From Actinomycetes bacterium (GTDB taxonomy: Bacteria; Actinomycetota; Acidimicrobiia; Acidimicrobiales; Acidimicrobiaceae): a stretch of DNA of 49,403 nt. The position numbers and the translations under genes were made by a program. Location of the stretch: contig JAKCBW010000005.1 in assembly GCA_021842145.1 (NCBI GenBank), forward strand, positions 1 through 49,403. Direction: 5' to 3'. The notes beneath the pieces are model-generated. The model was not told the origin of the DNA. It searched no databases and saw nothing but the letters and a program-made list of their open reading frames with translations. Shown here piece after piece: positions 1 to 49,403 of the stretch. Every line of letters starts with the position of its first letter. Position 1 is the first letter of the stretch.

Positions 1-77
1 CGATCTTTTGGCCTTCTGTGATGCCTGTTTTTGGGAATTTAATATTGGCACTAAACTATGCTGATTGAAAATCGGCA

Positions 78-114
78 GTTAACTTGTATGAAACTTGCTT
101 TAATACAAGTTAAC
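78..114. promoter_or_regulatory. 12-bp perfect inverted repeat upstream of whiB
   Basis: The left arm GTTAACTTGTAT (78-89) is the exact reverse complement of the right arm (103-114), separated by 13 bp. AACTTG occurs a third time, directly repeated, inside the spacer at 92-97, 11 bp from the first copy. This fits a dimeric regulator site, possibly with a third half-site. The regulator is unknown. Confidence 0.5.
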
Positions 115-126
115 GCATGTTTCAGT

Positions 127-166
127 TGGGGTAATAAGCCCCATTAGTCTTGGGGAAGGCTAATGG
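127..166 (+). promoter_or_regulatory. Competing hairpins in the whiB leader
   Basis: TGGGG at 127-131 and TGGGG at 151-155 can each pair with the single CCCCA at 139-143. A third pairing, CCATTAG (141-147) with CTAATGG (160-166), excludes both. Such mutually exclusive stems are typical of switching leaders, but no U-tract follows, so function is only a suggestion. Confidence 0.25.
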
Positions 167-302
167 ATCATGTACTTGGCAGGGTCGCGGGGACGGAACT
201 GCTTGTGTAGGTAGGTGAATTGGGCAAATCGGCCTGGGGGGGTCGCTCTGCGGGGTCGGAATGTCGCTTGGGTATTAGCCATAAGCGGAGGACACTAAGT
301 AG

Positions 303-593
303 ATGGAGTCAACGAAGCTCGGGACCTGGAACTACCAGAATTGGCGAGAAGGTGCTAAGTGTAAGGACATCGACCCTTCACTCTTTTTTCCAGTTGGCGT
401 TACAGGTGACGCTGAAATACAGATCAATGAGGCCAAGGCATTCTGCACTGGCTGCCCAGTTGGAGAACTCTGCCTCGAGTTCGCACTAAGAACAAACCAG
501 GAATATGGGATTTGGGGCGGAAAAGATGAGGAGGAGCGTCGGGGTATTCGGAGGATTCGCCGCCAAAGAAGAAAGCTTGCCCAGGCATCTTAA
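303..593 (+). CDS. WhiB-family iron-sulfur transcriptional regulator
   Basis: WhiB proteins are small actinobacterial regulators that hold a redox-sensitive [4Fe-4S] cluster and usually act with the principal sigma factor. This 96-residue protein has the family cysteine set C20, C48, C51 and C57 (spacing Cx2Cx5C for the last three) and the GIWGG turn at 69-73. A basic tail (residues 79-91, rich in Arg) is the expected DNA-contacting end. The length is normal. The start is fixed by GGAGGA at 287-292. It stands alone, with a long structured upstream region and about 390 bp of empty sequence behind it. Which WhiB subgroup it belongs to cannot be decided by eye. Confidence 0.95.
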   Translation: MESTKLGTWNYQNWREGAKCKDIDPSLFFPVGVTGDAEIQINEAKAFCTGCPVGELCLEFALRTNQEYGIWGGKDEEERRGIRRIRRQRRKLAQAS

Positions 594-986
594 TCGCCCT
601 GTTCGGCTCTGGATGCGGATTATTGGTTGAAGCTCTTCTCCGGTAGTCGAAAAAGATAGCCCAGAACTACAACGTGCTCCTTCGGAGGGCTCTGCGAAGA
701 TAGTTCGGTTTGCCCTGTGGCTTTTGTCTTCGAGGGTCGAAAGTAGCTCCTTCAAACTGCTCTTGATGGGACCTTTGGGCTTCTTCGGTATGCGTTCAAG
801 TCGGAGTGGGTCATGGTACAAAGCTTTGTTAGACGGCGAGGGTGTTTGACACCAAGTTCGAATTGGCGCGACGGCCCTGACGGATCTGGGACCGACAAGT
901 TTAATCGATGACAATGCTCTTCACGATACTCATGGGTACGTCAACTGGAATAAAGGCCCAAGATGATCCGGGAGCTATCTGACGGA
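594..986. other. Intergenic region between whiB and fdhD, no gene seen
   Basis: This gap separates the convergent whiB and fdhD genes. It contains short hairpins such as CTCC-TTC-GGAG near 677 and GGTGT-TTG-ACACC near 840, but no stem with a following T-tract that I would call a terminator. A long reading frame on the minus strand here overlaps whiB and has no recognisable protein character. Confidence 0.4.
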
Positions 987-1850
987 TTAGTTACTTAGGT
1001 GTTGGAGGTGGAGGTCAGCTCCCGCTGAGTAAGAGTCGTCGATCCGCTCTGGGTGGGTGTATACATTGGCCGATCCTTTCCTTACAAAACCGCACAGGGT
1101 GATTCCCATCTCGTCAGCCGATCTAATTGCCAAACCAGTTGGTGCAGAAACGGCGGCAATGAGTTCAATTTTGGCAATAGAGGCCTTTTGAACCATTTCG
1201 AAACTCACTCGTCCCGATAGGACGGCGATCATTGAAGGCTCTCCAATAATACGTGAGCTAGCTAGTTCACCGATTACCTTGTCGAATGCGTTGTGGCGTC
1301 CGACGTCTTCGTGGGCATGTACTCGGCCATTGGAACGCTTTACGGCGACGCAATGCACTCCACCAGTGCTCGAAAATAGTGGTTGCAAATCGCTAAGTAG
1401 ATCTGGGAGGGCGAAAAGTTCTTCACTGCTGATCTTCAAAGTAGATCCGACCGGTTCAACCATCGAACGTAGGTCAGCAATTTCTGCCGTACCGCAAAGA
1501 CCGCACGAAGAATTCCTTACCGTTAACGAGTTTCGCGGATCTCGAAGCGGCTCGCCACTTACCTGGACGGTGACTACGTTGTATTGCTGCGAATCGAATT
1601 CAATATCGGTGCAGTATTTAGCGCCCCTGATCATTTCCTGCGTTGCCAAGCGCTCAGAGATCACCATACCTATAGCCAGCTCGAAGTCCCTTCCTGGAGA
1701 TCGCATGGACGTAGAAACGGGGATCGTCCTGCCTGCCGGTGTTTGAATCCTCACTTCGAGAGGCTCTTCTTCCGCTACGAGATCGGCAGTTCGTGATGAA
1801 GACCTACCATTTAGTTTCGTAACAAGTAACTGGCTCGTCTTTGTCCTCAT
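987..1850 (-). CDS. fdhD: FdhD, sulfurtransferase for formate dehydrogenase maturation
   Basis: FdhD passes sulfur from a cysteine desulfurase to the molybdenum cofactor of formate dehydrogenase-type enzymes. The 287-residue protein shows the family landmarks: a GRDFELAIG segment near residue 53, the catalytic cysteine pair SCGLCG (C116, C119), HEDVGRHNAFDKVIG in the middle, and the C-terminal stretch with SAPTGLAIRSADEMGITLCGF. The length is usual for the family. The ATG at 1848-1850 is preceded on the minus strand by GAGGAG. No formate dehydrogenase or other molybdoenzyme gene is in the window, so the client is elsewhere. A GC-rich hairpin lies about 68 nt upstream in its leader. Confidence 0.95.
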   Translation of the reverse strand: MRTKTSQLLVTKLNGRSSSRTADLVAEEEPLEVRIQTPAGRTIPVSTSMRSPGRDFELAIGMVISERLATQEMIRGAKYCTDIEFDSQQYNVVTVQVSGEPLRDPRNSLTVRNSSCGLCGTAEIADLRSMVEPVGSTLKISSEELFALPDLLSDLQPLFSSTGGVHCVAVKRSNGRVHAHEDVGRHNAFDKVIGELASSRIIGEPSMIAVLSGRVSFEMVQKASIAKIELIAAVSAPTGLAIRSADEMGITLCGFVRKGSANVYTHPERIDDSYSAGADLHLQHLSN

Positions 1851-1905
1851 CGAGCGTCACTCCTCGTATTCACCCAGCACACACCAATCTATCAGGATTA
1901 GGAGA

Positions 1906-1978
1906 CTACCAAAAGAGGGCGCCGGAATCGGCGCCTACTGGCGATGCTGGCACGGAATGGTAGGTATTTTTTCGCTAA
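1906..1978. promoter_or_regulatory. GC-rich hairpin and outer stem between fdhD and the DoxX-Rieske gene
   Basis: GGCGCCG (1918-1924) pairs exactly with CGGCGCC (1929-1935) around a GAAT loop. An outer pairing is possible between CTACC (about 1906-1910) and GGTAG (about 1970-1974), followed on the plus strand by a run of six T. On the minus strand the hairpin is followed by CTCTTTT. It could act as a terminator or attenuator in the leader of either divergent gene. Confidence 0.35.
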
Positions 1979-2116
1979 GGTGATTGATGGATGCTCCCGA
2001 GGACAGGCCACCAAGTATTTGTATTCGACAGGGCAATGGGTGATGTAATGAGGTTTATTAGTACACAATTAGTTAGCGGCCACTTTTGTTGAGTGTGAAG
2101 GTATCTCTTTAAAGTC

Positions 2117-3415
2117 ATGAGCGATCAGAATTTTGTCGCCCCAGGTAATCAGAGTTTCGCTACCAAAAGGGCTAGAGCCGTTGCTGCTTCTAGGGGACCA
2201 AGCGGCCCGACTATTAGAACCAGACGAAGCGTTCAGAGCCGATCCTTCGGTTCGGCGATAGTCGTCCTAAGGGGATTTTTGGGTGTGACTTTTGTTTTTG
2301 CCGGCCTTCAGAAACTGGCAAATCCTGCATTTTTCAATCCAGCGAATCCGGTTTCCATCCAATCACAAATAGCTGCTTTTAATCGGACTTCGCCCATATC
2401 CTCGCTCTTAGCGATTGCAGGTCATGCCCCAGTGGCCTTTGGAGTGCTCATTGCCCTAGCGGAGTTGGCTATTGGACTCGGCGTTTTGTTTGGGGTCCTT
2501 ACAAGAGTGGCAGCCCTGGGTGGAATGCTTCTATCTACCCTCTTTTTCCTCTCAGTCACATACCATGTCAAGCCCTACTACTACGGTTCAGATATCGTCT
2601 TTGTCTTTGCCTGGACGCCCCTGGTAATCAAAGGCGATGGAGGCCTGTTTTCACTTCCGATGTTCTTGCGAGGACGGTTGTTGAAGGCGCCGATCCCGAA
2701 GTACGTCGAGATGACATTTGATGACCTAGCCTCCAACTGTGTTCATAAGGATGGAGAGTGCTGTTCCGAACTTGGAAACGGGGTGAACTGCGCTTTTGAG
2801 GTCTGCCCATTGACCCACCTTCAACCAAGCCGGACCACGCCCATAAGCGTTACACCCGAAGATTACGAAGGTGACAAGAGGAGGTTATTTGCAGTCGTGC
2901 TACCGATTGCGGTACTAAGTATTCTTGAAGGTGGTCTCGCAAGCCTGAGCAGTTCGGTTGGGCGCGCCCTGGCTCCCAAAGAGGATTTCAGATCGGCTTC
3001 TAAACCCCTTAGCCTTACAGCAAAGGTGGCAAAAACCACACCAGATAAGTCCACCACAAATACGACAGGTGTCTCCACCAGTTCGAAGCAGAATCTCGCC
3101 GTTAAGCCCAAGGGAGTGACAATCGGTCCCTCGTCCTCAGTACCGGTTGGTCAGGTCGCCTCTTTTTCAGACCCCAAAACCGGTGGCCCAGCGTATCTCC
3201 TCCATCCCAAAGCCGACACCTGGGACGCCTTTTCGGCAATCTGCCCACACGCTGGGTGTACGGTTATGTACGAGCCAAAAAATATCTTTGCATGTCCTTG
3301 CCACGGTTCAGAGTTTAATGCCGATTCCGGAATGGTGATTCAAGGGCCAGCTGCGGTGGGCTTGAGTCGAATCAGCGTTGTCGACTTTCAAGGTCAATTA
3401 TACGTGGAGGACTAG
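2117..3415 (+). CDS. DoxX-like membrane protein fused to a Rieske [2Fe-2S] domain
   Basis: The 432-residue protein has a basic N-terminal tail, then a DoxX/DoxD-like helical bundle (helices about 45-65, 96-125, 130-150 and 157-172, with the FAGLQKLANP start typical of the family). A cytoplasmic-looking cysteine cluster follows (C208, C215, C216, C225, C230), then another hydrophobic segment (258-278), a Ser/Thr-rich linker (about 285-340) and a C-terminal Rieske domain. All Rieske residues are present: ligands C376, H378, C393 and H396, and disulfide cysteines C381 and C395. DoxX-family proteins are linked to quinone and thiol redox chemistry, and Rieske domains carry one electron. I infer a quinone-linked membrane redox protein; the electron partner is unknown. 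It stands alone between fdhD and menF. Confidence 0.85.
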   Translation: MSDQNFVAPGNQSFATKRARAVAASRGPSGPTIRTRRSVQSRSFGSAIVVLRGFLGVTFVFAGLQKLANPAFFNPANPVSIQSQIAAFNRTSPISSLLAIAGHAPVAFGVLIALAELAIGLGVLFGVLTRVAALGGMLLSTLFFLSVTYHVKPYYYGSDIVFVFAWTPLVIKGDGGLFSLPMFLRGRLLKAPIPKYVEMTFDDLASNCVHKDGECCSELGNGVNCAFEVCPLTHLQPSRTTPISVTPEDYEGDKRRLFAVVLPIAVLSILEGGLASLSSSVGRALAPKEDFRSASKPLSLTAKVAKTTPDKSTTNTTGVSTSSKQNLAVKPKGVTIGPSSSVPVGQVASFSDPKTGGPAYLLHPKADTWDAFSAICPHAGCTVMYEPKNIFACPCHGSEFNADSGMVIQGPAAVGLSRISVVDFQGQLYVED

Positions 3416-3481
3416 GGCCACATTTTCGGCTAGCTACCAAAAGTACCTTTGGCCAGAGTATTTCGAATTCGAGGAACTCAC

Positions 3482-4705
3482 CTATGACAAGGCGGCGGTT
3501 ACCGAATCAATTTTTGCCTCTGTTTCTGCGAACTCCGAGTGCGCATCACTACCAGCTACGATGCCGACTCCGGTTCTAATCTGAGCTTGGTGGCCAACGA
3601 ATCTTACGTTCCTAAGAGCGAGGTGTAGATCAGCATCGCCGTTTGAATCTATCGTGCCTACTATGCCAGCGTAAAGATCCCTCGGGCTACCTTCAAGCCG
3701 AATGATCTCCTGGATTGCAAGAGGCCTCGGATCACCTGCTACAGCCGCCGTCGGCGCTATCATCGCCAAAACGGCCAGTGGGTTTAATCCCTCTTCAATA
3801 CTGCCAGTAATCGTGGTCATTAGGTGCTGTACTGGTCCAAAGGTCAAAACTGAGGGTTGCTCTGCGTGTTCGATGTCACTCGAAAACTTTGACAGCGCAT
3901 CCGTGATGCCTTGGACCACTATGGCATGTTCCCTGGTGTCTTTTTCTGACTCTCGAAGCTGCTCTGTCATCCCCTTCCGACGCGTGCCAGCCAGGGGTTT
4001 TGAGGTAATTCGTCCCTTTTTGATCGAAAGTACCAGTTCCGGTGACGCACCGGCATAATTCCCGAATAGGTAGCTTGAAGTGTTCGGATAGTACTTGTGG
4101 AATCTGACGAAGGCTTCTAAAGGAGAAGCCCCATATGTGGGCTCGAAAATCGCTACGCGAGATAGCACTATCTTGCGAAGCCTCTTCTTTGCGATGAGCG
4201 AGAGGGCTTCCTCTATCATCTTCGCCCAATTCTCACGATCCGGCCTATCGACTCTCTTATTGATGACTGGACCGGGATGGGGTTCTAGCTCAGAGGCGAT
4301 TCGAAGAAGTTTTTCCGCCAAGGCTTCAACCCCCTCGGTGGGCGCCTTGTTGCCCAGATTCTGAATCAGAGCCGCAGTTCGACCCTCAGAGGAGTGAAAG
4401 ACCAACTTTGGGACAATTAGTGTGCCAGGCTTGTTTGGGTCGAAGGGAAACGCAACCGTAGCGTTCAATGGCCGTCCAAACTGTTCTGAGAGCCCTTTCA
4501 GTTGCTCAAAAGCATCGTTGAGTCTGTCGACATCAGACAGACCGTTTGTGAAGTTAATTCGGTCCGATTCACCTATCATGACCTGAGAGCTAGATGGGCC
4601 GCCCAAAGCCGTGCAGTCCAGTCCGAGCTGGCTCGCCGCCATTACCAGCCGCGCTGCCATCTGTGGCTCCGAAGAAGCTACGGTGTGGGTATCGGGAATG
4701 TTCAA
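3482..4705 (-). CDS. menF: Isochorismate synthase-like chorismate-binding enzyme (MenF type)
   Basis: The C-terminal half (about 155-407) is a chorismate-binding domain: KIVLSR at 178-183 with the general-base lysine K178, PLAGT at 237-241 (leucine as in isochorismate synthases, where anthranilate synthases have PIAGT), and the acidic REH segment at 258-260. It would convert chorismate to isochorismate, the first step of menaquinone synthesis. It starts 5 nt after the stop of the menaquinone methyltransferase gene, which supports this over a siderophore role. Oddly, the motif usually written HPTPA reads APTAA here (residues 317-321), so a conserved histidine is replaced by alanine. A salicylate-type or diverged activity cannot be excluded. 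Confidence 0.8.
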   Translation of the reverse strand: MNIPDTHTVASSEPQMAARLVMAASQLGLDCTALGGPSSSQVMIGESDRINFTNGLSDVDRLNDAFEQLKGLSEQFGRPLNATVAFPFDPNKPGTLIVPKLVFHSSEGRTAALIQNLGNKAPTEGVEALAEKLLRIASELEPHPGPVINKRVDRPDRENWAKMIEEALSLIAKKRLRKIVLSRVAIFEPTYGASPLEAFVRFHKYYPNTSSYLFGNYAGASPELVLSIKKGRITSKPLAGTRRKGMTEQLRESEKDTREHAIVVQGITDALSKFSSDIEHAEQPSVLTFGPVQHLMTTITGSIEEGLNPLAVLAMIAPTAAVAGDPRPLAIQEIIRLEGSPRDLYAGIVGTIDSNGDADLHLALRNVRFVGHQAQIRTGVGIVAGSDAHSEFAETEAKIDSVTAALS

Positions 4706-4710
4706 AGTAC

Positions 4711-5400
4711 TTAGCTCCTTGTTGCCATGATTATCTGTGCTGCCCCTAGACCTACACTGATCCGCTCGAATCCGTAGAAGCCTGAATTGGCCATCATCGC
4801 TCGAAGCTCTTCGTAAGGGGGGAGAAACTCAACGGATTGCGGTAGGTATCGATACGCTGATTGGTCGGAAATTAATCCCCCGATCAACGGGACTAGGTGA
4901 TTGAAATATACCGAATGCCCAGCCCTTATTATCGGATTACCAGGAGTGGCAACCTCGAGTATGCCCACCCTTCCTCCACTGGCTAGTACTCGAGCGAATT
5001 CAGAGAAAACCACTTTCAACTCAGTGAAATTCCTAACGGCAAATCCGCAAGTTATACCGGAAAACGAGGAATCCCTAAAAGGTAGATTGAGCGCTGAACC
5101 TTGCACAAGCGAAGTCTCTGAGTGATTATGCTTCAGCATTCCAAAGGACAGGTCCACTCCGGTTGGCTCGAGGGCTGAAGATCTTAGGAGTTTTAGGAAA
5201 TCGCCCGTTCCACAGGCAACATCCAGCACCCTCTGACCAGGTGCCAACCCTAACCGTCTCACGACCTCGCGTCTCCACCCCTGGTCGAGTCCAAAAGTCA
5301 TCAAGCGGTTTACGACGTCATACCTAGGAGAAATTCTGTCGAACATACCTTGGACGAAAGTTTGCTTTTCAGCAATCGAGGGTAGTGGATCCTGTTTCAT
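4711..5400 (-). CDS. menG: Demethylmenaquinone methyltransferase (MenG/UbiE)
   Basis: This SAM-dependent enzyme methylates demethylmenaquinone, the last step of menaquinone synthesis. The 229-residue protein has the UbiE/MenG N-terminal signature (GMFDRISPRYDVVNRLMTFG, residues 18-37), SAM motif I DVACGTGDF at 60-68, the post-motif region around ARVLASGGRVGILE, and the YRYLPQSVEFLPPYEEL stretch typical of this family. Its start codon overlaps the upstream merR stop as ATGA (5397-5400), so the two are likely translationally coupled, and menF follows 5 nt downstream. In actinobacteria the quinone is menaquinone, so I use menG. Confidence 0.92.
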   Translation of the reverse strand: MKQDPLPSIAEKQTFVQGMFDRISPRYDVVNRLMTFGLDQGWRREVVRRLGLAPGQRVLDVACGTGDFLKLLRSSALEPTGVDLSFGMLKHNHSETSLVQGSALNLPFRDSSFSGITCGFAVRNFTELKVVFSEFARVLASGGRVGILEVATPGNPIIRAGHSVYFNHLVPLIGGLISDQSAYRYLPQSVEFLPPYEELRAMMANSGFYGFERISVGLGAAQIIMATRS

Positions 5401-6200
5401 CCGAGGTCACTCAGCTTCTGCAACGTTATTCCTACTCTCTGTGAAATCAGATCAAGTTCAGCTTGTGATCCAGTTGTCAAAACGGTCTCGAGCGAGCGGC
5501 GGAGCAGCTCACTCCTGAAGTGATTAACTACTAACGCAGACGATGCCGCAAAAAGTTCGTCGAACATGTCAAGTACCTGTTGGTCTGAAAGGTTCTGATT
5601 CCTGCGTATGTACCCATCGAAGATACTCACCGCTAGTTCAAGTACTCCGTTGATGCTGCTCTTATACCTCTTGGCTATCTCCATGAGTCCCGCCAATGGA
5701 AGTCCAGATCTTAAAAGCTCCAAAGCGGCCTTTGCGCTAAAGAGGTCGAATTCGCTAAAGTACTCCGCACTCCCTATAACCGTCGGCTCTAAGATTCGAT
5801 CAGCTACCAGCGAAAGAAGTATCGCCTCTGGAAGTTCGGTTTCATCTGCGAGTTCGCTGCGTGTTAGCAGGCGTACGGGGCTTGGAGGTATCCGAGCTCC
5901 GTAAGTTGCTCGATCCGGACGAATGTGGCCGTGCTCGGATTTGATCGCAGCGAGACTCCAGCCGCGCTCCTTTAATTCGGATATTCGACGAAGTACTTCG
6001 AGATGGTCCTGCCCGTAAAATGCTACCCGTCCATTTCGAATTGGTGGCGGAAGTAGACCAAAGTGCTGATAGTAGCGAATCGTGTCCACCGTCGTTCCGC
6101 TGAATTTCGAAAGGTCCTCGATGCGGAATCCTTTATCTCCTAAAGAATTGCCATGGTCAGAGGAGATGGCTGGAGAATTGCGATTTCGACCTTGAGTCAC
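5397..6200 (-). CDS. MerR-family regulator heading the menG-menF operon
   Basis: The 267-residue protein has an N-terminal MerR winged helix (about 25-90) with the classic TIRYYQHFGLL segment. Residues about 112-160 (LTRSELADETELPEAILLSLV followed by YFSEFD) look like a second winged-helix unit. There is no cysteine in the whole protein, so it is not a thiol or metal-thiolate sensor of the MerR/SoxR kind. It starts with GTG and its stop overlaps menG. A TATAAT box lies 7 nt before the GTG, which points to a leaderless mRNA. I infer that it controls its own menaquinone operon; the signal is unknown. Confidence 0.85.
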   Translation of the reverse strand: MTQGRNRNSPAISSDHGNSLGDKGFRIEDLSKFSGTTVDTIRYYQHFGLLPPPIRNGRVAFYGQDHLEVLRRISELKERGWSLAAIKSEHGHIRPDRATYGARIPPSPVRLLTRSELADETELPEAILLSLVADRILEPTVIGSAEYFSEFDLFSAKAALELLRSGLPLAGLMEIAKRYKSSINGVLELAVSIFDGYIRRNQNLSDQQVLDMFDELFAASSALVVNHFRSELLRRSLETVLTTGSQAELDLISQRVGITLQKLSDLG

Positions 6201-6207
6201 AGACTTG

Positions 6208-6213
6208 ATTATA
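6208..6213 (-). promoter_or_regulatory. -10 box giving a probable leaderless merR transcript
   Basis: On the minus strand TATAAT is followed by exactly 7 nt (CAAGTCT) and then the GTG start at 6200. In actinobacteria this spacing places the transcription start on the start codon itself. No Shine-Dalgarno sequence is present between. No good -35 is visible. Confidence 0.45.
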
Positions 6214-6338
6214 GGAGCTAGAACTCACAACATATGAGCTTGGATTGGATTTGATTAGGATTGGCACCACTGACGCGGATCTATTTGTGCCCTATTGCCG
6301 GACTCAACCTTCATCCGGGAGATGTATATCTAGGTCTG

Positions 6339-6581
6339 CTACTGTGAAATCGGGGATCCGCAATGGCGGCAATTGGCATATCCCCTAGAGGTCAAGCCAT
6401 GGCAATTTGGGCATCGATAGGGCTTGGTCCTGCCGGTCAACAATCTAAAGGCCGCATGTATAAGCATCGAGCCAATCGCCACGACAAATAAGCCTTCAAG
6501 AAAGTCCCTAAAAAGGATCGAAGCCGACGCGAGTGCAAGAACCATTGAAGTCAAGCCTAGGATTCGGCGATCGGGGTTCAA
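6339..6581 (-). CDS. Small membrane protein with C-terminal zinc ribbon
   Basis: The 80-residue protein has two hydrophobic helices (about 8-25 and 29-48) and a C-terminal zinc-ribbon-like motif YRCPNCHG...CRHCGSPI with C57, C60, C71 and C74. The four cysteines in two CxxC pairs should bind zinc on the inner face of the membrane. The frame opens with TTG at 6579-6581 and has only a weak ribosome site. It follows the PPK2 gene in the same direction with a 36-nt gap. I do not recognise a characterised family, and the function is unknown. Confidence 0.65.
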   Translation of the reverse strand: MNPDRRILGLTSMVLALASASILFRDFLEGLFVVAIGSMLIHAAFRLLTGRTKPYRCPNCHGLTSRGYANCRHCGSPISQ

Positions 6582-6617
6582 CCGTCTTTTTGTGCCGGTT
6601 TAGTTTGAGGTTGACTT

Positions 6618-7520
6618 TTAGTTCTTACCGTTGCTATGCTTCTTGGCTTTATCGATTACTCCAAGTAGTTCTCGCCTTAGTCCGTCTACATCCGGTAGAG
6701 TCACTTCTGGATACTCCGGCGCCATCTCCCTCAGTAATCTAACGACCATCGACATTACCGCCCAGTCTCGATACCACTTGTGGTCCGCCGGTACTACGTG
6801 CCATGGTCGATGATGGTCTGAAGTGCGTGAAATCATGGCGCTGTAGGCCCGCTGAAACTCAGGCCAGTGGCTGCGAGTTTGAAGGTCGGTGGCGGAGAAT
6901 TTCCAATGTTTTTTTTCGACATCAATTCGAGAGAGGAGCCTTTCGGCCTGTTCTCGATAGGAGATGTGCAAAAACACCCTTAGGATCCGAGTTCCGTTGT
7001 TTTGCAGATTTTCTTCGAACTCCTCGATCGACCGTACTCGACGCTCGAGTGCTTCCTGGGGGAGAGTTTGGTATGCAAGCGGAACTATTAGGTCTTCATA
7101 ATGGGACCGATTAAAGATGGTAATCATCCCATGCGCCGGGCATTTGGAGTGTATTCGCCACAGAAAATCGTGGGACAACTCAAGTTCTGTTGGAGCTTTA
7201 AATCCACATACGGTTACACCTTGCGGATTTGTGCCATCAAACACACGCCGTATCGTGCCATCTTTGCCCGCAGTATCAAGTCCCTGAAGGATGAGCAGGA
7301 CAGAAGACTTTGCCTGGGCATGGAGCTTCTCCTGGAGGATGCCGAGTTCTAGGCGGAGGGACTCGGTCTCAAGAAGACACTGTTCCTTTGAAAAGGCTCC
7401 AGGGGTCGATTCGGGATCGACCTCTTTTAGAACTCGACTATCCAGGTTGAGGACTGACTCACGATTGGTTATCTTCAGAGAATCCCAAACGCCGTCTATT
7501 ACCTCTTGTTCAAGGTCCAT
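6618..7520 (-). CDS. Polyphosphate kinase 2 family protein (PPK2)
   Basis: PPK2 enzymes transfer phosphate between polyphosphate and nucleotides. This 300-residue protein has Walker A GLDTAGKDG at 80-88, the Walker B/lid entry IFNRSHYED at 135-143, the segment RILRVFLHISYREQAERLLSRI, and the conserved WHVVPADHKWYRDW near the C-terminus. This is a single-domain PPK2 with a normal length. By look it is closer to the class that phosphorylates AMP and ADP from polyphosphate, but the class is not certain from motifs alone. The neighbouring genes give no pathway context. Confidence 0.92.
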   Translation of the reverse strand: MDLEQEVIDGVWDSLKITNRESVLNLDSRVLKEVDPESTPGAFSKEQCLLETESLRLELGILQEKLHAQAKSSVLLILQGLDTAGKDGTIRRVFDGTNPQGVTVCGFKAPTELELSHDFLWRIHSKCPAHGMITIFNRSHYEDLIVPLAYQTLPQEALERRVRSIEEFEENLQNNGTRILRVFLHISYREQAERLLSRIDVEKKHWKFSATDLQTRSHWPEFQRAYSAMISRTSDHHRPWHVVPADHKWYRDWAVMSMVVRLLREMAPEYPEVTLPDVDGLRRELLGVIDKAKKHSNGKN

Positions 7521-7591
7521 AGCGTTCCTTAGCTAGCGTATCAAAGTCCGCATGAGCGAATTGCCTGGATTTGCGGTGGCTAATTCAACGG

Positions 7592-8047
7592 CTAGTTGTA
7601 GTAGCGAAATACTATTTGAGTAGCGAGAGAAGGCTTGGTCGATCCTTCGGTTTCGATGGTGATGTCCACTAGGGCTTGAGCTCCACCCTGGATCTCTTCG
7701 ACTTCCGCCAAGGTGGCGCCGAGACGAACCTTTGATCCAGATGGGACGGGGGAGGGGAACCGAAGCTTATTAGCTCCGTAGTTAATGGCCATGGATACCC
7801 CGCTAACGGAAAGTACCTGCTCCAACAGCATAGGAATGAGACTCATAGTCAAATATCCGTGTGCTATCGTCGTGCCAAAGGGACCCGAAGCCGCCCTCTC
7901 TGGGTCTACATGTATCCATTGGTGGTCGCCGGTAGCATCGGCAAATAGATTGATCTGTTCTTGAGTAATTTGGTGCCAATCGGAGTACCCAATATGCTCA
8001 CCGATTTTTGCCTTTAGCCCGGCAATTCCGTCAATTTGTTGTGCCAT
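7592..8047 (-). CDS. MaoC-like (R)-specific enoyl-CoA hydratase
   Basis: The 151-residue protein is a single hot-dog domain with the hydratase 2 motif ATGDHQWIHVDPERA at 38-52, where D41 and H46 form the catalytic pair, followed by GTTIAHGYLTMSL at 58-70. Such proteins hydrate trans-2-enoyl-CoA to (R)-3-hydroxyacyl-CoA in lipid or polyhydroxyalkanoate metabolism. There is no PHA synthase or acyl-CoA dehydrogenase beside it, so the substrate is unclear. The start ATG at 8045-8047 is at the natural family N-terminus. Confidence 0.9.
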   Translation of the reverse strand: MAQQIDGIAGLKAKIGEHIGYSDWHQITQEQINLFADATGDHQWIHVDPERAASGPFGTTIAHGYLTMSLIPMLLEQVLSVSGVSMAINYGANKLRFPSPVPSGSKVRLGATLAEVEEIQGGAQALVDITIETEGSTKPSLATQIVFRYYN

Positions 8048-8094
8048 AGTAAAAGTTCTACCAGCAATACACTAACTAGTGGTCGCGTCAAAGG

Positions 8095-8460
8095 TTATTG
8101 GAACCATATTTTTTGATATTCTCTACTCGAGGGTGCGAGTAGCGCTACCGCTAAGGCGACTTCAAAGAACAGATTGAATATTCCGACCGCAGCGAGCACC
8201 GAAAACCCGTATTGTATGGTGTAGTAGACCAGATAGGCCAGGGGAAGTATCGCCGCAGTTACGCCTGTGTAATACCCCCACTTCCGATCGTTCGCAATCC
8301 CCATTCCACCGGCGACGCACAGAGCTGTCAGAACCAGAAGCAGGAGATCAAAGCCTCCCAATAGGCCATTCAACAGATCGAACGCGGCTGTGACGTATAA
8401 CAGCATGACACCATATTGCAGGGCCTGGGGCTGAGACTTATTAAGCCATTTACGATTCAC
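8095..8460 (-). CDS. Small four-helix membrane protein of unknown function
   Basis: The 121-residue protein has four hydrophobic stretches (roughly residues 13-32, 36-56, 62-84 and 88-110) joined by short loops, and no cysteine or charged motif that suggests a ligand. I do not recognise the family. It lies between the MaoC-like hydratase and rlmN, all on the minus strand, with a 47-nt gap to the former and 137 nt to the latter. Membership in an operon with either is possible but not shown. Confidence 0.7.
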   Translation of the reverse strand: MNRKWLNKSQPQALQYGVMLLYVTAAFDLLNGLLGGFDLLLLVLTALCVAGGMGIANDRKWGYYTGVTAAILPLAYLVYYTIQYGFSVLAAVGIFNLFFEVALAVALLAPSSREYQKIWFQ

Positions 8461-8597
8461 TAAAACAGAACTCCTTCAGATACTTTTTGCAAGTTCCGGG
8501 CTTGATCATATTGCTTGACCTGGTGGGAACTAGTGCTTTGTCGGTCAACGCCGAGCTTATTAACCCACCGTTAACCACCCAATCCTTGAACACAAGC

Positions 8598-9704
8598 CTA
8601 TTCTGACGAAGCTATCTCAGAAAATGCTGTGACGTTGGTCGAAAGTCGCCTGGCCTTTCCGACGGAATGGTTCCTATTAGCTAACTGACCGCAGGCGGCG
8701 GCGATCTCGGCACCCCGAGTGTTTCGGACCGTTACATTGCAGCCTAGGCCCTCCAGAAGGGATGCGAATTCATGGACCCTTGCAAGGCTGCTCCCGGTCG
8801 TCGGCCAACCCGGCGTCGAATTAAGCGGGATGAGATTAATATGGGCCCCCACATCCGAGGCCAACTCCGCAAGCTCTTTGGCGTCCTTATCCGAATCATT
8901 TATCCCATCCATCATCGCCCATTCAAAACTCACGCGACGATTGGTGGCATTTCTGTATTCGTTGATCGCCCCCATTAGAGCCGAAATCGGATAAGTCTTA
9001 TTGATCGGGAGCAGGCTCGAACGTAAAGCATCATTTGCGGCGTGCAGTGACACCGCTAGGTTGACTTGGATAGGTACCGCCGCGAGACGACGAATTCCGG
9101 GGACGATGCCTACCGTCGACACGGTGAAGCTTCTTGCTCCGATTGCAAATTCCTGATTCATTACCTCTATCGCCTTTATCAGTGAGCCAAAATTTGCGAG
9201 TGGTTCACCCATGCCCATAAAAACAACATTGGAAACCCTTTGATTCGCCCCTAATGCCCTGAGGCGCCTAGAAGCGATGAAGACCTGTTCTACGATCTCG
9301 CCAGAAGTCAATTGCCTAAAAAAGCCAGCTTGACCTGTAGCACAAAATCCACACCCCATAGCACATCCCGCCTGGGTAGACACACACACGGTGTCTCTAC
9401 GCTTGTAGCGCATCAGCACGGTCTCTATCTGGTTCGAACCTTGCAACTCCAAGAGCCACTTTATGGTCGTCATGTTGTCAGATTTGAGTTCCGAAACTAC
9501 CTTTAACGCTTCGGGCAATATTTCTGAAAGCCGGTCCCGGAGGGACTTTGGTAACGAAGTCAGTTCACTAGGTAATGTAAAGCCTCGGTAGAGTCCTTCC
9601 CAGACCTGTTTGATCCTATAATCGGGCTGGTCTGCTAGTAGTTTTGACCACTGGTCGTATTCAATGTCAAAGATAGACTTATATGAGGGTAGGGTATTAT
9701 CCAT
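8598..9704 (-). CDS. rlmN: RlmN, dual-specificity rRNA/tRNA adenine C2 methyltransferase
   Basis: RlmN is a radical SAM enzyme that methylates C2 of A2503 in 23S rRNA and of A37 in some tRNAs. The 368-residue protein has the [4Fe-4S] motif C114, C118, C121 (GCAMGCGFC), the conserved C107 before it, GMGEP at 164-168, the segment INLIPLNSTPG at 289-299, and the methyl-carrying C338 in AAACGQL. Length and residues are all normal. The start is the ATG at 9702-9704, needed to keep the family N-terminal fold (around residues 10-41). Its start codon shares a CATG with the divergent transporter gene. Confidence 0.97.
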   Translation of the reverse strand: MDNTLPSYKSIFDIEYDQWSKLLADQPDYRIKQVWEGLYRGFTLPSELTSLPKSLRDRLSEILPEALKVVSELKSDNMTTIKWLLELQGSNQIETVLMRYKRRDTVCVSTQAGCAMGCGFCATGQAGFFRQLTSGEIVEQVFIASRRLRALGANQRVSNVVFMGMGEPLANFGSLIKAIEVMNQEFAIGARSFTVSTVGIVPGIRRLAAVPIQVNLAVSLHAANDALRSSLLPINKTYPISALMGAINEYRNATNRRVSFEWAMMDGINDSDKDAKELAELASDVGAHINLIPLNSTPGWPTTGSSLARVHEFASLLEGLGCNVTVRNTRGAEIAAACGQLANRNHSVGKARRLSTNVTAFSEIASSE

Positions 9705-10494
9705 GAGCGCTGCTCGTTTCGGGGTAACTGGTTTTTTAAATCGTAATACGGATCAGCCCACTACCAAAGCAGCTGGCAACGATACCAGTGGCGCTGAGGT
9801 CATGGGCCACGGTGAGCATAGAGACATTACTGGCGGTGCCGCAAGGGCTGCGGTGTTCGGTGTTTCTGACGGCCTAGTGACCAATGTATCTCTGATACTT
9901 GGAGTTGCTGGCGCACACCCGAGTGGGGGGTTCGTCAGGCTGGCTGGCCTAGCGGGTCTTGTCGCTGGTTCTTTTTCGATGGCTCTCGGTGAATACGTAT
10001 CGATGCGAGCCCAGAGGGAACTTTTCGAACGCGAGATAACCATCGAGGCAGAAGAGATAGCCAACCGCCCTGAATCTGAAACGAGGGAGTTGTCCCGACT
10101 CTACGAGAGCCGAGGAGTCCCCAGGGATCTAGCCGATCAGATTTCGAAGATCCTCATGTCTGACCCGAAGGTCGCACTCTCAATTCACTCAATGGAGGAA
10201 CTGGGTGTCCACCCAGATTCGATAGGGTCACCGATCCAAGCCGCAGTCTCTTCGTTCTTGGCTTTTGCTCTCGGAGCCATCATACCCCTGTTTGCCTGGT
10301 TCTTTCTGGCGGGTTCGACCGCCGTGTGGATCTCAATAGGCGTTTCATTTGTCGCTTCGTTACTGGTTGGAGGGGCATTGGCAGTTTTCACGGGCCGCTC
10401 GATTTTCAAGAGCGCTGCCAGGCAGGTGCTCTTGTCCTCCTTGGCAGCTGGAGTGACATATCTTGTCGGAACGCTAGTTGGTCACACGGCGTAG
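9703..10494 (+). CDS. VIT1/CCC1-family iron/manganese transporter
   Basis: The family moves ferrous iron or manganese across membranes. The protein (263 residues from this start) has the first-helix signature GGAARAAVFGVSDGLVTNVSLILGVAG, a second block SFSMALGEYVSMRAQRELFEREI leading into a cytoplasmic acidic/helical segment, and three C-terminal hydrophobic helices. A soluble MTP-like loop of about 75 residues separates the helix groups. AGGG at 9691-9694, 8 nt upstream, supports ATG 9703; an in-frame ATG at 9664 would lie inside rlmN. Iron handling would suit an organism with many iron-sulfur proteins, but the metal is not proven by sequence. Confidence 0.9.
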   Translation: MSAARFGVTGFLNRNTDQPTTKAAGNDTSGAEVMGHGEHRDITGGAARAAVFGVSDGLVTNVSLILGVAGAHPSGGFVRLAGLAGLVAGSFSMALGEYVSMRAQRELFEREITIEAEEIANRPESETRELSRLYESRGVPRDLADQISKILMSDPKVALSIHSMEELGVHPDSIGSPIQAAVSSFLAFALGAIIPLFAWFFLAGSTAVWISIGVSFVASLLVGGALAVFTGRSIFKSAARQVLLSSLAAGVTYLVGTLVGHTA

Positions 10495-10531
10495 GTGTTT
10501 TGGCGGGTTGACCATATACGCTTATAATTGA

Positions 10532-10547
10532 ATACTCTATAGGGTAT
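10532..10547. promoter_or_regulatory. 16-bp near-perfect palindrome upstream of the DsbA-like gene
   Basis: ATACTCTATAGGGTAT is self-complementary in 7 of 8 pairs, with the remaining pair a T-G wobble. It lies 78 bp before the GTG start at 10625 in an AT-rich spacer that also has TATAAT near 10523. It reads like an operator of a small dimeric repressor; the regulator is unknown. Confidence 0.4.
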
Positions 10548-10624
10548 ATGTTGGCAGTTCAAGTCTTTGTTAGGTTATCGACGATGAGCTGAAGCACTGC
10601 ACATGAATACGGAGGCAATTATAA

Positions 10625-11269
10625 GTGTCAGGTTCGACAATTTCTCAAAGCGACACCAACGGGTCCGTTGAAGCGGTCACGTTTTATTTTGATCCAGCCT
10701 GCATCTGGACCTGGGTGACTTCTCGATGGCTAAATAACCTGGCAGAGCAGGGAGTAGTTAAGGTTAGCTGGAAACCATTCAGCCTTACAAGGTTGAATAG
10801 GGGCAAGGAGCTACCGGCTGAGAATCGCGCAAAGTTAGCTGCTTCGACCAAGGCGCTCAGGGTGATCGCTGCCCTGGACTTGGCGGGTGAGACCGACAAG
10901 ATAGCGAGCTTTTACACCAGGTTAGGAGAGGCTTGGTTCGTGAAGAAGTCGGACGATCTCGAGTTAGCCCTTAGGGGTATATTGAAAGAGCCAGATCTTG
11001 AGGCTTTCGCTAAGTTCGCCGACGATGCGAGCCTGGATGAAGAGGTCGAGCGGCACCACGATGCCGCATTCTCGCTCGCTGGTCCGGACGTCGGATCTCC
11101 GGTATTGAGATTTGCTTCAGGAGGATCGGCATTCTATGGTCCGATCATCCAGCGAATTCCCTCCAATGAGGATGGTATCAGGCTGCTCGAAGCAGTGCGG
11201 ACTTTGGCCCAGCTAGAAGCGGTGTACGAACTAAAAAGGGGGCGTAGTGGAACGCCCGAAGTGTCGTAG
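10625..11269 (+). CDS. DsbA-like protein, mycothiol-dependent oxidoreductase type
   Basis: The 214-residue protein has the thioredoxin-fold start of the DsbA-like group that includes the mycobacterial mycothiol-dependent nitroreductase Rv2466c: FYFDPACIWTWVTSRWL, residues 20-36. The active site is CIWT, so only the first cysteine (C26) is present; the second position of the CxxC is T29. Family members of this shape use one thiol or pair with mycothiol. The gene opens with GTG, with GGAGG at 10611-10615. The next gene but convergent is mycothiol synthase, which strengthens the mycothiol link. The substrate is unknown. Confidence 0.8.
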   Translation: MSGSTISQSDTNGSVEAVTFYFDPACIWTWVTSRWLNNLAEQGVVKVSWKPFSLTRLNRGKELPAENRAKLAASTKALRVIAALDLAGETDKIASFYTRLGEAWFVKKSDDLELALRGILKEPDLEAFAKFADDASLDEEVERHHDAAFSLAGPDVGSPVLRFASGGSAFYGPIIQRIPSNEDGIRLLEAVRTLAQLEAVYELKRGRSGTPEVS

Positions 11270-11432
11270 TCGCCTTCGCATACGCGAAGAACTCGTCGGC
11301 GAAGCACGATTAAGTGGCCCTTAGTCTTGCGATAAGCCTCTGATATTCCAACAAGGTCGTTGCTTTGCTCAATTTCCCTAGGCGATCCTCCGGATAAATC
11401 AAAAAACGGGTAGATTCGCCGGGTTTCTGCAA

Positions 11433-12407
11433 CTATGCGTTGCAGCTATGCTCGCTCGACGGGACATCAGCGGTGTATGCCCGATCTAAATGGTCTATTT
11501 TGAAACCTAATTCCTCGTAGAGCTTCAAGGCGGGAAGATTTCCTGAGTCAACATAAAGCATGGCTTGGGTTAAGCCCGCCTTGGAGAGCTGACAAAGGGC
11601 ATAAATGCACATCTGGCGACCGATTCCCCTTCCAGCGAATGCTGGGTCGGTAGCTATAACATAAATTTCACCTAGTCGCGGCTCGTGATCAGAATGAATT
11701 TTTGTCCAGCAAAAAGCTGCGAGCTTTCCATCGATGTGGTGAAGGTAGAACCCTGAAGGGTCAAACCAAGTCTCCGCTTCGCGTTCTACAATCGTGTCGA
11801 GATGCCAATCTCCCTGCTCTGGATGCCAGGCAAAGGCCCGGTTATTAACGGCTAGCCATTCATCTTCGTCCTTACCGACGATGAAGCTTCTTGTGCTAAA
11901 GTTCGCTTCGGGCTTAAATTCGGTTGGCAGGGGGAGTCTCATCTGCAGTAAGTCCCTCCCTCTGGTCAGACCTGCCGATTCGGCGAGGGAGTCAAAGTAT
12001 GCCGTAGGTTTGGCAATCCATAGGTGCAGATGCCCTCCGCCTTGTTTTGAAATTTCCCCTATCCCGGCAGTGAGTAACCTCTGACCCACGTCGGATTTAT
12101 CATTTCGAAACTGAGGGTGAATGAGCAATTCGAGCGCCCAGGATTGGGTACCTTTCGATATCTGAAGGTAGCCGACCAACCGCGACATTCCGTGGATGTG
12201 GGCGGTAAGTCCTAGGACGCCTTTTCTTCCTCCTTGGACAAGATCGAGCCAGGTGTGGTCTTCTAGGGCCTTGTGAAGGTCCGTTGATTCGATCTCCTTG
12301 GCAAGTCGAAGGATCGATGATATGTCACGCTCGCCTACGCGCCTCTTGATCTCGATTCCATCCATGACCAACAAATTAGTATGTGTACAAAATAATTTGG
12401 AGGTCAT
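11433..12407 (-). CDS. mshD: Mycothiol synthase (MshD)
   Basis: MshD acetylates Cys-GlcN-Ins with acetyl-CoA, the last step of mycothiol synthesis. The protein has two GNAT domains. The C-terminal one carries the family signature NNRAFAWHPEQGDW, WFDPSGFYLH, an acetyl-CoA loop DPAFAGRGIGRQM and MLYVDSGNLPALKLYEELGF. The N-terminal domain has a degenerate acetyl-CoA loop, as in known MshD. The length (324 residues) is usual. The start is uncertain: ATG 12407 has GGAG only 2 nt away, and ATG 12365 fits the family N-terminus but lacks a ribosome site. The ribosome site and start fall in a small inverted repeat (12397-12402 with 12410-12415). Confidence 0.9.
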   Translation of the reverse strand: MTSKLFCTHTNLLVMDGIEIKRRVGERDISSILRLAKEIESTDLHKALEDHTWLDLVQGGRKGVLGLTAHIHGMSRLVGYLQISKGTQSWALELLIHPQFRNDKSDVGQRLLTAGIGEISKQGGGHLHLWIAKPTAYFDSLAESAGLTRGRDLLQMRLPLPTEFKPEANFSTRSFIVGKDEDEWLAVNNRAFAWHPEQGDWHLDTIVEREAETWFDPSGFYLHHIDGKLAAFCWTKIHSDHEPRLGEIYVIATDPAFAGRGIGRQMCIYALCQLSKAGLTQAMLYVDSGNLPALKLYEELGFKIDHLDRAYTADVPSSEHSCNA

Positions 12408-12491
12408 AGCTCCAACTTGTGGAGGTGCTAGGTAGTAAACTCCAGCTGGATCCGTATGGGATTGATTACAAATTGTTTGCTGGGGAGCACT

Positions 12492-12974
12492 GTGAATCCG
12501 ATTGTTCGGGTGGCTACGAAAGACGATTCGCTTGAGATAGTTCGACTAAGAAGGCTGATGTTCGAAGAAATGGCCCTGGGTCGGTCCCGCTCGGGGATTT
12601 GGGAAGAGGAGTGCGTCGCCTTTTTTGACCGAACGATCACCGATGGCAGCGTAATTGCGATTGTGGCTGAAGATAGAGAGTCAAAAGGCGAAGGCCTGCT
12701 TAGCACGACTGCGGCGATTATTTGTCCTCGCATTCCTGCCCCTGGTATAGCTTTCGCGAACGAAGCTCGACTGACTTCGATATTTACCGTTCCAAGGTTT
12801 CGTCGGGCTGGTCTAGCCAAGATATCGATGTTGTTGATGATGGATGTCTTAAAGTCAAAAGGGGTTGGCAGGGCGGACCTTGTTGCTTCCCCTGAAGCCG
12901 TCGAACTGTACCGGAATCTCGGTTTTAGAGAACCGTTAAATCGTGCACTCGTGTGGCAAGTTGTCGAGGGATAA
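12492..12974 (+). CDS. GNAT-family N-acetyltransferase
   Basis: The protein of about 160 residues is one GNAT domain: the strand IVRVATKDDSLEIVRLRRLMF at the N-terminus, the acetyl-CoA loop IFTVPRFRRAGLAKISM in the middle and ASPEAVELYRNLGF near the end. I chose GTG 12492, four nt after GGGGAG, because it starts right at the first GNAT strand. ATG 12456 in the same frame would add 12 residues without a ribosome site. The substrate cannot be told. It is divergent from mshD. Confidence 0.8.
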   Translation: MNPIVRVATKDDSLEIVRLRRLMFEEMALGRSRSGIWEEECVAFFDRTITDGSVIAIVAEDRESKGEGLLSTTAAIICPRIPAPGIAFANEARLTSIFTVPRFRRAGLAKISMLLMMDVLKSKGVGRADLVASPEAVELYRNLGFREPLNRALVWQVVEG

Positions 12975-13099
12975 ATCCGAGGGACAAAAGTGTCGTTTTG
13001 AGACCAGTCGTTTTGTGCCCAGGTTTAGTGGGATAGCTCGCTTGGGCTCAACTCCAAGTTAGTGCCTTGACTACGACCAAGGGGGCCTAACATTTCCTA

Positions 13100-13735
13100 A
13101 TGAAGGAGATAAAAAAAGAGCTGGTTCAAAGGTTGTCCACTCTCTACCCGGGTGATGCTGCTTCGCTTTGTGAACTTCGCTTCGAAGGACCTTTCCAACT
13201 TGCTGTAGCTACGATCCTCTCGGCGCAGTGCACCGACAAGGTTGTCAATTCGGTGACCAAGTCGCTATTTGGGCTTTTCCCTGACGCAAAGTCATTGGCA
13301 GGAGCAGATCTGCATAGGGTCGAAGAACTCATCAGACCAACCGGTTTTTACAGGAATAAGGCACAGAATATTATTTCGTTCTCTCGTGAGCTGGTAGAGC
13401 GGTACGGCGGGGACGTCCCCGACACCATCGATCGGCTGGTTGAGCTAAGTGGAGTGGGTCGTAAAACGGCCAATGTGATCGTGACAGTTGGATATTCCAA
13501 GCCTGGAATTGCCGTCGATACCCATGTAATTAGGCTAAGTAGGCGGCTTGGACTTACCGAGTTCGCCGATCCAGAAAAGATTGAGATGGAACTGCTGGGG
13601 TGGTTGGATCCCGAGGAAGCCGCCGCTTTCGGCCTGCGACTGATACTGCACGGTAGGCGGGTATGCTCGGCCAAGAAGCCAAAATGCCAAGTGTGCCCGC
13701 TGGGAGATATTTGTCCAAGCTTTAGCGATCTGTGA
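13100..13735 (+). CDS. nth: Endonuclease III (base excision repair glycosylase/AP lyase)
   Basis: Nth removes oxidised pyrimidines and cuts the abasic site. The 211-residue protein has the helix-hairpin-helix LSGVGRKTANVIV with catalytic lysine K122, the catalytic aspartate D140 in VDTHV, and the C-terminal [4Fe-4S] loop with C189, C196, C199 and C205. Its length equals that of the Escherichia coli enzyme. It stands alone; a tandem duplication and a long gene-free stretch follow its stop. Confidence 0.97.
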   Translation: MKEIKKELVQRLSTLYPGDAASLCELRFEGPFQLAVATILSAQCTDKVVNSVTKSLFGLFPDAKSLAGADLHRVEELIRPTGFYRNKAQNIISFSRELVERYGGDVPDTIDRLVELSGVGRKTANVIVTVGYSKPGIAVDTHVIRLSRRLGLTEFADPEKIEMELLGWLDPEEAAAFGLRLILHGRRVCSAKKPKCQVCPLGDICPSFSDL

Positions 13736-13747
13736 TCAATTAACCAC

Positions 13748-13793
13748 ATCAAGTTAAACACGGATAAATTATCAAGTTAAACACGGATAAATT
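13748..13793. repeat. Perfect 23-bp tandem duplication
   Basis: A 23-bp unit beginning ATCAAGTTAAACACGG occurs at 13748-13770 and again, immediately adjacent and identical, at 13771-13793. It lies just downstream of the nth stop codon. It may be a slippage duplication, a two-site operator or an assembly artefact. Confidence 0.9.
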
Positions 13794-14303
13794 TGCGTAA
13801 CCTGTGGCGACGGGGCCGGTGTTCAAAGATCACAAGTGTTCTTCTTGGTTGCTGCCACGGACCGCAGGGAACATATATCAACCGTGCTGAGATAGCGCGT
13901 GGATTTCGACAGCAAGCACCGTTCCAATCTAAAGTTGCCCGCTTCGACCTTTTCAGTCTGTTTTCATGCGTCCGAAATATGCGGCTGAAGGAAGAGACCG
14001 GCATACAAGTCTTCCTCATGAAACGACCTCGGTGAGTAACTGGGGAAGAAAAGCGACTGCCGGAGCTATAACTTCCTACAACGCCGTGCACGTTGACTGG
14101 AACCGCTAAGCGTCGGCCTCTTGGTTGAAGCATAGACCTACGCAGATCGAAAACGTTGATGGGAAGGCACACCTTGTCACACGCGCTACCTTTCTACTGC
14201 TTTACCGAAGAGAGGTAGGCTCAACGAAGCTGGTACCTTTTCAGGCGAACCGATAAATTCCAATCAAATTAGAGCCAGTAGTTCCGCAGATCAGACGCCG
14301 TTT
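13794..14303. other. Gene-free stretch between nth and the small coiled-coil protein
   Basis: Open frames exist on both strands, but their translations are rich in Arg, Cys and Ser with no domain, no ribosome site and no conserved look. I looked for tRNA, tmRNA, RNase P and SRP RNA hallmarks and saw none. I cannot assign a role. Confidence 0.4.
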
Positions 14304-14495
14304 TTACTGTCGATTCTGAGCCTTTTCCAGTCGCCTCACCGCAGATAGGATCGACCTTTCGGCTTGGTAGAGCTCCGAGGCGATCGCTTCCTGCTTTTCG
14401 GTGTATTTCTGATCGGCTAGTGCGGCGATCCTTTTGGCTATCTCACCTAGGCTGAACTCTAGACTAGAGAGTTCGGCTTTTATTTCTTGTGCCAT
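14304..14495 (-). CDS. Small coiled-coil protein of unknown function
   Basis: The 63-residue protein is almost entirely helical with heptad spacing of Leu, Ile and Ala (residues about 5-60) and a high content of Glu, Lys and Gln. It has no membrane segment or metal motif. It is divergent from hisD, with its ATG at 14493-14495, and would share the promoter region of the histidine operon. I do not recognise the family, and function is unknown. Confidence 0.55.
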   Translation of the reverse strand: MAQEIKAELSSLEFSLGEIAKRIAALADQKYTEKQEAIASELYQAERSILSAVRRLEKAQNRQ

Positions 14496-14626
14496 CTATG
14501 TTCAATCTACCTAATCCGTGAGGTCTAACTGCGTGCAGCCAATGGGCGGTGTCTAGGGAGCATAGTTCTGAAAGTTGGGCGAGTCGATGTCGTTATTGGT
14601 CAGCAAGTGATATTTGGAGTGAAAAA

Positions 14627-15931
14627 TTGCTAAGAGTCATCGATCTGAGCGGGGCTGGACCGGATTATTCGGGCGTTATCCCTCGACCAAAAATTGTCGG
14701 TGATCTTCCGGTTTCAGCTGTTAGGGATATTATTCAGCAGGTTAGAGAGCACGGCGACCAAGCGCTCTTGGATCTAACAAAGAAGTTCGACTCGGTGAGT
14801 CTTTTGAATATAGAGGTTACGCGAGACGAGATTGACGATGCCTACTCGAAGATCGATCCACAGCTTAGAGATGCGCTAGAGGCGGCTGCCTTTGGGATCG
14901 AGGAGTACCATAAGTTAGAGTTAGAGGAGCCAAAACACTTTGACAACCGCGGCATAAAGGTCATCCATAAAGCTATTCCTATGTCTAGAGCTGGATGCTA
15001 TGTGCCGGGCGGGCTTGCCAGGTATCCATCTTCGGTCCTGATGACGGCAGTTCCAGCAAAGGTGGCCGGGGTCAAAGAGGTTTTCCTGGTAGTACCACCT
15101 ACGAAGTCTGGTGGAGTTGATCTAGGCACATTGGCGGCGGCGAAGATCGCTAGTGTTGACCGGGTCTTCAAGGTTGGGGGCGCTCAGGCGATTGCCGCCC
15201 TAGCCTACGGGACCGAGACTATACCCAAGGTTGACACCATCGTGGGCCCGGGGAACGTCTATGTGTCCGTAGCAAAGCGAGAAGTCGCTGGACAGGTAGC
15301 TATTCCTTCCTCGTTTGCTGGTCCGTCAGAAGTGGTAGTGGTCGCTGACTCATCGGTTCCCGCTAAGTGGGCGGCAATGGACGTGATCGTCCAGGCTGAG
15401 CACGGTCCAGATGGGCTAGCCTGGCTTGTGACTTGGGATCAAAAATACGCTTTGGAGGTATCCAAGGAGGTCGAGACAATACTCCAAAACTCCCCGAGGG
15501 CGACAGAAACCCTTAGGACCCTGAGGGACGGAGGTTACGTTGCCCTGGTACGGGATAGGGCGCAAGCTCTTGAAGTTGCCAACGAGATAGCGCCTGAACA
15601 CCTGGAGCTCCTTTACCAGCATGCCCAGGATGATCTCGATTTAGTACAAAATGCGGGGGCGGTTTTTTACGGCCCGTTATCACCCGCCAGCTTTGGTGAC
15701 TATGTCGCTGGCCCTTCTCATGTCCTTCCCACATTCGGTTCGGCGAGGTTTGCTTCGGCCCTGAAGGTCGGGGATTTTATGAAATACATACACTTCGTAG
15801 AGGTCTCTGAGAGGGGATTGGATCAGCTTGGCTGGGTCGTAGAACGCCTGGCGCGGGTCGAGGGACTCTATGCTCACGAACAGTCCGTAGCGATCAGGAG
15901 GGGTAAAGAAGCGGAGGAAGGCGGGTTATGA
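14627..15931 (+). CDS. hisD: Histidinol dehydrogenase
   Basis: HisD carries out the last two oxidation steps, from histidinol to histidine, with NAD and zinc. The catalytic and zinc-binding segments are present: VIVQAEHGPDG, EIAPEHLELL, GDYVAGPSHVLPT and YAHEQSV, together with VGPGNVYV and GPSEVVVVAD. I chose the TTG at 14627, 7 nt after GGAG (14616-14619), because the family begins with LRVIDL at this point and the length becomes the usual 434 residues. An upstream GTG at 14549 is open in frame but gives a non-homologous tail. hisC follows with an ATGA overlap. It opens the histidine operon. Confidence 0.95.
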   Translation: MLRVIDLSGAGPDYSGVIPRPKIVGDLPVSAVRDIIQQVREHGDQALLDLTKKFDSVSLLNIEVTRDEIDDAYSKIDPQLRDALEAAAFGIEEYHKLELEEPKHFDNRGIKVIHKAIPMSRAGCYVPGGLARYPSSVLMTAVPAKVAGVKEVFLVVPPTKSGGVDLGTLAAAKIASVDRVFKVGGAQAIAALAYGTETIPKVDTIVGPGNVYVSVAKREVAGQVAIPSSFAGPSEVVVVADSSVPAKWAAMDVIVQAEHGPDGLAWLVTWDQKYALEVSKEVETILQNSPRATETLRTLRDGGYVALVRDRAQALEVANEIAPEHLELLYQHAQDDLDLVQNAGAVFYGPLSPASFGDYVAGPSHVLPTFGSARFASALKVGDFMKYIHFVEVSERGLDQLGWVVERLARVEGLYAHEQSVAIRRGKEAEEGGL

Positions 15932-16977
15932 TCAGACCACGCGAGGGATTGGGCCTAAGAAAAGGGTATCACTCGCCTCAACTCAACGTCGAGGTCAGGC
16001 TAAATACCAATGAGTCTCCATTTCAACTTCCAGATGGGTTCTATCGGCGGCTAGCGGAGGTCACGCAAACCCTCGCCCTTAATCGGTATCCGGATCGCTC
16101 CTACTTCAAGGTGAAAGAGGTACTAGCCGAACAGTGTCGGGTAGAGCCGGAAATGATTTTTGCAGCCAACGGTTCCAACGAGGTAATCCAGAGCATCTGC
16201 CTAGCCTACGGGGGGCACGGTCGAAAGGCGATGGTTATCGAACCGACCTATGCAATGCACTCCCAGATCGCTCGCCACTGCGGCTCGGAAGTCGATATAT
16301 TTCTCCGGGAACAGCCGCGCAACCTAGGATATGCCGAGTTCGAACGAAATTTGACCACATCAAGTCCCGATATGGTCTTTCTTTGCTCGCCGAATAACCC
16401 CACAGGTGAGTCGTTAGATCAGAAGATCATCGACCTGGCCATCTCCAATGATGACCTTGCTGTGGTCTTAGATCAGGCTTACGTGGACTTTGCGTCTACT
16501 CCTTGGAGGTATATATCTGCCAACAATGTCCTTCAGAGCAGGACATTCTCAAAGGCGTACGCCCTTGCGGGGCTGAGATTTGGTTACCTGATCGCCTCCA
16601 GGGAGGTCGTGGAAGTCCTCGAGGAGGTGGTGCTCCCTTACCACCTCGACTCGATGAAGCAGGCGGCGGTACTGTGCGCAACTGAGTTTGCGGGTCAAGT
16701 CGTCGAGGCCCATGCCGAGATAATTGCGCAAAGGGAGAAGTTGATCAAGGAGCTAAACGCGTTGGCTGTGGAGGCGTACCCATCGGAGGCCAATTTTGTC
16801 CTGATTGACTTCGGCGAACTTGATGCTAACTCACTCTGGAATCGACTAGTTGATAAGTCGATACTCGTCAGAAACTGTTCTGGATGGCCGGGCCTCAAGA
16901 ACCACTTGAGGGTTACCGTTGGAAACGCAGACGAAAACCAGCGCTTCATCGAGGCGTTGTCTGAATTGCTACGATGA
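15928..16977 (+). CDS. hisC: Histidinol-phosphate aminotransferase
   Basis: HisC transaminates imidazole-acetol phosphate to histidinol phosphate using PLP. The 349-residue protein has NTNESPF at 27-33, SPNNPTG at 154-160, the PLP-contact LDQAYVDF at 181-188 and the Schiff-base lysine K209 in RTFSKAYALAGLRFGY. Fold and length are normal. Its ATG overlaps the hisD stop by 4 nt, which indicates translational coupling. Confidence 0.97.
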   Translation: MIRPREGLGLRKGYHSPQLNVEVRLNTNESPFQLPDGFYRRLAEVTQTLALNRYPDRSYFKVKEVLAEQCRVEPEMIFAANGSNEVIQSICLAYGGHGRKAMVIEPTYAMHSQIARHCGSEVDIFLREQPRNLGYAEFERNLTTSSPDMVFLCSPNNPTGESLDQKIIDLAISNDDLAVVLDQAYVDFASTPWRYISANNVLQSRTFSKAYALAGLRFGYLIASREVVEVLEEVVLPYHLDSMKQAAVLCATEFAGQVVEAHAEIIAQREKLIKELNALAVEAYPSEANFVLIDFGELDANSLWNRLVDKSILVRNCSGWPGLKNHLRVTVGNADENQRFIEALSELLR

Positions 16978-17041
16978 AAGGCTATGCCGCTAGTGGTGTT
17001 GCCAGGTTTTATCTACCGATCAAAGTTCATGTGGGGTATTG

Positions 17042-17632
17042 GTGCGAAAATTTGCTTTAGAACGCAAGACTAATGAGTCAGACATCAAGGTTTCAATTGA
17101 GCTTGAGGGTAGGGGGGTATCCAAGATCGACACCGGTCTTCCCTTCTTCGACCACATGCTCGCCCAGATTTCAAAGCATGGTGGTGTCGACTTAGACATT
17201 ACAGCAAAGGGTGACCTTGAAGTCGATGCTCACCACCTTGTGGAGGATACCGGTATCGTTCTCGGAAAGGCAATCTCCGAAGCCTTAGGAGACAGGGCGG
17301 GTATAGATAGGTTCGCCTCGATATCTATGGTGTTGGACGAAACCCTCGTAGAAGTTGCACTCGACATGTCGGGCAGGAGTTTCTTATTTTATGAGGTCGA
17401 CTTCCCAAACTACCTTCCGTTAGGAAACCCTGGATTTGAACCTCAACTATCAGAAGAGTTCTTCCGGGCTTTGGTGGGGTCGGCAGGTATGACCCTCCAT
17501 GTGCACAAAGTGCGTGGTACAAACTCCCACCACATTATCGAAGCGATGATGAAGGGTTTCGGACGGACCTTGAAGTCAGCCGTAAGGATCGTCGATGATC
17601 GCGGCATTCCTTCGACGAAGGGAGTTTTGTAG
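17042..17632 (+). CDS. hisB: Imidazoleglycerol-phosphate dehydratase
   Basis: HisB dehydrates imidazoleglycerol phosphate. The monofunctional protein (about 196 residues) has the manganese-binding histidine clusters GLPFFDHMLAQISKHGGVDL and DAHHLVEDTGIVLG near the N-terminus and the second set SHHIIEAMMKGFGR near the C-terminus. There is no fused phosphatase domain, so histidinol phosphate phosphatase must be encoded elsewhere. GTG 17042 has GGGG 5 nt upstream; a TTG at 17039 in frame is too close to it. A 64-nt gap separates it from hisC. Confidence 0.96.
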   Translation: MRKFALERKTNESDIKVSIELEGRGVSKIDTGLPFFDHMLAQISKHGGVDLDITAKGDLEVDAHHLVEDTGIVLGKAISEALGDRAGIDRFASISMVLDETLVEVALDMSGRSFLFYEVDFPNYLPLGNPGFEPQLSEEFFRALVGSAGMTLHVHKVRGTNSHHIIEAMMKGFGRTLKSAVRIVDDRGIPSTKGVL

Positions 17633-17669
17633 TGGACTGCTCCGAATCCACACCCTATGGGTGGTCGGT

Positions 17670-18311
17670 GTGATAGCGGTTATCGACTACGGGATCGGAA
17701 ATCTTAGATCGGCGTACAAGGCGCTTGTCGCCGTAGGAGCGGATACCAAGTTGATTGACGACCCTAGAGATCTAGGTCACCCAGATGGGATAGTTATTCC
17801 AGGCGTTGGTGCATTTGGAGCGGCCTTAAATGCCTTTCGATCTAGGGGATTTGAGGATAAGGTTCGAGGATTGATCGAAGGCGGGACACCGACCCTAGGT
17901 ATCTGCGTCGGAATGCAGATGCTCTACGAAAGCTCTTCTGAGTCGAAGGACTCAGTCGGTTTGGGTATCTTGGATGGCAAGGTTGAACGGCTCTCTGAAG
18001 GTGTCAGACTTCCACAGATGCAGTGGAATCGCCTGGAGATGACCAAATTTGGCTCATCGGCGCTCTTTGAGGATGTAGCCGAGGGGTCTTGGGTCTACTT
18101 CGTGCACTCCTATGCAGCACCAGTGGGGGCCAATACCACAGCTTCTTGCGAATACGGCGGAGAGTTTTCGGCGGCGGTGGGTGTCGGTAACCTTTTTGGA
18201 GTCCAGTTCCACCCCGAAAAATCGTCGGTAGTTGGGTTGAAGATTCTCGCCAACTTTTCAAAGTACTGCGGCTCAACGTCGCTAACAACGGGAGGATCAC
18301 TTTGGAGATAA
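17670..18311 (+). CDS. hisH: Imidazole glycerol phosphate synthase, glutaminase subunit
   Basis: HisH releases ammonia from glutamine and channels it to HisF. The class I amidotransferase features are GIGN after the first strand, IPGVGAFG (oxyanion region), the nucleophile cysteine in GICVGMQML (C79 from this start) and the catalytic histidine/glutamate in FHPEKS. GTG 17670 places the family start VIAVIDYGIGN at the N-terminus; earlier codons in frame lie in the hisB end. It ends inside the first codons of hisA (10-nt overlap). Confidence 0.95.
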   Translation: MIAVIDYGIGNLRSAYKALVAVGADTKLIDDPRDLGHPDGIVIPGVGAFGAALNAFRSRGFEDKVRGLIEGGTPTLGICVGMQMLYESSSESKDSVGLGILDGKVERLSEGVRLPQMQWNRLEMTKFGSSALFEDVAEGSWVYFVHSYAAPVGANTTASCEYGGEFSAAVGVGNLFGVQFHPEKSSVVGLKILANFSKYCGSTSLTTGGSLWR

Positions 18312-19042
18312 TTCCGGCGATAGATATCCTCAACGGCCGTTGCGTCCGTCTTGAAATGGGCGATTTTGACAAGAAGACGGACTATTCCGACCCAATAGAC
18401 GCTGCAAAGTGGATCGTGGAAGCTGGCGCCCGATGGCTCCATGTGGTCGATTTGGATGCCGCGAGAAATACCGGGGATAATCGGTCTTTGATCGACGAGA
18501 TTATTACCTCAACCAGGCTCAACGTGGAGGTTGGTGGTGGTATTCGGAGCCTGAAAATAGCCAGTGAGCTGATCGAAATCGGCGCAAAGAGACTCGTCTT
18601 AGGGACTAAAGCGGTAGAAGACCCCCAGTTCATCGCGGATGTGGTCTCCCTGTCTGAGACTCCAGTCGTGGTTTCGTTAGATTACAAATACCTAGACGGT
18701 CAGCCGATAGTGCAGAGCAGGGGTTGGACTCAATCAACCGGCCTTTCACTTTATGACACCCTTCAAGAGTGCCAAGCCAAGGGAGCAACCTTCGTTTTGG
18801 CTACCGATGTTTCTCGTGATGGAATGTTTAGCGGACTGGATATTCAAACTTACTTAGAGGTACTCGACTCGTGTGAAATGGAGCTAATCGCTTCCGGGGG
18901 GGTTTCGAGCTTGGCTGACTTGATAGAAGCTTCTGAGGTAAGGTCCCTTAGGTATAAAAGGGCCATCCACTCTTGTGTGATCGGAAAGGCTCTACATGAC
19001 GGAAGAGTCAATCTTTCGGAGGCGCTCGGCCAGTGGAGATAG
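18302..19042 (+). CDS. hisA: HisA, ProFAR isomerase
   Basis: HisA is a TIM barrel that isomerises ProFAR to PRFAR. Catalytic aspartates are visible: D8 in IPAIDI and D127 in [10 protein letters not shown], with phosphate-binding loops VEVGGGIRS and [10 protein letters not shown]. The start is TTG at 18302, 6 nt after GGAGG (18291-18295). In actinobacteria the same protein can also act as TrpF (PriA), but a separate trpF lies at 27449, so a dual role seems unneeded here. It overlaps hisH upstream and hisF downstream by 10 nt each. Confidence 0.95.
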
Positions 19043-19797
19043 TGCGAATTATTCCTTGCCTAGACGTTTCCAAAGGACGAGTCGTCAAGGGCGTCAATTT
19101 CGAGGGTCTGAGGGACGCAGGCGATCCGGTCGAGTTGGCAAAGTATTACGACCTCCAAGGGGCTGATGAGATAGTCTTCTTGGATATTTCCGCATCGCAT
19201 GAGGGGCGCCAGACCATGGTCGACCTCGTTAGCAAGTGTGCCGACGAAGTGTTTATTCCCCTTACCGTCGGAGGCGGTGTCAATTCGGTGGACGGAGCCC
19301 GAGCCCTTCTAAGGGCTGGTGCTGACAAGGTTTCGCTCAATACTGCGGCTATTTCGAATCCAGAGCTCATCAGTGAGATGATGACGGAGTTTGGCAGTCA
19401 GTGCGTCGTGGTGGCAATCGACGCAAAGCAAGACCAGGACGGCAACTACTTTGTTTATACCCATGGTGGGAGGAATAAGACCAACCTCGACGCTTTCTCT
19501 TGGGCTGAGGAGGTAGTTAGTAGGGGGGCTGGCGAACTCCTTGTCACCTCGATGGATAGGGATGGGACCAAGGAAGGTTTTGACTTACCCCTTACCCGAG
19601 GAATTGCGGAGCGAATTAATGTTCCGGTTATAGCCTCTGGCGGCGTGGGTTCCATCGAGGACTTTCTGGTTGGCGCTTTGGAGTCAAAGGCAACAGGGCT
19701 TTTGGCGGCTTCAGTCTTCCATTATGGTGAGTTCAGTGTCGGAGAGGTCAAGCAGGCCTTGCTGGCTAGTGGTGTGCACACCCGGGTCGGGCGTTAA
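19033..19797 (+). CDS. hisF: Imidazole glycerol phosphate synthase, cyclase subunit
   Basis: HisF uses ammonia from HisH to close the imidazole ring, giving IGP and AICAR. The 254-residue TIM barrel has catalytic D11 (IPCLD) and D130 (VVAIDAKQD), and phosphate loops IPLTVGGGV and VIASGGVGS. The start is GTG at 19033, inside the hisA end; a second GTG at 19042 also fits. Two glycine-rich phosphate sites and length are as expected. Confidence 0.96.
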
Positions 19798-19859
19798 TCC
19801 AAGATTGAGTAGTTTTATGTCCCTTCGGCTGTAAATGGGTCGGTGTAGGGGACCATTTA

Positions 19860-20204
19860 GTGTTGAATGGTTTGAGAATGACAAATCAACCGATGAAACA
19901 GGCAATTTATGTTCTCGCAGATCGAGTATTAGTATCTCAGCCATTCGCTGAAGGTGAGAGGCAATCTCGTTCTGGGATTTTGATTCCAGCTACTGCGCAG
20001 GTGGCCAAGAGGCTTACCTGGGCTGACGTCGTTGCCGTCGGTCCGAATGTTCGTTCAGTGAAGGTCAAGGATAGAGTACTTTTCGACGCCGAAGAGCGCT
20101 ACGAAGTCGAAGTGAATGGTGACACCTACCTGATTCTGAGAGAGAGAGACATTCACGCCGTTGCTACTGAGCAGTCCGAGGGCGGGACGGGACTATACCT
20201 CTGA
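19860..20204 (+). CDS. GroES/Cpn10-like co-chaperonin
   Basis: The 114-residue protein has the Cpn10 beginning [13 protein letters not shown], a mobile-loop-like segment [15 protein letters not shown] where hydrophobic GILIP would contact a GroEL, the barrel VVAVGPNV...[10 protein letters not shown], and [12 protein letters not shown] at the end. It extends past the usual end by about a dozen residues. The GTG at 19860 has AGGGG about 8 nt before it; ATG 19878 is an alternative. It is embedded between hisF and hisI, overlapping hisI by 1 nt, so it is expressed with the biosynthetic genes. Whether it works with GroEL or has a separate role is unknown. Confidence 0.85.
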
Positions 20205-20587
20205 TGAGTGCGCCCGAGAAGCTTTTTATGGAGATCGGCTTTGATCTGAATGAGTTACGACTTAATGACAAAGGTCTAATACCCGCTATCTGTGTTGACG
20301 TAGCAACCAAGGAAGTCCTCATGATGGCCTGGATGAACCTCGAATCCCTGCGACGAACGATTGAAACCGGGCGAACTTGGTACTTTTCCAGGTCGCGAAA
20401 TGAATATTGGGCCAAGGGAGATACCTCGGGCAACATACAACTTGTTCATCGAATCAAGGCCGACTGTGACATGGATACCCTTTTGATAGAGGTGGACCAG
20501 GTTGGCGCTGGAGCTTGCCACACCGGCGCCTATAGCTGTTTCTTTAGGACGATTGTCGATGAGATCCCACCGGACACAAAAGAGTGA
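20204..20587 (+). CDS. hisI: Phosphoribosyl-AMP cyclohydrolase
   Basis: HisI opens the purine ring of phosphoribosyl-AMP, the third step of histidine synthesis. The 127-residue protein contains VLMMAWMN, the signature [19 protein letters not shown], the metal-binding DCDMDTLL and the cysteine/histidine motif [11 protein letters not shown]. It is the single-domain form without HisE. Its ATG shares the A of the upstream TGA (TGATG at 20202-20206), and its own stop overlaps trpE as GTGA. Confidence 0.96.
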
Positions 20588-22092
20588 AACGCTATTGGCC
20601 CAAAGATGAAGGCGAGTTTGTAGCCCTAGCGAAAAAACACAATGTAGTCTCTGTTTCCGCAAAGATGCTAGCTGACCTAGAGACGCCTGTTTCGGTATAC
20701 GCGAAACTTGTTGGTGAAGCGGAAGGCTTTCTGCTCGAATCGGTGGAACAGGGTCAGCGGTGGTCGAGATATTCATTTGTGGGAAGGAGCTCCTTAGGAA
20801 GGGTCACACAGGATGATGCCGGAATAAACAAGGAGGGAATTCTTGGAGATTTCGGCGATGCGGGAATGGGGCTGTTTGAGCTCTTGGAGTTCGTTACCGC
20901 TTCCTTGCGAGTTGCCGCCCCTGCTAACCATCCGCCTTTGACTTCTGGGTTAATAGGTTATCTCGGATATGAAACGGTTCGGGAACTCGAGGATCTCGCC
21001 GAATTGAAGGAGGACGCGAGAGATCTGCCAATCGCCCAGATGTCCCTAATTGGCGATGTGTGTGCTTTTGATCACTTTGAGCAGAGTATCACCTTGGTCT
21101 CGAATGTTTTTGTAAGAGATACCGATACCGATGGCGATTTAGCAGAGAAGTACGCAAACGCCCGTAAGAAGCTGGTAGCTATGGCAAATGCCATCGCTGA
21201 GCCTCGATCCTTAGAGACCTTTGAATTTCCCCAGAAGACGCAGAGGCTCCCTGAAATGGTAAGAAACCAGACTTCAGAGGAGTTTGTTGCAAAGGTGGAG
21301 GTCGCCAAGGAACTCATCGCACAGGGTGATATCTTCCAAGTAGTCCTTTCCCAACGGTTCGACTTTCGCCTTTCACGACCATCATTCACCCTCTATCGCG
21401 CCCTTAGGGCTTCAAACCCATCGCCATATATGTACTTCATCAGAACCCCAGAAATGGACGTGGTCGGATCCTCACCGGAAGCCCTGGTAAAGCTCGAAGG
21501 CGGTCGAGTTGTCACGAGGCCGATCGCTGGCACGAGACCGAGGGGTATGACCGAGGAGGAGGATAAGCGGCTCATCGCAGAATTGATAGAGAATCCGAAG
21601 GAACTAGCGGAACATGTGATGCTCGTAGACCTAGCCAGAAATGACATTGGTCGAATCTCGAAGTTTGCTACCGAGACCGTAGATGAGTTGATGATCGTTG
21701 AAAAGTATTCGAGTGTCATTCACCTGACGTCGCAGGTGTCGGCACAGCTGCGAGACGGTTTGGGTCCTTTTGACGTCTTGAAGGCCACGATACCAGCCGG
21801 CACGGTATCGGGGTCTCCAAAAGTAAGGGCGATGCAGATAATCGACGAGCTAGAGCCCACCCGGAGGGGTCCCTATGCTGGAGTGGTTGGTTACATAGAC
21901 CTTGCCGGTAATCTCGATGTCGCCATAGCGATACGGACACTTTTTGTCGATAGGCGCGGAAACGGGTATATGCAGGCTGGGGCTGGAATAGTTGCAGACT
22001 CTGATCCTTGGGCCGAAGATGCTGAGTGCCTCAATAAGGCCAAATCAATATTGGCGATAGTGGCACTTTTGGAGACCCTTGAAGTGTCGTAA
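20584..22092 (+). CDS. trpE: Anthranilate synthase component I
   Basis: TrpE turns chorismate and ammonia into anthranilate. The 502-residue protein has the tryptophan feedback site LLES at 50-53 with RWSRYSF following, and the catalytic chorismate-binding motifs PIAGTRPRG (about 313-321), [18 protein letters not shown] and [14 protein letters not shown]. Isoleucine in PIAGT is the anthranilate type. It begins with GTG overlapping the hisI stop. No trpG is adjacent; the glutaminase partner must be elsewhere. Its place at the end of the histidine operon couples the two pathways. Confidence 0.97.
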
Positions 22093-22128
22093 GGCCACTA
22101 TCCCGCAGTCCTAAAGGTGTGCCTTGAT

Positions 22129-22824
22129 CTACTCAACGAGCCACTTAAAGGTTCCAAGGTGATTTCTATCCAGCCGCCACATACGCTCTGGGTGCCACTG
22201 CACGCCGATGATTTCTTCGGACTCTACCGCTTCGACGACGCCGTCGTCTGATCTCGCTGTTACTTCCAAACCGGGGGCGAGGTCTTTTATCGCCTGATGA
22301 TGTAGGGTATTGACTGCGTCTGCATGATTGGTATATTTGGCGACCTTAGAGCCCGGCATTAACTCCACCCGATGGGAAGGCGTATGCTCGTTGTCGATGT
22401 CGGAATGGTTGTTAAAGCCTGAACTCGGCAAGTCTTGGTAGAGGGTCCCACCAAGGGCGACATTCAGTATCTGGATTCCACGGCAAATGGCCAAGATCTT
22501 CTTACCTTGCGACCTAGCGGCCTTGATGGCCGCTATCTCAAACAGATCCCTGGTGGGATCGATCTGTTGGAGTTGTGGTGAATCAGGCTCGCCATAGAGG
22601 AAAGGCTGGACATCATATCCGCCTGGAAGGATGAGGGAGTCGACGGAACTGACCATTTCCGAGGCGATATCATCCAAAATTCGTGGGTCTTTTACCAGTT
22701 CGAAAGTGGCGCTCGAAAAAACATAAGGAGTATGGCCTAACTCAGTTATCGCTGCTGAGTATCCAGCGTAGATGCCATATCGATTTTGGTCAAAAAGTCC
22801 CGAGGTTATTCCGATCTTCTTCAA
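22129..22824 (-). CDS. Class I glutamine amidotransferase-like peptidase (C26, PuuD type)
   Basis: The 231-residue protein is a gamma-glutamyl hydrolase-like enzyme. It has GITSGLFDQNRY at the start, LILPGGYDVQPFLYGE, the nucleophile cysteine in ILAICRGIQILNVALGGTLYQDL and the histidine/glutamate pair in GVQWHPER. These, in particular GGxDVxP, match the PuuD group that hydrolyses gamma-glutamyl amides such as gamma-glutamyl-GABA. Although it sits beside trpE it is convergent and lacks the TrpG pattern, so it is not the anthranilate synthase glutaminase. Confidence 0.88.
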   Translation of the reverse strand: MKKIGITSGLFDQNRYGIYAGYSAAITELGHTPYVFSSATFELVKDPRILDDIASEMVSSVDSLILPGGYDVQPFLYGEPDSPQLQQIDPTRDLFEIAAIKAARSQGKKILAICRGIQILNVALGGTLYQDLPSSGFNNHSDIDNEHTPSHRVELMPGSKVAKYTNHADAVNTLHHQAIKDLAPGLEVTARSDDGVVEAVESEEIIGVQWHPERMWRLDRNHLGTFKWLVE

Positions 22825-23153
22825 CGCTGTTCTCCTTATGGCATAGTCATGACGTTCGACACTTTTGAATTGGAACTATTGGCTTTTCCATTAAACACTT
22901 TTTGGCCTAATTCAGCCTAATACCCTTGAAATGCAAACGGCCATGAAGAACGTAGGCCCATTTGCGTATTATTGGACCGCTTCGTTCCTCATAATTCGCA
23001 CTGCTCGACTTCAGGAACACTTCGGCTTTGATCGGATCCTGTCGAAACCTCCACACGGCTAAAGCCGGGGGTATTTTCCGATCAGAACCCATTGTGGTAA
23101 GTATTGGAAGGAAGACCGCTTGGCGGCTGTTTGTCTATGTTAATGGTAAGTAG
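22825..23153. other. Intergenic region between puuD-like and ygfZ-like genes, no gene seen
   Basis: This divergent promoter region shows no convincing coding frame. A short dyad CGGCT-AA-AGCCG lies at 23056-23067. No clear promoter hexamers were found. Confidence 0.4.
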
Positions 23154-24068
23154 ATGGGATGTCCTGTGGTTGGCCTAAACGTATTAAGTGAAGCTGAGTA
23201 CTTGAAGCTCGATTACACTGCGCTCGAAGTGGCAGGACCTGACGCCGCCGGCTATCTACAGGGTCAACTGAGCCAGGACGTCGAAGACATTCCTTTAGGA
23301 GACTGCTCGATGTCCTTGCTGCTAGCACCGACCGGCAAAATTACTGCAATCTGTTGGGTCCTGCGTGAGGAAGCGGAAAAGTTCGTGCTGCTCGTAGAGA
23401 GTGCTGCCGTAGATGAAGTGCAACAGAGGCTAAAAAGATACCTAATAAGGACGAAGGCAACGGTAGAGGTTCTTGATTCCTTCGCACTTTTAGGACGCCG
23501 TATACCGCCGGAAGCTCCTTACTTAGGACACTTTTCCGGCGGATACTTTGGATTTAACGAAGTGATTTATCTGTCAAAGGTCGAGCCGGAAGGGATGGTA
23601 ATTGGGGAGAGGGAGAAGCGCCTCATAAAGGCACTTGAACTCCAGAGGATCAAATCTAATTTTCCAAGTTACACTTCGGAACTGAGCCTAGGAATATTTC
23701 CAGGGGCTCTCGGCGAATCTCTCGAACTGTTTGTATCTTTTCAAAAGGGATGCTACGTGGGGCAGGAACTAGTCGAAAGGATGCACTCGAGGGCTACGGC
23801 TGCACCGATTTCGCTCAAAGTTCTGACCATCGAAATGGGACAAAATTTCACTATTGCAGAAGTAGTGAGTTCCGGAGCGCCACTTGAACTCTACCGCAAT
23901 GGGCTTTTAGCAGGTGAAGTCACCTCTCTCGCCGAAGGAGAGCCAGGAAACGGAAACGGCATTGGAGCGATTAAAAGGAGTGCGACGGATTCTAACTTCT
24001 TCGATCTGGTGCTGCCCGGGATAACTGACACTGACCATCCAATTGGGAAGGCAGAGATCGTTGACTAA
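23154..24068 (+). CDS. YgfZ/GcvT-like folate-binding protein
   Basis: YgfZ proteins bind tetrahydrofolate and help maintain certain iron-sulfur enzymes. The 304-residue protein has the defining motif KGCYVGQELVERMHSR with the functional cysteine, preceded by the GcvT-like N-terminal part (YLQGQLSQDVEDI) and followed by a small barrel domain with KVLTIEM and FDLVLPG. The N-terminal MGCPVVGLN is a little longer than typical. The many iron-sulfur proteins in the window fit its role, though no specific partner is implied. Confidence 0.9.
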   Translation: MGCPVVGLNVLSEAEYLKLDYTALEVAGPDAAGYLQGQLSQDVEDIPLGDCSMSLLLAPTGKITAICWVLREEAEKFVLLVESAAVDEVQQRLKRYLIRTKATVEVLDSFALLGRRIPPEAPYLGHFSGGYFGFNEVIYLSKVEPEGMVIGEREKRLIKALELQRIKSNFPSYTSELSLGIFPGALGESLELFVSFQKGCYVGQELVERMHSRATAAPISLKVLTIEMGQNFTIAEVVSSGAPLELYRNGLLAGEVTSLAEGEPGNGNGIGAIKRSATDSNFFDLVLPGITDTDHPIGKAEIVD

Positions 24069-24097
24069 TGCCAGCGTGCCCATTCTATTCGGACTGT

Positions 24098-25447
24098 CTA
24101 GGCCAATAGTTTTCTTGGGATAATCACGATCATCTCGGTACCGCCAGCGGTCTGTACGGGGGACTTAAAGCCCACTCTTAATCCCATTGCTTGTGCAAGT
24201 TCCGCCACGATTAGAAGGCCGACCCCCGACCCCTGTTCCCTGGAGGGTGTATTATCGTTGCGGTGAGCGTGGCGAAAGACCTTGGATTGGTCTCCAAGCG
24301 GTATTCCTGGCCCGTCGTCAAGGACTGAAATCCTAAAGTCTCCATCTTCGGTTAATTTTGAGGTCAAACTAATCGAAGTCGACGCGAACTTGTACGCGTT
24401 TTCCATGAGGTTTTGGAGCACTTGCGTAAATCGATTTGGATCCAAATCGGCTAATTGTTGGAATCCGAGGCCCTGATAGTGGAAGTTTATGACCGCTTCA
24501 GCCGCCCGCAAGGAAAATATTTCAGCCAAGTCGTCGACGAGGTGGGCCGCATCTACCCGGGAAATTTCGAGTTTAAACCTACCGGCTTGTATTCTCGAAA
24601 GCTCAAGAAGGTCCCGTACCATTACTTCGAGACGCTTCGATTGTTTTAGTATTACGGCAGCCGCCTGCTTCGGGTCGTCTACCGTCTCGTCCAGGATTGC
24701 TTCTGCGAATCCAGAGACCGAAGTTAATGGCGTGCGAAGGTCATGAGAAATCGCCATGAAAAAGTCTTTCTGAAGCTCTTCGGACTTTTCAAGTGAAGCG
24801 GCCATCTGAGAAATAGAATTCGATAAGTCCTGGATCTCTGGATAGTGACCACTGATTGGTTCTGGTCGAATTCCCACCTCTCCCTCTGCCAGTTTCCGAG
24901 TTACCTCTTGCAGGCCGAGTATTGGTCTCGTGATGCGGGCAGAAATTGACTCTCCGACTAGCAATGCAATGAGAATTGCAGCCACTGCAACCAGTACTAG
25001 AAAAAGGATGCTTCGAGGTGGAATTGCAATTGACTTTTGCAGGACTACAATCAGGCCGGTGACGTGACCCTTGGGGGTGGTTCGGCTAACGGGGATATCG
25101 ACGGCGGCATAGATGCTGGATCCTTGTGTAAGCGTGTAGATTTCCCCCGGGTGGCCGGTTGATGCACTCACAAGACTGCTCGGGAGTGCATTGATGCTTC
25201 CGGAAACTGTGCCATTGGAATAAAGAGTTTCGAAATGGGCACCATTGAGTCCCGCAATTTTGACGACTTCTCGAGCAAGGTAGGGGTGCGACGACTGGGT
25301 CGCAACTATAGTACGGACCGTCCTGATTAGAAATGCACGACCTTGATGGGCCGATATCTGTCGGGAGAGTAGCAAGACTCCAAAGCCAGCTATCAATATG
25401 ACACTAGTTACCGAAACAACGAGGGTCAGGGTGATCTTTCGTCTCAA
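24098..25447 (-). CDS. Sensor histidine kinase
   Basis: The 449-residue membrane kinase has helix 1 (about 5-28), an extracytoplasmic sensor region (about 30-145), helix 2 (about 146-168), a HAMP linker (about 169-225), a HisKA domain with phospho-accepting H235 in AISHDLRTPLT, and an HATPase domain with the N box ENAYKF and the G boxes DDGPGIP and GSGVGLLI. It is 8 nt behind its response regulator. The ligand of the sensor region is unknown. Confidence 0.95.
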   Translation of the reverse strand: MRRKITLTLVVSVTSVILIAGFGVLLLSRQISAHQGRAFLIRTVRTIVATQSSHPYLAREVVKIAGLNGAHFETLYSNGTVSGSINALPSSLVSASTGHPGEIYTLTQGSSIYAAVDIPVSRTTPKGHVTGLIVVLQKSIAIPPRSILFLVLVAVAAILIALLVGESISARITRPILGLQEVTRKLAEGEVGIRPEPISGHYPEIQDLSNSISQMAASLEKSEELQKDFFMAISHDLRTPLTSVSGFAEAILDETVDDPKQAAAVILKQSKRLEVMVRDLLELSRIQAGRFKLEISRVDAAHLVDDLAEIFSLRAAEAVINFHYQGLGFQQLADLDPNRFTQVLQNLMENAYKFASTSISLTSKLTEDGDFRISVLDDGPGIPLGDQSKVFRHAHRNDNTPSREQGSGVGLLIVAELAQAMGLRVGFKSPVQTAGGTEMIVIIPRKLLA

Positions 25448-25455
25448 TTCGACCC

Positions 25456-26136
25456 CTAATCCATCCGGTATCCGATTCCCCAGACCGTCACCAAGGGGAA
25501 TGAGCTTCCTAGCTTTTTGCGCAGTTGTCGAACGTGAACGTCAACGGTGCGATCATCCCCGTACCAATCAGGTCCCCACACTCCATCGAGCAGCTGCCTA
25601 CGAGATAGTGCGACCCTCCTATTTCGCAGGAAGTAAGCAAGCAGCTCAAACTCTTTAGCCGTGAAGGGAACTGACTCCCCAGTAACGAACACTTCCCTCG
25701 TCCGGAAGTCTACGGTGACCCCGGAAACAACTATTTGATCCTCTCCCCGAGCCTTTGATGGGGATATAGTTCTCCTTTGCACCGCTCGAATTCGGGAGAG
25801 TAGTTCCCTGGGAGAGAATGGCTTGGTAACGTAGTCGTCCGCTCCAAGCTCTAGGCCGAGTATTTTGTCCAATTCGCTGTCTCTTGCCGTGAGCATTATT
25901 ATCGGTACGCTTGAGGTCTTTCTGACCTCTCGACACACGTCTAGCCCATCTATTTCGCCTGGCAGAGAGATGTCCAGGATCAACATGCTCGGTTGGTTAT
26001 TTGAAAAGAGTTCCAATCCTTTTGCGCCATTAGGAGCGAGAAGTACACGGTAACCTTCCTTGCGAAGATACCCGTTCAATAGGTCGGCGATGGAAGGGTC
26101 ATCTTCGACAACGATAACGACTCCGCTTTCTTCCAT
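25456..26136 (-). CDS. OmpR-family response regulator
   Basis: The 226-residue protein has a receiver domain with D12 and D13, phosphorylation site D55 (LILDISLPG) and K105, then a C-terminal winged helix (about 128-226) with the SRRQLLDGVWG and TVDVHVRQLRKKLG recognition region. It is the partner of the kinase that follows after 8 nt and is the first gene of the pair. A sigma70-type promoter lies directly upstream. Its targets are unknown; the trpC block diverges from it about 520 bp away. Confidence 0.95.
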   Translation of the reverse strand: MEESGVVIVVEDDPSIADLLNGYLRKEGYRVLLAPNGAKGLELFSNNQPSMLILDISLPGEIDGLDVCREVRKTSSVPIIMLTARDSELDKILGLELGADDYVTKPFSPRELLSRIRAVQRRTISPSKARGEDQIVVSGVTVDFRTREVFVTGESVPFTAKEFELLAYFLRNRRVALSRRQLLDGVWGPDWYGDDRTVDVHVRQLRKKLGSSFPLVTVWGIGYRMD

Positions 26137-26660
26137 CGGTCAAGGTTTCCTTTTTAGCGACTCATTAGCATTCAAGGACTGAGGCTCTGTCAAATTATAC
26201 GCCCCACATTCTCAAGCCATGGTAGTGCCAATTAGACAAATTGAGGGTTATGAGGTCGTCCTTTGACATGAAAAGGTCGTGGCGGCTTTGAGCAAGCTGA
26301 AAAACACTCGAATTAAGCCAAACTCGCAACAAAGTAACCCAAACGGTTCCGTCCACCTTAACTCGACGACGTACAACATATATTGCAATTGCCTATGCTG
26401 CGGGTCACTCGAATATCTCTTCAGCAGGAGATCAGGTCGTGTCAGAGCCTCTGCTTTCAAATTGTGCTAGGCAATGTCTGTCGTTTTTGCGGAGGATTCG
26501 ATCGACGGATCTTGAGTATTCAACCTCCTAATGAGATTCCCCCCTCCTGGTACCGAGTGGTTTGTTGAACGTGAAGTTTTGGACCGGTATTGGCTTCTGG
26601 CCATATCATCATCGGTGGGCTCGTTGATGAAATGGATTGTGCGGTTAGGATTTGAGGTAG
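26137..26660. other. Long divergent region between the response regulator and trpC
   Basis: This stretch of 524 bp holds the promoter of the two-component pair and presumably that of trpCFBA. I see no riboswitch or T-box. A frame open at 26531-26755 overlaps trpC but has no ribosome site. TTGAAC (26565-26570) with TATTGG (26588-26593) at 17-bp spacing is a weak trpC promoter candidate. Confidence 0.35.
26164..26193 (-). promoter_or_regulatory. Promoter of the OmpR/kinase pair
   Basis: On the minus strand TTGACA (26188-26193) is followed after 18 bp by GCTAAT (26164-26169). The start of transcription would fall near 26157, about 20 nt before the ATG at 26136, with AAAGGA between. A TATAAT at 26194-26199 has no matching -35. 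Confidence 0.45.
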
Positions 26661-27449
26661 ATGAAGACCTACCTGGACAAAATTATGCTTTGGCATCGCA
26701 TGAGAGCGAAGGACGACCACCGCGACGTAAAAGAACTGATCCGGATGACTCATGATTTGCCTCCTACGAGATCGTTATCAGGGTCACTGACCGAACAGAG
26801 CGGCGTGTCCATCATCGCCGAGGTGAAGCGGAGATCTCCTTCAAAAGGCGAATTAGCTCCCGATATATCGGTATCCGATCAAGTGGCAAGCTACGTCCAA
26901 GGTGGTGCGAAAGGGATATCCATCCTCACCGATCGGGAGTTCTTCTCTGGCTCGATGGATGACATAAAATTGGCACGAACGCTTACCGACCTTCCAATTC
27001 TCCGAAAAGACTTTACAGTTTCAGAGCTGGACGTACTCGATGCAAGGCTTATCGGTGCTGATGCAGTCCTGCTTATCGCTGCTGCTCTTTCCGTAGAAGA
27101 GGTAGTACGCTTTTCTGACCTCGCCCACAGGGTCGGACTCGAAGTTTTACTTGAGGTACACAACGAGGAGGAATTAGCCCAACTAGATGATTCGGTAGCG
27201 GATATCTTAGGAATAAACCAACGTGATCTGACAACCTTCAGTGTCGATACAACAAGGGCGCTTAAGCTATCCAAACTGGTTCCGGCAGGACTGGTTAAGA
27301 TTGCAGAGTCCGGCGTAAGCGATCCCGAGCAGTTGACCACCTTGTCGAAGGCTGGCTTCGATGGTGCCCTGATTGGCGAGGCCCTCATACGTGCAAAATC
27401 CCCCGAGGAACTGTTGCGAGCATTTGTGACCGCCGGCAGGGGTTTGTAA
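26661..27449 (+). CDS. trpC: Indole-3-glycerol phosphate synthase
   Basis: TrpC closes the indole ring from the anthranilate-derived CdRP. The 262-residue TIM barrel has the catalytic block SIIAEVKRRSPSKG (residues 50-63, with E54 and K56), LRKDFTVSE, the GINQRDLTTF turn and the phosphate site KIAESGVSDP. The ATG has GAGG a few nt upstream. Its N-terminal helix MKTYLDKIM matches the family start. trpF follows with a TAATG overlap. Confidence 0.96.
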   Translation: MKTYLDKIMLWHRMRAKDDHRDVKELIRMTHDLPPTRSLSGSLTEQSGVSIIAEVKRRSPSKGELAPDISVSDQVASYVQGGAKGISILTDREFFSGSMDDIKLARTLTDLPILRKDFTVSELDVLDARLIGADAVLLIAAALSVEEVVRFSDLAHRVGLEVLLEVHNEEELAQLDDSVADILGINQRDLTTFSVDTTRALKLSKLVPAGLVKIAESGVSDPEQLTTLSKAGFDGALIGEALIRAKSPEELLRAFVTAGRGL

Positions 27450-28132
27450 TGTCAGTTTTTGTGAAGATATGCGGAATTACCAACGAATCAGATGCACTTT
27501 TGTCGGTCGCGCTTGGAGCCGATGCCCTTGGCTTCATTTTTGCTCCATCGAAACGGCAGGTCAATGAGCGAACTGTATCCGAGATAATCCACCAACTTCC
27601 CGGATCAGTTTTGACATTTGGAGTTTTTGTCAATGAAAGACCAGAAGAGGTGGCAAAGCTGGTGAATAAGATCGGGCTAAGTGGAGCTCAGCTGCATGGA
27701 AATGAGGGACCGACGGCAACTAACTTCGTCTCTGATCGAGTTCGATACGTAATAAAAAGTTTTCCGGCCGGCCACTCACAGCTCAGAAACCTCGATGCTT
27801 ATCGAATCTGGGCCACGTTGGTCGACAGCTCTAACCCGGGATCTGGCTCGGTCTTTGACTGGTCATTGGTCGAGGGGATGTCCCCAGAACGACGCATGTT
27901 GCTAGCTGGTGGACTGAATGCCGAAAATGTGGCTGTTGGAATCGAAAGGGTTCGACCTTATGGTGTGGACGTCGCTTCGGGCGTGGAGGCCAGCCCGGGC
28001 AAAAAGGATCCCGCCAAATTAAGGGCGTTTATCAGAAACGCTAAAGCCGTAGAGATTGAGGAAGCTGATTACTGGCACCAAGACGGCGCTTTTACTGAAG
28101 ATATGCCCTACAACTGGGAGGAGTCGGATTGA
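27449..28132 (+). CDS. trpF: Phosphoribosylanthranilate isomerase
   Basis: TrpF isomerises N-phosphoribosyl-anthranilate to CdRP. The 227-residue protein has the catalytic cysteine in VKICGIT near the N-terminus, the [16 protein letters not shown] block, [14 protein letters not shown] with the conserved aspartate, and the phosphate loop [13 protein letters not shown]-terminal tail of about 20 residues, rich in acidic and aromatic residues, extends past the barrel. It overlaps trpC by 1 nt and trpB by 4 nt. A dedicated trpF is notable because many actinobacteria use PriA instead. Confidence 0.95.
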
Positions 28133-29307
28133 ACGTAATGGGTAGGCCAGAAAAAAGGGGCCGCTTCGGAGAGTTCGGTGGCGTCTACGTTCCTGAATCG
28201 CTGATCGCGGCCTGTTCTGAGCTGGAGGAGGCCTTCGAATCGTCCTGGGTAGATCCCGAGTTTCGATCAGAGTATTATCGGATTCTTTCAAACTATGCCG
28301 GAAGACCCACTCCTCTAACCTTCGTCAAAAGGCTTTCGGAGAAGCTGGGCGTAGATGTATTTTTCAAAAGAGAAGATCTAAATCACACAGGTTCACACAA
28401 GATCAATAATGTCATCGGCCAAGCGCTTTTGACCAAGAGGATGGGCAAAAAACGGATAATTGCCGAGACTGGCGCAGGGCAGCACGGTGTCGCAACGGCT
28501 ACCGCCGCAGCACTCTTCGGACTCGACGCAACAGTCTTTATGGGCGAGGTTGACGTAAAGCGACAGGAACTCAACGTTTTCCGGATGAAACTTCTTGGCA
28601 CCGAGGTGGTTTCGGTATCTTCGGGCTCAAAAACCCTAAAGGACGCGATAAACGAAGCTATGAGGGACTGGGTCGCAAATGTCGAGAGTACTCACTACTG
28701 CATAGGTTCGGTTATGGGTCCGCATCCCTACCCATATATGGTTAGGGAGTTCCAGCGAATAATAGGGGATGAGGCGCAGGCGCAGTTTGAACAAGAGATC
28801 GGTGGAGACCCGGATTTTGTCGTAGCTTGTGTCGGAGGGGGTTCGAACGCCGCTGGAACCTTCGCCGGCTTCGCATCCAAGGAGAATACCAGGTTGGTTG
28901 GAGTCGAGCCTTTGGGCGGAGCCGCTATTGGCCGAGGCTCACCCGGTATCGTTCATGGCATGCGGACCATGCTTTTACAGGACGAATTTGGGCAGGTCAG
29001 TGAGGCGCAATCGGTGTCTGCGGGTCTCGATTACCCTGGGGTAGGACCAGAGCATTCGTTCTTGCATTCCATCGGTCGGGCTGAGTACTACCAAGTCAAC
29101 GATGACGAAGTCCTCGAGGCGACGATGGTCCTATCGCAGTCTGAGGGTATAATTCCGGCACTCGAGCCGGCACACGCCGTGGCTTGGGTCCTCCGAGAGG
29201 CCGGCAAGATTATCCCTAATGGGTCGAAGGTCGTAATCACCATGTCCGGCAGGGGCGACAAAGACGCAAGTGTGGTTGCAGAATTACTGAAGGACAGGTT
29301 GGCATGA
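28129..29307 (+). CDS. trpB: Tryptophan synthase beta subunit
   Basis: TrpB condenses indole with serine. The 392-residue protein has the PLP lysine K91 in HTGSHKINN, the catalytic glutamate region ETGAGQHG, and the phosphate-binding CVGGGSNA loop. It begins with TTG at 28129, 5 nt after GGAGGAG (28117-28123); an ATG at 28138 in frame is too far from that site. The start overlaps the trpF stop. Length is normal, and this is the type 1 enzyme, which pairs with TrpA. Confidence 0.97.
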
Positions 29308-30086
29308 CCCTTTCTCTATCCTCTCGATTGGATCTAGCGAAATCCTCGTCGAAAAAGATACTCGTACCTTACATTACGGGTGGGCTCGGTGGTGACTGGC
29401 TGGAAGTCCTGGATGCGGTAGTAGCAGCCGGTGCCGACGCCGTTGAGATCGGAATACCGTTTTCCGATCCAATCATGGATGGTCCCGTGATCCAGGAGGC
29501 ATCTCAAAGGGCGATAGAGTCAGGAGCTACCCCTTCGAGTATCCTCGGGGCCCTGGCCAAGCAGAGCTTTGGTGCTCCCCTTGCGATCATGACTTACTTC
29601 AATATTGTCCATCATGCTGGCTTGGAGCGCTTTGCTGGCTGGTTAGACGAGGCTAGCGTAGGCGGCGTAGTACTACCCGATCTTCCCATAGAAGAGATGG
29701 GGGAGTGGAGGGCGGTGGGTAAAGCACACGGAATAGAGACCGTCCAGTTGGTTGCACCGACTACTCCAGATAGTAGGGCCAAGATGCTTTGTAAAGAGGC
29801 AGAAGGCTTCGTATACGCTGTCGGCACCATGGGTGTTACCGGGGTAAGAAGCACGTTATCGGAGTCAGCGACCTTGATAGGTAGCCGCCTTAGGGGGTTT
29901 TCTGAAAAGCCAGTGCTAATTGGGATCGGAGTTTCAAATCCTCAGCAGGCAAAAGAGGCGGCGAGGTCATCGGACGGAGTGATTGTCGGTTCGGCACTCG
30001 TCGGTCGACTGTTGGCTGGGGAAGGTCCGGATGGAGCTTTCAAGTTTGTAGCAGAACTGCGCAGCGCCCTGGATGAGCTTAGTTAG
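29304..30086 (+). CDS. trpA: Tryptophan synthase alpha subunit
   Basis: TrpA cleaves indole-3-glycerol phosphate to indole, which moves to TrpB. The 260-residue TIM barrel has the catalytic glutamate E48 and aspartate D59 in [23 protein letters not shown] on the partner-facing loop, GTMGVTGVR and the phosphate site [10 protein letters not shown]. The ATG overlaps the trpB stop (ATGA). A small gene starts within its last 14 nt. Confidence 0.97.
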
Positions 30087-30402
30087 TAAAGTGGGGTCGG
30101 CTCTTTGTCAACTTTGCGAAGCAGCAGTGCTAAGCGAACGGTTTTATGAGGATGAGGATTGCTGGATAGCTGAGTGCGAATCTTGCGGAGTGCCAATGGT
30201 GGTCTGGAAGAGGCACGGTAACAGTCCACCAGATAGTTTGATCAACTCTATGGTGGAAAGATTGAAGCTAGTTGGAGATAGTTTTTTTGGTATCGAAGAG
30301 TTTTACATCGACCAAAAGATGAGGCAAATACCCGATCATTATCACGCACACGCTCGGAAGATTCCGTCGTGGGCTTTACAGCAAAGGGGTAGGTCGAGGT
30401 AG
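30073..30402 (+). CDS. Small cysteine- and histidine-rich protein at the end of the trp block
   Basis: The 109-residue protein has a likely zinc site formed by C12, C15, C35 and C38 (CQLC and CESC), with a further C30 between, then an Asp/Glu-rich helix and a histidine-rich end HYHAHAR near residue 90. It starts inside trpA, which suggests translational coupling to the tryptophan operon. I do not recognise a characterised family. A metal-binding or HIT-like accessory protein is possible, but I assign no function. Confidence 0.65.
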   Translation: MSLVSKVGSALCQLCEAAVLSERFYEDEDCWIAECESCGVPMVVWKRHGNSPPDSLINSMVERLKLVGDSFFGIEEFYIDQKMRQIPDHYHAHARKIPSWALQQRGRSR

Positions 30403-30714
30403 CTCACCTTGTATGAAGTTTAAGGTGGAAGTGGCACCGGCGATAACCTTCATTCCGAATAAACCCAGAACTGCATGGTCATCACCTTCTAAAACAACTT
30501 GTTACTAAACCCCAAGGAAATGCTCGGTAGATTTCGGGAGCTCGTCAGCGGGCACTCGATTTTTGAGAAGTGGCACTCACGTTGCCTACATCAAGTCCTC
30601 CGCGTCCGAACTTCGAAAACAACCGCCTTTATTTTGAAGCGTTATACGGCTCGAATTCGAAATGCATATTTTGATTGACGTACCAAAGTGGCAATAGAGG
30701 TGTGAGTTTTCACT
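30403..30714. other. Intergenic region after the trp block, no gene seen
   Basis: This stretch of 312 bp between the last trp-block gene and a small plus-strand ORF shows no convincing coding sequence or terminator. TTGATT (30671-30676) and TTGACG (30675-30680) near its end may belong to a promoter of the following ORF, but no -10 is clear. Confidence 0.35.
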
Positions 30715-30843
30715 ATGGGTTCGCTAAGCCCCGCATTGGCATGCATCCTTGCCGTCTTTTTCCTGGCATACCACCGCCTGTCGCGTAAAGGAGCATTAGA
30801 TGAACCCCTGGCGACCCAGCGGGTGAGGCTCAAAAATGGTTAA
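30715..30843 (+). CDS. Possible 42-residue single-helix membrane protein
   Basis: An ATG-started frame encodes 42 residues: a short Ser/Gly start, one hydrophobic helix (about residues 7-19, rich in Ala, Leu, Ile and Phe), then a basic segment HRLSRK and a charged tail with further Arg and Lys. The positive-inside rule would place the C-terminus in the cytoplasm. AGAGG at 30696-30700 lies 14 nt upstream, longer than ideal. An A/T-rich dyad with T5 follows the stop. It lies tail to tail with the AarF-like gene. It resembles known one-helix small proteins in layout only, and function is unknown. Confidence 0.4.
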   Translation: MGSLSPALACILAVFFLAYHRLSRKGALDEPLATQRVRLKNG

Positions 30844-30851
30844 TCATTTTT
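30832..30851. terminator. A/T-rich dyad with flanking A5 and T5
   Basis: AAAAATG (30832-30838) pairs with CATTTTT (30845-30851) around a 6-nt loop. It lies between the stops of the small plus-strand ORF and the minus-strand AarF-like gene and could end both transcripts. The stem is weak in GC. Confidence 0.3.
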
Positions 30852-30857
30852 CGACCG

Positions 30858-32549
30858 TTAGCCCTTTTTACCCGCAATGGTCCTGGCGAATTTCCATGTG
30901 GAGGCGAGTTTTTTCTTGGTTGGACGATTTCGTCCCCCAACCTCCATTCGCTTTCTAATAAGCTCTCGTCGTTCTACTAACTCCTTGTATGTCAGGGTAT
31001 CGATCGACGGATCTAGTCCCAAGGACTCCTTGACTCCTAGCAGGTCAACTGGTGTTTGTCGTAGGTCGACGCCAATTTCCTGAGCGAACTTCTCACCGTA
31101 CTTGGATGTAAAGTAGGTAGCCAGCTGGGTTATCTCGGCAAATAGATCTAAATTGGGAGCAAGAGAGACCATTGCGGAGTCTAAGAAGATCATGTTCTTT
31201 ACGAACAGCATGAGTTCTTTGGGCATTTTGGCGCCAAATCCTAAAAGGGCCTTTGTCAAGTTTCTTATTTCTGCCACGAGTTCATCAGGGGTCATCGCCG
31301 TCGGGTCCATCGCGGGCCCATCTAGTCCCAACTCCTTGATGACCGACTCTAGATCGGTATCCTGTGGTAATGCTCCCATATCTCTTAGCGCACTAACCTG
31401 CATGGTAACGTCATTAATCGTGCCCCCTATCAAAAGCCTTAAAAAGGCGAGTCGTTTTTTTTCTCCCAGTCTTCCCGTGATGCCATAGTCCAGCAGGCCA
31501 ACTTCCCCGCTATTCAGCACAAGGAGGTTACCTCCGTGCAGGTCGCCATGAAATACCCCGTATATCATGGCGCCCTCCATAAATGCGATCATGCCTGCAC
31601 TGACTACTTGTGCGGTATCGATTCCCGCATCTAGCATGCCCGAGACGTCGTCCCAGCTAAAGCCCTTGAGTCTCTCCATCACCAAGACTTTTCGAGTGAC
31701 GTAGCGGTGGTGAGGTCTCGGCACAATCAAGGCTCGTTGATTGGTCTTAGCGAGTATTTCGGCAATATCCAACATGTTGGCTGCTTCAAGGCGAAAGTCG
31801 AGTTCCTCGATAATTGTCTCGGCAAAAAGCTCGACGAGCGCAGGGGGGTTAGCAAGGGCAGAAATCGGTATTCGGCCTACCAGCGCAGGGGCAATCCAGC
31901 TCATTGCTGCTAGATCACTTCGCACTAGCTCTGCGACATTTGGTCGTTGCACCTTCACAACAACCTCTTCTCCGGTCCTCAGCTTCGCGACATGAACCTG
32001 CGCTATCGAGGCGGCTGCGAGTGGCCTGATGTCAAATTCAGAAAAAATATCTTCAAGTGGCCTTTTCAGTTCTTTCTCAATCGTCTGGCGGACGACTGAG
32101 AAAGGTTCGGGCTTGACCTGGTCTAGCAGGGACTTAAACTCACTAACGAGTTCTTCTGGGAAAATTCCATTTCCTGCTGAGAGTATCTGCCCTAATTTGA
32201 TATAAGTCGGCCCAAGCTCCTCAAATGCGTCTCGAAGACGGTGAGAAATACCGCGCTTTGAAACTGATCCTCCCGATCGTCGCTCTAGTAATCGCCATAG
32301 TAAGAGTGCCTTTCCGAGCTGAAAGCCCGTTCCGATAACTCTATTTGCCGGAGGCAACCTCCGCTTCTTGATTAAAGAAGGTAGTTCGGCGTGGGTCCGC
32401 TTTCTTAATGAGTCAATTTCACCCAGCCACTCGAGCTTTGATACGTCAACTAGCCAAGGTGGTGTGAGACTGAAGGATCCGATTTCGGCATCTTTTGGAA
32501 GGGGTGCGCCGCTGGGCATGTCGCTTTTTTTTGATTCCACAGAATCCAA
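30858..32549 (-). CDS. AarF/UbiB (ABC1) family atypical kinase
   Basis: The 563-residue protein has the KxGQ helix segment GPTYIKLGQILSA, the modified nucleotide loop AAASIAQVH, the lysine in VVVKVQRP, the catalytic loop GVFHGDLHGGNLLV and the metal site LLDYGITGRL. UbiB-like proteins are needed for isoprenoid quinone synthesis or handling, and some act as ATPases. Here the quinone would be menaquinone, whose genes menG and menF lie in the same window. The gene follows fabF by 115 nt in the same direction, so it may be the last gene of the fab cluster. No clear C-terminal membrane helix pair is seen. Confidence 0.9.
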   Translation of the reverse strand: MDSVESKKSDMPSGAPLPKDAEIGSFSLTPPWLVDVSKLEWLGEIDSLRKRTHAELPSLIKKRRLPPANRVIGTGFQLGKALLLWRLLERRSGGSVSKRGISHRLRDAFEELGPTYIKLGQILSAGNGIFPEELVSEFKSLLDQVKPEPFSVVRQTIEKELKRPLEDIFSEFDIRPLAAASIAQVHVAKLRTGEEVVVKVQRPNVAELVRSDLAAMSWIAPALVGRIPISALANPPALVELFAETIIEELDFRLEAANMLDIAEILAKTNQRALIVPRPHHRYVTRKVLVMERLKGFSWDDVSGMLDAGIDTAQVVSAGMIAFMEGAMIYGVFHGDLHGGNLLVLNSGEVGLLDYGITGRLGEKKRLAFLRLLIGGTINDVTMQVSALRDMGALPQDTDLESVIKELGLDGPAMDPTAMTPDELVAEIRNLTKALLGFGAKMPKELMLFVKNMIFLDSAMVSLAPNLDLFAEITQLATYFTSKYGEKFAQEIGVDLRQTPVDLLGVKESLGLDPSIDTLTYKELVERRELIRKRMEVGGRNRPTKKKLASTWKFARTIAGKKG

Positions 32550-32664
32550 GCTAGTGCCCAGCCGACGACTTCTTCATCGAATCCGCCTCGACCCTCAAAT
32601 TGGCGTGACATATGAAACGGTCGGGGATATCTCTATACGCCGATTTCCTCCCCAGGAAATTTCG

Positions 32665-33882
32665 TCAGCCTTGGTAGGGGCTTATGATTATCGATCCGTT
32701 GTGTCCACCAAATCCGAAGGAGTTTGAAATGATCGGTCCAGGAGTAAATGGTCGACCTTCGTGCATCACCACATCGACATGAATGTCCGGATCAATATCT
32801 TTTGTGCCAACCGTGGGCGGGATGATCCGATGTTCGATGGTTAGGCACGCAGCTACTGCTTCCAAAGCTCCCGCAGATCCAAACGAGTGACCGAGTGCCC
32901 CCTTTACCGAAGTAACGGGTGGAGTATTGGGTCCGAAAACCAGATTCATTGCTTCACCTTCGGCCAGATCATTCATTGGAGTCGAAGTTCCGTGGGCGTT
33001 GATATGGGCTATGTCGGAGGGAAGGAGTCCCGCGTCATCAATTGCTAGTTGCATGCACGACGCTGCACCGATGCCATGTGGGCGCGGTGCGGTTATGTGG
33101 TAGGCATCGGCGTTGGAAGCGGCTCCATCGATAGTGCCATAGATATGGGCTCCTCTTGCCTTCGCCCTTTCGAGCTCTTCAAGTATGAGGATCGCCGCGC
33201 CTTCGCCCATCATAAAGCCGTCCCTGTCCTTGTCGAATGGACGAGATATCCCGGCGTTGGACATAGCGGTCATGTTGCGAAAGCCGGCTTTAGCCGTTTC
33301 AGTCATTGCGCACTCAGAACCACCGGTAAACATGACGTCGCATCGACCGCTGGCGATCAACCTTGCTGCATTGCCGATAGCTTGAGTACCGGCGGCACAG
33401 GCCGTCACCGTCGTCTCGCATGGTCCTTCTAGACCGAAGCGCATCGAAATCGAGGCGGCACCAGCATTGGCCATCATCAAGGGAACCAAAAAGGGAGTCA
33501 CCCTATCGAAGCCCCGAGTATTCCCCACCATAACCTGGGTCTCTAGGCTTTCGAGCCCACCAACCCCGGTTCCCACTAGTACTCCCGCTCTTGCGGGATC
33601 GGTGATCTGCAGATCTCCGGCATCCTCCAATGCGAGTGAAGCGGCTGCGATCCCAAATTGGTTGAAGCGGTCATGGCGGCGGATCTCTTTCGGTCCGAGC
33701 CACAACGAGGGGTCAAAATCGTCGACCGTTCTCATACCAACCGGCGCTGGTCCGAAAAGACCCTTCCAGAACTTCTCCTTGGAATTTCCGATGCCGCTTA
33801 TTACCCCAACGCCGACTATAGCTACCTTATAAGGAGCATCAATTCCGTCGCTCGGCCCATTTGGCCCCCAAGTTATTTTCAT
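32665..33882 (-). CDS. fabF: Beta-ketoacyl-ACP synthase II (FabF)
   Basis: FabF elongates acyl-ACP with malonyl-ACP. The 405-residue protein has the nucleophile C162 in TACAAGTQAIG, the first catalytic histidine in NAHGTSTPMND and the second in GHSFGSAGALE, plus a C-terminal SNSFGFGGHNGSII. Its ATG overlaps the acpP stop (ATGA). Residues and length are normal for an elongating Cys-His-His enzyme. Confidence 0.96.
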   Translation of the reverse strand: MKITWGPNGPSDGIDAPYKVAIVGVGVISGIGNSKEKFWKGLFGPAPVGMRTVDDFDPSLWLGPKEIRRHDRFNQFGIAAASLALEDAGDLQITDPARAGVLVGTGVGGLESLETQVMVGNTRGFDRVTPFLVPLMMANAGAASISMRFGLEGPCETTVTACAAGTQAIGNAARLIASGRCDVMFTGGSECAMTETAKAGFRNMTAMSNAGISRPFDKDRDGFMMGEGAAILILEELERAKARGAHIYGTIDGAASNADAYHITAPRPHGIGAASCMQLAIDDAGLLPSDIAHINAHGTSTPMNDLAEGEAMNLVFGPNTPPVTSVKGALGHSFGSAGALEAVAACLTIEHRIIPPTVGTKDIDPDIHVDVVMHEGRPFTPGPIISNSFGFGGHNGSIIISPYQG

Positions 33883-34121
33883 CCCATCTTCCCGGTAACT
33901 AACTCATAGGCCTGCTGTACGGTTTGGACGCCTTCGAGTTCTGACTCCTCGACGTTGACACCGAACTCGTCTTCAAGGGCCATGACCAGTTCAACTAGGT
34001 CAAGGCTGTCCGCGTCGAGGTCTTCGGCGAAACGCGCGTCAAGAGTGACCTGATCAGGCGTTACTCCTAACACCTTGACGGCACAACCCTTAAACTTTTC
34101 AAACGACTCCTGCTGGTCCAT
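33879..34121 (-). CDS. acpP: Acyl carrier protein
   Basis: The 80-residue protein has the phosphopantetheine serine S39 in DLDADSLDLVEL, acidic helices around it and a typical four-helix length. I use the ATG at 34121, 7 nt after AGGA on the minus strand. A frame extending to 34202 adds 27 residues without family support. It sits between fabG and fabF as in many bacteria. Confidence 0.95.
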   Translation of the reverse strand: MDQQESFEKFKGCAVKVLGVTPDQVTLDARFAEDLDADSLDLVELVMALEDEFGVNVEESELEGVQTVQQAYELVTGKMG

Positions 34122-34208
34122 TTCGAGTCCTTTCACTGACACATCTACTGCCAACCGACCTTCGGTAGACAGCTCTAAAGCTGCGTAAAAACTGGCATTC
34201 AAAGGGAT

Positions 34209-34958
34209 TTAAATTCCCATTGAAAGACCACCGTCCACAGCCAAGACGGCACCTGTAATAAACGAAGCTTGGTCTGAAGCTAGGTAACAAATAGCGCTAG
34301 CGATCTCTTCAGGCTGCGCTATTCTCCCTACCGGAGTCTCTTTAGCTAACGCGTCGAGTCGCGCCTGGGGGAGACTCAAGACCATCTCGGTCGCCACCGC
34401 TCCGGGGGCGACAATATTTACGGTTATGTTACGGGAGGCCACCTCCCTCGCCAGGGACCTACCTAGGCCAATCATGCCCGCTTTCGACGCAGCGTAATTT
34501 GCCTGACCCGCCGAACCCATAACGGCTACCACGGATGAAATGAGCACTATCCTTCCATATCGGTTCTTTACCATTGAGGCAAGTGCCCGTTTTGTAAGTC
34601 GATAGCTCGCGGTGAGGTTTGTCTCGATAGTCTTATTCCAGGCGTCTTCCGACATTCTTAGCATCAAAGTATCGACGGTGGCACCCGCATTGACGACGAG
34701 GACTCCTACCGGACCAAATCGATCCTCACCATCCTTAAACGCCCGTTCGATATCTTGCTGCGAAGTGACATCTACCTTGGCCTCAAAAAGATTGTCCTTC
34801 GGCAACAGATCTACAGGGGGTTCGTGTGTCCTATAGCAGAGCGTGACTCTATCACCAGAATCGAGAAACTGCCTAACGGTAGCGAGGCCTATCCCGGTGG
34901 CACCTCCGGTAATAAAGACGTGTCTTGCTGTGGCCTGGTTCACTAGTTCCCACTCCAA
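34209..34958 (-). CDS. fabG: 3-oxoacyl-ACP reductase (FabG)
   Basis: FabG reduces 3-oxoacyl-ACP with NADPH. The 249-residue SDR protein has the cofactor loop TGGATGIG at 17-24, NAG at 90-92, and the catalytic S142, Y155 and K159 (in YAASK). The first dozen residues overlap the fabH end by 16 nt, and translational coupling is likely. The C-terminal GGLSMGI fits the family. Confidence 0.94.
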   Translation of the reverse strand: MEWELVNQATARHVFITGGATGIGLATVRQFLDSGDRVTLCYRTHEPPVDLLPKDNLFEAKVDVTSQQDIERAFKDGEDRFGPVGVLVVNAGATVDTLMLRMSEDAWNKTIETNLTASYRLTKRALASMVKNRYGRIVLISSVVAVMGSAGQANYAASKAGMIGLGRSLAREVASRNITVNIVAPGAVATEMVLSLPQARLDALAKETPVGRIAQPEEIASAICYLASDQASFITGAVLAVDGGLSMGI

Positions 34959-35908
34959 CGGACAACGGCGCTTGCCCAGGTCATTCCGGCTCCGAATCCG
35001 GAAAACAACACAAGGTCGCCGGGCTTTAAACGATTTTTTTCCTCAGCATCGACCAGTGCCAAAGGAATAGATCCCGAGGAGGTGTTCCCGAAGCGATCTA
35101 GGACAACCGATGCACGCTCCATCGGTATTGACAGCCTGTTACAAGCGGCCTCGATGATTCTGATATTCGCTTGGTGTGGAACGCATAGTGCTATATCGTC
35201 AGAAGTAACCCCCGCACGACGCATGGCTACTTCTGCGGATTCGACCATGACCCTAACTGCCTTCTTGTAGACCTCGCGACCTTCCATCCTGAGGTAGCTA
35301 CCATGATCGGCATAGAGGATCGGTTGCGCAGAGCCATCGACTCCTAGGTCCCACCCTAAAAAATCGTCCTGTCCCTCGGTGGCTTCGAGGACGACACCGC
35401 CGGCTCCATCTGCAAAAAGAATTGCGGTACCCCTATCATCCATATCGGTAATTCGGGAAAGGGTGTCCGCTCCTAAAACGAGCACCTTCTTATTTATCCC
35501 AGCGCCGATCATGGCTCTTCCGGTGACCATCGCATACACATAGCCGGCGCACGCTGCATTCAGGTCGAATGCCCCTCCGGAGGTCCCGATCTTGTGAGAG
35601 ACAACCGCAGAGGTGGCGGGGACCGCTTGATCAGGCGTTGTGGTCGACAAGATAAGGAGGTCGATGTCGGCAGGGCTTATACCAGCACGCTTAATCGCAG
35701 CAGTTCCCGCCTCTATGGATAGCGAGGATGTAGTTCCTCCCCACCGCCTCTCCTTGATACCGGTTCGCTCGGTTATCCATTCGTCAGAAGTCTCCATGCG
35801 ACTTTCAAATTCGGCATTTGTGACCACCTTGTCCGGTACGGCGGACCCCCAACCGGTAATTCTTGCTCCGAATCCCACTATCTCGATGCTCCTTCTGTTT
35901 TTAGCCAA
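34943..35908 (-). CDS. fabH: Beta-ketoacyl-ACP synthase III (FabH)
   Basis: FabH starts fatty-acid synthesis by condensing acyl-CoA with malonyl-ACP. The 321-residue protein has the nucleophile C120 in LNAACAGYVYA, the histidine in PHQANIRI and the asparagine in GNTSSGSIPLA, completing the Cys-His-Asn triad. It overlaps fabD by 31 nt and fabG by 16 nt. Whether it prefers acetyl-CoA or branched primers is not clear from the sequence. Confidence 0.96.
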   Translation of the reverse strand: MAKNRRSIEIVGFGARITGWGSAVPDKVVTNAEFESRMETSDEWITERTGIKERRWGGTTSSLSIEAGTAAIKRAGISPADIDLLILSTTTPDQAVPATSAVVSHKIGTSGGAFDLNAACAGYVYAMVTGRAMIGAGINKKVLVLGADTLSRITDMDDRGTAILFADGAGGVVLEATEGQDDFLGWDLGVDGSAQPILYADHGSYLRMEGREVYKKAVRVMVESAEVAMRRAGVTSDDIALCVPHQANIRIIEAACNRLSIPMERASVVLDRFGNTSSGSIPLALVDAEEKNRLKPGDLVLFSGFGAGMTWASAVVRWSGN

Positions 35909-37086
35909 GCAAGTGGCTGACTCGGTGTTACTCTCTCGCCGTCTAGGGCTATTATTCCCATAAGCGTGCCTTCGAAAGGTGAGCGAATTTCGGTGTCGTT
36001 AACCCTTCCAAGGACCTCACCAACGGTGATGGAAGCTCCCTCTTTGAGGGGCTCACTTGATACCGTCTCTAGGGCGGGAACGAATATTCCGGCAATAGGA
36101 CTCACCACTATTCTTTCCTGCATAAAAAGGTGCTCTCCGTGATGAGCCTTTGCAAATTCATGCAAGGGTCCAGCTTCTGAGATTGCCTCAACGAGGTCAT
36201 CTAGGTTGTCTGGGCTCGATACGCTTAGTACTCTTGCTTCGGGCATTGCACGTCTTACCAGTCCCGCTAGTACCGCTCCCGGTCCCATTTCGACTAGCAG
36301 GTGCGGATGAAATCCGTGTATCAACTTCAGGGTTTGTGACCATTTAACTGGTGATGTCAGTTGTTCCAGAAGTAGGCGAGGCCAGTCCGACGCCAAAAAG
36401 TGCTCGGTTGCGTCGACGTTAGCGACAACTGGGACTTCAGCATCATAGAAGCGGGTAGATATAAGGGCCTTCTTCAGCCTTGATTTTGCCGAATCCATCA
36501 GAGGCGTGTGAAATCCACCGCCAACCGGTATGACCATGGCACGCTTTGCGCCCATCTCCTTGGCGACTTCACACGCCCGGGCTACCCCATCTTTAGTGCC
36601 GGCTATTACGATCTGCCCACCGGAGTTATAGTTCGCTACCCAGACACCTTCAACCATGTCGCATGCCCTCTCGGCGACCTCGTCCTCAATGCCCAGTAAG
36701 GCGGCCATTGCGCCAGGGGACTCTTCGGCGGCGATGGCCATCGCTTCCGATCTCTCGGCGACTAATTTTGCACCTGAGTCGAACGCCAGGGCACCGGCAG
36801 CCACAAGGGCCGAGTATTCCCCTAATGAATGTCCAGCAACAAGCTGCGGAACAATTCCTAACCTTTCGACGGCGTCTAAGGCGATCATTGACATCACGTA
36901 GGTAGCAAGCTGCGTATTACGCGTCACCGACAGGTCTTCGGCGCTCGCGTTCAGCAGCAGGTGCTCGATATCGCGCCCACTCGCATTTGATGCCTCCGCT
37001 ACTAGCTCCCACGAAGGATGTTCGGTCCACGGCTGTCCCATCTGTGGCTTCTGCGAGCCTTGCCCAGGGAACAAAAAACAGATCAT
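35878..37086 (-). CDS. fabD: Malonyl-CoA:ACP transacylase (FabD) with C-terminal lipoyl/biotinyl-like domain
   Basis: Residues 1-310 are a full FabD: GQGSQ at 8-12, nucleophile S87 in GHSLGEYSA and H193 in GFHTPLM, ending as usual near residue 310. About 70 further residues (325-396) form a biotinyl/lipoyl-like barrel: VVSPIAGIFVP, LKEGASITVGEVLG, then EIRSPFEGTLMGII, DGERV and PLAWL. The beta-turn that would hold the AMKM or DKA lysine is shortened to VNDTE, so it is unlikely to be biotinylated or lipoylated. Its start has GGAGG 6 nt upstream. FabD is usually about 310 residues, so this is a real fusion rather than a frame error, since the frame runs through. Confidence 0.88.
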   Translation of the reverse strand: MICFLFPGQGSQKPQMGQPWTEHPSWELVAEASNASGRDIEHLLLNASAEDLSVTRNTQLATYVMSMIALDAVERLGIVPQLVAGHSLGEYSALVAAGALAFDSGAKLVAERSEAMAIAAEESPGAMAALLGIEDEVAERACDMVEGVWVANYNSGGQIVIAGTKDGVARACEVAKEMGAKRAMVIPVGGGFHTPLMDSAKSRLKKALISTRFYDAEVPVVANVDATEHFLASDWPRLLLEQLTSPVKWSQTLKLIHGFHPHLLVEMGPGAVLAGLVRRAMPEARVLSVSSPDNLDDLVEAISEAGPLHEFAKAHHGEHLFMQERIVVSPIAGIFVPALETVSSEPLKEGASITVGEVLGRVNDTEIRSPFEGTLMGIIALDGERVTPSQPLAWLKTEGASR

Positions 37087-37274
37087 CTCGCCCCTCCGGC
37101 TTCTGACTTTGATCCGGCAACGTTAACTTGACCAACTAGAGTACCTGGCCACTTGGCAACTAAGGCAAGTTCTAAAAACATAGGTTTAGCGACTACAGTG
37201 GCTGGTGCAGCCACTGTCCTTTTAAGTCTCGGGTCTATGGGTAGTTTGAACGGAGTGCTCGGCCAGGCAGACAT
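37083..37274 (-). CDS. Possible small protein translationally coupled to fabD
   Basis: This frame of 63 codons overlaps the fabD start as ATGA, the same arrangement as other genes in the cluster. The translation has a basic start (about residues 13-25) and hydrophobic stretches, but no motif. There is no clear ribosome site at its ATG. It is not ribosomal protein L32, which sits here in some bacteria. It could be a small operon leader gene or a chance frame. Confidence 0.35.
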   Translation of the reverse strand: MSAWPSTPFKLPIDPRLKRTVAAPATVVAKPMFLELALVAKWPGTLVGQVNVAGSKSEAGGAR

Positions 37275-37407
37275 TTAGTAGTTAGACTCAACTGGGATCA
37301 AAATAGTTACACCGAGTTTTAGGAAAACTATTTGCAAGTTACTCTCCAGAAGATGTTGGTCAGCGCATCTTTGGTGCTATGGTCTTTTTTGCGCATTTTG
37401 TTTTTAC

Positions 37408-37490
37408 GCCCGGGTGGTGGAATGGTAGACACGGAGGCCTCAAAAGCCTCTGCTCGTAAGGGCATGCGGGTTCGAGTCCCGCCCCGGGTA
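37408..37490 (+). tRNA. tRNA-Leu (anticodon CAA)
   Basis: The acceptor stem pairs GCCCGGG (37408-37414) with CCCGGGT (37483-37489), with one G-T pair, and A37490 as discriminator. The anticodon stem GAGGC/GCCTC holds the loop CTCAAAA, giving anticodon CAA for UUG codons. A long variable arm marks a class II tRNA, and the T arm is GCGGG-TTCGAGT-CCCGC. The CCA end is not encoded. Confidence 0.95.
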
Positions 37491-37906
37491 CTCAAGGCCC
37501 TGCAATCAAAGCTACTTGGGCCCGAAGTTTCATCTCCACAAAAACGCAAGAGTATCCCGTCAAAGACGGTGGTCATTATATAAAAGCTATCGCTCTAGAT
37601 TTGTCATTAGATAGCCCTAGGCCAATGATCGGAAGTTTCAGGAAGATCAATTCCCAAGCCCCTTTAGCGCCCTTTTAACTCATCCAGTGAGGTGAGTTTG
37701 CCTTGAGGATCTTGACGCCAAAGATTTCGTACCAACCACTCCAATCGCTGGTTATTTGCTGAAAGGGTTCCAAGATGCCTTCCCCTCGTCGATGCGTAGT
37801 GTGGCAAGCGCGAAAGATGGTAATGAGCCGCATGCGAATGCGGGATAGGATGCCGAAGGGATCACTCTATTTAGATTGAGTTACCGACACGGGAGGATAC
37901 ATTTCG
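37491..37906. other. Intergenic region after tRNA-Leu, no gene seen
   Basis: This stretch of 416 bp shows no convincing gene. It holds AACTCA (about 37677-37682) and TGAGTT (about 37693-37698) as a 6-bp inverted repeat and, at its end, GGAGG (37892-37896) before the next start. No terminator for the tRNA is obvious. Confidence 0.35.
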
Positions 37907-38401
37907 ATGGCTGAATCCAACACCTACGAGTACGTGCCCCATCCGCACACAGTGAGAAAATTAGCACATCAAGACGAACCCGTCAAGGTTGTAGATCAAC
38001 TGCCGACGGGTTCCACTGCGGCGCGCTTTAATGCTTGGCTCGCAGTTAAGGTAACTACCGGCGTAGGAACGATGTGGTGTGCGTACGCCTTCGCAGTGCT
38101 AGCGTTGGTGAGCCTGCCATCTGCCATCCGGTCGCAAAGCCCAGTAATCCTAGTCTCCTGGATATCACAGACATTTTTGCAATTGGTTCTACTCTCCGTA
38201 ATCATCGTTGGCCAAAATGTGTTGGCTGCAGCGCAGGATAAGCGGTCCGAAGCCACCTACGAGGATGCGGATGCCGTCTTGCACGAAGCGGTAGAAATTC
38301 AAGAGCATCTGAAGCAGCAGGATATAACCTTAAATTTACTCATCGAACGTCTCGCGGCCCTCGAAGCCCAAATGCATCAGGCTGGACAAATTACACCCTG
38401 A
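37907..38401 (+). CDS. Two-helix membrane protein of a conserved actinobacterial type
   Basis: The 164-residue protein has an N-terminal soluble part with a histidine-containing start (PHPHT), two hydrophobic helices (about 53-75 and 81-107, including GTMWCAYAFAVLALVSLP and LVSWISQTFLQLVLLSVIIVGQN) and a C-terminal helical tail (about 115-155) likely in the cytoplasm. I recognise the general pattern from conserved bacterial proteins of unknown function but cannot name the family. GGAGG lies 10 nt before the ATG. It is a single gene flanked by long spacers. Confidence 0.8.
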   Translation: MAESNTYEYVPHPHTVRKLAHQDEPVKVVDQLPTGSTAARFNAWLAVKVTTGVGTMWCAYAFAVLALVSLPSAIRSQSPVILVSWISQTFLQLVLLSVIIVGQNVLAAAQDKRSEATYEDADAVLHEAVEIQEHLKQQDITLNLLIERLAALEAQMHQAGQITP

Positions 38402-38503
38402 GTGTCCTCGGGCAGAGTCTGAGGTGGCAGGCTAAATCGTCAGGCCACTTGATTCTGGGTACTGTATCGGATTTGGAGTGTCGACGAATGTATCATTGGG
38501 GTG

Positions 38504-38525
38504 TGCCAAAGGAAGTGGTTTGGCA
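38504..38525. repeat. 7-bp perfect inverted repeat
   Basis: TGCCAAA (38504-38510) is the exact reverse complement of TTTGGCA (38519-38525), separated by 8 nt. It may be a hairpin or a protein site. No T-tract follows directly. Confidence 0.5.
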
Positions 38526-38562
38526 AAGTTGAGCCCTCACTGAAATTGGAGGATTGACCGAC

Positions 38563-38575
38563 CGGACCAGGTCCG
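38563..38575. repeat. 13-bp palindrome CGGACC-A-GGTCCG
   Basis: Two perfect 6-bp arms around a single A give a compact operator-like palindrome. It does not match the TetR operator at 40515-40528. Confidence 0.5.
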
Positions 38576-38590
38576 TTGCATTGCCGCCAT

Positions 38591-38626
38591 AGTGTCTAGA
38601 TGGATATTAGTGTCTAGATGGATATT
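38591..38626. repeat. Perfect 18-bp tandem duplication
   Basis: AGTGTCTAGATGGATATT occurs twice in direct contact (38591-38608 and 38609-38626). A partial third copy, GAGTGGATATTTCGTG, begins about 20 bp later, near 38646. Confidence 0.9.
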
Positions 38627-38808
38627 GCCGCTGAACCTTCCGGCTGAGTGGATATTTCGTGACTCCATGCAATCGAAAAAGAACTCAATATGGACTTTCC
38701 AGATAAGTATCCGTCAAGTAACCGTTTTTAGTTTCAATACAGTTTTTTGATAAGGCCGAATACATCGAAGATGTACTTGTACATGGACACCACCTGGGTC
38801 ATGAAAAG

Positions 38809-39471
38809 TTAGCAATTCTGTTGCGGGGCCAAGCTGGGGGAGTTGTTGATTATGCCAAACTGGATGTACACCTCCATCAACGTGGTCAATTCGCCCAAAT
38901 CCAAACTGCTGTCGCCGCCGATAGCTTCTAGCGTACTAAATACCACCATTCCAAAAAGTGAAGTTGCTCTGGACCGTTGGCTGCCTACGCTCCGTGGTAG
39001 ATAGCCAGCCAACGTCTCGACGATCAACTGTCTAGTGGCTAATATCTCCTCCGACCAGGGGCGGTCATTCCGCCAAAGCTCTGCCAACAGCAGCTTGGCA
39101 AAGCTTGGGTGCTCGGTTACCGACCTGACTAGTACTTGGATGCAAGTTCGCCAACGCTCCGATTCCTCTACCAAAGAGCAGGCTCTATCAATCGCCTCCG
39201 CCAAAACGGTCCCGCCATCACTAAGTAGCTTTCCCATCAAATTTGATTTGGAGCCGTAACGGTAGAACAAGGTTCCTTTGGCAATTCCGGCACGCTGAGC
39301 GATCTCGTCCATTGTCGTTCCGGAATAGTCATTTTCGGAAAAGAGTTCAATGGCAGCCCGAAACACTGGGATCTTCGTGTGGCCATCTTTGTGCTCAGCA
39401 AGCAACTCGCCCGGTGTACTCGCAGTCGAGTTTCGCTCGTAAATCACCCCGTCTTGTACGCCTTTGCTCAA
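38809..39471 (-). CDS. TetR-family transcriptional regulator
   Basis: The protein of about 220 residues has the TetR DNA-binding domain: FRAAIELFSENDYSGTTMDEIAQRAGIAKGTLFYRYGSKSNLMGKLL, about residues 37-83, followed by an all-helical ligand domain. The first 30 residues are an unstructured-looking tail; the TTG at 39471 is an uncertain start. It follows the ABC-2-like gene by 29 nt in the same direction, and a TetR-type operator lies in front of that gene, so it likely represses the pair. The ligand is unknown. Confidence 0.92.
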   Translation of the reverse strand: MSKGVQDGVIYERNSTASTPGELLAEHKDGHTKIPVFRAAIELFSENDYSGTTMDEIAQRAGIAKGTLFYRYGSKSNLMGKLLSDGGTVLAEAIDRACSLVEESERWRTCIQVLVRSVTEHPSFAKLLLAELWRNDRPWSEEILATRQLIVETLAGYLPRSVGSQRSRATSLFGMVVFSTLEAIGGDSSLDLGELTTLMEVYIQFGIINNSPSLAPQQNC

Positions 39472-39500
39472 CCTCGGACGCCTTCCTTCTGACTTGCTGC

Positions 39501-40496
39501 TTATTTTGCCGCCAAATCGATTTCAAACAATGGCTTACCCCTTAGGCTCAACAGGACCCATACCCCAAAGCCAAAAACGGCGTATGCTGCGAGCACGAGA
39601 ATCTGACCGGTCAAGCCGTGACCATGGAAAAATAGCACATCTCGAACAGCAGTTAAGCCTGCTCCGTTTGGCAGCCAGTGGCCCACTTGCCTCCAAGGCG
39701 ATGGCAGCATTGCCATAGGCCATGGTCCCCCCGCCGATGGATTACCCGCGACTACAAATAAAAGTATTACTAGTCCCGTTCCAACCAGGCCACCCGCCGA
39801 TTGCAGTGCGGCTGTTGTCAGAGAGACACCGGTCACAATTAACAGGCCAATGAGAATTACCGCAAGTTCGTGACCCTTTTGATACCCGAAGAGATTGGTG
39901 ACTATGACCGCACCACCAACGGCGGAGAGTAGGGCATATCCCAAGAATGCTGGGAGCCTTCTTAAAAGCCCGCTGAAGCATTTCGGAGTCATCCCCGCCA
40001 GAAGACCAAATACGACTGCGAAAAGGTATGCACCTACAATCCAGCCGATCACTAGATAGAACTGGACCAAACCGCCCGAATTGCTGGCCGGCAATGGATC
40101 TACATCGGTAACGTGGAGGATCGAGTGGCTTTGCGACGCAACTTGAGAAAATATCCCTTCTATAAGGTTTGCAGCCACCGTCCCTTGAGCAGAGGAGATA
40201 TAGAGTTCCGACGACTGCTTACCCGGGATAAAGCCGGCGAATAACTCTGCGTCATTCACCTGTTGAAGCAGCTTCCCTTTAGTCGGTTCATTCGAAAGAG
40301 CTAGGTACTGCGTGGATGTGCCGAGGGAACGCGAAAGTGCCTGAACTTGGCTATTGGGGGCCAAAACCCCAACTTTCAACTGGTGAGGTTCAGGTGAGTG
40401 TAAGGCTCCGACGTAGGAGGTTATAAATGCTAGCTGTATAGCCAACACCGCTATACCAACGATGACAAGCAACCATTTCTTCGACAGACCAGCCAC
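39501..40496 (-). CDS. ABC-2-like membrane export protein
   Basis: The 331-residue protein has an N-terminal helix (about 8-30), an extracellular domain (about 35-140), and five or six C-terminal helices (about 145-325). The layout matches the ABC-2/DUF3533-like membrane proteins that act in drug or lipid export and in phage-infection-type proteins (YhgE). There is no ATPase subunit next to it, so it may work without one or with a distant partner. It starts with GTG, four nt after GGAGG. A clean TetR-type operator lies 19 bp before the start, and tetR follows it. Confidence 0.75.
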   Translation of the reverse strand: MAGLSKKWLLVIVGIAVLAIQLAFITSYVGALHSPEPHQLKVGVLAPNSQVQALSRSLGTSTQYLALSNEPTKGKLLQQVNDAELFAGFIPGKQSSELYISSAQGTVAANLIEGIFSQVASQSHSILHVTDVDPLPASNSGGLVQFYLVIGWIVGAYLFAVVFGLLAGMTPKCFSGLLRRLPAFLGYALLSAVGGAVIVTNLFGYQKGHELAVILIGLLIVTGVSLTTAALQSAGGLVGTGLVILLFVVAGNPSAGGPWPMAMLPSPWRQVGHWLPNGAGLTAVRDVLFFHGHGLTGQILVLAAYAVFGFGVWVLLSLRGKPLFEIDLAAK

Positions 40497-40514
40497 GCTA
40501 CCTCCAGCAGTTGT

Positions 40515-40528
40515 ACTGACCAGTCAGT
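40515..40528. promoter_or_regulatory. TetR-type operator
   Basis: ACTGAC-CA-GTCAGT is a perfect 6-bp-arm palindrome with a 2-bp spacer, 19 bp upstream of the GTG of the ABC-2-like gene. Its consensus resembles operators of small TetR repressors (TGACxxGTCA type). The tetR gene downstream in the same operon is the natural candidate regulator. Confidence 0.65.
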
Positions 40529-40691
40529 CTAATCGAAATAAATCGACTTTCGGCTTCGTAATCCTCCTGGAAGTGTGCTCGAAGAGTAGGCATCCGAGAT
40601 TCAATGCAGGTTATTGGGAAGCCCAGGCAGGTCAGCACGAATTTGCTCCATGGGAATCGTCGGTTCCTAAAGGGTAATTATGGTATTCCAA

Positions 40692-41384
40692 TCACAGGAT
40701 TGCTTGGAGAAACTGATTCATTTTCTTCTCTCGACCTATGGTAGTGGGATCACCGTGACCTGGGAGAACCACGGTTTCATCGGCGAGAGGAATTATCTTC
40801 GTCGACATTGACTCCATTAATTGTGTATATGATCCGCCAGGAAGGTCGGTTCGGCCGATGGAACCCCTGAAAAGATGGTCACCCGAGAATAACATAGGGG
40901 GTTGATTTTCGACACTCAACTGGATGCAGACCGAGCCCTGTGTGTGTCCCGGTGTATGTAGCGCAACGAAGCTCATTCCCGCCCCCTTCACACTGTCTCC
41001 ATCTTGCAAGTCGATAATCTCCTCCGGAGGGCGAAAATCAAAACCGGTTGCCTCGAGTGCCGGTTTAAGCATGTAGGAAGAGGATATTGGATCGTCGATC
41101 ATGTGGCGGTCTTGCGGATGTATATAGGTTCGAGGGGTGACTGGTTGATCATCTATCGTGGGGTGGTCGACGGACATTTTTAGCAACTCGGATACTCCGC
41201 CCACATGATCGGCATGCCCATGCGTAGCTATAATGGCGACCGGTTTGAGGTTCCAGTGCTCGAGCCTACCCAGCACGGCTTGAGGATCCGGGGGTACGTC
41301 AATAAGCACGCACTCCTTATGATTTACTGAGACGATCCAGCAGTTGGTGGATGCCACCCAGAGGGGAATACCGTCAATTATCAT
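40692..41384 (-). CDS. MBL-fold metal-dependent hydrolase (glyoxalase II-like)
   Basis: The 230-residue protein has the metallo-beta-lactamase motif THGHADHVGG, followed by HTPGHTQGSVC and the aspartate of FSGDHLFRGSIGRTDLPGG, and a final PGHGDPTT. This pattern, especially the FRGSIGRTDLPGG segment, is close to the group often annotated as hydroxyacylglutathione hydrolase. In an organism with mycothiol the natural substrate may be a mycothiol ester or another thioester. The substrate is not determined by sequence. Confidence 0.9.
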   Translation of the reverse strand: MIIDGIPLWVASTNCWIVSVNHKECVLIDVPPDPQAVLGRLEHWNLKPVAIIATHGHADHVGGVSELLKMSVDHPTIDDQPVTPRTYIHPQDRHMIDDPISSSYMLKPALEATGFDFRPPEEIIDLQDGDSVKGAGMSFVALHTPGHTQGSVCIQLSVENQPPMLFSGDHLFRGSIGRTDLPGGSYTQLMESMSTKIIPLADETVVLPGHGDPTTIGREKKMNQFLQAIL

Positions 41385-41491
41385 TTCAAACCACCGTTTA
41401 AGAACTGATTACCTGCATTGTAAGCTAGCGTGCTTTTTCAACACAGATAGCTGCAGGTTCGTTTCTGGTTTGTCGACACAAGGAGATCTAG

Positions 41492-42094
41492 GTGAGTACA
41501 AGAGTTATCATTGCAGAAGATGAAGCGATCATTCGCCTCGACCTCAAAGAGACTCTCCAGGCAGAAGGATATGAAGTTGTAGGCGCCTATGGTAGGGGCG
41601 ACGAGGCCCTCGACGCAATTCGTGAATTGAAACCCGACATCGCTATCCTTGACATACAGATGCCGGTGAAGGATGGCATAGAAGTGGCGACTCAGATCAC
41701 CGAGGAGTCGATCTGTGCAGTTTTAATCCTGACGGCGTTCTCTCAGAGGGCACTTGTGGAAAAGGCTCGTCAAGCTGGCGCAATGGCATATTTGGTCAAG
41801 CCTTACCAGGCTGCCGACCTCGTTCCTGCCATCGAATTAGCCCTTTCGAGATACTCTGAGACAAAAGCCCTTCAGAGTGAGGTTGGGGATCTCAAGGACC
41901 AGAAGGCAAAGATAGAGGCCCAACTAGAGGCCAGAAGGGCACTTGAGCGGGCAAAGGGATACTTAATGGATAACTTCAAGATGGGTGAAGCCGAAGCCTT
42001 CCGTTTCATCCAAACTACGGCCATGAACCAGCGCAAGACCATGAAAGAGATTTCCGCCTCCATCATCGAAGGATTGATAAATCCCGAAAAATGA
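41492..42094 (+). CDS. pdtaR: ANTAR-domain response regulator (PdtaR-like)
   Basis: The 200-residue protein has a receiver domain with D10, phosphorylation site D54 (AILDIQMPVKDG) and K103, a coiled-coil linker (about 122-148), and a C-terminal ANTAR RNA-binding domain (about 145-198). ANTAR proteins act by binding paired hairpins in nascent mRNA to prevent termination. Start GTG 41492 has AGGAG 6 nt upstream. Its partner kinase (PdtaS) is not in the window. It precedes polA, as in Mycobacterium, where pdtaR and polA are close. Confidence 0.93.
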   Translation: MSTRVIIAEDEAIIRLDLKETLQAEGYEVVGAYGRGDEALDAIRELKPDIAILDIQMPVKDGIEVATQITEESICAVLILTAFSQRALVEKARQAGAMAYLVKPYQAADLVPAIELALSRYSETKALQSEVGDLKDQKAKIEAQLEARRALERAKGYLMDNFKMGEAEAFRFIQTTAMNQRKTMKEISASIIEGLINPEK

Positions 42095-42184
42095 AGGTGC
42101 AGGCTAATCGACTTTGCAGTCTGGCAGGAATTCTTTGGATTCATACACTCTGATATCCTGGCTCGGCTCGGTTAGGCTTGGATC

Positions 42185-44842
42185 GTGGCACTCACCCTTC
42201 TAATCGATGCTTATTCACTTGCATTCCGAGCTTTTTTTGCCTTACCGGAAAGTTTGGAAACCGAAGGAGGACAGCCTACCAACGCCCTTCATGGATTCTC
42301 AAACATGTTTGCTACCCTCCTGCAAAGCTATCAACCCGACAGGGTGGTGGTCGCCTTTGACGCAAAGGGCAAGACCTTTAGGGATGACCTCTATTCGGAT
42401 TACAAGGGGCATAGGCCACCAGTCCCGGTAAAATTGGTGAGCCAATTCCCGCTGCTTAGAGAGATTCTTGACGCTCTCGATATCGCTTGGATCGAAGCCG
42501 ACGGCTATGAAGCCGACGATGTGATAGCTACGGTCGCCACACGTGCCGCCGCCCAAGGGGATACCGTTTACATAGTTACCGGCGACCGAGATAGCTTCCA
42601 ACTCGTGAGAGACCCTGACATAACGGTCCTATATAACAAACGGGGCGTAAGCGAGGTCGATTTTATGGATGAAGCGGCCGTGTTAGCTAAGGTGGGAGTT
42701 CCGCCCGCCCTTTATCCCCACCTTGCTTCATTGCGTGGGGACCCTTCTGACAACATTATCGGCGTAAGCGGTGTGGGCGAAAAGACCGCCGCCAAGCTCA
42801 TTAATGACTATGGTTCGATCGAAAGTGTGCTTTTAAACATCGATAGCCTTTCTCCAAAGCTAAAGGAATCAATCTCCCAGGCAAGTGAAAGGGTCCAGGA
42901 AAACCTTAAGCTTTCCTTGCTCGTACGCGATGTGCCAATCGATACCCAGCTTGAGCGATTCAATCTCGCAGAGTGGAACTCAGCGCGGGCTCGCGAAGTA
43001 CTGTATTCGTTCGGCCTGAGGAGGGCGTTTGATCGCTTTCGTACCGCCTTTGCCCGTCGAACAGACCTAGCGGGAGCCGAGTTGTCCGAAAAGGCCGAAG
43101 TCAAGTTACCTCCCCTTGAGATCAACTCGTCGCTATTCTCCCAGCGGTTGGGCTCTACCGAGTCCCTCTTCATTCAGCCTCATTGGTCTAACGAACCGGG
43201 TAGATCGCCGCTGCTCGGATTGGCTGCTGCGATTGTCGACGCATCGGGGACGCTTCTGATCGGGAACTTTGAACAAAGCGGGCCTGAATGGCGAGAAGTA
43301 CTTGAGGCTCTTGCCCACAAGAAACTTTATGGAATTAACCTCAAGGCACTTCTTCGTTCGATTCTGGATCTTGGTATTAGTGCAGAGCCGTGGTCGATTG
43401 CTGGCGACATGTCCATCGCTGGCTACCTGCTCGAACCGTCCACTGGACGCTATTCGCTGGCTGACTTGTCGTCCAAATGGCTAGGCATCGAGTTCAGTAC
43501 CGATTTGGGTAACGATCTCTTCACCAGCGCTAACCTAGAGAAGTTTTTTGACGATGCAAAAAAAGAGTTGCCCATAATTTTCCTGCTTGCCGATGTCCTC
43601 GAAGCCGAGTTGCGCGGGGCGGGGATGTATGAACTATACAGCGAGGTAGAGATACCGCTTGCTGGAGTACTGGCCAAGATGGAGCACCTCGGAATTGCCG
43701 TGGATGTAAGGGGGTTGGAGCGGCTTTCGGCTTGGATAACGGAGCAAACAAAATACCTCCTTGCAGAGATGCAGAAGCTGATAGGTAGGAGCTTCAATCC
43801 AAACTCAACACAGCAATTAGCCCAAGTACTTTTCAGCGATTTGGGCCTTACGCCCCAGAAAAGGACCAAGACCGGTTTTTCTACCGACGCGCAAACCTTG
43901 GAAAGGTTGAAAGATGACCATCCATTTGTCGGGACCCTGCTTAGGTATCGGGAGTTCGAGAAGCTCCGCTCAACCTACGGAGACTCATTGCTCGCTGAAG
44001 TAGCGGCTGACGGGAGAATTCACGCCACTTTTCAACAGACCGTCGCGCGTACAGGTCGCCTCTCGTCTGAACACCCGAACCTACACAACATCCCGATTCG
44101 AACCGAAGAGGGTAGGAGATTTCGAGACGTATTTGTGGCTCCAAAGGGAAGCAAGCTGGTGGTAGCGGACTACAACCAGATAGAGCTTCGCATAATTGCT
44201 CACTTGAGTCGCGATTCGGGACTGGTCGAAGCCTTCAAAGCAGGAAAAGATGTGCATACGACCACGGCATCGATGGTCTTTGGGGTGCCAGAGGAGGAAG
44301 TTACCTACGAACAACGCACAGCCGCAAAGATGGTAGCATACGGCCTCGCTTACGGAATGGAAGCCTACGGGTTAGCCCAGCGGCTCGGCATCGGCAACAA
44401 GGAAGCCGAAATAATTCTCGAATCGTTCTTTGCAGCATTACCCCAGGTGAAGGGTTATATGGAGGAGACGATAAGAAAGACTCGTGAAGTCGGCTATACC
44501 ACGACTGAATTTGGGAGGCGCAGGTATCTGCCCGAACTGGCATCATCTGATTCGCGGGTACGACAAGCGGCTGAAAGACAGGCAATGAACGCCGGAATCC
44601 AGGGACTAGCTGCGGACATATTCAAAAAAGCACTTGTAAATCTCGCCCGGGTCCTCGAAGGGGACAACGGAATAAAGATCGTACTGCAAGTACACGACGA
44701 AATCGTAGTCGAAGCCCTTGATTCCGAAGTGTCTCGTGCGGTTGAACTCCTCGAAAGTAATATGACCGGGGCGGCCGAACTTAGCGTTCCCTTATCCGTT
44801 AGCGTGTCGGTGGGCCAAAACTGGGGTGACGCCAAGCACTAG
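42185..44842 (+). CDS. polA: DNA polymerase I
   Basis: The 885-residue enzyme has an N-terminal 5'-3' nuclease (about 1-290, with DAYSLAFRAFFAL, EADGYEADDVIAT and TGDRDSFQL), a middle domain that resembles 3'-5' exonuclease but lacks the DxE and NxxxD metal residues, and a C-terminal polymerase. Motif A is DYNQIELR (D662), where most families have DYSQIELR; the O-helix starts at K715 (KMVAYGLAYGM); motif C is HDE at 837-839. The absence of proofreading residues fits other actinobacterial Pol I. It starts with GTG, 90 nt after pdtaR. Confidence 0.97.
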   Translation: MALTLLIDAYSLAFRAFFALPESLETEGGQPTNALHGFSNMFATLLQSYQPDRVVVAFDAKGKTFRDDLYSDYKGHRPPVPVKLVSQFPLLREILDALDIAWIEADGYEADDVIATVATRAAAQGDTVYIVTGDRDSFQLVRDPDITVLYNKRGVSEVDFMDEAAVLAKVGVPPALYPHLASLRGDPSDNIIGVSGVGEKTAAKLINDYGSIESVLLNIDSLSPKLKESISQASERVQENLKLSLLVRDVPIDTQLERFNLAEWNSARAREVLYSFGLRRAFDRFRTAFARRTDLAGAELSEKAEVKLPPLEINSSLFSQRLGSTESLFIQPHWSNEPGRSPLLGLAAAIVDASGTLLIGNFEQSGPEWREVLEALAHKKLYGINLKALLRSILDLGISAEPWSIAGDMSIAGYLLEPSTGRYSLADLSSKWLGIEFSTDLGNDLFTSANLEKFFDDAKKELPIIFLLADVLEAELRGAGMYELYSEVEIPLAGVLAKMEHLGIAVDVRGLERLSAWITEQTKYLLAEMQKLIGRSFNPNSTQQLAQVLFSDLGLTPQKRTKTGFSTDAQTLERLKDDHPFVGTLLRYREFEKLRSTYGDSLLAEVAADGRIHATFQQTVARTGRLSSEHPNLHNIPIRTEEGRRFRDVFVAPKGSKLVVADYNQIELRIIAHLSRDSGLVEAFKAGKDVHTTTASMVFGVPEEEVTYEQRTAAKMVAYGLAYGMEAYGLAQRLGIGNKEAEIILESFFAALPQVKGYMEETIRKTREVGYTTTEFGRRRYLPELASSDSRVRQAAERQAMNAGIQGLAADIFKKALVNLARVLEGDNGIKIVLQVHDEIVVEALDSEVSRAVELLESNMTGAAELSVPLSVSVSVGQNWGDAKH

Positions 44843-45050
44843 GGGTTTGATCCATAAAAGCCTGACATGGTGGCTTGGTGCGAAGAAGTATTAGGAAAAT
44901 ATATTAGCGGATGAGAAGCTTTTAGCATCTATTTTGCCTACTCGAGGGAATTACTCCGCTAGCATCTCGGATGGGTAATTCTGTGCTGTTCGAGTTTGGA
45001 GGGTACGGAATGATCTGTCCTATTGGTTGGAAAGAAAGCAACAAGTTCTA

Positions 45051-46367
45051 ATGTCAGAGACCGCAGTTCCCTCTGAGGAGTTTTTAGAGGGTACAGCCCG
45101 AGTAATTGTCGAGGATGACCTCGGCGATCTTTCGCTCGATGAGGCGATTGAACGTACCATTATCGAATTCGAGGATGGTGACATAGTTCGGGGGAAGGTA
45201 GTTAAAGTCGACAAGGACGAAGTCCTGTTGGATATTGGCTACAAGTCCGAAGGTGTAATACCTGTCAGAGAGCTATCTATCAGGCAGGATGTCGATCCAC
45301 ATGAGATCGTAAAGCTTGGTGACGAGGTCGAGGCTCTTGTCCTTCAGAAAGAGGACAAAGAAGGTCGGTTGCTACTTTCCAAGAAGCGTGCTCAGTACGA
45401 GCGTGCCTGGGGCAACATCGAAAAGGTCAAAGAAGAGAACGGCATGGTTCGAGGCCTCGTTATTGAGGTCGTCAAGGGTGGACTCATCGTCGACATTGGC
45501 CTTCGCGGATTCCTGCCGGCATCGCTAGTCGAACTACGTCGAGTGAGGGATCTCCAACCCTACATCGGCAAAGAGGTCGAAGCGAAGATTATCGAACTCG
45601 ACAAGAACAGAAACAATGTAGTTCTCTCCCGTCGCGCCTGGCTAGAAGAGACCCAAAGGGAGCAGCGCGAGGAGTTCCTAGAGAACCTCAAACCCGGCGA
45701 GGTTCGAAAGGGTGTCGTTTCGTCGATTGTCAACTTTGGTGTGTTCATCGATCTCGGTGGCATGGATGGCTTGGTTCACGTCTCGGAACTTTCCTGGAAG
45801 CACGTCGATCACCCGTCATCGGTGGTGTCGGTAGGCGATGAGGTGTTGGTTAAGGTGCTCGATGTCGACCTGGACAAGGAGCGGATTTCGTTGTCGCTCA
45901 AGGCGACGCAGTCTGATCCTTGGCAGGATTTCGCTAATGCACACAAAGTGGGAGAACTGGTATACGGTCGGGTTACCAAACTCGTTCCATTCGGCTGTTT
46001 CATTCAGGTCGCCGAGGGGATCGAAGGACTCGTCCACATTTCGGAGATGGCCTCTCACCACGTCGAACTGCCAGACCAGGTAGTCGGTGTCGGGGAAGAA
46101 CTCTGGGTCAAGATCATCGATATCGACCTGCAGAGGCGCCGGATAAGTCTCTCCATCAAGCAGGCTCTCGAGGGCGGCGAACTAGCGGCAGAGTACCGTG
46201 AGGCGTTTGGAGAGCATCAGTACGACTCTGAAGGTAACTACATCGGAAGTTACGACTATTCGGTGGAATTCGAGCCTGAGACAGAAGCCCAAGCAGCTTG
46301 GGCCGAAGAGTTTGGAATTGGAAAAGACGAGCATAAGGATGAGCCTGAGGATGAGCCTGAGGAGTAA
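45051..46367 (+). CDS. rpsA: Ribosomal protein S1
   Basis: S1 helps bring mRNA to the 30S subunit. The 438-residue protein has four S1 domains (about 43-112, 130-196, 216-285, 301-371), each with the GxV...G...F or similar pattern, and an acidic C-terminal tail ending in a DEPEDEPEE-like run. Start ATG 45051 was chosen because upstream codons (TTG 45027) are not family-like; a clear Shine-Dalgarno is missing, as often for rpsA. Four domains is usual in actinobacteria, fewer than the six in gamma-proteobacteria. A strong terminator follows. Confidence 0.97.
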   Translation: MSETAVPSEEFLEGTARVIVEDDLGDLSLDEAIERTIIEFEDGDIVRGKVVKVDKDEVLLDIGYKSEGVIPVRELSIRQDVDPHEIVKLGDEVEALVLQKEDKEGRLLLSKKRAQYERAWGNIEKVKEENGMVRGLVIEVVKGGLIVDIGLRGFLPASLVELRRVRDLQPYIGKEVEAKIIELDKNRNNVVLSRRAWLEETQREQREEFLENLKPGEVRKGVVSSIVNFGVFIDLGGMDGLVHVSELSWKHVDHPSSVVSVGDEVLVKVLDVDLDKERISLSLKATQSDPWQDFANAHKVGELVYGRVTKLVPFGCFIQVAEGIEGLVHISEMASHHVELPDQVVGVGEELWVKIIDIDLQRRRISLSIKQALEGGELAAEYREAFGEHQYDSEGNYIGSYDYSVEFEPETEAQAAWAEEFGIGKDEHKDEPEDEPEE

Positions 46368-46398
46368 TTCGGTTCATCATCGATAGGTATTGGTTTTG

Positions 46399-46434
46399 AG
46401 GCATCGAGGGTCAAGGCCCTCGATGCCTGCTTTT
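46399..46434 (+). terminator. Rho-independent terminator after rpsA
   Basis: AGGCATCGAGGG (46399-46410) pairs perfectly over 12 bp with CCCTCGATGCCT (46417-46428), with loop TCAAGG, and is followed closely by TTTT. It separates rpsA from coaE. Confidence 0.9.
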
Positions 46435-46495
46435 GTAGCGCAGGTTCGTAGAGCTAGCAGGGCGAGTTTGCGTTGTTCGTGGTTTTGAGGTGAGA

Positions 46496-47107
46496 GTGAA
46501 AGTCGTCGGACTTACCGGTTGCATAGGTTCTGGTAAATCAACCGTGGGTGACATCTTCTCCGAGATGGGTGCTGAAGTCTTAGACGCTGATGCTATCGCT
46601 AAGTCGGTAGTAGAGCCGGGAAGCGAAGGCCTAAGGCGAATTATTGACCGTTTTGGACACGGAGTTCTCGATTCGCAGGGCAAGCTTGACCGCCCCAAAC
46701 TAGCTTCCATCGTATTCTTCGATGAATCGGCGAGGATGGACCTTAATGCAATAGTCCACCCTTTAGTAGGGCAGGAGATACAAAAGCGGATAGTCGATCT
46801 GGAGAAACGGAATTTTCCGGGGGTAGTCGTGCTGATGATCCCGCTATTGGTGGAGTCTGGAACTGACCGCTATCCGATTGAGAAAGTCATCGTGGTTGAT
46901 GTAGACGACGAAACCGCAATCGACAGGCTAGTTACTTTGCGATCAATGAAAAAGTCAGACGCTACCGCCAGGCTTGCTGCACAGGCCAAACGTAGTGATC
47001 GGCTCGCCATTGCCAGTTATGTCATCGACAATTCCGGTAAGGTCGAAGACCTCTACCCCCAGGTTTCACGGATTATGGCCGAACTCCTTGGGGACTTTGC
47101 ATGGTAG
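46496..47107 (+). CDS. coaE: Dephospho-CoA kinase
   Basis: CoaE adds the 3'-phosphate in the last step of coenzyme A synthesis. The protein (about 203 residues) has the P-loop GLTGCIGSGKST at the N-terminus, the acceptor-binding DADAIAK segment, LIPLLVESG-like MIPLLVESG in the centre and the closing RLAAQ lid. I use GTG 46496, five nt after GAGG; a GTG at 46490 overlaps that ribosome site. It lies 60 nt behind the rpsA terminator and 24 nt before uvrB. Confidence 0.96.
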   Translation: MKVVGLTGCIGSGKSTVGDIFSEMGAEVLDADAIAKSVVEPGSEGLRRIIDRFGHGVLDSQGKLDRPKLASIVFFDESARMDLNAIVHPLVGQEIQKRIVDLEKRNFPGVVVLMIPLLVESGTDRYPIEKVIVVDVDDETAIDRLVTLRSMKKSDATARLAAQAKRSDRLAIASYVIDNSGKVEDLYPQVSRIMAELLGDFAW

Positions 47108-47131
47108 GCAAAGTACTAATAGGCTCTAGTG

Positions 47132-49135
47132 ATGGGCCTCTTTAAAGTCGTAGCGCCATATGGGCCAGCCGGAGATCAGCCGAATGCCATCAAGTCGCTC
47201 ACCGACGGAATCATGAGGGGCGACAAATTCCAGACGCTATTGGGGATTACCGGCTCAGGAAAGTCGGCGACTATCGCGTGGTTGATAGAGGCCGTGCAGA
47301 AGCCGACACTGGTCATAGCTCCTAACAAGAGCCTCGCTGCCCAGTTGGCCAGCGAGTTTAGGGACTTCTTCCCTGAAAACCGAGTCGAGTACTTCGTTTC
47401 TTACTACGACTACTACCAACCGGAAGCCTATGTACCTTCGTCAGATACTTACATTGAAAAAGATGCCACGATAAATGATGAGATCGATCGGCTAAGGCAT
47501 TCCGCCACGGCTGCCCTGCTGACCCGAAGGGACGTAATAGTCGTTGCGTCGGTATCTTGCATCTATGGCTTGGGTTCTCCCGAGGAGTACCAGAACCAAA
47601 TCATGCCGGTAGCCGTGGGGGATGAATTGGATCTCCGGGACGCTACTAAGCGCCTAGTAGAAATGCAGTATCAACGGAATGACATGAATTTGGCTAGGAG
47701 AAAATTCAGGGTCAAAGGGGACACCCTGGAGGTACATCCGGCATATGACGAAACGGCAGTTCGAATCGAACTCTTCGGCAACGAGATTGAACGGATCGTC
47801 AGGATCGACACCCTGACCGGCGAGGTCGCCGAGGAGATGACCGATTTCGTGTTTTTTCCGGCCACTCATTATGTCGCCGGGGACGAAAGGATGAAGAGGG
47901 CCATCTCCTCCATCGAAGAAGAACTCCAAGAAAGATTGAAGTTCCTGGAATCTAATAACAAGCTTCTTGAGGCTCAAAGGTTGAAGATGCGAACACAGTT
48001 TGACCTCGAGATGCTGGCGGAGGTCGGGGTGTGTTCAGGTATCGAAAATTACTCACGACACCTGGATGGGAGGAGCGAAGGCGAGCCTCCTTCCACATTA
48101 TTGGACTTTTTCCCCGATGATTACCTACTTATCATCGATGAATCTCACGTCTCAATCCCTCAGCTGCATGGACAGTATCGTGGCGACCGATCTCGAAAAG
48201 AGACCCTAGTGGACTTCGGCTTCAGGCTTCCATCCGCCCTTGACAATCGACCCCTGCGTTTCGAGGAGTTTTTTGAGCGAATCAATCAAGCCGTCTTCCT
48301 CTCCGCAACGCCCGCGAGTTATGAAGTTGGGATCTCCTCACAGGTGGTTGAGCAGATCATTAGGCCGACAGGCCTGCTGGATCCCAAGGTGGAGGTTAGA
48401 CCCACAAAGGGTCAGATTGATGACTTAGTCGAAGCTATCAGTCGGCGGATCGAGGAAAAAGAACGAGTACTCGTCACGACTTTGACAAAGAAGATGGCAG
48501 AAGACCTTACCGATTATCTTCTGGAACTCGGCTTGCGGGTTCGATATATGCATTCGAACGTCGAAACCTTAGAGCGGATAGAGATCATTAGAGATTTGCG
48601 ACTTGGAGTGTTCGACGTTTTGGTCGGCATCAACCTGCTAAGAGAGGGACTTGACCTTCCGGAAGTCTCACTCGTCGCAATTCTAGACGCCGACAAAGAA
48701 GGCTTTTTACGTAGCGAAACGTCACTGATCCAAACCATCGGGCGAGCCGCCCGCAATGTCAATGGGACCGTTCTGCTCTATGCGGATCGCATCACCCCGT
48801 CGATGGTAAGAGCAATGAGTGAAACCGAGCGACGACGCGAACTCCAAAGCGCCTATAACGATCTGCATCATATCTCCCCGAAGACCATATCAAAGGCGGT
48901 CAATGACATACTCGGTCAGCTCAGACCGAGCGATGGAAGCAGGGGAGAGAAGAGGGGAGCAGCTGCGTCAAGATCGGTGGAACTGGCAAACCTGGCGGCG
49001 GACGAACTGGTCGCACTCGTTCAAAGTCTTGAGGAGGAGATGCATCAAGCGGCTATTGACCTCAGGTTCGCGACGGCCGCGCGGATCCGGGACGAAATAA
49101 AGGATCTAACCCGCATGATGAAGGGGCTCGACTAG
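47132..49135 (+). CDS. uvrB: UvrB, excision nuclease subunit B
   Basis: UvrB is the damage-loading helicase-like subunit of nucleotide excision repair. The protein of about 667 residues has Walker A GITGSGKS (about 38-45), the beta-hairpin [18 protein letters not shown] (motif II), SATPA, the helicase motif QTIGRAARN and a C-terminal UVR domain ([23 protein letters not shown]) that binds UvrC. ATG 47132 follows a GTG at 47129 in frame; either may be used. It is complete and the last clear gene of the window. Confidence 0.97.
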
Positions 49136-49403
49136 CGGAGGGTTCTAATCATCTGAATCGGATAGGGCTTGGCTGGAAAAGTTACCTCTGCTTTGGGGCT
49201 TGGCAACCTCAACGGCTACGCTTCTGCATGGCCTTCATTTCTAATCCAATCGGGGTCCTAATTTGGAGATTTCAGGAGCAAAACTGGCCAACCATTTGGA
49301 CAGGCCTCGAATATCAACCAAACGAAATTACCGTCGTACTCCGTATGCCAAAGCTCCTAAAGATGGAGGATTGCAACAAAGAGCGATTCGGTCGATGCTA
49401 GAT
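49136..49403. other. Right-end region after uvrB, no gene seen
   Basis: These 268 bp show no recognisable coding sequence or terminator hairpin. A gene starting beyond the window edge may have its promoter here. Confidence 0.3.

Follow-up and report, generated by a model that had tools for sequence, protein, structure and literature searches.

A lysine-less biotinyl-type barrel on or beside FabD in Actinomycetota, a possible docking module for acyl-CoA carboxylase

The FabD protein encoded on a 49,403-nucleotide contig of an Acidimicrobiales bacterium (JAKCBW010000005.1, C145 in our numbering; this whole stretch is referred to below as the window) carries a C-terminal domain of about 75 residues that is predicted, with high confidence, to be a biotinyl-type hammerhead barrel, nearest in fold to BCCPs and devoid of the lysine that receives biotin. 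The same barrel is conserved over much of the phylum, either fused to FabD or encoded by a small gene beside fabD. We propose, at a probability of about 45%, that it is a retired, non-biotinylated BCCP domain that would act as a docking module between a FAS-dedicated carboxylase and FabD/FabH.

Results

The domain-bearing open reading frame (35878-37086, minus strand, 402 aa) is the first gene of an operon with the order fabD-fabH-fabG-acpP-fabF (Table 1), and this form of FabD is present in a single copy in the assembly, which measures 2.0 Mb and is 76% complete. An earlier note on this DNA had described the first part of the protein as a normal FabD, and we find the same: residues 1-282 score 262.7 bits in a profile search with the FabD model TIGR00128, above its curated cut-off of 260.9, and S87, H193, R112 and Q9, including the active-site Ser-His pair (S87 and H193), fall in invariant columns of an alignment of 78 FabDs. 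By this alignment the catalytic residues are intact, and malonyl-CoA:ACP transfer activity is predicted. Upstream of fabD, and divergent from it, lies a tRNA-Leu (CAA) gene on the plus strand (37408-37491), and the region downstream of the operon (26661-32549) holds trpC-, trpF-, trpB- and trpA-like genes on the plus strand together with an ABC1/UbiB-like kinase gene on the minus strand.

Table 1. Features of the window's fab operon and of the domain-bearing FabD
Feature	Position	Strand	Basis
FabD catalytic part (malonyl-CoA:ACP transacylase), residues 1-305	36172..37086	-	TIGR00128; invariant columns of 78 FabDs
Linker, residues 306-322	36121..36171	-	pLDDT <50 at 315-321, full-length model
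Predicted lysine-less biotinyl/BCCP-like barrel, residues 323-396	35899..36120	-	AF2; nearest folds BCCPs; profile vs PDB
Hairpin VNDTE, residues 362-366, in place of carrier AMKM	35989..36003	-	alignment
fabH	34943..35908	-	ORF; 31-base overlap with the fabD end
fabG	34209..34958	-	ORF; reference query, matched in syntenic loci
Acyl carrier protein (acpP)	33879..34202	-	ORF, synteny
fabF	32665..33882	-	ORF, synteny

Searched as a single sequence, the tail gives a weak match to Biotin_lipoyl (PF00364; E 0.007) and a marginal one in the PDB (P. horikoshi BCCP, E 0.011), and the window's domain, at 16.2-16.6 bits, stays under the Pfam gathering cut-off of 22.1 for PF00364. Among its homologues, 70 of 81 match Biotin_lipoyl, the best with E 2.6e-8, and a profile built from the 81 retrieves the transcarboxylase 1.3S subunit (2e-12), the P. 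horikoshi BCCP (9e-10) and the E. coli BCCP (5e-9) from the known structures. AlphaFold2 models the isolated domain with a pLDDT of 90.3; Foldseek ranks BCCPs first for this model (E 2e-4), and a VIA-align comparison with E. coli BCCP gives a Z of 11.5 and 1.1 Å across 68 residues. The earlier suggestion of a biotinyl/lipoyl barrel at about residues 325-396, which a structure prediction without a hammerhead barrel would have contradicted, is thus borne out by both the model and the profile, which together also rule out a chance resemblance to biotinyl domains. In a model of the full-length protein the barrel is again well predicted, and residues 315-321 fall below pLDDT 50 as a predicted disordered linker, so that the barrel reads as a flexibly tethered domain on FabD; its placing relative to FabD in that model was left unused because the linker is disordered and no PAE was available.

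At the column of the biotinyl-lysine, all 10 true BCCP domains taken for comparison from Actinomycetota have lysine, as against none of the 129 members of the barrel family, which have glycine (42), arginine (33), a gap (25), serine (11) or other residues. With this lysine missing from all 129, carrier chemistry is excluded, while the fold is kept. The short turn VNDTE, noted earlier as lacking the lysine, is located at residues 362-366. Separate-gene homologues in the window's class have a hairpin of normal biotinyl length in which EAMKM is replaced, often by EGPGS/T, and the hairpin of the Acidimicrobiales fusion, the window's included, is shorter than theirs by four further residues; judged from the alignment, the shortening is an extra change specific to that fusion. 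Another modified residue in the hairpin was considered and rejected, as lysine, cysteine and serine are all unconserved there. The hairpin end is the least conserved section of the family, and conservation is concentrated in the first strand, the last strand and the turns (R325 89%, P330 98%, G333 100%, Q390 84%, P391 84%, W394 60%). The hairpin end is the face that carriers offer to their partner enzymes, so docking by the barrel would need another face than that of a true BCCP, which counts against a docking role. Separately, two genomes (G518, L246:3299-3529; G575, L247:2734-2967) encode AccB-like proteins with EAAKQF or ETAKQF in place of EAMKM, in which the hairpin lysine is retained and the adjacent methionines are lost.

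A homologue search within Actinomycetota, in which most of the genomes compared are MAGs, found the extension in frame in many related Acidimicrobiia, and a frameshift or annotation artefact in the window is rejected on this ground. A scan of the genome collection with a profile of 11 domains gave 19 loci, all from MAGs; of the weak domain-profile matches (E about 1e-7 to 1e-10), those inspected turned out to be genuine BCCP or lipoyl domains, and such matches were excluded. Four families of the window's own order (f1, f2, f3, f6) have the barrel as part of FabD, and f13, also of the window's class, has a divergent version fused to FabD. In twelve further families of this class (f7, f9, f10, f17, f20, f21, f24, f26, f29, f32, f33, f36) it is a separate gene of about 85 aa immediately after fabD. 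Outside the window's class, the order fabD-barrel-fabH recurs in f37, f42, f43, f45, f69, f72, f77, f80 and f85, and f49 has a FabD-barrel fusion. Of the 198 genomes of class Actinomycetes, 90 give domain-profile matches at E <=1e-9, the weaker of which include some true carrier domains, and all 30 loci inspected there, from many families, are FabD fusions. Fusion to FabD is also found in at least two lineages besides the window's order and the Actinomycetes families. The earlier reading did not recognise that, over the phylum as a whole, the barrel is mostly encoded by a gene of its own located between fabD and fabH. In Actinomycetota the separate gene almost always holds this position; genomes that have it typically show a fabD-fabH gap of about 255-400 bases, against mostly 20-50 bases in those that lack it but still have fabD and fabH side by side.

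Mapped on a FabD tree, fusion requires four changes of state, three of them among barrel-bearing rows, so joining or splitting occurred repeatedly; the fused and separate forms thus switch at least three times, and switching of this kind is usually a sign that the products interact. The fusions themselves, found in several lineages, would also fit a barrel that acts on FabD alone, by stabilising it, helping it dimerise or gating its active site, with no other partner. We regard this as unlikely, because in many lineages the barrel is a separate gene, at times far from fabD, and because the linker is disordered in the model. That the closest folds and profiles are those of BCCPs could also make the barrel a functionless remnant of an ancestral accB gene, a reading to which we give very little credence in view of the near-invariant columns, the gene position fixed over phylum-wide divergence and the repeated joining to FabD.

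Several loci depart from the usual arrangement. The three f13 loci (L022, L023, L024) bear the divergent barrel on FabD in genomes that have no AccD2 paralogue (defined below), and G016, a relative of these genomes, has a FabD without a barrel. In two families, f15 and f18, a lysine-less barrel gene stands alone between nusB- and pyrR-like genes (L268:5298-5495 in G006; L269:5091-5309 in G012), on the strand opposite to its neighbours and distant from fabD; in Firmicutes, accB-accC is located in the efp-nusB neighbourhood, and these lone barrels may bear on descent from accB. In G171 (L135:2421-2669) a barrel-family protein is encoded next to genes for a DegT-type aminotransferase and a sulfotransferase-like protein, with neither fab genes nor accD adjoining.

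We found three kinds of genomic association between the barrel and accD, which encodes the carboxyltransferase of acyl-CoA carboxylase. First, accD follows fabF in G079, G110, G009, G393, G315 and G237, and it comes after fabF in 12 of the 13 Actinomycetes fused-FabD loci of sufficient length, the exception being G334. Second, in family f74 fabD has been relocated and the remaining order is barrel-fabH-acpP-fabF-accD, and in three genomes the barrel gene lies immediately upstream of accD without fab genes (G402 and G428 of f74, and G417, an Acidimicrobiia MAG whose pairing is independent of f74), that is, in two lineages; in G402 and G417 fabD is elsewhere in the genome and has no barrel. Third, across 148 genomes of the window's class, the barrel and AccD2, one accD paralogue (query P0002, E <9e-133), occur together in 46, the barrel alone in 4, AccD2 alone in 2, both of them without a detected FabD, and neither in 96 (Fisher p 5e-31, uncorrected for relatedness). 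A barrel with no accD2, which speaks against a link between the two, is seen in G107 and in the f13 genomes. Co-occurrence also holds where accD2 and the fab genes are far apart: in G002, in G014 and in the window's genome, whose accD2 is on another contig (C48). In a phylogeny-corrected test, using a tree built from another carboxyltransferase in 60 genomes, all four supported independent pairs agree in direction, a suggestive result in an under-powered comparison (p 0.125). The co-occurrence could largely come from a fab operon inherited as a unit.

The earlier note had proposed that the domain docks to acetyl-CoA carboxylase or ACP. Its carboxylase half now appears partly supported, as the barrel-accD pairs, the position of accD after fabF and the co-occurrence with AccD2 provide independent genomic evidence. 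The main rival reading is a FAS-II scaffold in which the barrel would bind FabH and/or ACP and gather FabD, ACP and FabH for the first condensation step; its association with accD would then reflect only shared operon history. Such a scaffold would explain why the barrel gene lies nearly always between fabD and fabH, and why f74, with its relocated fabD, keeps the barrel beside fabH-acpP-fabF-accD; the three genomes in which the barrel stays with accD away from fabH, and the fabD-fabH pair of G417, which has no barrel, speak against it, and we consider it a serious but rather unlikely alternative. Less probable again is a regulatory decoy, a BCCP mimic that would compete for the carboxylase active site and lessen carboxylation when FabD is free: the BCCP fold, the lost lysine and the association with accD would all suit a decoy, but a mimic would have to reach into the active site with its hairpin, which here is short and unconserved.

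Discussion

Three features lead us to prefer a docking module: the fold has been preserved although its cofactor site is gone, it has been fused to FabD repeatedly, and it is occasionally paired with accD only. According to this proposal, a BCCP-type domain would have lost its biotinylation lysine and been retained for protein-protein docking; carried by FabD on a flexible tether, as in the window, or produced elsewhere as a small protein of its own from the gene between fabD and fabH, the domain would dock onto the acyl-CoA carboxylase dedicated to FAS, probably through the carboxyltransferase subunit. Malonyl-CoA production would then be held beside FabD, and beside FabH, and local transfer of malonyl groups to ACP would be raised. 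Against this, the barrel and accD2 could be just two parts of one inherited type of FAS operon. The broader proposal, that these retired BCCP domains form across the phylum a dedicated adaptor joining acyl-CoA carboxylase to FabD, and hence a malonyl-CoA metabolon encoded in the fab operon, is more tentative than docking itself.

To our knowledge, the question of whether malonyl-CoA reaches bacterial type II FAS by free diffusion or by channelling is unsettled. The barrel may couple the synthesis of malonyl-CoA to its consumption, and a small adaptor, tethered or stand-alone, with a fixed gene position would offer an easily expressed handle on this question. It is also a carrier domain that has lost its cofactor site and yet has been retained throughout much of a phylum. 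A large number of Actinomycetota FabD proteins gain an extra domain through it; we found no description of the domain or of its fusion to FabD in the literature searched (open-licence PMC papers).

The barrel resembles BCCP domains (AccB/PF00364; E. coli 1bdo/4hr7, P. horikoshi 2evb) in its predicted hammerhead fold and in its conserved glycine and proline turns, and the separate-gene barrels also share the spacing around the hairpin; it differs from them in the missing biotin-site lysine and in its place on or beside FabD, not on biotin carboxylase. Compared with FabD proteins of the TIGR00128 type, the window protein has the complete catalytic part with its Ser-His pair and adds the barrel on a flexible linker. 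Other barrel-sandwich hybrids, such as HlyD/RND adaptors, RnfC_N and NqrA_N, also have the fold without a modified lysine and give weak profile matches, but the window's barrel occurs in a cytosolic FAS context and is nearest to BCCPs in profile and fold. Assignment as an HlyD/RND periplasmic adaptor was rejected, given the fab operon context of nearly all loci and a 402-aa fusion without coiled-coil hairpin or membrane parts.

Two known systems group a carboxylase with fatty acid synthesis. The mycobacterial FAS-II locus, fabD-acpM-kasA-kasB-accD6 (PMC8733736), likewise has a carboxyltransferase gene among its fab genes, but it contains no fabH, and the M. tuberculosis fabD, at 909 bp (PMC8733736), is too short to encode a barrel, which counts against a strict rule that barrel and accD go together. 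The FAS of Chaetomium thermophilum differs in being type I, and a biotinyl-like adaptor does not figure in the portion of the report cited here (PMC5527848); according to that portion, cross-links connect carboxylase subunits with the malonyl/palmitoyl transferase domain and with the ACP domain, which places the carboxylase at the malonyl-transferase domain of FAS and offers a precedent from another system for the proposed docking.
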